Origin: a virus
IMG/VR virus record: IMGVR_UViG_3300033153_004547
Location: 1-33,195 of that record
Length of the DNA: 33,195 nucleotides
Direction: 5' to 3' (one strand)
Shown here: positions 1 through 33,195 of the stretch, piece by piece
How the letters are laid out: each line of letters starts with the position of its first letter
How positions within the stretch are numbered: the first letter of the stretch is position 1
Position numbers and translations under genes: made by a program
Notes under the pieces: generated by a model
Database searches by the model: none
Told to the model about the DNA's origin: nothing
Seen by the model: the letters and a program-made list of their open reading frames with translations, nothing else

Positions 1-81
1 GTCACCACAAGTCCGGTCAAAAAATGCACCCAAAATTCATAAATATATGGCAGGGTCCGCAAGTGCTGTGCATTAAAGGGG

Positions 82-110
82 TTGCAAGCTGATATATATA
101 TTAATATAAA
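82..110 (+). promoter_or_regulatory. Candidate sigma70-type promoter before the terminase operon
   Basis: TTGCAA at 82-87 and TATAAA at 105-110 are separated by 17 bases of very AT-rich DNA. The predicted transcript would begin near 117, which leaves room for the ATG at 166 and argues against the in-frame TTG at 82 as the start of the first gene. The promoter is inferred from sequence only. Confidence 0.45.
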
Positions 111-165
111 ATATGAAATATCAGAAGTTGTCAGAATAGAGAGGGAAAGCCAGGTAAAAAAAGAC

Positions 166-888
166 ATGGCAAAAAAAAGAACCGACAAAAATAAAGACAT
201 TATCACACCACGGAAAGCGGCCAACCTTGCGGCCAAAGATGAACAGAATGTGTTGAAACTGATCCGGGAAAAGGTCAAGGCTGGCACGGCATTGAGCGTG
301 ACAGAACGCAAAATCCTGGATGAACTTGACGGGACAAATGGCGGCGGCGGTGATGTTACAGTCACATCCAAAATCAAGGTTGCCAAAATATTCAATGTCA
401 ATGTCAGGACCATCCGCCGGTGGGAAATGGAGGGAATGCCAGTTGTCAAGATCGGCCGGAAACGGTCATATAATTTATTGGAAATAGATCGATGGTATCA
501 GAACAAAAGAGGGAACCGGGCGGCCGGATCTGATGAAGATAGCAAGTCAGGGACAGCATTAAAACTGATTGATTTCAGGAAACGGCGGGTTGAATTACAA
601 AACAGATTGCTTGAAATAGATGTCCTGGAAAAAGAGGGCCTATATATAAAACGTGATGAAGTTAACAAGGGCCGGATCAAACGGATCCAGATTGTCAAAA
701 CCGCATTGCTGGCATTGCCGCAAACCCTTGGCCCTTTGTTATCAGCCGAAACAGATCCAAAGAAATGCATCAAGTTAATTGACACAGAAGTCAGGGACAT
801 GATCAAGCAATTTGCCGATGGCGGCAAGAAATATCTTGAAGTAGAAAAACCGAAACCACAAAAGGAATTGGAATTCAAGAATGTTTAA
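166..888 (+). CDS. Terminase small subunit-like DNA-packaging protein
   Basis: A 240-residue protein that probably recognises phage DNA for packaging and recruits the large subunit encoded at 1658. About residues 70-112 form a MerR/excisionase-like winged helix-turn-helix (KIFNVNVRTIRRWEMEGMP, then a basic wing), as in Nu1-type small subunits. A charged helical region follows (DFRKRRVELQNRLLEIDVLEKEG), typical of the oligomerisation part of these proteins. I chose ATG 166 because an AGG-containing site lies about 10 bases upstream. The in-frame TTG at 82 overlaps a candidate promoter. Gene order (first in the packaging operon) agrees with the call. A regulatory HTH protein is the alternative. 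Confidence 0.7.
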   Translation: MAKKRTDKNKDIITPRKAANLAAKDEQNVLKLIREKVKAGTALSVTERKILDELDGTNGGGGDVTVTSKIKVAKIFNVNVRTIRRWEMEGMPVVKIGRKRSYNLLEIDRWYQNKRGNRAAGSDEDSKSGTALKLIDFRKRRVELQNRLLEIDVLEKEGLYIKRDEVNKGRIKRIQIVKTALLALPQTLGPLLSAETDPKKCIKLIDTEVRDMIKQFADGGKKYLEVEKPKPQKELEFKNV

Positions 889-1150
889 AAGATACCATGA
901 AATTGAAAAGGCTAGAAATACAAAGATCCGCAGAGGCCCCCGGAAACAATTTCATGTGACAATTAAACTTGATTGTCACAGGCAAAAGGGATTTTGTGCA
1001 ATTTGCCAGAGGGCAAAATTAACAAATGCCCCTGTCATTATAAAACCTGATTTTACTATCAAAGATTGTCCGGCCTGCGTGGAACATTATTTGACACATG
1101 CTGGCCTTGGAATGAAAGCAAAGATCATAAAAGTGGAGGTTATGAAATGA
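881..1150 (+). CDS. Small cysteine-rich basic protein
   Basis: An 89-residue basic protein of unknown function that overlaps the end of the small terminase gene by 8 bases. It carries C-x5-C-x2-C (CHRQKGFCAIC) in the middle and C-x2-C-x2-H (CPACVEH) further on, so it could bind one zinc ion. No enzyme motif is visible. Its place between the terminase subunits suggests a packaging accessory or nucleic-acid-binding role, but that is inference. It is one of seven small Cys-rich proteins in the window. Confidence 0.6.
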   Translation: MFKRYHEIEKARNTKIRRGPRKQFHVTIKLDCHRQKGFCAICQRAKLTNAPVIIKPDFTIKDCPACVEHYLTHAGLGMKAKIIKVEVMK

Positions 1151-1347
1151 AAGCAAAAGACTATGAAATAAGTGCCAACAGGATTGCAAGAGATATAAAA
1201 ATCAAAGTCATATTGACAGGCAAAAAGCGGTTCTATTTTCGCTTTTTTCTTTTCAAGGTTTTATTAAACCTAGCGGTTTTTATTTCCCCATTTGGGGGCA
1301 TTGAAATTATTACAAGAGAAAAGGCGGTGAATGATGGTAAGCATTAA
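1147..1347 (+). CDS. Small amphipathic/membrane-associated phage protein
   Basis: A 66-residue protein starting at ATG 1147, which overlaps the previous stop (ATGA) and has a good GGAGG site 7-8 bases upstream. The centre is strongly hydrophobic and basic (KRFYFRFFLFKVLLNLAVF), followed by FISPFGGIEI. Short proteins with this kind of basic-aromatic helix ending in a glycine/Ile-Glu stretch occur near terminase genes in other phages; their role is unknown to me. A longer ORF starting at 1066 is open in this frame but would overlap the previous gene extensively. The DNA contains several weak hairpins, so some doubt remains that the whole ORF is translated. Confidence 0.5.
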   Translation: MKAKDYEISANRIARDIKIKVILTGKKRFYFRFFLFKVLLNLAVFISPFGGIEIITREKAVNDGKH

Positions 1348-1657
1348 TGATTGGGCCAGGGTTATCAAGCAATGGCGTGAAAAAAACGGGTTTGAAACCC
1401 CCAGTGATCTTGAATGTCAATCTAACAGGAATATTATGTTGGGTAAATTAATGCTTGTGGTAACAGAAATATCAGAAGCGGCCGAGGCCGTCAGAAAAAA
1501 AGATATCAGTAATTTCAGGGAAGAATTAACAGATGCTATATGGCGTATTCTTGACATTTGCGAAACAACCGGCATGGACGTAAATTTCTGGATGGAAATT
1601 GTATATAATAAAAACATGGTGCGGCCTAAATTACATGGGAAAAAAACAAGCCTATAA
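1331..1657 (+). CDS. MazG-like nucleoside triphosphate pyrophosphohydrolase
   Basis: A 108-residue all-alpha NTP pyrophosphatase-like protein. The MazG-type metal-binding pattern is clear: E46-x2-E49 in VTEISEAAEAV, then E65-x2-D68 in FREELTDAIWRILD. Such enzymes hydrolyse (d)NTPs to monophosphates and, in phages, are proposed to adjust nucleotide or alarmone pools. The start is ATG 1331 (or the adjacent ATG 1334), with AAGGCGG just upstream, and it overlaps the preceding gene by 17 bases. It ends directly at the terminase ATG (TAA-ATG), so the two are probably translated together. A second, more divergent MazG-like gene lies at 32840. Confidence 0.75.
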   Translation: MMVSINDWARVIKQWREKNGFETPSDLECQSNRNIMLGKLMLVVTEISEAAEAVRKKDISNFREELTDAIWRILDICETTGMDVNFWMEIVYNKNMVRPKLHGKKTSL

Positions 1658-3568
1658 ATGAAAAACCTTTTCACTAAAGCTGAACGGGCAACCTGGTCTG
1701 ACAAAGAAATCGAAACCTGGAAATTGCCCGATGAACAGACGGTCACAGAATGGGCCAATAAAAACTTTTATCTGGACCATAAAACAAGTGCAGAACCAGG
1801 CCGGTATAAATCAGGCCGAACACCATATATTGAACATGTCCTGAATGCCTTTACTGATCCAGATGTTTCAAATATCACAATGGTATTTGGAACCCAGACG
1901 GCTAAAACAGAGGCCATAAAAATCATGGTTGGGCATCTGGTGGACCAAGACCCAGGGCCAACAATGGTTGTTTATCCTGACAAGGAAACAGCCAAGGCGG
2001 TTTCCCGCAAGCGGTTCCAATCCATGTTCCGGTTAAGCCCAACATTAAGAAAATACATTCCCAAAAAAGATGACGATTTCAGCCAATTACATTATGACCT
2101 GGAGAGTTGTTTTATCAAATTTGCCTGGTCCGGGTCTGATATGCAGTTGGCCCAGGATCCCATCAGATATCTTTTCATGGATGAAGTCCCGAAATATAGA
2201 AAATCAGCCGGGAAAAAGGCATCCGCAGTTAAACTGGCAGAGGACCGGACCAAAACATTTCCGTTTAATAAAAAGATTGTCAAGGCCGGAACCCCTGAAT
2301 TTGATTATGATGAATTGTGGACAAGTTTATTGGGATCCGACCATTGCCAATATTGGTTGCCTTGCCCGGAATGTGGTGAATACCAATTATTAAAATACGA
2401 GCAATTATCATTTCCTGATGATGTTCCAGCCCAAGAAATTGAAGATGAAAACCTTGCGGTTTATCATTGTTGTAATGACAAATGTGATCATATTATAACA
2501 GATGCCGAGAAAATACAAATGCTGGCCAAGGGTGTATGGGCACCCCTGGGGGCAACCGTCAACAAAGAGGGGTCCCTTGAAAATGCAAAGTGGAGTAAAA
2601 GCCGGGGATATTGGTTGAACAGTTTTTATTCACCCTGGGTGACATTCAGCCAGTTTGCCAAGGAACGTGTTGAATGTGGTGAAGATCTTGGAAAATTGCA
2701 GAGTTTTATCAATGGTTGGGTTGCGGAACCTTGGGTGGTATCAATTGAAAACGTGACAGAATATCAACTGGATTCCTGCAAAAGAAATTATGAACCGGGC
2801 ATCTGCCCCAATGAAGTCCTGGCATTAACGGCCGGAATTGACCGGATGAAATATGATTGGTATTATGTCATCAGGGGTTGGGGCCATTTCATGTCTAATT
2901 GGCTGATCCGGGCCAATGTAGTGCCATCCTGGGATGCCGTTAAAAGGGAAGTGCTTGACACGTTTTATATGACACAGGACCAGCAAAAAAAACTTGGGGT
3001 CAGAATGGCTGGCATTGATGCAGGATATAAACCAGATGAATCATATGCATTCTGTAAAATGAACACAGGCCGGACCCGGCCATTTATAGGTGTTGACCAT
3101 TTACGGGGTGAATTGTTCAAATCAAGTAAAATTGACAGACCCCAGACCGGCCGGAAAAAGTCAAAACTGGCCCAATTGTTATGGCGGATTGATGTTGAAA
3201 TATTCAAGGACATTCTTGCGGCCATGATCAACCCGGACAATGAACAGAACCCCTTGCAAATATATGTAAATATTTCAGAAAGATATATGAAACAGATGCA
3301 ATCTGAACGCAAAGAACTAATCCGTGTAAAAAAGGGCAAGAATTATTATGGATGGGTTCAGAGGGGTGAAAACCACTTCTGGGATTGTGAAGTTTATGCC
3401 CTTGCGGCCGCATACATGATGAACATGCAATATATGCAACCAGAGGGCCAGACAATTAAAAGCCTGGGCACGGAATATCAGAAACCAACCCGGCCGGAAT
3501 CACAGTCAAAAAGAAAACGTGGTCCCTGGTTAAAAGATCACAAAAGCACATGGAGAAATAGACGATGA
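1658..3568 (+). CDS. Terminase large subunit, lambda GpA family
   Basis: The 636-residue packaging motor and DNA-cutting subunit. The ATPase domain has a Walker A-like segment FGTQTAKTEA (residues 77-86) and Walker B YLFMDEV (171-177, D175/E176). As in GpA-family terminases, a zinc-binding insertion follows (CPEC at 236-239, CCNDKC at 271-276). The C-terminal nuclease half carries AGID at 392-395, AGIDAG at 451-456 and NHFWDCE at 572-578, matching the acidic residues expected of an RNase H-like endonuclease. Length fits the family. The gene starts immediately after the MazG stop and its own stop overlaps the next start. Confidence 0.93.
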   Translation: MKNLFTKAERATWSDKEIETWKLPDEQTVTEWANKNFYLDHKTSAEPGRYKSGRTPYIEHVLNAFTDPDVSNITMVFGTQTAKTEAIKIMVGHLVDQDPGPTMVVYPDKETAKAVSRKRFQSMFRLSPTLRKYIPKKDDDFSQLHYDLESCFIKFAWSGSDMQLAQDPIRYLFMDEVPKYRKSAGKKASAVKLAEDRTKTFPFNKKIVKAGTPEFDYDELWTSLLGSDHCQYWLPCPECGEYQLLKYEQLSFPDDVPAQEIEDENLAVYHCCNDKCDHIITDAEKIQMLAKGVWAPLGATVNKEGSLENAKWSKSRGYWLNSFYSPWVTFSQFAKERVECGEDLGKLQSFINGWVAEPWVVSIENVTEYQLDSCKRNYEPGICPNEVLALTAGIDRMKYDWYYVIRGWGHFMSNWLIRANVVPSWDAVKREVLDTFYMTQDQQKKLGVRMAGIDAGYKPDESYAFCKMNTGRTRPFIGVDHLRGELFKSSKIDRPQTGRKKSKLAQLLWRIDVEIFKDILAAMINPDNEQNPLQIYVNISERYMKQMQSERKELIRVKKGKNYYGWVQRGENHFWDCEVYALAAAYMMNMQYMQPEGQTIKSLGTEYQKPTRPESQSKRKRGPWLKDHKSTWRNRR

Positions 3569-3810
3569 CAGCAATGAACAGGGGGGGAAACCCTTGGAAA
3601 AGGTTCAAAAAGACCGGCAAGAAAGCGATCCCCAAGCCGGTCCCCCCGGAAACATATGATCAGGTTTGCATTGAATTCAGCCCTGTAATTTGTCCATATT
3701 GCGGGGGGTTTGATACCTTGATCACACACACCACCAGGCCCACCCGGCGGCATATTTGCCGGGATTGCAACCAGGTTTTCAAGTCATATTGCAAATTAGA
3801 GGGTAATTAA
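3565..3810 (+). CDS. Small zinc-ribbon protein
   Basis: An 81-residue basic protein whose ATG overlaps the terminase stop (ATGA). It has a classical zinc ribbon: CPYC in the middle and ICRDC some 23 residues later, each with C-x2-C spacing. The N-terminal third is rich in Lys, Arg and Pro. No catalytic motif is visible. Similar small zinc ribbons often bind nucleic acid or partner proteins. The position directly after the large terminase suggests a packaging accessory factor, but the function is unknown. It is the last gene before the 219-base control region. Confidence 0.7.
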   Translation: MTAMNRGGNPWKRFKKTGKKAIPKPVPPETYDQVCIEFSPVICPYCGGFDTLITHTTRPTRRHICRDCNQVFKSYCKLEGN

Positions 3811-3885
3811 TACCCACTTCAAGCCAATAAAACCAAATCAGCCCAGATATTTTCAAAAACCATGTAGAATATACACAAATAAAAA

Positions 3886-3913
3886 TTGACATGCTGGATT
3901 TATGTTGTATTTT
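3886..3913 (+). promoter_or_regulatory. Candidate sigma70-type promoter (TTGACA-16-TATTTT)
   Basis: TTGACA at 3886-3891 and TATTTT at 3908-3913 have a 16-base spacer, and the surrounding DNA is AT-rich and non-coding. Initiation is expected near 3920. The spacer length equals that of the much stronger candidate at 28448-28475. Confidence 0.55.
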
Positions 3914-3934
3914 GAAGTAAAGAGGGAATTATCC

Positions 3935-3976
3935 ATGCCCGTCAAACCCGGCCGGTTTAAGACGGGCAGAAATTAA
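3935..3976 (+). CDS. 13-codon mini-ORF, possible leader peptide
   Basis: ATG 3935 opens 13 codons (MPVKPGRFKTGRN) ending in TAA at 3974-3976. AGAGGG at 3921-3926 lies 8 bases upstream. The codons contain a hairpin (GCCCGTC 3937-3943 with GACGGGC 3961-3967, inner AAACC with GGTTT), and an intrinsic terminator starts right at the stop codon. This resembles a leader-peptide attenuator. The ORF is short enough to arise by chance, so it is a candidate only. Confidence 0.3.
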   Translation: MPVKPGRFKTGRN

Positions 3977-4018
3977 AACGGCAATTCTGGTGCCAGAATC
4001 ACTGGATTTGCCGTTTTT
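3975..4018 (+). terminator. Intrinsic terminator with long compound stem
   Basis: AAAACGGCAA at 3975-3984 pairs perfectly with TTGCCGTTTT at 4008-4017. An inner hairpin is formed by ATTCTGG (3984-3990) and CCAGAAT (3993-3999). A T-tract at 4014-4018 completes the signature. It lies about 100 bases after the candidate promoter start and just before the lipoprotein gene. Confidence 0.75.
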
Positions 4019-4029
4019 CTTGGTGTAAC

Positions 4030-4299
4030 ATGGACCATTTGACAAAAGTTTTGCTGATCGTGGTTTTCCTGGGGGGGTGCAATATCATTCCCCAAGGTTT
4101 ATCTGATTCAATCCAATCAAGTGTTCAGGGCACCATTTTGATTTCAGAGGATTACAGCCGATTGCTTGACAAACATGAACCAGAGCCATCCAGGACAGCC
4201 AAGAAAGCCATTTTATATGGTTGGCTGGAATTCCAAAAAGAAATTTATGATTATGTACAAACAGATATAACAGAGGGGGAACACAATGGAATGGAGTGA
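4030..4299 (+). CDS. Small lipoprotein next to the holin
   Basis: An 89-residue protein with a lipoprotein signal peptide: short N-terminus with one Lys, hydrophobic core LLIVVF and lipobox LGGC with Cys18. The mature part is helical and charged, with no recognised domain. It overlaps the holin gene by 14 bases, so it belongs to the lysis unit. Outer-membrane spanins (Rz1-like) are small lipoproteins in this position, but this one lacks the usual proline richness, so that role is only possible. Superinfection exclusion is another option for phage lipoproteins. The ribosome site is weak. Confidence 0.65.
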   Translation: MDHLTKVLLIVVFLGGCNIIPQGLSDSIQSSVQGTILISEDYSRLLDKHEPEPSRTAKKAILYGWLEFQKEIYDYVQTDITEGEHNGME

Positions 4300-4693
4300 C
4301 ATAGCATACACAGTGGGCGGCATGTTGGTTGTGGCCCTGTCAGGAACCGGCATTAAACTTTTGATGTCATACATCAAAAACATTCATTTTGTGAAAGCCC
4401 TTAATGTTGAAAAATTACTTGATACCGTTGCTGAAACGGCCGTCCATTATGCAGAAGCATGGGGCCGCAGTTTAGAGGGCAAGGGATCCAAGAAACTGGC
4501 CGTGGCCAAAGAAAAGTTTGAAGCAATATTGCAGACCCACAAGGTTTCAATCCCCCCCGACCTTGTGGAGAAAAGATTGGAGGCGGTTTTAAATAAATTA
4601 AAACCATCCGTTGAAAATAAATCATTTGAATTAAGAGAGTCCGGCACCACTGATGACACGGCAATCCTGCCAAAAGAAAATGGGGGCCAGTAA
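4286..4693 (+). CDS. Holin, LL-H family-like
   Basis: A 135-residue protein with one N-terminal membrane segment (about residues 8-30, YTVGGMLVVALSGTGIKLL) and a helical cytoplasmic tail. The tail fits the LL-H holin pattern: VAETAVHYAEAWG, then GKGSKKLAVAKEKFEAIL, then IPPDLVEKRLEAVLNKL. Holins form membrane lesions that time lysis. The LL-H family is best known from phages of Gram-positive hosts, so its presence with Mu/lambda-type head genes is noteworthy. The gene overlaps the lipoprotein by 14 bases and is followed after one base by the gpW-like gene. Confidence 0.75.
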   Translation: MEWSDIAYTVGGMLVVALSGTGIKLLMSYIKNIHFVKALNVEKLLDTVAETAVHYAEAWGRSLEGKGSKKLAVAKEKFEAILQTHKVSIPPDLVEKRLEAVLNKLKPSVENKSFELRESGTTDDTAILPKENGGQ

Positions 4694-4694
4694 T

Positions 4695-4907
4695 ATGGCA
4701 ACCTATACTGATCAACAAATGTTGGATAAAGTCCGAGAGGGCATTTTCAACATTGTTCAAAAAGGTCAGTCATATTCCATTAACGGCCGCACATATACCC
4801 GTCAGGATTTGGGTGATCTGGAATCCTTGGAAAAATATTATCAAAAAAGAGTTAGTGCGGGCGGCGGCCGGAACACCAATTATTATGCATTCAGGCGGGG
4901 GACCTAA
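4695..4907 (+). CDS. gpW-like head-tail joining protein
   Basis: A 70-residue protein with the size and layout of lambda gpW: an N-terminal helix (TDQQMLDKVREGIFNIV), a short hairpin (SYSINGRTYTR) and a second helix (LGDLESLEKYYQKRV). gpW fills the portal channel and is needed for tail attachment. The A-W-B order of lambda (large terminase, W, portal) is kept apart from the intervening lysis genes. I chose ATG 4695, two codons after the holin stop region, over an upstream in-frame start at 4653 that would lie inside the holin gene. The stop overlaps the portal start (TAATG). Confidence 0.75.
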   Translation: MATYTDQQMLDKVREGIFNIVQKGQSYSINGRTYTRQDLGDLESLEKYYQKRVSAGGGRNTNYYAFRRGT

Positions 4908-6520
4908 TGGCAAAAAACAAAAACAAACGGCCATTTTCAAGTAAAATCGGATCGGTTTTGGATGGTGTTGTTTCTGTTATTGCCCCTGGTGCTGGCCTGA
5001 AACGCAAAAGGTCCCGAATTGCGGGCGATATTTTAGGCAAATCAAAATTCAAGTCATATAAAGGGGCCGAAAAAGGCCGTATGCACGGTTATTGGAACCC
5101 CGGTTCAGGGTCGGCAGACCAGGACAACTTGGTTGATCTTGAAGATTTGAGGGACCGATCCAGGGACATGGTGCGGAATGATGCCCTGGCATCCGGGATC
5201 ATGTTGACATTTACATCAAATGTGGTTGGGACCGGCATTAAGCCACAAAGCCGTTACCAAAATGAAGATCCTGAAAAACAGACCAAATTTCAGGCCCAGG
5301 CGGAATTGGCCTGGAATAAATGGGTGCCATTTGCGGATGCAGGGGCAAGACAGGATTTTTATGGTTTGCAAAATTTAGTTTTCCAGCAAACCCTTGAAAA
5401 TGGTGAACCATTTGCCATGATTTCCGCAATTAAGGATTCAAAACGGCCATTTTCCTTGGCCCTTGAAATTATTGAAGCTGATCGAATTGCAACCCCAACC
5501 GATAAAACAACGGCCAATGATGTCCGAATGGGCATTAAAATTGGCAAGCACGGTGAACCCCTTGGGTATTGGGTCAGGAAAACACACCCTGGGGATTACA
5601 ATTATAACTGGCGGCAAAGAAAATCCGACAATTATGATTTTATTCCGGCAAAACAGCCCAATGGGCGGCCGGGAATGATCCATTTATACAAGAAAACACG
5701 GGCCGGGCAAACCAGGGGTGTTCCGTTATTGGCACCCGTTCTTGGATTGTTCAAGGACATGTCAGAATATATTGAAGCCGAACTGGTTGCCAATCTGATG
5801 GCCGCATGTTTTGGGGTTTTCATCAAAAGTGAAAATGCAGACGGCATGGCTGAAACCAATTTTGACCAGACCAACGGCAGAGGCCAACGGGAAATTTATT
5901 TTGAACCAGGCATGGTGGAATATTTAAACCCAGGTGAAGAAATCACATCATTCATGCCGCAACGGCCAGGTGCCCAATTCGATTCATTTATTGTCAGGAT
6001 TATCCGGCAAATCGGGGCCGCCATCGGTTTCCCACTTGAATTGATTGCCAAGGATTTTTCAAAGACCAATTATTCAAGTGCCAGGGCGGCATTGCTTGAA
6101 GCCAGGCGGGTTTTTCAACAATGGCAAGCCTGGATGTCAATATATTTCAACCAGCCCATATGGGAAATGGTTTTAGAGGAAGCATTTTTAAAGGGTGAAC
6201 TTGATGCCCCTGATTTTTATGAAAACTTTTTTGAATATACCCGTGCCCGGTGGGTTCCGCCTGGTTGGCAATGGGTGGATCCGTTAAAAGAAGTCAAGGC
6301 GGCAGTTGAGGGCCTTGACAACGGCATTGAAAGCCTTGCAGATATTTCGGCAAGCCTTGGCAAGAATTGGGAAGAAACCATTGAACAAAAAGCCAGGGAA
6401 GCAGTAAAGATAAAAGAACTTGAAGAAAAATTTGACATTGTAATCATAAAAGGCGATTCAGCCGAAACAGATGAACCCCAGGGGGATGATGAAGATGACA
6501 ACAATGAAAGCAATAAATAA
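4907..6520 (+). CDS. Portal protein, lambda family
   Basis: A 537-residue protein of the length expected for the lambda gpB portal family, which forms the dodecameric ring at the packaging vertex. Recognisable stretches are DLRDRSRDMVRNDALASG near residue 85, the VVGTGIKPQSR segment after it, the RAGQTRGVPLLAPVL segment in the middle, and SSARAALLEARRVFQQWQ in the C-terminal half. All are typical of this family. The C-terminus is acidic (DDEDDNNESN). The start overlaps the gpW stop and the end overlaps the protease gene by about 26 bases. Confidence 0.92.
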   Translation: MAKNKNKRPFSSKIGSVLDGVVSVIAPGAGLKRKRSRIAGDILGKSKFKSYKGAEKGRMHGYWNPGSGSADQDNLVDLEDLRDRSRDMVRNDALASGIMLTFTSNVVGTGIKPQSRYQNEDPEKQTKFQAQAELAWNKWVPFADAGARQDFYGLQNLVFQQTLENGEPFAMISAIKDSKRPFSLALEIIEADRIATPTDKTTANDVRMGIKIGKHGEPLGYWVRKTHPGDYNYNWRQRKSDNYDFIPAKQPNGRPGMIHLYKKTRAGQTRGVPLLAPVLGLFKDMSEYIEAELVANLMAACFGVFIKSENADGMAETNFDQTNGRGQREIYFEPGMVEYLNPGEEITSFMPQRPGAQFDSFIVRIIRQIGAAIGFPLELIAKDFSKTNYSSARAALLEARRVFQQWQAWMSIYFNQPIWEMVLEEAFLKGELDAPDFYENFFEYTRARWVPPGWQWVDPLKEVKAAVEGLDNGIESLADISASLGKNWEETIEQKAREAVKIKELEEKFDIVIIKGDSAETDEPQGDDEDDNNESNK

Positions 6521-7832
6521 AAAAATAGAAATGCAACGTGCCCAGGCATTATTTCAGAACCAATTGGAGGTTTTGCCGGATGAAGTCCATGAACATGGTG
6601 TTGGTAAAATCCTGGGGATCCAGGTAATGACCAAAGGCAGATTGTCTGACATTTCAGGTGATATGCGGAATTGGGAAGTTGATGACACAACCCTTGATCA
6701 GTTGGAAACCCATGGCAATTCAATTAAAAACGGTGTCAAAAGCCGTTTTGGCCATCCGAACATGTCATCAAGTGCAGTTGGAAAATTTCTTGGCCGGGTG
6801 TGGAATTTCAGGCGGGATGAAAAAACAGGTGTCACCAGGGGTGATTTGTTTCTTGATGCATCCGCATATGATACACCGATGGGCAACCTGGCTGGTTATG
6901 TTCTTAAATTGGCCAAGAGTGACCCGGCCGCATTTGGAACCAGCATTGTTTTTGATGCAGACCTTGCATTCAGGCTGAATGAAGATGGCACGGAACAAAC
7001 CGATGAAAATAATGAACCATTGCCAGCCCTTTTAAGGATCACCCGCCTTTATGCGGATGATGTGGTTGACGATCCGGCCGCAAACCGTGGAATGTTTGGT
7101 TATACGGAATCAGTGAAATTATCAGCCAATGCAACATCCCTTTTGGATAAAATTACGGAAACACCTGAATTATCAGGATTGCTTGAAAAAGTTATAAATG
7201 AAAATATGCTGGATGGTGCGGACATGCCAGCATTCTTGAAAAGATATCTGGCCAACCTACAAAATAAAAAGAAAGGAAATACCATGGCAGATGAAAACAT
7301 CGAAATTGAAAACGTGGAACCCGTAGAGGTTGAAGAAACCGAAACGGAACAGGATGTGGTTGAAGAAACCGAAACAGAAGTGATTGACACCCCGGAAACC
7401 GAAACGGTTGAAGAAACTGAAACCGAACCGGCAACATTTGAAGATGGTTTCAAGAACGGCGTGGAAATAGAACGGCAGAGGATCCTTGATATTCAAAGTG
7501 AAGCCAAGGCCCTTGCAAACGGCCGCAATGTTGACCTGAATGCGATTTCCGAAAAACTGGTTGCCAATGGAACGGATGTTTCACTTGCAGTTGAAGAACT
7601 TAAAGATGAAACCCTGAACATTCTGACAAGCCAGGCCCCGGAAACCCCCGGCCCCAATGATGAACCGGAATATGAAGTTGGCCGGGACACGGATGAAATG
7701 GATGCCCATGAATATGAAAAACACCTGGAAAAAACCTGGGACAAAAACAAAAAGGTCAGAAAAGAATTCTCAAATGACAAAAGAGCATTTATTTCATACT
7801 CAAAGGCCCACAAAGGCGGGCAGGTAAAATAA
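6495..7832 (+). CDS. Capsid maturation protease with C-terminal scaffold
   Basis: A 445-residue protein in two parts. Residues 30-210 look like a prohead serine protease: SRFGHPN with candidate catalytic His87, then AVGKFLGRV, GDLFLDASAY and AAFGTSIVF with candidate Ser150, the His-then-Ser spacing of HK97/Mu-type proteases. From about residue 264 the protein becomes very acidic (repeated EETETE) and then helical, as expected of a scaffold. Several in-frame ATGs exist (6471, 6486, 6489, 6495, 6504). I favour 6495, which is 9 bases after an AGGGGG run. The scaffold part can also be made separately from 7284. The nested arrangement parallels lambda C/Nu3. Confidence 0.82.
   Translation: MTTMKAINKKIEMQRAQALFQNQLEVLPDEVHEHGVGKILGIQVMTKGRLSDISGDMRNWEVDDTTLDQLETHGNSIKNGVKSRFGHPNMSSSAVGKFLGRVWNFRRDEKTGVTRGDLFLDASAYDTPMGNLAGYVLKLAKSDPAAFGTSIVFDADLAFRLNEDGTEQTDENNEPLPALLRITRLYADDVVDDPAANRGMFGYTESVKLSANATSLLDKITETPELSGLLEKVINENMLDGADMPAFLKRYLANLQNKKKGNTMADENIEIENVEPVEVEETETEQDVVEETETEVIDTPETETVEETETEPATFEDGFKNGVEIERQRILDIQSEAKALANGRNVDLNAISEKLVANGTDVSLAVEELKDETLNILTSQAPETPGPNDEPEYEVGRDTDEMDAHEYEKHLEKTWDKNKKVRKEFSNDKRAFISYSKAHKGGQVK
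7284..7832 (+). CDS. Nested in-frame scaffold protein (Nu3-like)
   Basis: An internal ATG in the protease frame opens a 182-residue product (MADENIEIENVEPVEVEE onward). It is preceded by AAAGGAA at 7272-7278 with optimal spacing, and just before it the upstream protein turns Lys/Asn-rich (LANLQNKKKGNT), a natural linker. The product is acidic, then helical, with a basic C-terminus (KHLEKTWDKNKKVRKEF) that could bind the capsid protein. Lambda makes its scaffold Nu3 from the same frame as protease C, so the architecture has precedent. Separate translation here is inferred. Confidence 0.65.
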   Translation: MADENIEIENVEPVEVEETETEQDVVEETETEVIDTPETETVEETETEPATFEDGFKNGVEIERQRILDIQSEAKALANGRNVDLNAISEKLVANGTDVSLAVEELKDETLNILTSQAPETPGPNDEPEYEVGRDTDEMDAHEYEKHLEKTWDKNKKVRKEFSNDKRAFISYSKAHKGGQVK

Positions 7833-7866
7833 CAAACAGTTGTCTTTTTTATAGGAGAATAAAAAC

Positions 7867-8667
7867 ATGACAGCATTAACACAGAATGTTCCAAGCAAGG
7901 TCCTGGATTCTCAATTCAATGCCATTCCGGCCGCCACTGGTGCGGTGGTGTTTGAGGGTTCAATGGTTTCCGAGAGTGCCACAGGTTACGGGGACCAATT
8001 GGCAGTCACTGGCAAGTTTGTTGGCCATTGCTATGCAAAGGCAGACAACACAAGTGGTGCGGATGGTGCAATTGACATCCAGGTTTATACCGGCAAGTAT
8101 AGGATGCAAGCCTATCTTAACGGCCTGGCAATCACGGACGTTGGCAAAAAAATATATGCAACCGATGACAATGTTCTGAGCCTGACAAGAACAGATGGCC
8201 TTTTGGTTGGTAAGGTAGTCAGGTTTGTTGCCACAGGTTACGGCATCATGGAATTTGACACCGAAATGGAAATTGAAACATATGTGCCAGAACTTGATTG
8301 CCAAACCACAATTGACACGGCCGACCACCAAATTCTGAATGCGGCCGACAATAAATTTGGCATGGTGCTTATGAGCGGCGGCGGAATCATCACAGAAGCC
8401 ATGGCGGGCGGTTCAGAGGACCAGGGAATCATCACGGTTTATGATAGTGATGACAACAGCCTTTTCACCCTAACACCAACCGATGGCGGTGCCGATGCAA
8501 TTGGTGATTATATCCTTGGGTATCAGATCCAATCAACGGCAACCGGAACGGCCTGGAAAACAATTGCCGCAGGCAAGGGCATTTATTGCAAGGTTACACA
8601 GGCAACCAGCGGAACAGGAACGGCTGGCAAAATGCGGGTCCATGTTGAGGTTAAGCCCTTAATATAG
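7867..8667 (+). CDS. Head decoration protein with an extra C-terminal domain
   Basis: A 266-residue protein directly before the major capsid gene, with a strong AGGAG site. Residues 1-130 read like the small beta-rich capsid decoration/cement proteins of this gene position (GAVVFEGSMVSESATGYG, VGHCYAKADNTSG, GLAITDVGKKIYA, DGLLVGKVVRFVATGYG). Residues 135-266 form a second beta-rich region with Gly/Thr-rich turns (MSGGGIITEAMAGGSEDQG) and end in an MRVHVEVKPL strand. The usual decoration proteins are roughly half this length, so the second domain is an addition that may be exposed on the capsid surface. Confidence 0.7.
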   Translation: MTALTQNVPSKVLDSQFNAIPAATGAVVFEGSMVSESATGYGDQLAVTGKFVGHCYAKADNTSGADGAIDIQVYTGKYRMQAYLNGLAITDVGKKIYATDDNVLSLTRTDGLLVGKVVRFVATGYGIMEFDTEMEIETYVPELDCQTTIDTADHQILNAADNKFGMVLMSGGGIITEAMAGGSEDQGIITVYDSDDNSLFTLTPTDGGADAIGDYILGYQIQSTATGTAWKTIAAGKGIYCKVTQATSGTGTAGKMRVHVEVKPLI

Positions 8668-8709
8668 GCAAAAACAAAACCATAAAAATAAACTTGGAGG
8701 TTTAAAAAA

Positions 8710-9663
8710 ATGGGACAGAAATACAGTGGTATTACAGCCAAGGGCGTTATGGGCAAGTTTTTTGCCGCCTTGGAACAAGCAACGGGCCTGGCCTGGATCC
8801 CAGGATTGGCAATGGATTTTGAGTCTGACCAAAAAACAGAAACATACAAGTGGCTGGGCCAGGTTCCGGCGTTCCGTGAATGGAAAGATGGCCGCCTGAT
8901 CAAGTCATTGCGTGAAGATGGCCTTGAAATAACCAACGTCAAGTATGAAGCAACCATTAATTTCACCAATGAAGATCTTGACCGTGACAAAACGGAACAG
9001 ATTGATTTGCGGATCGGTGAACTTGCGGAACGGACCCAAAGCCATTGGGCAACCCTTGTTTCAACACTGATCACAGACGGTGAAACGGGCCTTGCCTATG
9101 ATGGCCAGTATTACTTTGACACTGACCATGTTTCTGGCGATAGTGGAACCCTGAAAAACCTTTTGACGGCATCAGAAGTGACAGCCCTTGACGTTACAAC
9201 GGCGGCATCACCAACCCCTGATGAGTTTTCAAAGGCAATCATGGGCGTGATCGGTTACATGTTTGGTTACAAAGATGACCAGGGTGAACCAATCAATGAA
9301 ACAGCCCAGGAATTTCTTGTAATGGTCCCGGTCCCATTATGGGCATCGGCACAACAGGCGGTTAGTAATAATCTGCTTGATACCGGATCTGGAACCCGTG
9401 ACAACCCACTGAAATCAAGTGCATTCAACGTGACCGTGGTTGTCAATCCCCGGCTGGCCTGGACAACCGATTTCTGTTTATTCAGGATCGATGCCCCAAG
9501 CAAACCGTTTATCATCCAGGAAGAAAAAGCCGTTCAAATGAAAGTACTTGGCCCTGGTTCAGACCATGAATTCAAAGAAGATGAACAACTGTTTGGTGTT
9601 TCATCCAGACGGGCGGCCGGTTACGGTTTCTGGCAGTATGCGACAAAATCAACATTTAGTTAA
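8710..9663 (+). CDS. Major capsid protein, Mu gpT-like
   Basis: A 317-residue protein with the length and signatures of the Mu gpT major head subunit family: an N-terminal GVMGKFFAALEQ helix, FREWKDGRLIKSLREDGLEI, then YEATINFTNEDLDRD and LAYDGQYYFDTDH. The C-terminus ends in a strand with aromatic residues (RRAAGYGFWQYA). It assembles the HK97-fold shell. A very good GGAGG ribosome site lies 9 bases upstream, as expected for the most abundant virion protein, and an intrinsic terminator follows at once. Confidence 0.9.
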   Translation: MGQKYSGITAKGVMGKFFAALEQATGLAWIPGLAMDFESDQKTETYKWLGQVPAFREWKDGRLIKSLREDGLEITNVKYEATINFTNEDLDRDKTEQIDLRIGELAERTQSHWATLVSTLITDGETGLAYDGQYYFDTDHVSGDSGTLKNLLTASEVTALDVTTAASPTPDEFSKAIMGVIGYMFGYKDDQGEPINETAQEFLVMVPVPLWASAQQAVSNNLLDTGSGTRDNPLKSSAFNVTVVVNPRLAWTTDFCLFRIDAPSKPFIIQEEKAVQMKVLGPGSDHEFKEDEQLFGVSSRRAAGYGFWQYATKSTFS

Positions 9664-9677
9664 TTAAACCAACATCA

Positions 9678-9712
9678 ACCCCCAGGCGGTTCATTCCGCC
9701 TGGTGGGTTTTT
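9678..9712 (+). terminator. Intrinsic terminator after the major capsid gene
   Basis: CCAGGCGG at 9682-9689 pairs with CCGCCTGG at 9696-9703 around a 6-base loop. The stem extends through ACCC/GGGT with one bulged T, and TTTTT follows. It sits between the capsid gene and the next ORF on the same strand, so it probably lowers, rather than abolishes, expression of the downstream genes. Confidence 0.85.
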
Positions 9713-9730
9713 ATTAAATAAGGGGGAAAT

Positions 9731-9961
9731 ATGCCCAAGGTTCAAATCCATTTAACCAAAGACACCACCATCCGTGGTGAAATTGCCCCGGCCGGGACCC
9801 TTTTAATTGAGGGTGAATTACCCGATGGGATCCAATTGGCAGATCTTAACAAGGCCATGAAACATGGCAATGTTAATGCAACCACGATTGGTGAAGCCAA
9901 GGCCGAGCCGGTCAAGGTCCAGAAAAAAGCCGTCCGCAAAACATCCGCAAAAAAGAAGTGA
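9731..9961 (+). CDS. Small protein with a Lys/Ala-rich tail
   Basis: A 76-residue protein of unknown function with an AAGGGGGAAAT ribosome site. The first 35 residues could form a small beta domain (KVQIHLTKDTTIRGEIAPAG). The tail from about residue 55 is Lys/Ala/Val-rich and strongly basic (KVQKKAVRKTSAKKK). The position just after the capsid gene is where lambda carries FI, but no similarity was recognised. The stop is 4 bases before the next start. Confidence 0.6.
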   Translation: MPKVQIHLTKDTTIRGEIAPAGTLLIEGELPDGIQLADLNKAMKHGNVNATTIGEAKAEPVKVQKKAVRKTSAKKK

Positions 9962-9965
9962 TTGA

Positions 9966-10571
9966 ATGGATGCCGGGACAATTCCCAGGCACAAAGATGA
10001 AACCATTATCATTCTTGGCAACGGGCCAAGCCTTAAAGATTTTGATTTCACATGCCTGGATGGGTTCACAACCATTGGGGTCAACCGGATCCCTGAAATA
10101 TTCGATCCTGATTATCTGGTTTTTCTTGACCCAATAACCTGGGCCGAAAATAAGGAATTGATCATTGAAAGCAAGGCAACCGTCAAATATTGTCCCGAAG
10201 ATATCGACACGGGCGGCATCTGTAAACCGTTCAAAAGGTATTGGCCAGGGGCCCTGGACCCGATCATTTCAACCGATTGGGAACAAGGTTTGTTTTTCGG
10301 ATATACTGTTATAATGGCCGCCATCAATCTTGCGTATTTGATGGAGGCAAAAAAAGCTGTTTTGTTGGGTGTTGACATGCATGATCATTCACATTATTAC
10401 GACAATGAACCAGGTGCCCCAATTGGTCCAGGGTTCAAAGTAATAATACGGCATTTTGTACGGTTGAAAAGTTTTTGCCTGAATAAATGCAACAATTTCC
10501 AGGTCCTTAATGGGAACCCTGGTTCCAATGTAAAATTATTTGATGTTGTAAAGGTGCCCAATGACCTTTGA
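9966..10571 (+). CDS. GNGPS-motif glycosyltransferase-like protein (copy 1)
   Basis: A 201-residue protein with a Rossmann-type start TIIILGNGPSLKDFDF (GNGPS at 18-22), DPDYLVFLDP near residue 50, AAINLAY near 120 and GVDMHDHSHYY at 135-145. GNGPS followed by a VNRI-type segment and DYLVFLD is characteristic of the DUF115/MptE-like and family-42 sialyltransferase group, which handle nucleotide-activated sugars or pterins. It is not a normal morphogenesis gene. A paralog with the same motifs lies at 13828. It probably acts in the cytoplasm; substrate and acceptor are unknown. Glycosylation of a virion protein is a reasonable hypothesis. Confidence 0.7.
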   Translation: MDAGTIPRHKDETIIILGNGPSLKDFDFTCLDGFTTIGVNRIPEIFDPDYLVFLDPITWAENKELIIESKATVKYCPEDIDTGGICKPFKRYWPGALDPIISTDWEQGLFFGYTVIMAAINLAYLMEAKKAVLLGVDMHDHSHYYDNEPGAPIGPGFKVIIRHFVRLKSFCLNKCNNFQVLNGNPGSNVKLFDVVKVPNDL

Positions 10572-10941
10572 TTCTGAAATTGTTGATGACCAGGCCGAAT
10601 TCCTGGATTTCTTTGCAGATGCATCGGATGTTACATATACGCCATATGGCGGATCACCTGTTTCCCGTCAGGCCGTAATTTTATATATGGACGATCTTGA
10701 TGTCAGTGAAGATGATGGAAACGCACAAAGCAAAAAACATGCAACGATTGAAATGGCCGCAAGTGCAACATTAGGCGTGGCGGCCCCAACCAACCGGGAC
10801 ACGGTTACAATTGACGGCCTGGTTTGGGCCATCGAGTCTATTGAAAGCAAGGATGCTGGATTTTTCAAGCTAGGTTTAACCAGAGGGGTCACATTTGAAT
10901 ATGGACCCCGGCAGAGCAAGCACGGGGGCCTTAATGGCTAA
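10561..10941 (+). CDS. Head-tail joining protein, gpFII-like
   Basis: A 126-residue protein of the size of lambda gpFII, in the right position between capsid and tail genes. The pattern VTYTPYGGSPVSRQAVILYMDD, then the SKKHATIEMAASA strand and TNRDTVTIDGLVWAIESI, is that of small beta-barrel head-tail connectors, which close the filled head and form the tail attachment site. It overlaps the preceding gene by 11 bases and the next by 8. Assignment rests on size, fold pattern and synteny. Confidence 0.6.
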   Translation: MTFDSEIVDDQAEFLDFFADASDVTYTPYGGSPVSRQAVILYMDDLDVSEDDGNAQSKKHATIEMAASATLGVAAPTNRDTVTIDGLVWAIESIESKDAGFFKLGLTRGVTFEYGPRQSKHGGLNG

Positions 10942-11170
10942 AAACAAAGACAACGGGACAAAAAAAGCCACGTTATACATCAGCCTTGCGGTTTTTGTAT
11001 TGGCATTTTTAATTGCATTTGGGGGCATAATATTATATGCATCCGACATAAAAGGTTGTGCAGAGGGTGCCCATATAAGGATTGATGCCGTTGAAAAATC
11101 ACTTGACAAAATTGACAGCAATGTTGACAGTATAAAAACTTTTTTAATGGGAAGTCCAAAAAAGAAATAA
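10934..11170 (+). CDS. Small single-pass membrane protein with coiled coil
   Basis: A 78-residue protein starting at ATG 10934 after a GGGGG-rich site. A basic N-terminus (MAKNKDNGTKKA) precedes one strong transmembrane segment (LYISLAVFVLAFLIAFGGIILYA, about residues 14-36). The rest is helical with heptad-like hydrophobics (IDAVEKSLDKIDSNVDSIKTFL) and a Lys-rich end. The layout resembles inner-membrane spanins or superinfection-exclusion proteins. It is out of place among head-tail genes, which suggests a moron. An in-frame start at 10895 would lie wholly inside the previous gene. Confidence 0.6.
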   Translation: MAKNKDNGTKKATLYISLAVFVLAFLIAFGGIILYASDIKGCAEGAHIRIDAVEKSLDKIDSNVDSIKTFLMGSPKKK

Positions 11171-11195
11171 TAAAATGAATCAAGGTAAATTAATT

Positions 11196-11636
11196 ATGGC
11201 ATTCACCCCAACGGCCGAGTGGATAAAACACACCATCCGGCAAGCCGTGCCGATTTCGACACAATTAAATTGGGGGGACAAGGCAAACTGTTTTTGTTTT
11301 AAGGGTATTAAAATCAGCGATCAAATGTATTTTGACATCTGCCATAATAAAATTAAATTACTGGTTGAAAACATTTTAAGCCCTGAAAGTTTGGCAGAAT
11401 ATAAAAAGAACAAAACAGATTATCACAGCGATTTCCGCAAAAAAGTAAAAGATTTAAAACCTGACAACCCTGTTTATCAAGCACAAGAAAATGTGGACAG
11501 GGGTTTGTTTGTTTCTTATGGTAAAAAACCCGATTACAACAAACCAGTTGATATGAGTGAAGAAAACCTTAATGTGACTTGGATGTTTACACCTGAATGG
11601 CAATGGGAACAGCCTTTTGAGGATGATGATGTCTGA
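11196..11636 (+). CDS. Hypothetical 146-residue protein in the cargo block
   Basis: Not recognised. The protein (MAFTPTAEWIKHTIRQAV onward) is soluble, with mixed charge, a few cysteines (CFCF) and an acidic, Trp-containing C-terminus (WMFTPEWQWEQPFEDDD). ATG 11196 has AAGGT 9 bases upstream. ATG 11175 is an in-frame alternative with a poorer site. The DNA is more AT-rich than the flanking head and tail genes. It overlaps the beta-helix gene by 8 bases, so the two are probably coupled. Confidence 0.55.
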   Translation: MAFTPTAEWIKHTIRQAVPISTQLNWGDKANCFCFKGIKISDQMYFDICHNKIKLLVENILSPESLAEYKKNKTDYHSDFRKKVKDLKPDNPVYQAQENVDRGLFVSYGKKPDYNKPVDMSEENLNVTWMFTPEWQWEQPFEDDDV

Positions 11637-12708
11637 TACATATACAGTTGGAACAGATAAAACATATGCAACCATTGGCGGTGCAAATACTGCCATTGGT
11701 GCCGATGTTAGCGGTGTAGGTTTTCAGGATGTTGAAATTTATGCCGGTGGTGTTTCAAATGCATATGCAGAATCAATCAGTTGGCGGAAATCAAATGAAA
11801 GCGAAACTGACAGGGTTCGGGTTTATGGAATGATTGACCATGCCGGTGTTCCAGGTGCCGGTATAATGGTCACGGGTTCCGGTGCCAATCTTTATGTGTT
11901 TGAATATGGTGCATACACTGTTTTTGACATGTTAGAACTTAAAGACCATAGTGCATCAGGTTCACAATATGGCACAAGATATGGTGTTGCAGGAACGGAT
12001 TTATACGTTGGGATTACAAATCTAATTGTTCATGGGATTACAAGTTCAAACAGCCATGCCTCAGCAATATTGATTGGAGAAGAAGGGGTGGCTTCTAATT
12101 GTATTGCTTATAATATTACAGCCGCCGGTAGTGGTCATATGCGAACCATCTCCACTAGATGGACCAATTCAGCGGCCTATTTCTGTACTATATTTGGAAC
12201 AGGTTCTGGTGGTGGAAATTTACAAACTGGTTTGAATATGTGGGATGGTGGTATTGCAAGCAATATATATGCTGGTCCAATAACCGGTTCAAGTGCAAAA
12301 GATTTCAGGTTTAATGGTGGTTCATATACAATTAATTATTGTTGTTCAGAAGATCCCACAGCCAATGACGGTGGTGGAATAGGCCATCTAACACAAAAGG
12401 CCGCAACTGACCAATTTAATAATGCTGGTTCATATGATTTCAGCCTTAAAGATACAGCGGATATAAAATGGACGGGCGTGGCCGTTGACGGAATAACTCT
12501 TGATATCGCTGGCCTAACAAGGCCAGACCCCCCAAGCATGGGGGCATTTGATTTAGCGGTCCCGGCGGCCGATGGTGAAAAATTAATTGGGATCGGGTCA
12601 ACAAATTATATTGGAAGCCCCCTTGCAACGTCCGGGGGTGGTTCAGTTTTTGTTAAAAAGAAACTTGAAATGCGATTATCAAACCAAAGAATGAAAAGGG
12701 CGGCATAA
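11629..12708 (+). CDS. Right-handed beta-helix-like protein
   Basis: A 359-residue Gly/Ser/Thr/Ala-rich protein. The opening DTYTVGTDKTYATIGGANTAI, then repeating short strands (VEIYAGGVSNAYAES, RVRVYGMIDHAG, LYVFEYGAYTVFDMLELKD, ASNCIAYNI), is characteristic of parallel beta-helix proteins of the pectate-lyase-like class, used in phages for capsid or tail decorations and polysaccharide binding or depolymerisation. No catalytic set is identifiable. GAGG 6 bases before ATG 11629 fixes the start. It uses GGT/GCA-rich codons unlike the GGC/GCC-rich neighbours, which suggests separate origin. The stop overlaps the next start (TAATG). Confidence 0.65.
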   Translation: MSDTYTVGTDKTYATIGGANTAIGADVSGVGFQDVEIYAGGVSNAYAESISWRKSNESETDRVRVYGMIDHAGVPGAGIMVTGSGANLYVFEYGAYTVFDMLELKDHSASGSQYGTRYGVAGTDLYVGITNLIVHGITSSNSHASAILIGEEGVASNCIAYNITAAGSGHMRTISTRWTNSAAYFCTIFGTGSGGGNLQTGLNMWDGGIASNIYAGPITGSSAKDFRFNGGSYTINYCCSEDPTANDGGGIGHLTQKAATDQFNNAGSYDFSLKDTADIKWTGVAVDGITLDIAGLTRPDPPSMGAFDLAVPAADGEKLIGIGSTNYIGSPLATSGGGSVFVKKKLEMRLSNQRMKRAA

Positions 12709-13001
12709 TGGCAACCAGAGCATTAAATCTATATTGCAATATCAATGAAGATGGTGACGCACAAAACCCGGCTGGCACGGGTCGGGGTGTCTGGATGATG
12801 TTGACAAACCCAGACCGGTCCGAACATACGGCCTGGACAGAGGCAACCCAGGACACCGATGTTGGGGACGGTTCATTTTATGTTGAATTCACCATCGATG
12901 ATGAATCAGATGTGGCGGGCGTATATACAGCCCACTTTAAAGCAATTACAACAGGCGGGAAAACTCCAATGGGAAGTTATCCCACAACGGTCCGATTATG
13001 A
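12708..13001 (+). CDS. Small beta-sandwich-like structural protein
   Basis: A 97-residue protein with alternating strands (ALNLYCNINEDG, GVWMMLTNPD, GSFYVEFTIDDE, GVYTAHFKAITTGG) as in Ig-like domains of phage surface or baseplate proteins. No specific family was recognised. It overlaps the beta-helix stop and the next ATG (ATGA), so three consecutive genes are coupled. It is likely a virion decoration or an accessory to the FN3-containing neighbour. Confidence 0.6.
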   Translation: MATRALNLYCNINEDGDAQNPAGTGRGVWMMLTNPDRSEHTAWTEATQDTDVGDGSFYVEFTIDDESDVAGVYTAHFKAITTGGKTPMGSYPTTVRL

Positions 13002-13828
13002 CAATAAACCATGAAGCTGGTGCAAGTGTAGTATTTAACGAGGTTTCACCCGATGCCCCAAGCATTACAGGGGCAACCCCTGGTGACACAGAGGTTGTAT
13101 TGGCTATTGATGCCGCAACCGAGTCTGATGTTGTTTATGCACGTTACAGGACAGTTGGTGGGTCATGGTCCGGTGAATCAGAATCATTTAAAAGAACGGG
13201 TGATGGTGATATCACCATCACGGGCCTGACAAATGAAACTCGTTATCAGTTTGGAATATATGCCAAATCCGGCGTTTTGCTTTCACCCTGGGATTTCATA
13301 AGTGCAACCCCAACAGCATCCACAATTTCACCATTGAGTATATTAAGCAAGCCCCTGGATTATCTAAGGACAACCCTGGCCAATTCAGGCAATTTCCAGA
13401 CAATGGTTGATGCCGTTGATGCCAATGCGGCCCTGGAATATATAAAAATAGTACGAACAGATGACATGGACACACCCTGGGCCGTGGTTGATTGGTCTGA
13501 CAATTTCAGCATTAATCAAATTTCAGGGGGTGCCCGGAACCATTACATGTCTGATGGTTCCCTTGCGTTCATATTGCGGGAAGCAATCACGGAAAGTGAT
13601 TTTGATGATGCCGCAATTGCTTTTATGAACCATGTTGGGGCAATCCTGGTTGACCTGGCCGGATTGGGTGGAACCGGCGGGTATCTGGATTGGACAACAC
13701 TGAGGCAGGAATATGGCCCCATCCGGCCAAAACTGAAACGGCGGCAAAGCCAAACTGATTCAGAAGATACATTACTTGGCAATTTTTATGAAATTATGTT
13801 CTTGGTTGATTTCCGTGGGATTGTGTAA
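12998..13828 (+). CDS. FN3 domain fused to a tail-terminator-like domain
   Basis: A 276-residue two-part protein. Residues 19-106 are a fibronectin type III domain (DAPSITGATPGDTEVVLAI, then VYARYRTVGGSW, TITGLTNETRYQFGIYAKSG). Residues 115-276 look like a tail-completion/terminator protein: DYLRTTLANSGNFQTMVDA at the start, a TPWAVVDWSD strand and a final YEIMFLVDFRGIV strand. Tail terminators cap the tube and are usually about 130-150 residues, so the FN3 part is an N-terminal addition. Its position between head-joining and tube genes supports the call for the second half. Confidence 0.55.
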   Translation: MTINHEAGASVVFNEVSPDAPSITGATPGDTEVVLAIDAATESDVVYARYRTVGGSWSGESESFKRTGDGDITITGLTNETRYQFGIYAKSGVLLSPWDFISATPTASTISPLSILSKPLDYLRTTLANSGNFQTMVDAVDANAALEYIKIVRTDDMDTPWAVVDWSDNFSINQISGGARNHYMSDGSLAFILREAITESDFDDAAIAFMNHVGAILVDLAGLGGTGGYLDWTTLRQEYGPIRPKLKRRQSQTDSEDTLLGNFYEIMFLVDFRGIV

Positions 13829-14406
13829 TGGATGACCTGAAAAATCAAACCGTGATCATCCTGGGCAATGGCCCATCAATCAATGACCTTGATTTTGACA
13901 TTGTTTCCAGGTTCAAAACCATTGGTGTAAATGTGATCCAGAAAATATATGATCCTGATTATCTTGTAATTCTGGATCTGGTTACGGCCATCCGTGGCCA
14001 GGAAATGTTTAAGAACGGCAATGCAACAATCTATTATCCGGTTGAAGATAATTTTCCAGTTCAAGGCATTAAATTCCCAAGGTGGCGGCCATCACTTGGC
14101 CTTGACATCTTTACTGCCAGCATGGACCAGGGTGTTTTCTGGGGGCATTCAAGCGTTCTTGCGGCCATTAACCTGGCATATATCCACGGTGCGGAAAAAA
14201 TAATCCTTGCGGGGGTGGATTTGCACGATCAATCACATTTTTATTCAGATGATGGCCAGGACAAGGGGTTTCTAAACCTTGAATATACCATCCAGGATTT
14301 CAATAAGGTTGCCGAATTTATGAACAATAAAGGTGTCCCGGTTTACAATTTGAACCGTGACAGCCTTTTAAAATGTTTTAAATATATCAGTTTAAATAAT
14401 TTATAA
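13828..14406 (+). CDS. GNGPS-motif glycosyltransferase-like protein (copy 2)
   Basis: A 192-residue paralog of the protein at 9966. It shares TVIILGNGPSINDLDF (GNGPS at 13-17), YDPDYLVILD (41-50), AAINLAYI and GVDLHDQSHFYS near 129-140, but the middle section differs. The same DUF115/MptE or sialyltransferase-like assignment applies. The two copies lie near the two ends of the block 9.97-14.4 kb. Divergence of the middle suggests different acceptors or subunits of one enzyme. The start overlaps the previous stop (TAATG) and is followed by a tube gene with its own strong ribosome site. Confidence 0.7.
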   Translation: MDDLKNQTVIILGNGPSINDLDFDIVSRFKTIGVNVIQKIYDPDYLVILDLVTAIRGQEMFKNGNATIYYPVEDNFPVQGIKFPRWRPSLGLDIFTASMDQGVFWGHSSVLAAINLAYIHGAEKIILAGVDLHDQSHFYSDDGQDKGFLNLEYTIQDFNKVAEFMNNKGVPVYNLNRDSLLKCFKYISLNNL

Positions 14407-14420
14407 ATGGAGGTAAGAAA

Positions 14421-15371
14421 ATGAGCGGTTTGACAAAAGCATTCACCCTTTATGCGGCCAATCTGGACAAATCAGGCACCGGCAATGACACGTTTTTTGA
14501 TCAGGTCCAGGACAAAGGATTTTCCCCCGGAATAACTGAAATACTTGCAGGCGGTGACGGTGGTATTTATAATCTATTTGCTGGAGTTGGCCAACAGGAT
14601 CCACGGGGAACATTTGCAACCCAGGCGGTTGCAAAGGCCCTTAGTGCCGTTGGGATCAATGGCGTTGATTTTGCCAAGGCAACGGGCGTGACAGCCCTTG
14701 ACCTTTATTTCCAGGCATATGCCCAGGGGGGAACTAGGGGTGGTGATGGAACAAATACCAAATTGACATTTAACAAAGGGATTTTGCTTCCACGAACCTT
14801 GACGGCCGATCAGACAACCCCGGCCCAGATTGCCCTTGAAGCGGCCGCAATATGGGATGGTGACAATGACCCGGTTTCAATTGCGGTTGACCAGAATTTA
14901 CCTGGCACCCCCGCAGTTGATGAAATCTTTTATGCTGGCCCGGCATCATTGGGCGGTGTTCAACTTGATAGTGTATCATCATTAAATTGGGATTTTGGGC
15001 GGACATTACTTGGCCCATTATTCAGTGATGGTGATGTTTGGGGTAAATATACAGGCATCCAGAGCGGGCAATCAAGAATAACCTTGACCGGCCTTGACCT
15101 TGAACTAATTAACATACTTGGCCTGACAGGCCAAAAACAAGAGGTTGGGGAATGTATTATTTATTTGAAACGTGCGGAACATGGTGCCACAAGATATGCG
15201 GACGGTGCATCGCAACATATCAAACTGGAAATTGACAAGGGCCTTGCATTTGTTGATGACGAAAGTGCATCCCAGGGATCAGAGGGGACCGTGTCCGTGA
15301 CAATTTTGCCAATACCCAATGGTGCGGATGACCCGGTTCAGATTACAACCCTTTCAGCAATTACATTTTAA
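14421..15371 (+). CDS. Major tail tube protein
   Basis: A 316-residue protein with GGAGG 10 bases upstream, consistent with high expression. Position is directly ahead of a probable chaperone with frameshift and the tape measure, which is the fixed order of siphovirus tails. The sequence is Gly/Ala/Asp-rich with many strands (SGQSRITLTGLDLELI, SQHIKLEIDKGLAFVDDES, GTVSVTILPI), as expected for the tube beta-sandwich. It is longer than simple tube proteins, so it may carry an extra surface domain. No family-specific motif was recognised. Confidence 0.7.
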   Translation: MSGLTKAFTLYAANLDKSGTGNDTFFDQVQDKGFSPGITEILAGGDGGIYNLFAGVGQQDPRGTFATQAVAKALSAVGINGVDFAKATGVTALDLYFQAYAQGGTRGGDGTNTKLTFNKGILLPRTLTADQTTPAQIALEAAAIWDGDNDPVSIAVDQNLPGTPAVDEIFYAGPASLGGVQLDSVSSLNWDFGRTLLGPLFSDGDVWGKYTGIQSGQSRITLTGLDLELINILGLTGQKQEVGECIIYLKRAEHGATRYADGASQHIKLEIDKGLAFVDDESASQGSEGTVSVTILPIPNGADDPVQITTLSAITF

Positions 15372-15379
15372 GGTGTAAA

Positions 15380-16078
15380 ATGGGTATATTTTATTATTTT
15401 GTTCCGGGCAACCCTGAACTGGCCCGGCAGGCAAGTGATTATGGCATCACACCATTTGGTGATCTGACATTAAATCATTTTGCCAGGGTGGGCGGCAAGG
15501 GCCCTGATGGAACCAAGGGTGTCTTTTTTGGTTTTGCCCCCCCAGGGGTCCGGCCCAAGGTTGGTTTTTATCCTGGCCAACAGGAATGGCAAGAATGCCA
15601 GGGCTATTGGATCGGATATTATAAAGACGATCCACCCATCCCTGAACATTTGATCCGGCCGAGCAATAAATTAATATCTGGGCATTTTGTGGACGGCTGG
15701 ATGATACCAACGGCCAGGGTTTTTCCTGATGGAACACAATTGCCGGAATCTTTTATCCTGAATGATTCAGGTGAATGGGAATCTGAAATCCGGCCAGAAT
15801 TCCTGTGCCTTTCAAAAAGGTGTGAACGGGCCTGGAACATGATTGTCAAAACGGATGATGCCGACATGGACCAGGTTGATTTGATTGACCTGGCAGTTGA
15901 TGCAATCAAAATTAATTATTACGTTGATAAAAATGAAATTTCACATGCAAGATTACTTGACAGCCAAATGATGCGGCAAATAATATTTGCCCTGGTTGAT
16001 TGGCATACAGCATTATCAATGATAAAAGAAAACAATGAAGCCCGTAAAAAAAAAGACCAACCCGGAACACCAGATTGA
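15380..16078 (+). CDS. Tail assembly chaperone (gpG-like), zero-frame product
   Basis: A 232-residue protein between tube and tape measure, the invariant place of tail assembly chaperones. The N-terminal half is aromatic and proline-rich (FVPGNPELARQASDYG, PKVGFYPGQQEWQECQGYW). The C-terminal half is helical (MRQIIFALVDWHTALSMI) and ends in a Lys-rich tail (EARKKKDQPGTPD). Nine adenines at 16046-16054 encode the last lysines and form an A-AAA-AAA slippery heptamer in the correct phase. A -1 shift gives a longer gpGT-like product (see 16054-16155). The chaperone normally coats the tape measure during tube assembly. Confidence 0.65.
   Translation: MGIFYYFVPGNPELARQASDYGITPFGDLTLNHFARVGGKGPDGTKGVFFGFAPPGVRPKVGFYPGQQEWQECQGYWIGYYKDDPPIPEHLIRPSNKLISGHFVDGWMIPTARVFPDGTQLPESFILNDSGEWESEIRPEFLCLSKRCERAWNMIVKTDDADMDQVDLIDLAVDAIKINYYVDKNEISHARLLDSQMMRQIIFALVDWHTALSMIKENNEARKKKDQPGTPD
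16048..16054 (+). promoter_or_regulatory. Candidate -1 frameshift slippery site A_AAA_AAA
   Basis: The zero frame reads CGT AAA AAA AAA GAC, so the last seven of nine adenines (run 16046-16054) match X_XXY_YYZ with two lysine codons in phase. Slipping back one base continues into an open frame of 33 codons. No strong downstream pseudoknot was found by eye. Confidence 0.6.
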
Positions 16079-16155
16079 TAACACATCAATTATGGCGGGC
16101 GGGAAAAATTAAGTATATCCCAACATTTGCGGATTATTTTTTGCTAGGAAATTGA
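16054..16155 (+). CDS. -1 frame extension of the tail chaperone (gpT-like part)
   Basis: After the A-run the -1 frame stays open for 33 codons to TGA at 16153-16155 and would extend the chaperone to about 258 residues. It reads like protein, including LWRAGKIKYIPTFADYFLLG, although it has no start of its own. The stop shares its last base with the next ATG (TGATG), the same coupling seen at most junctions in this genome. The region is otherwise an unexplained gap between 16078 and 16155. Together these make programmed frameshifting, as in lambda G-T, the best explanation. Confidence 0.6.
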   Translation, partial: RPTRNTRLITHQLWRAGKIKYIPTFADYFLLGN

Positions 16156-16730
16156 TGTTCATATTAACGGCAGAGTTAAGGGAAAACGTTAGCACCTTAA
16201 AGCGGAAACGTATGACAAAACATGTCAAGACGGTTTTGGATGCGGCCCTTGATTTTTGGCACGAAAACTTTCTGCCATTGCACACAAAAAGAACAGCATA
16301 TTTTAGATATCCAGATGCCTTTGAACATAGAAAGTCAAGGGGGGCACCCCTTAGAAATTTTGGACATTTTGCGGATCACATTGAAGATCCAAGCCAAAGG
16401 CACCGAAAAGGCGGAACGGCAACCAGCCGGAAATTAAAAATCACCCTGGGCCGTCCGATGAAATACACCGGGCATTTGCTTGAAATCCAAATATTAAAAG
16501 AAATATCAGGATATAAATTTAAAACAGGGAAACGATTGACAAAAGATGAAGCCCTGGCCCGTGTTTATGCAAAGGCTGGTTACAGCCCCAAGGCAAAACA
16601 AACAATGCAAGCCAGTTTACCTGTAATAAATAATGTTGAACAATCGACAATTATAAAAAAGGTTATTAAGCCCGGTTTGATTAAATTGATGAACCAACCG
16701 AAACCTAAAAGGCGGAAAAAAATTGGCTAA
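16155..16730 (+). CDS. Basic tail morphogenesis protein, possibly gpZ-like
   Basis: A 191-residue, strongly basic protein (C-terminus PKPKRRKKIG) between the chaperone and the tape measure. It begins with an amphipathic helix (RMTKHVKTVLDAALDFWHENFLP), has HTKRTAYFRYPDAFEHR in the middle and TLGRPMKYTGHLLE after it. Size and basic helical character resemble minor tail proteins such as lambda gpZ (192 residues), but the order differs and no family motif is certain. AGGA sits 5 bases before ATG 16155, which overlaps the frameshift stop. It overlaps the tape measure start by 8 bases. Confidence 0.5.
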   Translation: MFILTAELRENVSTLKRKRMTKHVKTVLDAALDFWHENFLPLHTKRTAYFRYPDAFEHRKSRGAPLRNFGHFADHIEDPSQRHRKGGTATSRKLKITLGRPMKYTGHLLEIQILKEISGYKFKTGKRLTKDEALARVYAKAGYSPKAKQTMQASLPVINNVEQSTIIKKVIKPGLIKLMNQPKPKRRKKIG

Positions 16731-18225
16731 TACAGTTGATATTGAAGTCAATGCCGATGTTGCCAAGGCGGTTGCCCAACTGTCCAAAGTGATTAAAAAG
16801 CAAAGTGAAATTACCAAAGGGTTGACAGAACAGACCCGGAAAAGCCGGAAAGCCCAAAAGGCCAGTGTTTCCATGGGCCAGAAGTTTGCCAAATCATTAA
16901 GGAACGTGGCCATTTCCCTGGCGGGCATTGCCGGGTTTTCTGCAATATTCCAAGGGATTAGGACATCAATTAAAGAGGCAAGAACCGAAACAATCCTGTT
17001 TGAAAATGAACTGACAGACCTTTTGAGCCTTGGAACAAATATTCAAAATATTTCAAACTTAAAAGCAGAAGTGCTGACATTTTCATCCGCCTGGGGCATT
17101 TCCCGTGACGAAATCACAACCGCAATGTTTGACATCCAAAGTGGTGCATCAAGCCTTGGTAAAGAAATGCGGGATTCCATTATGCGGGAAGCCCTTGAAC
17201 TGGCCAAGGTGACGGGGGCAGATTTGCCAACGGCCGTCAAGGTATTGCTTAAATCATGGAACATTTATGGTGATGAAATTGACGATGTAAACCAGGCACA
17301 GAATAAACTTTTCAAAACGGCTGAACTTGGATTTCTGACATTCAATGACTTGGCAGTTTTGTTGCCGGACGTTGCAAATGCGGCCAAGGTTATGGGGGTT
17401 GATTTTGATACTGTTTTGGCAACCCTGGCAACGGCAACCCAAACCGGCGGTAAAACTGAAAAAACTTTCACGGGTGTCCGTAACGTTTTCCTTAGAATGC
17501 AAAAGGCCCAAGAGGCGGGCATTGTTACATCGAGTAATTTCACCGATCAACTTGAAGAACTATCAAGGGTTGATTCCGATGTATTGACAAAAATATTTGG
17601 TGCCGAGGCAATCGGCGTGATTGCAAGCCTGGTTGCAAATACAAAGGCCCTTGGGGAGAATCTTAAAGAAATCAAAGAAGTCACAGGCGACATTGCCCGT
17701 TCAAAATTTCTGGAAAGAATGGGTGACGCTAGTTTTGTTTTTGCTGAATTAAACAAATCATTGGAACAACAGAAAAAAAATCAACTTGTAAGTCCTGAAT
17801 ATATTAAAAAGTTTGGGGAAACTGATATAAAATCACAGGTTGCCGCCCAAGGTTATAGGGAATCAACCCCGGCGTTTTTAAATTTCCTTGCACCCGTTGT
17901 TGGTGCATTGGAGGCCATTGGCCAATATACAGGAATAAAAAGCGGGTTAGGTGAACAATTTGGGGAGATTGGTGGCCAAAGATTTGTTCAGGACCTGGCC
18001 GTTGGGGGCAGAACAGAGGAAGCCCATTATGCAAGTATATATTTGGAACGTGGCCCAGAGGCGGCAAATGAATGGATTGCAAGCCTGGTTAATGAGGGGG
18101 CACCAGGCAAAGAAAAGGCGGCGGCCAAACTTGATGCCATGGGTGATCTTGCAAAGTCGGCCGCAAACGATCTTAGAAAAGAGGGTTCCCGGCCAACCAG
18201 TAGAACAGTGAACAGGGGTGAATAA
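16723..18225 (+). CDS. Tail tape measure protein
   Basis: A 500-residue helical protein with a TTG start preceded by AAGGCGG. The N-terminus (VDIEVNADVAKAVAQLSKVI) and a hydrophobic stretch at about 60-80 (NVAISLAGIAGFSAIFQGI) are typical. Residues 90-340 fit the TP901-type tape measure core: ENELTDLLSLGTN, GISRDEITTAMFDIQSG, ALELAKVTGADLPTAVKVLLKS, DVANAAKVMGVDFDTVLATLATATQTGG. At about 0.15 nm per residue this predicts a short tail of roughly 75 nm. The stop overlaps the next ATG. Confidence 0.85.
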   Translation: MANTVDIEVNADVAKAVAQLSKVIKKQSEITKGLTEQTRKSRKAQKASVSMGQKFAKSLRNVAISLAGIAGFSAIFQGIRTSIKEARTETILFENELTDLLSLGTNIQNISNLKAEVLTFSSAWGISRDEITTAMFDIQSGASSLGKEMRDSIMREALELAKVTGADLPTAVKVLLKSWNIYGDEIDDVNQAQNKLFKTAELGFLTFNDLAVLLPDVANAAKVMGVDFDTVLATLATATQTGGKTEKTFTGVRNVFLRMQKAQEAGIVTSSNFTDQLEELSRVDSDVLTKIFGAEAIGVIASLVANTKALGENLKEIKEVTGDIARSKFLERMGDASFVFAELNKSLEQQKKNQLVSPEYIKKFGETDIKSQVAAQGYRESTPAFLNFLAPVVGALEAIGQYTGIKSGLGEQFGEIGGQRFVQDLAVGGRTEEAHYASIYLERGPEAANEWIASLVNEGAPGKEKAAAKLDAMGDLAKSAANDLRKEGSRPTSRTVNRGE

Positions 18226-18614
18226 TGACTTCGTCAATTGGATCACATGATTTTATTACCTTGCAGGGCGTAATTGATTTAATGGGTAAAACAACGGCCA
18301 ATATTACCAGGCCGGTGGTTGATGGTTTTGCCTTGCATGAATTTGGTGAACGGTCCCGACAAAAAACGATCACGGGCATTATTGACCTGGCAGATGAAGC
18401 AGCCGTGAAAAGCACGATTCAAGCATATAAATTATTGCAAAATACTTTCCAGACAATTACAGATGATCTTGGAAATACATGGTCAAATGTATTTATTCAC
18501 AATGTTGAGCTGTTGCCCCCCAAGTATGTTGACACCCCGGTTGGGGGTGAAAATGAGGGCAATTATTTATTAACGTCAAAGTGGACCGTTCAGGCATCGG
18601 AATCAACAGCATAA
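18225..18614 (+). CDS. Distal tail/baseplate-like protein
   Basis: A 129-residue protein directly after the tape measure, where distal tail proteins lie. It has the pattern SRQKTITGIIDLADEAAVKSTI, then QTITDDLGNTWSNVFIHNVEL, and ends in a final TSKWTVQAS strand. A similar 'distance-to-target, Gly-Asn-x-Trp-x-Asn-Val' strand pair occurs in small baseplate and distal tail proteins. The exact family is not certain. It is coupled at both ends by TAATG overlaps. Confidence 0.5.
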   Translation: MTSSIGSHDFITLQGVIDLMGKTTANITRPVVDGFALHEFGERSRQKTITGIIDLADEAAVKSTIQAYKLLQNTFQTITDDLGNTWSNVFIHNVELLPPKYVDTPVGGENEGNYLLTSKWTVQASESTA

Positions 18615-19144
18615 TGACCGTGACAATGAATCAATTTCAAAGGGTTGGCCCAAGCACATGGAACATTTCATGGACCAGTGACCTTGAAGCCCCTTTGTTT
18701 CATGTTTACATGAACGGCATTCTTTATCTTGAAACATATGCCAATAATTTCAATTATACTGTTGAACTGAATGAAAGCCCTGTTTTCCAGGTATTTGACA
18801 ATACAACGGATCGGCCCCTTGATGCATTTCCTGACAGGTTCACCATAAATTGGTTATACCCTGGGGATCCCTCTGAAGTTGATTATTTTCTTGTCCATGA
18901 ATATGATGACGGGGATTGGGTTGACCGTGAAAAGGTCCTGTATGATGGAAAAATATATTATTCATATATCAGCCGGGTATTGGAGGACCAAACGGTTTTC
19001 ACATTCAAAATTACACCAATTGGAATAAATGGAAATGAGGGAACACCATCGTATTATTCAGCCTTGATGGTTAGATATCCAGATCCCCCGGCCCCAGGAT
19101 ATTCATACAGTAGTGGAACAACAAAAATCACAATTACGGAGTAA
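18614..19144 (+). CDS. FN3/Ig-like tail-tip protein
   Basis: A 176-residue beta-rich protein starting at ATG 18614, which overlaps the previous stop. Two FN3-like units are visible. One covers residues 1-60 (STWNISWTSDLEAPLFHVYMNG, then NFNYTVELNESP). The second covers residues 75-160 (FTINWLYPGDPSEVDYFLVHEYDDG, YISRVLEDQTVFTFKITPIGING). Such proteins line the tail tip or support fibres. A start at 18581 (GTG) is open but inside the upstream gene. Confidence 0.55.
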   Translation: MTVTMNQFQRVGPSTWNISWTSDLEAPLFHVYMNGILYLETYANNFNYTVELNESPVFQVFDNTTDRPLDAFPDRFTINWLYPGDPSEVDYFLVHEYDDGDWVDREKVLYDGKIYYSYISRVLEDQTVFTFKITPIGINGNEGTPSYYSALMVRYPDPPAPGYSYSSGTTKITITE

Positions 19145-19149
19145 ATAAA

Positions 19150-20193
19150 ATGCCTGATGAAAAAACACAATTTGACAGTCTTTGGTGGTGGTTAAGCGGT
19201 GCGGCCAGTGATGGTGCGGCCCAGGCGGACCCTGACGAAAGCCTTGGCCTTTACAGGTCAAGCACAGAGGCCGAACACCTGGACATGACTATAACCAACC
19301 CTTTTTCAAATATTTCCATTGATTTTGCCCCAGGAATAAACGGAACCGGTAGTGGTTCACTTGCGGGTGACGGGGCCAATGCGGTCCGTTATACTGCCCC
19401 AGGCGGTTCAGCGGGTGCATGGGTTACGATCCTGAATGGGGAAACAAAGATTGCTGTTTCCGGCGGTGGTGAAAGCCAGAAATATGTCAGGATTTCAAGA
19501 ACCGACACGGACAACCTGACAGGCACGGCAACCATAGTTTTTGCCACTATTTTCAACAATGTCCTTGGTGCCAACAATCTGACATCCGCCTGGGCAACGG
19601 CGGGCCGTGATTCAATCCGGGCGTATATTGTCAGGAATGAAGCATCAAAAGAAATTAAGGACCTTAAAATATGGGTTAAGACAATCGGCACGGCACGGGT
19701 TTCCGATGGCGGCCAGTTGGGTGCATCGGGTGCGGGCACGGTTGTTACAACAGGCAGTTTGGCCGATTGGGAAGATACCGGATATTGCCGGATTGTTGAT
19801 AATTTGGGTGCATTGCGGGAAATCGTATATTATGAGTCCAGAACTGACACAACCTTGACGGTCCCGGCGGCCGGGCGTAGTGCATTGGGAACATCAGAGG
19901 AGGCCGGTGCGGGAACAGATGACATTTATTGTGTCCCTGGGATCCGCCTTGGAAAAGAAGCCCCAAGCGAACAGCCGGACGGGTTTATTGAAGATGAAAC
20001 CGGTGATGAAACTGGAATTCCGGGCGGCGGTGCCCCTTGGATCACTGGTATTTCGGAAACAGATGGCCTTGAAATCGGTGATCTTGAAAGCGGTGAAATT
20101 TATGGTGTTTGGATCAGGCGGACAGCCCCGGCGGGTGTCCTTGCGGACCCTGATGTTTTACATTCAATCGGATATAGTTATGAGGCCGCATAA
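19150..20193 (+). CDS. Tail-tip protein, tandem paralog A
   Basis: A 347-residue beta-rich protein of unknown family. It shares ordered motifs with the next gene: SLGLYRSSTEAE near residue 32, VRYTAPGGSAGAWVTI near 80, GETKIAV, KYVRISRTDTDN, then VYYESRTDTTLTVPAAGRSALG and GIRLGKEAP. This shows tandem duplication. The N-terminus DSLWWWLSGAASDGAAQADP is followed by long Gly/Ser/Thr-rich strands. Likely a structural adaptor between tail tip and fibres. It has its own GGAG site. Confidence 0.6.
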   Translation: MPDEKTQFDSLWWWLSGAASDGAAQADPDESLGLYRSSTEAEHLDMTITNPFSNISIDFAPGINGTGSGSLAGDGANAVRYTAPGGSAGAWVTILNGETKIAVSGGGESQKYVRISRTDTDNLTGTATIVFATIFNNVLGANNLTSAWATAGRDSIRAYIVRNEASKEIKDLKIWVKTIGTARVSDGGQLGASGAGTVVTTGSLADWEDTGYCRIVDNLGALREIVYYESRTDTTLTVPAAGRSALGTSEEAGAGTDDIYCVPGIRLGKEAPSEQPDGFIEDETGDETGIPGGGAPWITGISETDGLEIGDLESGEIYGVWIRRTAPAGVLADPDVLHSIGYSYEAA

Positions 20194-20195
20194 CA

Positions 20196-21230
20196 ATGGC
20201 AACAATTCGTGACAGGGCAGATGCCGCAAGGTTTTATTATACGGGTGCGGATTCCGATGGCGGGGACCAGGCCGAGCCTGATTTAAGCCTTGGGTCATTC
20301 AGGTCATCAACTGAGGTTGAGGGCCTTGTCCATGACACAGACCCGGCATATGGAACCGTTGATTATGTTGCGGGATATAATGGCCCAGGGACCGGCGTTA
20401 TTACGACCACGGCCCCTGACCAAATCCAATATACTGCCCCAGGGGGGGCCATTGGGCCAGCGGTTACAATTGCAGATGGGGAAACCCATGTGGTTGAAAG
20501 CAATAATCCATCAAAATATATACGGTTTACCCGAACCCAGGCGGCCGCATTGCCAAGCGACACGGACAACATTGTTTTAACCGATCCGGCAAATGGTGTG
20601 ATTGGTGCCCGTGATGCGGTTGATGCTGATTTCAATGGCGGCCCGCTTGTCCGAGCGGTAATGATGAAAAATGAACATGTTTCATCATCCAATATTACCA
20701 GCCTTATTTTATTTCTGGGGGCCTTGGGAACATATACATCATCTGTATCAAGCAACCTTGATAATTATGGTGCGGGTGAAATTGCCCTTGATTGTTCAGA
20801 TTGGCCCGAATCCGGCTGGTGTCTTTTAATTCAAACCGCAGATGGGTTCCCAATTGAAGTTGTATATTATTATGCACGAACTGACAGCAAAATATATGTT
20901 GGTGCATCAGGCAGGGGCCGCATGGACACGATCCCAAAAGATCACACCGGTTTATCAATGCGGGCGGTCCCGATTCCAGGAATGCAATTGGCCATTGAAA
21001 CACCGGATGCAGATGAATTGTCCGGTGATTTAACCGTTGGTGAAACATATATTCCGCCGGATCTTGTTTTCACAAAGCCTTGGGGAACGGCCGCCTGGAT
21101 GTTTCCAATCAGTATTGGAACCATGGCCAAAGATGATATGATTGGCATTTGGTTTAAACTGGATATGCCGCCTGGTGTGATTGGTGAAAGTGACGTTCTG
21201 AAACATATCAGATTGAATGGAATTGATTAA
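20196..21230 (+). CDS. Tail-tip protein, tandem paralog B
   Basis: A 344-residue paralog of the preceding gene, starting two bases after its stop. Shared motifs in the same order are SLGSFRSSTEVE, IQYTAPGGAIGPAVTI, GETHVVE, KYIRFTRTQ, VYYYARTDSKIYVGASGRGRMD and GMQLAIETP, with a matching PPGVIGESDVLKHIRL end (PAGVLADPDVLHSIGY in paralog A). Middle sections differ. The pair may form a hetero-oligomeric ring or arms. The stop overlaps the next start (TAATG). Confidence 0.6.
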   Translation: MATIRDRADAARFYYTGADSDGGDQAEPDLSLGSFRSSTEVEGLVHDTDPAYGTVDYVAGYNGPGTGVITTTAPDQIQYTAPGGAIGPAVTIADGETHVVESNNPSKYIRFTRTQAAALPSDTDNIVLTDPANGVIGARDAVDADFNGGPLVRAVMMKNEHVSSSNITSLILFLGALGTYTSSVSSNLDNYGAGEIALDCSDWPESGWCLLIQTADGFPIEVVYYYARTDSKIYVGASGRGRMDTIPKDHTGLSMRAVPIPGMQLAIETPDADELSGDLTVGETYIPPDLVFTKPWGTAAWMFPISIGTMAKDDMIGIWFKLDMPPGVIGESDVLKHIRLNGID

Positions 21231-23134
21231 TGCCGATTGTTTTTTATTCATTGCGTGGAACAAATAATTATAGAAAAAAGCACATGGGCCAGGTCCATGG
21301 CAAATATTCTATTTACAATAAATTCACGGGTGAAATTAAGGGTAAATATGCAATTATTGATGTGTATGAAAAATACACTGGTGAAATAAAAGCACATTAC
21401 GCAATATTACGCAAATATGAGGGTGAAATAATAGGCCGTTACAGATCGGCCGAGGATGCCGTTGATCAATATGAACTATACAAGGGTGAAGATGCCATGC
21501 CGGATTTTGATGCCGCACCCTGGGAAACATTCACATCATTCCCGCATGAAACAGATGTCCTTGCGGCCGATACAACATATTATTTTGTGTTAAGAAAACG
21601 GAACAAATATGGTGTATTAAGCCAGAACACCACCCCCACAGTTTTCACAATTGATGACGGGGGTGATCAGATCACAAACCCCCCGTCAAATGCATCTGAT
21701 ATTACCTTGGCCCAGGTTGCAACAATGTCAATGAATGTTTCAGCCATTTATAATTCCCGGCAGGATGAAACACCGGCGGACACCTGGCTATTATATTTTA
21801 CGGATGACGATTCAAGCCCGGATCCTGATGCCGACACCCCGGTTGAAGTAGAAATGGAATATGAGGCCGGGAATGCCTGGTTGGATTATGATTATGGGCC
21901 CAAGGATGATAATACCACGATCAAGGTTATTGTCAGGACACGGGTTTCAGGTTCACCGGATGCCGATTCTGATGATGAAACAATATATGAAGATGAAATC
22001 ACGGCCAATTTCCCGGCCGCAGTTGATGCCGATATTATGAGTGATGTAATTTATGGCCATGCACAAATTGGCAGTATTTCGGCATTGCGTTTAAATTTTG
22101 ATTTTGATGCGGACGAGGATGGCACGGAATATATTACCAATGACGATAATATAAAACAGGCAAAACTTGTGCAAATAAATGATGAACCTGGCAATAATTT
22201 GAATTCTGATTTGTGGGATGATGACAGCGGCCAAGCAACGGAATCCGGCGGCAAATGGTCAATTGACAGCGGGGGCGGCGGTATTGCTGAATTGACCGGG
22301 GTGCAATCAAGTGATTCCGGCGGCGGCGGTCCTGTTTATAAAATGTTCCAATATGCGGATATCCGGTTCATTGTCAACGTTCCAGGTGCCCCGCCATCAA
22401 ATATATATTCAAGGTTGTGGTTCCATTCAGCATTGTTTCTTGAAATGCAATTGGTTGATGCAAGCACCCCTTATTTGCAATGGCGGATATTGGACACCGG
22501 TGGTTCCGGTGATTCCAGTGGAACAATCCCATTTTTAGATACAAAATATGCAGTTAGGTTGCACCGGGCATCATCAAATGTTGCACGGGTTGAATATAGA
22601 ACCGACACGGAAAATTATAAACTTGATACCGGATGGACGTTGGCCGGAACGGCCGTTTTATCCGGTCCGAATATTGGAAGCAAAACCGGCAAAATTTTCA
22701 ATATTTCACAGGGATCATCAAAGACATATGAAGTTTTGGGGATCTGGAAAAAGCCGGATGACGGTGATTTGTTCTATTCACCACCACAACTGGACCCCAT
22801 TGCATATTTAAGGGATGGTCTGCATTCCTGGGCCGCCTTTGATGAGGGCGGCGTAAGTGTTTCCAATGTTGAAATGACAGAAACCATTCCAACCAATTGC
22901 CAGATCCATTATGTTTATACTTCAAATGCAACCGGTTCCAGGCCCAACAGGGCCACAATGATTGCATTGTCACATTATACATCATTTGCAACATTTAAAA
23001 CGGCCCTGGAAGCTGATGCCGGAATTGATAAATATTTATATATTGGTGTCTTATTATATGGCCCGGCTGAAACCGATCCACAAATATTGAACAATACAAC
23101 CCCGGTGATTTCAGAACCAGTATTGGATTATTAA
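21230..23134 (+). CDS. Tail fibre-like protein with N-terminal GEIKGKYAI repeats
   Basis: A 634-residue protein. Residues 20-73 hold four short tandem units (GQVHGKYSI, GEIKGKYAI, GEIKAHYAI, GEIIGRYRS). Then comes an FN3-like region (TFTSFPHETDVLAADTTYYFVLRKRNKYG), a second Ig-like part with many acidic residues, and from about 325 a concanavalin/LamG-like sandwich (NLNSDLWDDDSGQATESGGKW, then YADIRFIVNVPG, WFHSALFLEMQLVDA, YAVRLHRASSNVARVEYR). LamG-like folds bind glycans, so this may contact the host surface. The stop overlaps the hub gene start. Confidence 0.6.
   Translation: MPIVFYSLRGTNNYRKKHMGQVHGKYSIYNKFTGEIKGKYAIIDVYEKYTGEIKAHYAILRKYEGEIIGRYRSAEDAVDQYELYKGEDAMPDFDAAPWETFTSFPHETDVLAADTTYYFVLRKRNKYGVLSQNTTPTVFTIDDGGDQITNPPSNASDITLAQVATMSMNVSAIYNSRQDETPADTWLLYFTDDDSSPDPDADTPVEVEMEYEAGNAWLDYDYGPKDDNTTIKVIVRTRVSGSPDADSDDETIYEDEITANFPAAVDADIMSDVIYGHAQIGSISALRLNFDFDADEDGTEYITNDDNIKQAKLVQINDEPGNNLNSDLWDDDSGQATESGGKWSIDSGGGGIAELTGVQSSDSGGGGPVYKMFQYADIRFIVNVPGAPPSNIYSRLWFHSALFLEMQLVDASTPYLQWRILDTGGSGDSSGTIPFLDTKYAVRLHRASSNVARVEYRTDTENYKLDTGWTLAGTAVLSGPNIGSKTGKIFNISQGSSKTYEVLGIWKKPDDGDLFYSPPQLDPIAYLRDGLHSWAAFDEGGVSVSNVEMTETIPTNCQIHYVYTSNATGSRPNRATMIALSHYTSFATFKTALEADAGIDKYLYIGVLLYGPAETDPQILNNTTPVISEPVLDY
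21287..21448 (+). repeat. Four degenerate repeats encoding G-[EQ]-[IV]-x-x-[KR/H]-Y-[AS]-I
   Basis: Units begin at residues 20, 34, 51 and 65 of the fibre protein (spacings 14, 17, 14), separated by short aromatic/basic linkers (YNKFT, IDVYEKYT, LRKYE). Conserved Gly, Ile and Tyr positions suggest a small repeating beta-hairpin. Confidence 0.7.
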
Positions 23135-26100
23135 TGGGAAACACAGGTCAAATAACAGGACAGACAACCACTGACACGAATGATGCCCCAAACCAGGCAT
23201 ATTGCATGGTCAAGAAAGCCTGGTCAGGAACATGGGAACCGGCCCCGTATTTGGAACCCTTGCGGGCAACCAGGGTGATTGCACCCGGCATATCAGAGGC
23301 CGTGCTTGCGTATAATTTTGGATCCATTAAAAGAGAAAAAAAGACATCATTTAAGGTTTACCAGCCCCAGGCGTTGATTGATTCATTTGTCAAAATTGTA
23401 TATTCCGGGCGGGGGAAATCGGCTGATGTTTGGTTTGGCATCATTACAGATGACAACAGGCAACCATACGGGGCCATCACAGAACCATCGGGTAAACAGT
23501 TAATGACGGCCCGTGGCCTTGAATATTTGCTTGATCGGGTCCAGATTAACACGGCCTGGGTTAAGCAGGATTCAGACATATTTGAAATTAAATGGTGCCC
23601 TGATTTTAATAAGCGGGCAAGTTATGGCCCAAAATTACTTGGCAACCGTTCATCAAGCAAGTCAACTGGTGAGGGTGCGGGCGGATCGGTTTATCATTAT
23701 AAAGATGATGGTGAAAAATGGAACCATTTAAATGTTGCGGAATATTTACTTGAGTATTTCCAGCCAGAGGGTTTGTCATCTGGTTCATCCCCAACAAAGG
23801 GCCTTTTCAAGTTGGGTGGCCAATTTCAAGCCATGGCAACCCTTGAATCAATAATTGAATATGAGGGCCAATCTGTCAAGCAATTGTTTGATGCCCTGGC
23901 ATCAAGGGAACGTGGGTTGTTCTGGTATGTTCAGCCGGACAATGACAGCCTTGTGATCTATATTGATAGTGTGCATGGCATGGCAATCAAGGATGGCGAA
24001 AAAGAATTCCCAGCCAATCAAAACATTAAAAAAAAGCTGGATTTTGATAATGATATTTATTACAAGGACCCGCAGATATTACGTTCAAGAACAAGCCGAT
24101 TTGATGAAATCAGGGTCCAGGGAAACAGAATCAAGACATGTTTTGCAATATCATTCAATGATGAGGACCTTGAGGAAGCCTGGACAATGGGGGATGATCA
24201 GGATTCCGAGCAACATATTTATGAAAACAGTCTGAGTGAACTGGAACGGCAACAGGACCAAAGGGTTGAATACAAAGACAAACGAAAAAACCAGGATGAA
24301 GATACAGACGAAGTATATGCAACCAACCGGGTTTTCAGGATGTTCAGAATCCCAAGGGATTGGGATTGGAAAGCTGGAAATGGCCTGGGCGGCCCGGATG
24401 AAGATGCCGGGGAAGCATTCCACAATGTAATTCCATTACTGGACAATAATGCCCAATTGCAATTGGATGGTGATGATATTAAAAGCCCGCCGGACGGGGG
24501 CTGGTTATGGAAAAAAAGTTTTTTAAGAAAACTGCCATTTGAACTGGAAACCAAAAAGGCCAAGGGTGAACCAGAATACAGGGATCCAATTGTCATTGTA
24601 CGGGACCCGAAAAAGGGCAACCGGTTCAAGTTTTTTGATTCTGACCACTTGACCGGTGCAACAATCAGAATGGTTGACCGTGAACTGGCCATTGATTGCC
24701 GGATGGGCATGAACCACAGATTGGCATTGAACCGTTTTGATCCTGACATTAAGATCCCCGTAACTCTTGATAAACCGGTCATTGATTATAAAACAATAAT
24801 TGCCACGGTTTTTCTTGAAACAGATGAACGGCCGGTTGTCATAGTCAAGGTCAGTGACCAGCCTGAAACCGATGCAAAAAGAACCTTGGTTATAAAGGTC
24901 CCGGACGTTGAATTTCATTATGTGGTGCCCAACACCCCAATTGATTTAAGACCAGAGGAATTAAGCGGGTCAAACATTGCGGGTTCAAAATATAGTAAAT
25001 TAATTCCTTTTAAACCCGCTTACGATGTGGCCGATGATGCCAGCATTGCTGAAATGAGGATGGCCAAATATAATGCCCATGTGGTGCGGGACGATACTGA
25101 TTTTTTGCGGGAAATTGCAATATTTGCAAAAGCCTGGTATGGATTCAACCATTCCGCAATTTCGTTTTCCCGTGAATATATAACATGCCTTGATTATCTT
25201 GGAATGTATATCAAAGATGTTCATTATGGCAACCAAAAGGTTGAATCAAACAGCATTGTTTCAAGTGTGGGCTGGAATTTCCAGAATGAAACAACAGATA
25301 TTCAAACAGATTTTGTTGAACTTGATTTTTCAAAGGCCGTGGATTTCCCTGGCATGTCAGATGCACGATCTGTTTCCAAAAAATTCAAGGGGATGCAGGG
25401 GCAGATATCAGCATTAGAGGGCCATGTAAATAATATGCCGGTAAAAATTCCCCATCCACCACCCCAGGGGGTTTCCGATTTAAAGCATGTCCACCGGGGG
25501 GATTCCGACCAATCAACATATGTGACACGTTTTGGTGACGGGATGCAAGGCCAATATAGTGACATGCTGGTTGTCCGGGCCGTGCCAAATGTAAGTGCAA
25601 TTGTTGATGGTGCATCTGATTTGGGCAATTTTGATACCTTGCAGGGTTGGAAATATTTTGGGGATGAATATAATCTGACAACGGCCCCGGACGATTACCG
25701 GTTAATGTGGCGGGTCAATGAAAACTTTGTCCCGTTCAATTTGTCCGCATACACAAGTGTTGCGGCAAATGGCGGGCCGAGTGCATTGGCCAGAGAGGGC
25801 GGGTGGATGCATGTGGTTCAACCGTCAACCCGGCAAGAATTTGAACCAAATGATGCAGACCCGATCCCCAAGAAAGTTGGCCAGATCGGTGATATTATTT
25901 ACATGGACCCAACCAACCTGAAAACCATCACAAAAGATAAAGATTTGGTGTTGGTTGAATCCATCCGGTGGGATGCCCAATTTTTCCTTGACATGTTCCA
26001 TGATGGGCCAATCTGGTTCACAAGGCGCGATTTATCAAATGCCAAGGAAAATGGTTTTACTTCCATAAAAGGTGAAATGGCCTTTGATCCCACCCTTAAA

Positions 26101-27585
26101 GATTCATCCGGCGGCCACAAGGATCACAATGCGGGCGTTTTCAGACCGTTCATATATGTCCATTATGAGGTTGATTATGAGGGGTCAATCCCCATTATTT
26201 TCCGGGACAACGTTGGGTTTGTTGATGGCATCACAATCATGGATAATGACCGGGTTCATTTATGGCAAATGGACGTTGATTCTAATGGCCTTTTATCTTT
26301 TCAGAACAATGCATCAGGTTCATTCCAAACAGCCCTGGCCTTTGATTCAGTTAATAAATCAACGAATAACACCACCACCATTTTCAGGCAGACAGATAAT
26401 ATTGCCCCAGGTGAATCATTGGTGGAGGGTTTTGCATACAGGATGACCGGATCTGATGCAGACATGTATAGATATGCAACCGGCCTGACATATGGGATAT
26501 TTTCAATTCATTCAGTTGATGTTCTTGACAATTCAGGCCGTGACAAATCATGGGATTTCCGTTTTGCGGCATTCAACGATGGTGCCAATGCGGCAACGGG
26601 TAAAATATATCCAAAGAATGTTTCAGAGGCCGCCTATCCTGGGGATCCGTTGGGCGGGGGCACCAATCCGTTCACAACAATTGACCTTGAATTTTCAGGG
26701 TGGACAGCAATTAAAATATATGATCCGGTGCATCTGAGGCAGGAAAGTGATTCTGTATATTCAACCATGGATTTTTACCGGGCAAGATCAGGTCCGGCAA
26801 TTGTCCTGGACACGGATGTTCTGGGCAGATTTGCGGCATATGGTTGGGACAGTAATTCATATGAAACATTTTGTGCAATAGAATTCAGGGTTGATGGCAC
26901 CCCTGGTGATGGTGATGCCCCTGGTTCAATTGCATTGATGGTTTCAGATGATGGCGGGACCACCTTGGAGGATCGGGTTGTCATTGAAAACACCGGCATT
27001 GTCCGACTTGAAAATGATGCCAAGTGTTGGGATGATATTATTGCACAATTCACAGAGGGTTCGAGCATCCCAGGTTTATCCGGGCCGGTTTTAAATCAGG
27101 TTACTGATGATGGGGGTGGTTCCGTTGGGGTTTATGCATATTTATTTGGCAAGGTTGGTGATCGGCATATTATATCAACCCCAGAGGTTTCACATAGTAT
27201 TAAAAAGGGTTCAACCGTTTACCCTCATATGCATTATGCGCCCACGGCAACACCCGGAACAGATGAGGTTGTCACGCTGGAAATTGAGCATTGTATTGTT
27301 AATATTGATGAACAGATCGGAAATTCAACCGTTGACTCTGATGATGTTACAATCCCGGCAAGTGGTGCCGATACAAATTATCATAGAATCCACGAATTTG
27401 CGGCAATTACCCAGTCATGCCAGGCCAATGATATTTTGCCAAGTGCCGTTTTTCTTACTAGAGGGGCACGGATGGCAACATCTGGGGCGGATGATTATGG
27501 TGATGATATATTTATTTTCAACTTGGATTTCCATTATGAAATTGATTCACAGGGAACAAGAACAAGGGACCATACAGCAAAATAA
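23134..27585 (+). CDS. Tail hub/central fibre protein (1483 residues)
   Basis: The largest gene. Residues 70-150 resemble the beta-barrel of baseplate hub proteins (DSFVKIVYSGRGKSADVWFG, then GKQLMTARGLEYLLDRVQI). Residues 230-350 continue the hub (GQSVKQLFDALASRERGLFWYV, IYIDSVHG). A charged coiled segment follows (LSELERQQDQRVEYKDKRKN). After about residue 870 the sequence becomes fibre-like with several beta domains. The last 120 residues form a terminal domain with HMH at 1365-1367, a DILPSAVFLTRGAR strand and DFHYEID near 1465, a pattern I associate with C-terminal domains of phage fibres. The protein probably combines tail-tip structure and receptor binding. Confidence 0.7.
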   Translation: MGNTGQITGQTTTDTNDAPNQAYCMVKKAWSGTWEPAPYLEPLRATRVIAPGISEAVLAYNFGSIKREKKTSFKVYQPQALIDSFVKIVYSGRGKSADVWFGIITDDNRQPYGAITEPSGKQLMTARGLEYLLDRVQINTAWVKQDSDIFEIKWCPDFNKRASYGPKLLGNRSSSKSTGEGAGGSVYHYKDDGEKWNHLNVAEYLLEYFQPEGLSSGSSPTKGLFKLGGQFQAMATLESIIEYEGQSVKQLFDALASRERGLFWYVQPDNDSLVIYIDSVHGMAIKDGEKEFPANQNIKKKLDFDNDIYYKDPQILRSRTSRFDEIRVQGNRIKTCFAISFNDEDLEEAWTMGDDQDSEQHIYENSLSELERQQDQRVEYKDKRKNQDEDTDEVYATNRVFRMFRIPRDWDWKAGNGLGGPDEDAGEAFHNVIPLLDNNAQLQLDGDDIKSPPDGGWLWKKSFLRKLPFELETKKAKGEPEYRDPIVIVRDPKKGNRFKFFDSDHLTGATIRMVDRELAIDCRMGMNHRLALNRFDPDIKIPVTLDKPVIDYKTIIATVFLETDERPVVIVKVSDQPETDAKRTLVIKVPDVEFHYVVPNTPIDLRPEELSGSNIAGSKYSKLIPFKPAYDVADDASIAEMRMAKYNAHVVRDDTDFLREIAIFAKAWYGFNHSAISFSREYITCLDYLGMYIKDVHYGNQKVESNSIVSSVGWNFQNETTDIQTDFVELDFSKAVDFPGMSDARSVSKKFKGMQGQISALEGHVNNMPVKIPHPPPQGVSDLKHVHRGDSDQSTYVTRFGDGMQGQYSDMLVVRAVPNVSAIVDGASDLGNFDTLQGWKYFGDEYNLTTAPDDYRLMWRVNENFVPFNLSAYTSVAANGGPSALAREGGWMHVVQPSTRQEFEPNDADPIPKKVGQIGDIIYMDPTNLKTITKDKDLVLVESIRWDAQFFLDMFHDGPIWFTRRDLSNAKENGFTSIKGEMAFDPTLKDSSGGHKDHNAGVFRPFIYVHYEVDYEGSIPIIFRDNVGFVDGITIMDNDRVHLWQMDVDSNGLLSFQNNASGSFQTALAFDSVNKSTNNTTTIFRQTDNIAPGESLVEGFAYRMTGSDADMYRYATGLTYGIFSIHSVDVLDNSGRDKSWDFRFAAFNDGANAATGKIYPKNVSEAAYPGDPLGGGTNPFTTIDLEFSGWTAIKIYDPVHLRQESDSVYSTMDFYRARSGPAIVLDTDVLGRFAAYGWDSNSYETFCAIEFRVDGTPGDGDAPGSIALMVSDDGGTTLEDRVVIENTGIVRLENDAKCWDDIIAQFTEGSSIPGLSGPVLNQVTDDGGGSVGVYAYLFGKVGDRHIISTPEVSHSIKKGSTVYPHMHYAPTATPGTDEVVTLEIEHCIVNIDEQIGNSTVDSDDVTIPASGADTNYHRIHEFAAITQSCQANDILPSAVFLTRGARMATSGADDYGDDIFIFNLDFHYEIDSQGTRTRDHTAK

Positions 27586-27594
27586 AGGGGCAAT

Positions 27595-27780
27595 ATGCCA
27601 GATGGAGTGGTCGAAATGAGCGTAAATTTTACATGCGAAATATGCGGAGAAGATTTTGACATTTGTTGTGTAAGATTTCAATATTCAGACTCAGACGGCG
27701 ATACAATTAAATCGATTTGTAATACATGTTATCCTGATTTTTTTCAATATTTAGTTGATTTATATAAAGCAACATTATAA
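27595..27780 (+). CDS. Small Cys-rich protein
   Basis: A 61-residue protein with TCEIC (C-x2-C), CC a few residues later and ICNTC (C-x2-C) near residue 45, suggesting a single zinc site. The rest is acidic and aromatic. ATG 27595 follows AAAGGGG; ATG 27616, after GGAG, is an equally good in-frame start giving 54 residues. The function is unknown. It is more AT-rich than the tail genes and is probably not a virion protein. Confidence 0.55.
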   Translation: MPDGVVEMSVNFTCEICGEDFDICCVRFQYSDSDGDTIKSICNTCYPDFFQYLVDLYKATL

Positions 27781-27789
27781 ACTGAAAAC

Positions 27790-28005
27790 ATGGATCCAGT
27801 TGTAATAAAAAGCCGTTCAACCGTTGGGGCATTAAAGCCAGGCAACATGTTCAAATCTGGGGGTGACATTTTTATTGTTGTTGATCGGCCCGAATGGTTC
27901 AAATTCAAATATAATGATGATGTTTTGGTTGTCAATTATCGAACAGGTGAAATGCAAGCCCATTTGAAACAATCGGTTTGCATTGTTTTAGAACATCCAT
28001 ATTAA
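27790..28005 (+). CDS. Small hypothetical protein, possibly beta-barrel
   Basis: A 71-residue protein not recognised. It alternates strands and turns (VGALKPGNMFKSGGDIFIVVDRP, then FKFKYNDDVLVVNYRTGEM, SVCIVLEHPY), with the look of a small SH3-like barrel. It has no obvious ribosome site. The neighbours at 27595 and 28016 are also small and unknown, so the three may be a moron cluster between the tail genes and the terminator. Confidence 0.5.
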   Translation: MDPVVIKSRSTVGALKPGNMFKSGGDIFIVVDRPEWFKFKYNDDVLVVNYRTGEMQAHLKQSVCIVLEHPY

Positions 28006-28015
28006 GGAAAAGAAA

Positions 28016-28372
28016 ATGGAAAATGGAAAAGAAGAAAAGAGAATGACCAGGGCGGAACACATGGCAACAGACGAACAATTCTGGGTTTTTTGCCGGGAAT
28101 TACATGCCCAGGGTGTTGGAAAGCAATCAATTCTTAAAATGGCCGATTTCATCAAGGAAAGTGAATCATTCAAAGAGGGAAAACCAACCTTGAAAGCGGT
28201 TGAACGTGCAAATGCAGCACTTGAAAAATCAGTTGTAGAGGCATTATGTACGGACCCAAGAACAATGTCAGTTGATCCAGAGTTATTTCCTGTTATAAAA
28301 AAGCACATTGATCGTTTAGAATCATTGTTGCATGATTTAAAGAACCCGCCAAAGAAAAAAGAACCATCTTGA
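28016..28372 (+). CDS. Hypothetical helical protein
   Basis: A 118-residue, largely helical protein with a purine-rich AAGGAAAAGAAA leader. Visible features are RAEHMATDEQFWVFCRELHAQGVGK, a helical middle (TLKAVERANAALEKSVVEAL) and a Lys/Pro-rich tail (KNPPKKKEPS). No motif was recognised. It is the last gene before a strong terminator and so ends the late transcription unit. Confidence 0.55.
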   Translation: MENGKEEKRMTRAEHMATDEQFWVFCRELHAQGVGKQSILKMADFIKESESFKEGKPTLKAVERANAALEKSVVEALCTDPRTMSVDPELFPVIKKHIDRLESLLHDLKNPPKKKEPS

Positions 28373-28390
28373 TGGGAATTCTTTTCCATG

Positions 28391-28417
28391 CCCCTGGTAT
28401 GTTCCAGGGGTTTTTTT
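28391..28417 (+). terminator. Strong intrinsic terminator ending the late operon
   Basis: CCCCTGG (28391-28397) pairs perfectly with CCAGGGG (28404-28410) around a 6-base loop, followed by seven T residues (28411-28417). It lies 19 bases after the stop of the preceding gene, a textbook position. Confidence 0.92.
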
Positions 28418-28447
28418 ATGTTTTTCAATATAATTCGTGGATTTATT

Positions 28448-28475
28448 TTGACATCCAACCGATAATGACTATAAT
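28448..28475 (+). promoter_or_regulatory. Consensus sigma70-type promoter (TTGACA-16-TATAAT)
   Basis: TTGACA at 28448-28453 and TATAAT at 28470-28475 match both consensus hexamers exactly, with a 16-base spacer, in non-coding DNA just after a strong terminator. Initiation is expected near 28482. It is the best promoter in the window and would drive the operon from 28569 to the right edge. Confidence 0.8.
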
Positions 28476-28481
28476 ACCAAT

Positions 28482-28550
28482 CAAACAAAACCGGCCGGAA
28501 CATCACAAGCAATTTGCCCAGGTTGACCCGGCTGGTTTTCCTGGGTTTTT
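28482..28550 (+). ncRNA. Candidate ~70-nt terminated leader or small RNA
   Basis: The stretch between the consensus promoter and the terminator at 28517-28550 would give a transcript of about 70 bases ending in a U-rich hairpin. It has no ORF of its own with a ribosome site. It parallels the unit at 3886-4018. Identity as small RNA versus regulated leader is open. Confidence 0.4.
28517..28550 (+). terminator. Intrinsic terminator or attenuator just after the promoter
   Basis: CCCAGG (28517-28522) pairs with CCTGGG (28540-28545), with an inner ACC/GGT pairing in the loop, followed by TTTTTCTTTT. It lies about 35 bases after the expected start of transcription and 19 bases before the first gene of the operon. 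Confidence 0.7.
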
Positions 28551-28568
28551 CTTTTGAAAGGGACCAAA

Positions 28569-28937
28569 ATGGAAACAGAAATCCAAGAAAATGACTTAAA
28601 AAAAATCTTTTTGGCAGTTGAACCCACGTTCAACTTGAAACCACTTCCATCCAATAACCCTATTGAATGTATTTCCGCAATGTCAGAGGGCAACCCAGGC
28701 GGCCTTAGTGTGATGATGCAGATTGTTGAATTGATACAATCTAAAATATCCAGTGAAAACATGCAATCTTTATTTATAAGCATTGCCTTGCAGTTAATGT
28801 ATAATGCTGGAATTACTGGATCAAGAATCTGGTTGGGTTATAAGGATCTTTGTGAATGTGATTTGATTGCTTTTCTGACCCGATTAATTACAGACACAAA
28901 AATGTTTATTCGACAAATAAGGGATTTACCACAGTAA
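28569..28937 (+). CDS. Hypothetical first gene of the right-hand operon
   Basis: A 122-residue protein, not recognised. ATG 28569 has AAAGGGA upstream; the in-frame TTG at 28554 is less likely because it overlaps the terminator tail. The protein is helical with scattered hydrophobic segments (GGLSVMMQIVELIQSKI, MQSLFISIALQLMYNAGI) and Cys residues (LCECDL). Being first after a strong promoter and attenuator, it is a candidate early or regulatory product, but no DNA-binding motif is visible. Confidence 0.6.
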   Translation: METEIQENDLKKIFLAVEPTFNLKPLPSNNPIECISAMSEGNPGGLSVMMQIVELIQSKISSENMQSLFISIALQLMYNAGITGSRIWLGYKDLCECDLIAFLTRLITDTKMFIRQIRDLPQ

Positions 28938-28996
28938 TATAACAGGGGGGATGCGATTATGGACAGGGATGCAGGAATCCTGACCATATATAAACC

Positions 28997-29023
28997 GGGC
29001 ACATGGATTGTTTCCATGTGCCC
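28997..29023 (+). other. Perfect 10-bp hairpin
   Basis: GGGCACATGG (28997-29006) and CCATGTGCCC (29014-29023) pair perfectly around a 7-base loop (ATTGTTT). No clear T-tract follows (TGGTCCCTTTAT), so it is not a standard terminator. It lies between genes if the next gene starts at 29049. It could be a processing site, an mRNA-stabilising stem or a protein-binding element. Confidence 0.7.
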
Positions 29024-29048
29024 TGGTCCCTTTATAGGTGGGGGTGTT

Positions 29049-29192
29049 ATGATAATTGATTGGTTAAAAGAATTATATGATTACAGCCCATTCCTTGGAT
29101 GGTGTTTGATTGCTGTTTGGTCCATTTTCTGGGGTTGGGTTTTTTCACCATATGGCCCTGGTGGATATTACAAGATTGGGGGCCTGAAATGA
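29049..29192 (+). CDS. Small single-pass membrane protein
   Basis: A 47-residue protein with one hydrophobic aromatic segment (FLGWCLIAVWSIFWGWVFSPYG). ATG 29049 is preceded by a G-rich GGTGGGGGTG site. An in-frame ATG at 28959, also with a G-rich site, would add 30 residues but would place the perfect hairpin at 28997-29023 inside the coding region, so I prefer the shorter form. Function unknown; small membrane proteins early in phage operons often act in exclusion or lysis control. The stop overlaps the next ATG (ATGA). Confidence 0.5.
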   Translation: MIIDWLKELYDYSPFLGWCLIAVWSIFWGWVFSPYGPGGYYKIGGLK

Positions 29193-29629
29193 TAGAAACC
29201 CGGACCAACCAGGAAATTTTATCTGAATTCCTGGAAATATATCAGGAATATTTTGGCCCCTGGGAAACCGTTTTCAATATTGAAACCATTGGTGCCAGGG
29301 CAAGAATGCTGGCCTTTGCAACAAAGTTTGTTGGCCTTGACATGATCAAGGTGTTTGAAGATGTTTCAATCAATCCGAATTGTGGGAAAAAACCCAGGTT
29401 GCAACCGTTCATTCAGGTCCTTGACGTTATTAATAAAAAACGGGAAGCCTTTGAACGTGAAAAAGAACGGGCCATTTTGGATAAAAAAGAAACAGCCAGG
29501 CGGGCAAGGATCAAGCTGGAATTGGAACAAAACGGGGAATGTTTAAAAGGGTGCAATGCATTTTTACTGAAAAATAAAACCGGGGAATTATATTGCCCGA
29601 TTTGCGAAAGGGACAAATATGTCAACTAA
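29189..29629 (+). CDS. Hypothetical protein with C-terminal zinc finger
   Basis: A 146-residue protein starting at ATG 29189, which overlaps the membrane protein stop. The N-terminal half is helical (TNQEILSEFLEIYQEYFG, GARARMLAFATKFVG). The centre is a highly charged helix (KKREAFEREKERAILDKKE), and the C-terminus has four cysteines in zinc-ribbon spacing (ECLKGC, then LYCPICERD). The function is unknown; a DNA- or protein-binding role is possible. It overlaps the DUF5131 gene by 11 bases. Confidence 0.6.
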   Translation: MIETRTNQEILSEFLEIYQEYFGPWETVFNIETIGARARMLAFATKFVGLDMIKVFEDVSINPNCGKKPRLQPFIQVLDVINKKREAFEREKERAILDKKETARRARIKLELEQNGECLKGCNAFLLKNKTGELYCPICERDKYVN

Positions 29630-30389
29630 AATTCAATGGTGTGATGAAACATGGAATCCAGTGACGGGTTGCAACCCGGTTGGCCCTGGATGTAAAAATT
29701 GTTATGCGGCCAAAATGGCATTGCGGTTGAAAGCCATGGGCCAGGCAAAATATAAAAACGGGTTTGAAGTCACTTTCCATGAAAAATGCCTGGGGGAACC
29801 TGCCAAGTGGAAAAAGCCAAAAAAGGTTTTTGTTTGTTCCATGGGGGATCTGTTACACCGGAGAGTGAAAAACAAGGACATCCACAAAATATTCCAGGTC
29901 ATTTCTGAAAACCAGCACCATAAATTCATTATATGCACAAAGCGGCCGGAACGGTTAAGGCAAATATTATTTGCCTGGTTATATGTGAACCCACCCCTGG
30001 ACAATGTTATTTTCCTGACCAGTGTTGAAAATCAGGAAACATATAATAAACGGGTTTATGATCTTGTGAAATGCAAAAAGTTTTTCCATGGGAGGATTAA
30101 TATTGGGGTTTCAATGGAACCTTTAATTGGCCCGGTTGAAATGTATTTGGATTTCACAGATGATTACCCACTTGATTGGATCATCCTGGGTGGTGAAACC
30201 GGGCATGATTCCAGGTTCATGGCCGCACCCTGGGCGGAATCCATCAGGAACCAGGCCAAGGATGCAGGTGTCCCGTTCTTTTTCAAGTCCTGGGGATCCG
30301 GCTGGAAATTTGAAGTTGAACAGGAAAAATTCCATATGAATGGTGTTGCGTATCAGGAATTTCCAGAGGTTTTCCGTGCCGTTGTTTAA
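29619..30389 (+). CDS. DUF5131 (Gp37/Gp68) family protein
   Basis: A 256-residue protein with the hallmark N-terminus of the phage Gp37/Gp68 family: IQWCDETWNPVTGC, then PGCKNCYA, giving C18-x6-C25-x2-C28. Further family features are KKVFVCSMGDLLH, KFIICTKRPERL, FLTSVENQETYNKRV, GVSMEPLIGP, WIILGGETGHDSR and GVPFFFKSWG. The cysteine cluster suggests an iron-sulfur or radical-SAM-like enzyme, but the reaction is not known to me. Such genes are common phage cargo. It overlaps both neighbours, so it is part of the operon. Confidence 0.88.
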   Translation: MSTKIQWCDETWNPVTGCNPVGPGCKNCYAAKMALRLKAMGQAKYKNGFEVTFHEKCLGEPAKWKKPKKVFVCSMGDLLHRRVKNKDIHKIFQVISENQHHKFIICTKRPERLRQILFAWLYVNPPLDNVIFLTSVENQETYNKRVYDLVKCKKFFHGRINIGVSMEPLIGPVEMYLDFTDDYPLDWIILGGETGHDSRFMAAPWAESIRNQAKDAGVPFFFKSWGSGWKFEVEQEKFHMNGVAYQEFPEVFRAVV

Positions 30390-30720
30390 AATCCATTATA
30401 TATGCCCGGAATGCCAGCACGTTTATTTGTTGACCAGGTTTGAAAAGCCGGTTTTTAATTATGCATTAAAATGTCAATGCGGGAAAAAAATCATATTCAA
30501 CAAAGAATTGACAAGTGCGGTATATAGAATATTACGGGCGGACATTGTTGGGGATGGTTGCATTGATGTGGCCAACAAATTTGAAAAATCAGATTTTGAG
30601 AAATTTGACGATTACTGCCAGAATGAAAAAAAAGGGTTGTTACCAGATGCCCAAGATACCCAAGATACTGATTGGGATGGTGATTGGGAAACCAAGGGTG
30701 GTGGACCAATCACACCATAA
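30376..30720 (+). CDS. Zinc-ribbon protein with acidic tail
   Basis: A 114-residue protein. GTG 30376 is chosen because AGAGGT lies 5-6 bases upstream; this start overlaps the DUF5131 stop by 14 bases. A two-knuckle zinc ribbon is clear: YICPECQHVYLL and LKCQCGKKI, 20-25 residues apart. The tail is acidic (DAQDTQDTDWDGDWETKGG). It could bind nucleic acid or a polymerase; the actual role is unknown. Confidence 0.6.
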   Translation: MPLFKIHYICPECQHVYLLTRFEKPVFNYALKCQCGKKIIFNKELTSAVYRILRADIVGDGCIDVANKFEKSDFEKFDDYCQNEKKGLLPDAQDTQDTDWDGDWETKGGGPITP

Positions 30721-30735
30721 CAAAAGGGGGACCAA

Positions 30736-30924
30736 ATGAAAGCATCAATCACCATTAACATTTCAAACCAATTCGATTCCATTAAAGCACAGGATTTAAT
30801 GGACCCGAAACAAAGAATGTTTCCATCGGTTGGCCGAGCAAAAAAACTGATTGAATCATGGCCCGGCAAAATTAAAACCAGGGTTCACAAAGAATCCAGA
30901 ACAATCCGGCTTTATCCGGTTTAA
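30736..30924 (+). CDS. Small basic protein, unknown function
   Basis: A 62-residue basic protein with an AAGGGGG site upstream. It reads KASITINISNQFDSIKAQ, then RAKKLIESWPGKIKTRVHK, and ends with strand SRTIRLYPV. The alpha-beta layout with a basic second half could bind nucleic acid. No family recognised. Confidence 0.5.
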   Translation: MKASITINISNQFDSIKAQDLMDPKQRMFPSVGRAKKLIESWPGKIKTRVHKESRTIRLYPV

Positions 30925-30936
30925 TGGAGGTTTCAC

Positions 30937-31494
30937 TTGCACGAAAAAACCACTAATCTAATCAAGTTTATCGACAGCAAAGCCAACAAAAAAGGCATTA
31001 TCAAAAAGATTGAAGCCCGGATCCTGACAAGAGAGGTCCGGGATTTGGGTGAATCCTTTGCAACATTGCGGGCGGACAGAACTGCCATTATTGACCAGGC
31101 CAATGTTCAGTTAAAGGGCATGGCCGCAAAAATTGATGATTTGGAGGCCCAGGCCGGGCGTGATGGCCGTGAAATAGTGGAGGCCAAGGAAACCATTGAG
31201 GCCGCAAAAAGGGCCATTGAACGTGCCAGGGGCAAGATTGAAGCCCTTGAAATGGATCCAAACCGTAAGGCCATGAAAAAATTGCGGACAGAAATTTATA
31301 GCCTGAAAGCCGAATTGGCCGCAAGGTTTGAAAACACCCCTGGATTCAACAAACTGTTTGGCATGATGCTGGAAATGTATGAACAAATAATTGGGCCAAT
31401 TGTGGTGCCCATCCAACCAGAAGCCAAGGAACCTGAAAACAAAGAAACGGCGGATGAAAATGCGAACAAAAACAGTGTTAACAAATTGCCGTAA
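30937..31494 (+). CDS. Coiled-coil protein
   Basis: A 185-residue protein with a TTG start, fixed by a perfect GGAGG 6 bases upstream. Residues 20-130 are a continuous heptad-rich helix (AIIDQANVQLKGMAAKIDDL, EAKETIEAAKRAIERARGKI, MKKLRTEIYSLKAELAARF). A short hydrophobic helix (FNKLFGMMLEMYEQIIGP) and a disordered Lys/Glu/Asn tail (ETADENANKNSVNKLP) follow. Likely oligomeric and cytoplasmic; the function is unknown. It overlaps the next Cys-rich gene by 35 bases. Confidence 0.6.
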   Translation: MHEKTTNLIKFIDSKANKKGIIKKIEARILTREVRDLGESFATLRADRTAIIDQANVQLKGMAAKIDDLEAQAGRDGREIVEAKETIEAAKRAIERARGKIEALEMDPNRKAMKKLRTEIYSLKAELAARFENTPGFNKLFGMMLEMYEQIIGPIVVPIQPEAKEPENKETADENANKNSVNKLP

Positions 31495-31690
31495 ATATGC
31501 GGAATGCCGTAAATATGCCAGGGCCAACAATGCTGGTGCCCGGCTGGTGTGTATAATTGACGGCCAGGAACAGGATTGCTATACACCATATTTGAAAAAT
31601 TGCCAGAAATGCGAAACACCCCACAGAACCACCGAAATTTGCATCTGCCAGGTTCAGGCCCCGTGGCCCGTGGGGGTGTTTTTTGGCTAG
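31460..31690 (+). CDS. Small Cys-rich protein
   Basis: A 76-residue protein with nine cysteines spread over its length (TNCRKYAEC, LVCIID, QDCYTPYLKNCQKC, EICICQ). This is too dense for one zinc ribbon and fits either two sites or a disulfide-rich fold. ATG 31460 has CGGCGG 6 bases upstream; ATG 31454 is an alternative. An in-frame ORF from 31391 exists but overlaps the coiled-coil gene by over 100 bases. A 14-base direct repeat encodes RKYA twice. It overlaps the next gene by 8 bases. Confidence 0.5.
   Translation: MRTKTVLTNCRKYAECRKYARANNAGARLVCIIDGQEQDCYTPYLKNCQKCETPHRTTEICICQVQAPWPVGVFFG
31487..31518 (+). repeat. 14-bp direct repeat TGCCGTAAATATGC (two copies)
   Basis: Copies at 31487-31500 and 31505-31518 are identical and 18 bases apart. 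They span the stop of the coiled-coil gene and encode RKYA-type residues in the Cys-rich gene. Confidence 0.7.
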
Positions 31691-32162
31691 ATTTGCCATA
31701 TTGCCCCAGGAAGCCATTGAATTAACCCCCCGGTTGAGGCCCAGGGCGGTCCGTTTAATGATTGCCCTGGCCTTTCATATGGGTCCTGATGGCAAATGCT
31801 GGCCGAGCCGGAACACCCTTTTGGATTTGACCGGATTATCAATTAAACATTTCAAAGAAGCAAGGAAAGACCTGGGGAAATACGGCCTTGAATGGGTGCC
31901 CCAGGTCCCGAAATCGACCAAATATTACTGGCCCTTTTTCATCCGTGATGGGGCACCCCAGGGTGCCTCTTATGGGTGTCCCACAGGTGCCCCATATGAG
32001 GGACCCACAGGACCCCCCAAGGGGGATGTCAGGGACCCCCAACAATATATGAACAGACCAGGAACAAACCAGAAACAGATCCCTTTTAAATCTGCATTTC
32101 AAAAAACCAAGGAAATGCGGAACATTCTTGGGACCAATGGAATTTTAAAAACAGGAACATAA
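31683..32162 (+). CDS. HTH replication-initiator-like protein
   Basis: A 159-residue protein with a TTG start overlapping the previous stop. Residues 15-70 form a winged-helix-like N-domain seen in phage and plasmid replication organisers: RPRAVRLMIALAFHMGPDGK, then CWPSRNTLLDLTGLSIKHFKEARKDL (the HTH). Residues 90-115 are a Gly/Pro-rich linker (GAPQGASYGCPTGAPYEG), and the tail is basic. Full-length replication proteins are longer, so this may be only the DNA-binding part or a regulator. No helicase or primase gene is in the window. Confidence 0.6.
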   Translation: MARFAILPQEAIELTPRLRPRAVRLMIALAFHMGPDGKCWPSRNTLLDLTGLSIKHFKEARKDLGKYGLEWVPQVPKSTKYYWPFFIRDGAPQGASYGCPTGAPYEGPTGPPKGDVRDPQQYMNRPGTNQKQIPFKSAFQKTKEMRNILGTNGILKTGT

Positions 32163-32173
32163 AGGCGGAAAAC

Positions 32174-32767
32174 ATGAAAATCACATTATACATGAGATCG
32201 GGCCAGCATGAAGTCGAACTGGTTGACCTGGAAAGCCCCCAGGTAATACCAAGCCCCCAGGATGATATCGCCCCCATGATTGTTAATAACCTGGAACATG
32301 TGATGGAGTTAATGCTTGATTCCATTAAGGCCATGACAAGTTTTCAGGACCCGGACCCTGAAACCGAAATTGAAACCATTGACCGGATGGAACAGGAACA
32401 GGACCCGGACCACGGAAAAGCGGCCCCCCCTGGATATGTTTATAATACATGCATCCTCTGTGGTAATTTCCCACAGTTATGGGACCAAAAGCGGGTCAAT
32501 TGCAGAACCGAAAACTGCCCCAATTTTGGCAAAATCATGTTCAGTGATGAATGGGACAAGGCAAACAAGCCAAAAGAAGTTGAACCGGAACCCACCAGCC
32601 CTGAAAAAGCGATCACAAAATTAAAAGAGTTGTTCATTGATTATGTTGGTTGTGGCCATTGTCCTGTGCATAAGGGGTGTTTGCAATCGGATATAAACGA
32701 GGACCATGTTAATTGCAAGGAAATGAAAAAAGCCTGGTTGACCATGGAATTGGCAAAGGAATTATGA
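32174..32767 (+). CDS. Hypothetical protein with two cysteine clusters
   Basis: A 197-residue protein with an AAGGCGG site. The N-terminal 60 residues are acidic and partly beta. A first cluster near residues 93-115 has TCILC, then NCRTENC, consistent with a zinc ribbon. A second near 160-172 has CGHCPVHKGC and a later Cys/Asp patch (HVNCKEM). An acidic linker (DKANKPKEVEPEPTSPEKA) separates them. No enzyme motif was recognised. It is the last gene before a 72-base gap without clear signals. Confidence 0.6.
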   Translation: MKITLYMRSGQHEVELVDLESPQVIPSPQDDIAPMIVNNLEHVMELMLDSIKAMTSFQDPDPETEIETIDRMEQEQDPDHGKAAPPGYVYNTCILCGNFPQLWDQKRVNCRTENCPNFGKIMFSDEWDKANKPKEVEPEPTSPEKAITKLKELFIDYVGCGHCPVHKGCLQSDINEDHVNCKEMKKAWLTMELAKEL

Positions 32768-32839
32768 TGGTTCCCATTTTGGCTAAACAGGTAATTGAAT
32801 AACTTAATTGGTTTAATTGTCTTTAAAGGAGTGATGGAA

Positions 32840-33130
32840 ATGGAATTAAGGGAAACAATTGAATGGTTTGCCGGTTATATGGAAAGCAAATTAAGGGAAC
32901 ACGACAAAGACAAAGGGAAACACGGTTGGGTGGATTGTGCCAATTCCCATTTATTTGATTTGATTAAAACAGAAGTGCTTAAACTTGAAAAAGCATTATC
33001 AAATATGGATCATTGCAGTATAACTGTTATGCGATCAGCGGCGGATCTGGCCAATTTTGCCATGATGATTGCCGATAATTGCAACGTGCAAAGGCTGAAA
33101 TTGATCGAACTTGATAAAGGCGGTGAATAG
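32840..33130 (+). CDS. MazG-like protein with an altered metal motif
   Basis: A 96-residue helical protein. AAAGGAG 8 bases upstream favours ATG 32840 over ATG 32834. TEVLKLEKALSN (from residue 44) and SAADLANFAMMIADN (66-80) match the layout of phage MazG-like proteins, which usually read E-x-x-D before ANFAMM. Here the Glu is Ser66, so metal binding may be weakened or moved. Together with the gene at 1331 this makes two MazG-like proteins in one phage. The stop overlaps the next GTG (TAGTG). Confidence 0.55.
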   Translation: MELRETIEWFAGYMESKLREHDKDKGKHGWVDCANSHLFDLIKTEVLKLEKALSNMDHCSITVMRSAADLANFAMMIADNCNVQRLKLIELDKGGE

Positions 33131-33195
33131 TGTTAGAAGAAAAAAAAAAACTCCACATTGGGGCTGGCCCCTGGTGGAGAACACCGGCCGGATGG
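33130..33195 (+). CDS. SAM-dependent methyltransferase-like, N-terminal fragment
   Basis: GTG 33130 overlaps the previous stop and has GGCGG 6 bases upstream. The frame is open to the window edge: 22 residues including KKKLHIGAGPWWRTPAGW. This resembles the start of class I methyltransferases of the type KLHLGCG followed by PGW, often found in glycan-modification loci. An 11-adenine run (33140-33150) encodes the lysines. Only the edge is seen, so the call is tentative. Confidence 0.4.
   Translation, partial: MLEEKKKLHIGAGPWWRTPAGW

Follow-up and report, generated by a model that had tools for sequence, protein, structure and literature searches.

Gene neighbourhood of the slippery site

The window, meaning the whole stretch of DNA analysed here (IMG/VR virus record IMGVR_UViG_3300033153_004547, positions 1 to 33,195; 33,195 nucleotides), belongs to a tailed phage and encodes a GpA-type terminase, a portal, a major head protein and a short tape measure protein of 500 amino acids. 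On its plus strand, a putative major tail protein gene (14421–15371), assigned from its position without a family match and kept in three relatives (L022, L086 and L087), precedes a chaperone-like zero-frame ORF of 232 amino acids (15380–16078). The next gene on this strand (16155–16730; 191 amino acids) has a weak PHROG match to an unknown family and is followed, again on the plus strand, by the tape measure protein gene (16723–18225; phrog_991, E=1e-20; phrog_28, E=1.4e-19), so that one small gene separates the chaperone-like gene from the tape measure in the window.

The zero-frame gene ends in ...CGT AAA AAA AAA GAC CAA CCC GGA ACA CCA GAT TGA, with its stop TGA at 16076–16078 (plus strand). 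The nine adenines (A9) occupy 16046–16054 of the same strand in phase 0 (AAA AAA AAA), and their last seven bases (16048–16054) form an in-phase A_AAA_AAA. A preliminary description of this DNA had reported such a run near the end of the chaperone gene, and we confirmed both its coordinates and its sequence. In the -1 frame a TAA stop stands where A9 begins, after which 33 codons are open, as that description also held. This -1 extension (16054–16155, plus strand; 33 codons and a TGA at 16153–16155) reads RPTRNTRLITHQLWRAGKIKYIPTFADYFLLGN, contains the conserved core W..G...Y.PT.AD and brings the fusion product to 258 amino acids. Its TGA indeed shares one base, the A at 16155, with the ATG of the next gene; the accompanying claim that stop and start overlap in this way at most junctions was overstated, with one-base sharing at 5 other junctions of about 29 checked. 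Within the ORFs checked, A9 is the sole A/T run of nine or more, the remaining runs there being A8; an A11 run lies at 33140–33150, near the contig end and just outside these ORFs. The predicted model of the 232-amino-acid zero-frame protein is confident (pLDDT 90.9) and comprises an N-terminal alpha/beta part and a C-terminal helical domain, the last helix of which stops just 5' of the A-run.

Elsewhere in the window, two related genes between the head and tail modules (9966–10571 and 13828–14406) belong to phrog_4603, annotated as alpha-2,3-sialyltransferase; both match one L002 gene (80% and 37%, respectively), and the second is also weakly MptE-like. Two adjoining genes (19150–20193 and 20196–21230) each match the same single gene of L022 (49% and 37%), which makes it probable that a tail protein gene was duplicated in tandem.

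A family of diverged homologs

The window protein has no match in PHROGs or Pfam, direct searches with it found no match in viral contigs or GenBank phages, and the 258-amino-acid fusion has no match in Pfam. A search with the capsid led to a prophage (L022), identical in sequence to a Methylophaga MAG locus (L082), whose syntenic gene is 35% identical to the window gene, has A9 and is followed by a similar -1 peptide. The family was gathered by chained profile scans through capsid, neighbouring-gene and chaperone alignments in viral contigs, and consists of 50 complete, non-redundant members, namely the window and 49 diverged homologs. Since the peptide patterns scanned were drawn from the zero-frame protein or from neighbouring genes and left out both the A-run and the -1 tail, the homologs were not selected for either. 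Searches by tblastn with the chaperones of L022, L092, L087 and L119 against GenBank phages, and with that of L098 against plasmids, returned no relative. About 770 bacterial genomes yielded only the known Methylophaga prophage and one weak match (L173), which was shown to be spurious. In locus L093, peptide units such as RRWIPDRVGDDK recur in ORFs that lie between phage genes at about 2433–2750 and 7214–7684, suggesting dispersed DNA repeats.

Conservation of the -1 tail

The preliminary description had named homologs with a closed or non-coding -1 frame as evidence that would tell against a shift. Past the slippery site the frame is open in all 50 members, and it is conserved with coding-like codons. 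An alignment of the 50 members gives a shared tail core of roughly RW..Y.RW..G....Y.PT.ADL..L, and the motif W..G..P is found in 48 of the 50 tails, which range from 30 to 65 amino acids across the family (33 in the window). Third positions vary in the G, P and T codons of the tail while the residues are kept. In three close pairs the pN/pS of the tail is 0.15, 0.48 and 0.57, and the tail is, judged by these ratios, under purifying selection. The recurrence of the -1 reading in 50 diverged homologs, and of the A-run in 48, is far beyond chance. What the sequences show is a -1 frame that stays open, codes for protein and is conserved across the 50 homologs.

The position of the core bears on how the tail is translated. 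Some members have it ahead of the zero-frame stop and others beyond it, and in 21 of 48 loci the -1 frame offers no ATG, GTG or TTG before the conserved W, which makes a separate small gene unlikely. Independent initiation of the -1 ORF was rejected on this start-codon survey of 48 loci. Taken together, the lack of a start before the core and the position of the core relative to the stop indicate translation from the upstream gene through a -1 shift. One start would accordingly serve a common protein of 232 amino acids and a rarer fusion of 258, the last 33 residues of which would be read in the -1 frame.

A slippery site fixed in length and free in phase

Conservation of the A-run among homologs, which the preliminary description had proposed as a check, was found in 48 of the 50 members. 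The sites fall into A9 (42), A10 (2), A8 (1), A7 (3), GGGAAAC (1) and GGGAAAA (1), such that an A/T homopolymer of at least nine occurs at 44 of 50 sites. The A9 runs take the forms NNN AAA AAA AAA, NAA AAA AAA ANN and NNA AAA AAA AAN, and are spread over phases 0, 1 and 2 as 18, 12 and 12 (chi-square p 0.42). An in-phase slippery heptamer is present in all 50 members, including the six exceptions that have neither A9 nor A10, each of which holds an in-phase ribosomal heptamer: the three A7 runs are all in the one phase that yields A_AAA_AAA, the A8 run also contains A_AAA_AAA, and the two sites other than A-runs are an in-phase G_GGA_AAC and G_GGA_AAA (L105 and L155). The statement that the site is unlike the classic GGGAAAG therefore holds for the window but not for these last two relatives, with their GGGAAAC and GGGAAAA.

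If an in-phase heptamer were the sole requirement, exact A9 would be expected at no more than 19% of A-run sites, whatever the flank composition; it was observed at 42 of 48. The corresponding P of about 1e-24 is nominal, with sites treated as independent, and is optimistic because the homologs are related. Exact A9 also predominates within the individual phases, at 12 of 15 A-run sites in phase 1 and 12 of 15 in phase 2. On a weakly resolved tree of 36 taxa, the label of phase and length needs at least 17 changes, compared with 19.1 for shuffled labels; such a near-random distribution implies that the phase moved often while the length stayed. Genomes carrying A9 reach 69% G+C, and in some loci of 65–69% G+C the stretch fetched contains no other A/T run of at least six. 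Lysine codons within the site are 81 AAA versus 7 AAG, compared with 123 versus 139 elsewhere in the same genes. By these measures, the slippery site is under selection at the nucleotide level.

RNA structure around the site

A stem-loop is predicted in the RNA at 16057–16103 (plus strand; -15.8 kcal/mol, z -3.38, with 0 of 200 shuffles as stable) and is a candidate stimulator. Its strong core, CCCG...CGGG around CCAGAUUGAU/AUCAAUUAUGG, begins at 16061, 6 nt past the A-run, which is within the 5–9 nt spacing expected of a downstream stem-loop; across the A9 class this feature is variable. Downstream structure is stronger at the six heptamer exceptions (mean z -2.08) than in the A9 class (-0.63; p 0.015, n=6 versus 44); the A9 class as a group is itself slightly more structured downstream than controls (p 0.003). 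No structure was found in the RNA 5' of the run. A Shine-Dalgarno-like upstream element occurs in 14 of 50 members, compared with 15% of control positions. Early stops in the +1 frame, expected if slippage also deletes bases, were not significantly enriched (p 0.12).

Polymerase or ribosome

Slippage by RNA polymerase depends on a homopolymer about as long as the RNA/DNA hybrid (9–10 bp; PMC5009743), whatever the reading phase, and so predicts a fixed length independent of phase. The fixed length and free phase of A9 therefore favour RNA polymerase slippage over a lambda-like heptamer. Probably the hybrid realigns on A9 and the polymerase adds one A, giving an mRNA with A10; the ribosome, aided by the downstream stem-loop, may contribute by slipping -1 on the A_AAA_AAA within the run. 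In a minority of relatives, purely ribosomal heptamers would take the place of A9. Selection against slippage appears at a length of nine in many bacteria, and Thermus dnaX exploits A9 for transcriptional slippage (PMC1088944). In cassettes from other genes in E. coli, frameshifting rises from 10% at A7 to 40% at A9 and 63% at A11, figures that do not distinguish polymerase from ribosome (PMC3711429).

The strongest alternative is that the shift is purely ribosomal, occurring at A_AAA_AAA under stimulation by the downstream stem-loop in the manner of lambda G/GT and dnaX, and that the two extra adenines only boost its efficiency. Several observations fit this account, which we regard as a serious contender that falls short of even probability. 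The ribosome could slip at every A9, since each necessarily contains an in-phase A_AAA_AAA, and in the window this heptamer is joined by the stem-loop 6 nt downstream (z -3.38). Downstream structure is enriched in both site classes. A ribosomal shift is suggested by the sites of the relatives with A8, GGGAAAC, GGGAAAA or A7 (the last always in the permissive phase), and phage phi3LM21, with a related capsid, carries an in-frame A_AAA_AAC in its unrelated chaperone. However, ribosomal slippage does not predict a fixed run length regardless of phase: phase 1 needs eight adenines and phase 2 just seven, yet exactly nine are found at 12 of 15 sites in each. Nor does an upstream Shine-Dalgarno-like stimulator appear consistently, at 14 of 50 members against 15% of control positions.

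For the window itself the level is ambiguous, as its sequence combines A9 with a strong stem-loop where ribosomal stimulators classically sit. Polymerase slippage with a possible ribosomal contribution appears to be the most likely mechanism, with purely ribosomal slippage close behind. Of the lambda-type -1 frameshift proposed in the preliminary description, the fusion design and the open -1 frame stand, while its level is called into question by the phase-free A9, which fits transcriptional slippage better. Both levels yield an identical fusion peptide, RKKKRP, so mass spectrometry of the fusion is blind to the level of slippage.

Proposed assignment as a tail assembly chaperone

The gene is best assigned, from where it lies and from its two-product design, as a tail assembly chaperone like G/GT. 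It is supported by the tape measure gene close downstream (16723–18225). In most relatives the next long ORF is no more than 30 nt away, and a PHROG tape-measure match was obtained in L092 and L157 but in none of the other eight relatives scanned. The pair would act like lambda gpG/gpGT and hold the tape measure protein, and the -1 tail would recruit the tail tube protein. None of the members tested convincingly matches an entry of PHROGs, Pfam or NCBIfam or a PDB sequence, and when the full model and its C-terminal helical domain were compared with known folds, neither met a confident counterpart. Known tail chaperone families are mutually very diverged.

It is rather unlikely, in our estimate, that the two-product gene codes for some other tail-morphogenesis protein, a reading compatible with either level of shift. 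The members tested would be in keeping with it in having neither a convincing sequence-family match nor a confident fold match, as would the size of the window protein, which at 232 amino acids and with its N-terminal alpha/beta part is larger than the 123-amino-acid chaperone of phi3LM21. Against it, the gene lies just 5' of the tape measure in the window and in relatives, and a short C-terminal -1 extension is the characteristic G/GT design. Hardly credible is expression of the -1 ORF as a separate small gene by reinitiation at TTG 16075, for although this codon (16075–16077) overlaps the zero-frame TGA (16076–16078) in the window, the W core is often upstream of that stop, 21 of 48 loci have no start ahead of W, and the conserved A-runs and GGGAAA heptamers would be left unexplained. 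On balance we lean towards a gene with two products and a gpG/gpGT-like role, in which the shift at A9 occurs largely through RNA polymerase, perhaps with a ribosomal contribution.

Comparison with known systems and implications

Recoding in the -1 direction is textbook knowledge for tail chaperones; among long-tailed phages few features are as conserved as the chaperone frameshift, which is assumed to be ribosomal. Lambda G/GT (Xu, Hendrix and Duda 2004; reviewed in PMC5009743) resembles the window gene in lying before the tape measure and in using a low-level -1 shift near the 3' end to add a short domain, whereas the two have no detectable sequence relation and the slippery site is GGGAAAG in lambda and A9 in the window. 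The dnaX homologs make the same products at two levels, by transcriptional slippage at A9 in Thermus and by ribosomal slippage at A_AAA_AAG in E. coli. The family resembles Thermus dnaX in having A9 as a probable polymerase site, but in the phage genes the shift yields a longer protein, and sites of both kinds are found in a single gene family. IS elements likewise use A9 for -1 access to a second ORF (PMC1088944); their product is a transposase rather than a tail protein, and their homologs vary from 8 to 10 adenines, while 42 of 50 members here have exactly A9 with the phase free. Transcriptional slippage at A9 is thus already known from dnaX and IS elements. Two phages with related capsids and unrelated chaperones, the D3112-like PaMx73 (T_TTT_TTC; PMC4378225) and phi3LM21 (A_AAA_AAC), have -1 sites before the tape measure that are plain heptamers, unlike A9. 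In Sinorhizobium phage phi3LM21 (L094, 17658–18163), the -1 frame of the chaperone, which is unrelated in sequence to that of the window, is open over the gene annotated p41, and the record leaves the two unjoined.

Our search of open-access papers turned up no account of a tail chaperone that uses transcriptional slippage, nor of a phase-free, length-locked A9 together with ribosomal-heptamer lineages in one phage family. We consider it evenly balanced whether these genes form an uncatalogued tail chaperone family that sets its product ratio mainly by polymerase slippage on a length-locked A9, with some lineages ribosomal. This further chaperone-like family went unrecognised by PHROGs, Pfam and NCBIfam in all the members tested, so viral annotation will probably overlook genes of this kind together with their fusions. 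With length fixed and phase free, mRNA sequencing can test the level of recoding directly, and the family supplies natural A9, A7 and GGGAAA versions of one gene for comparison. If the proposed model is true, the family would represent a natural swap of recoding level inside one viral gene family.
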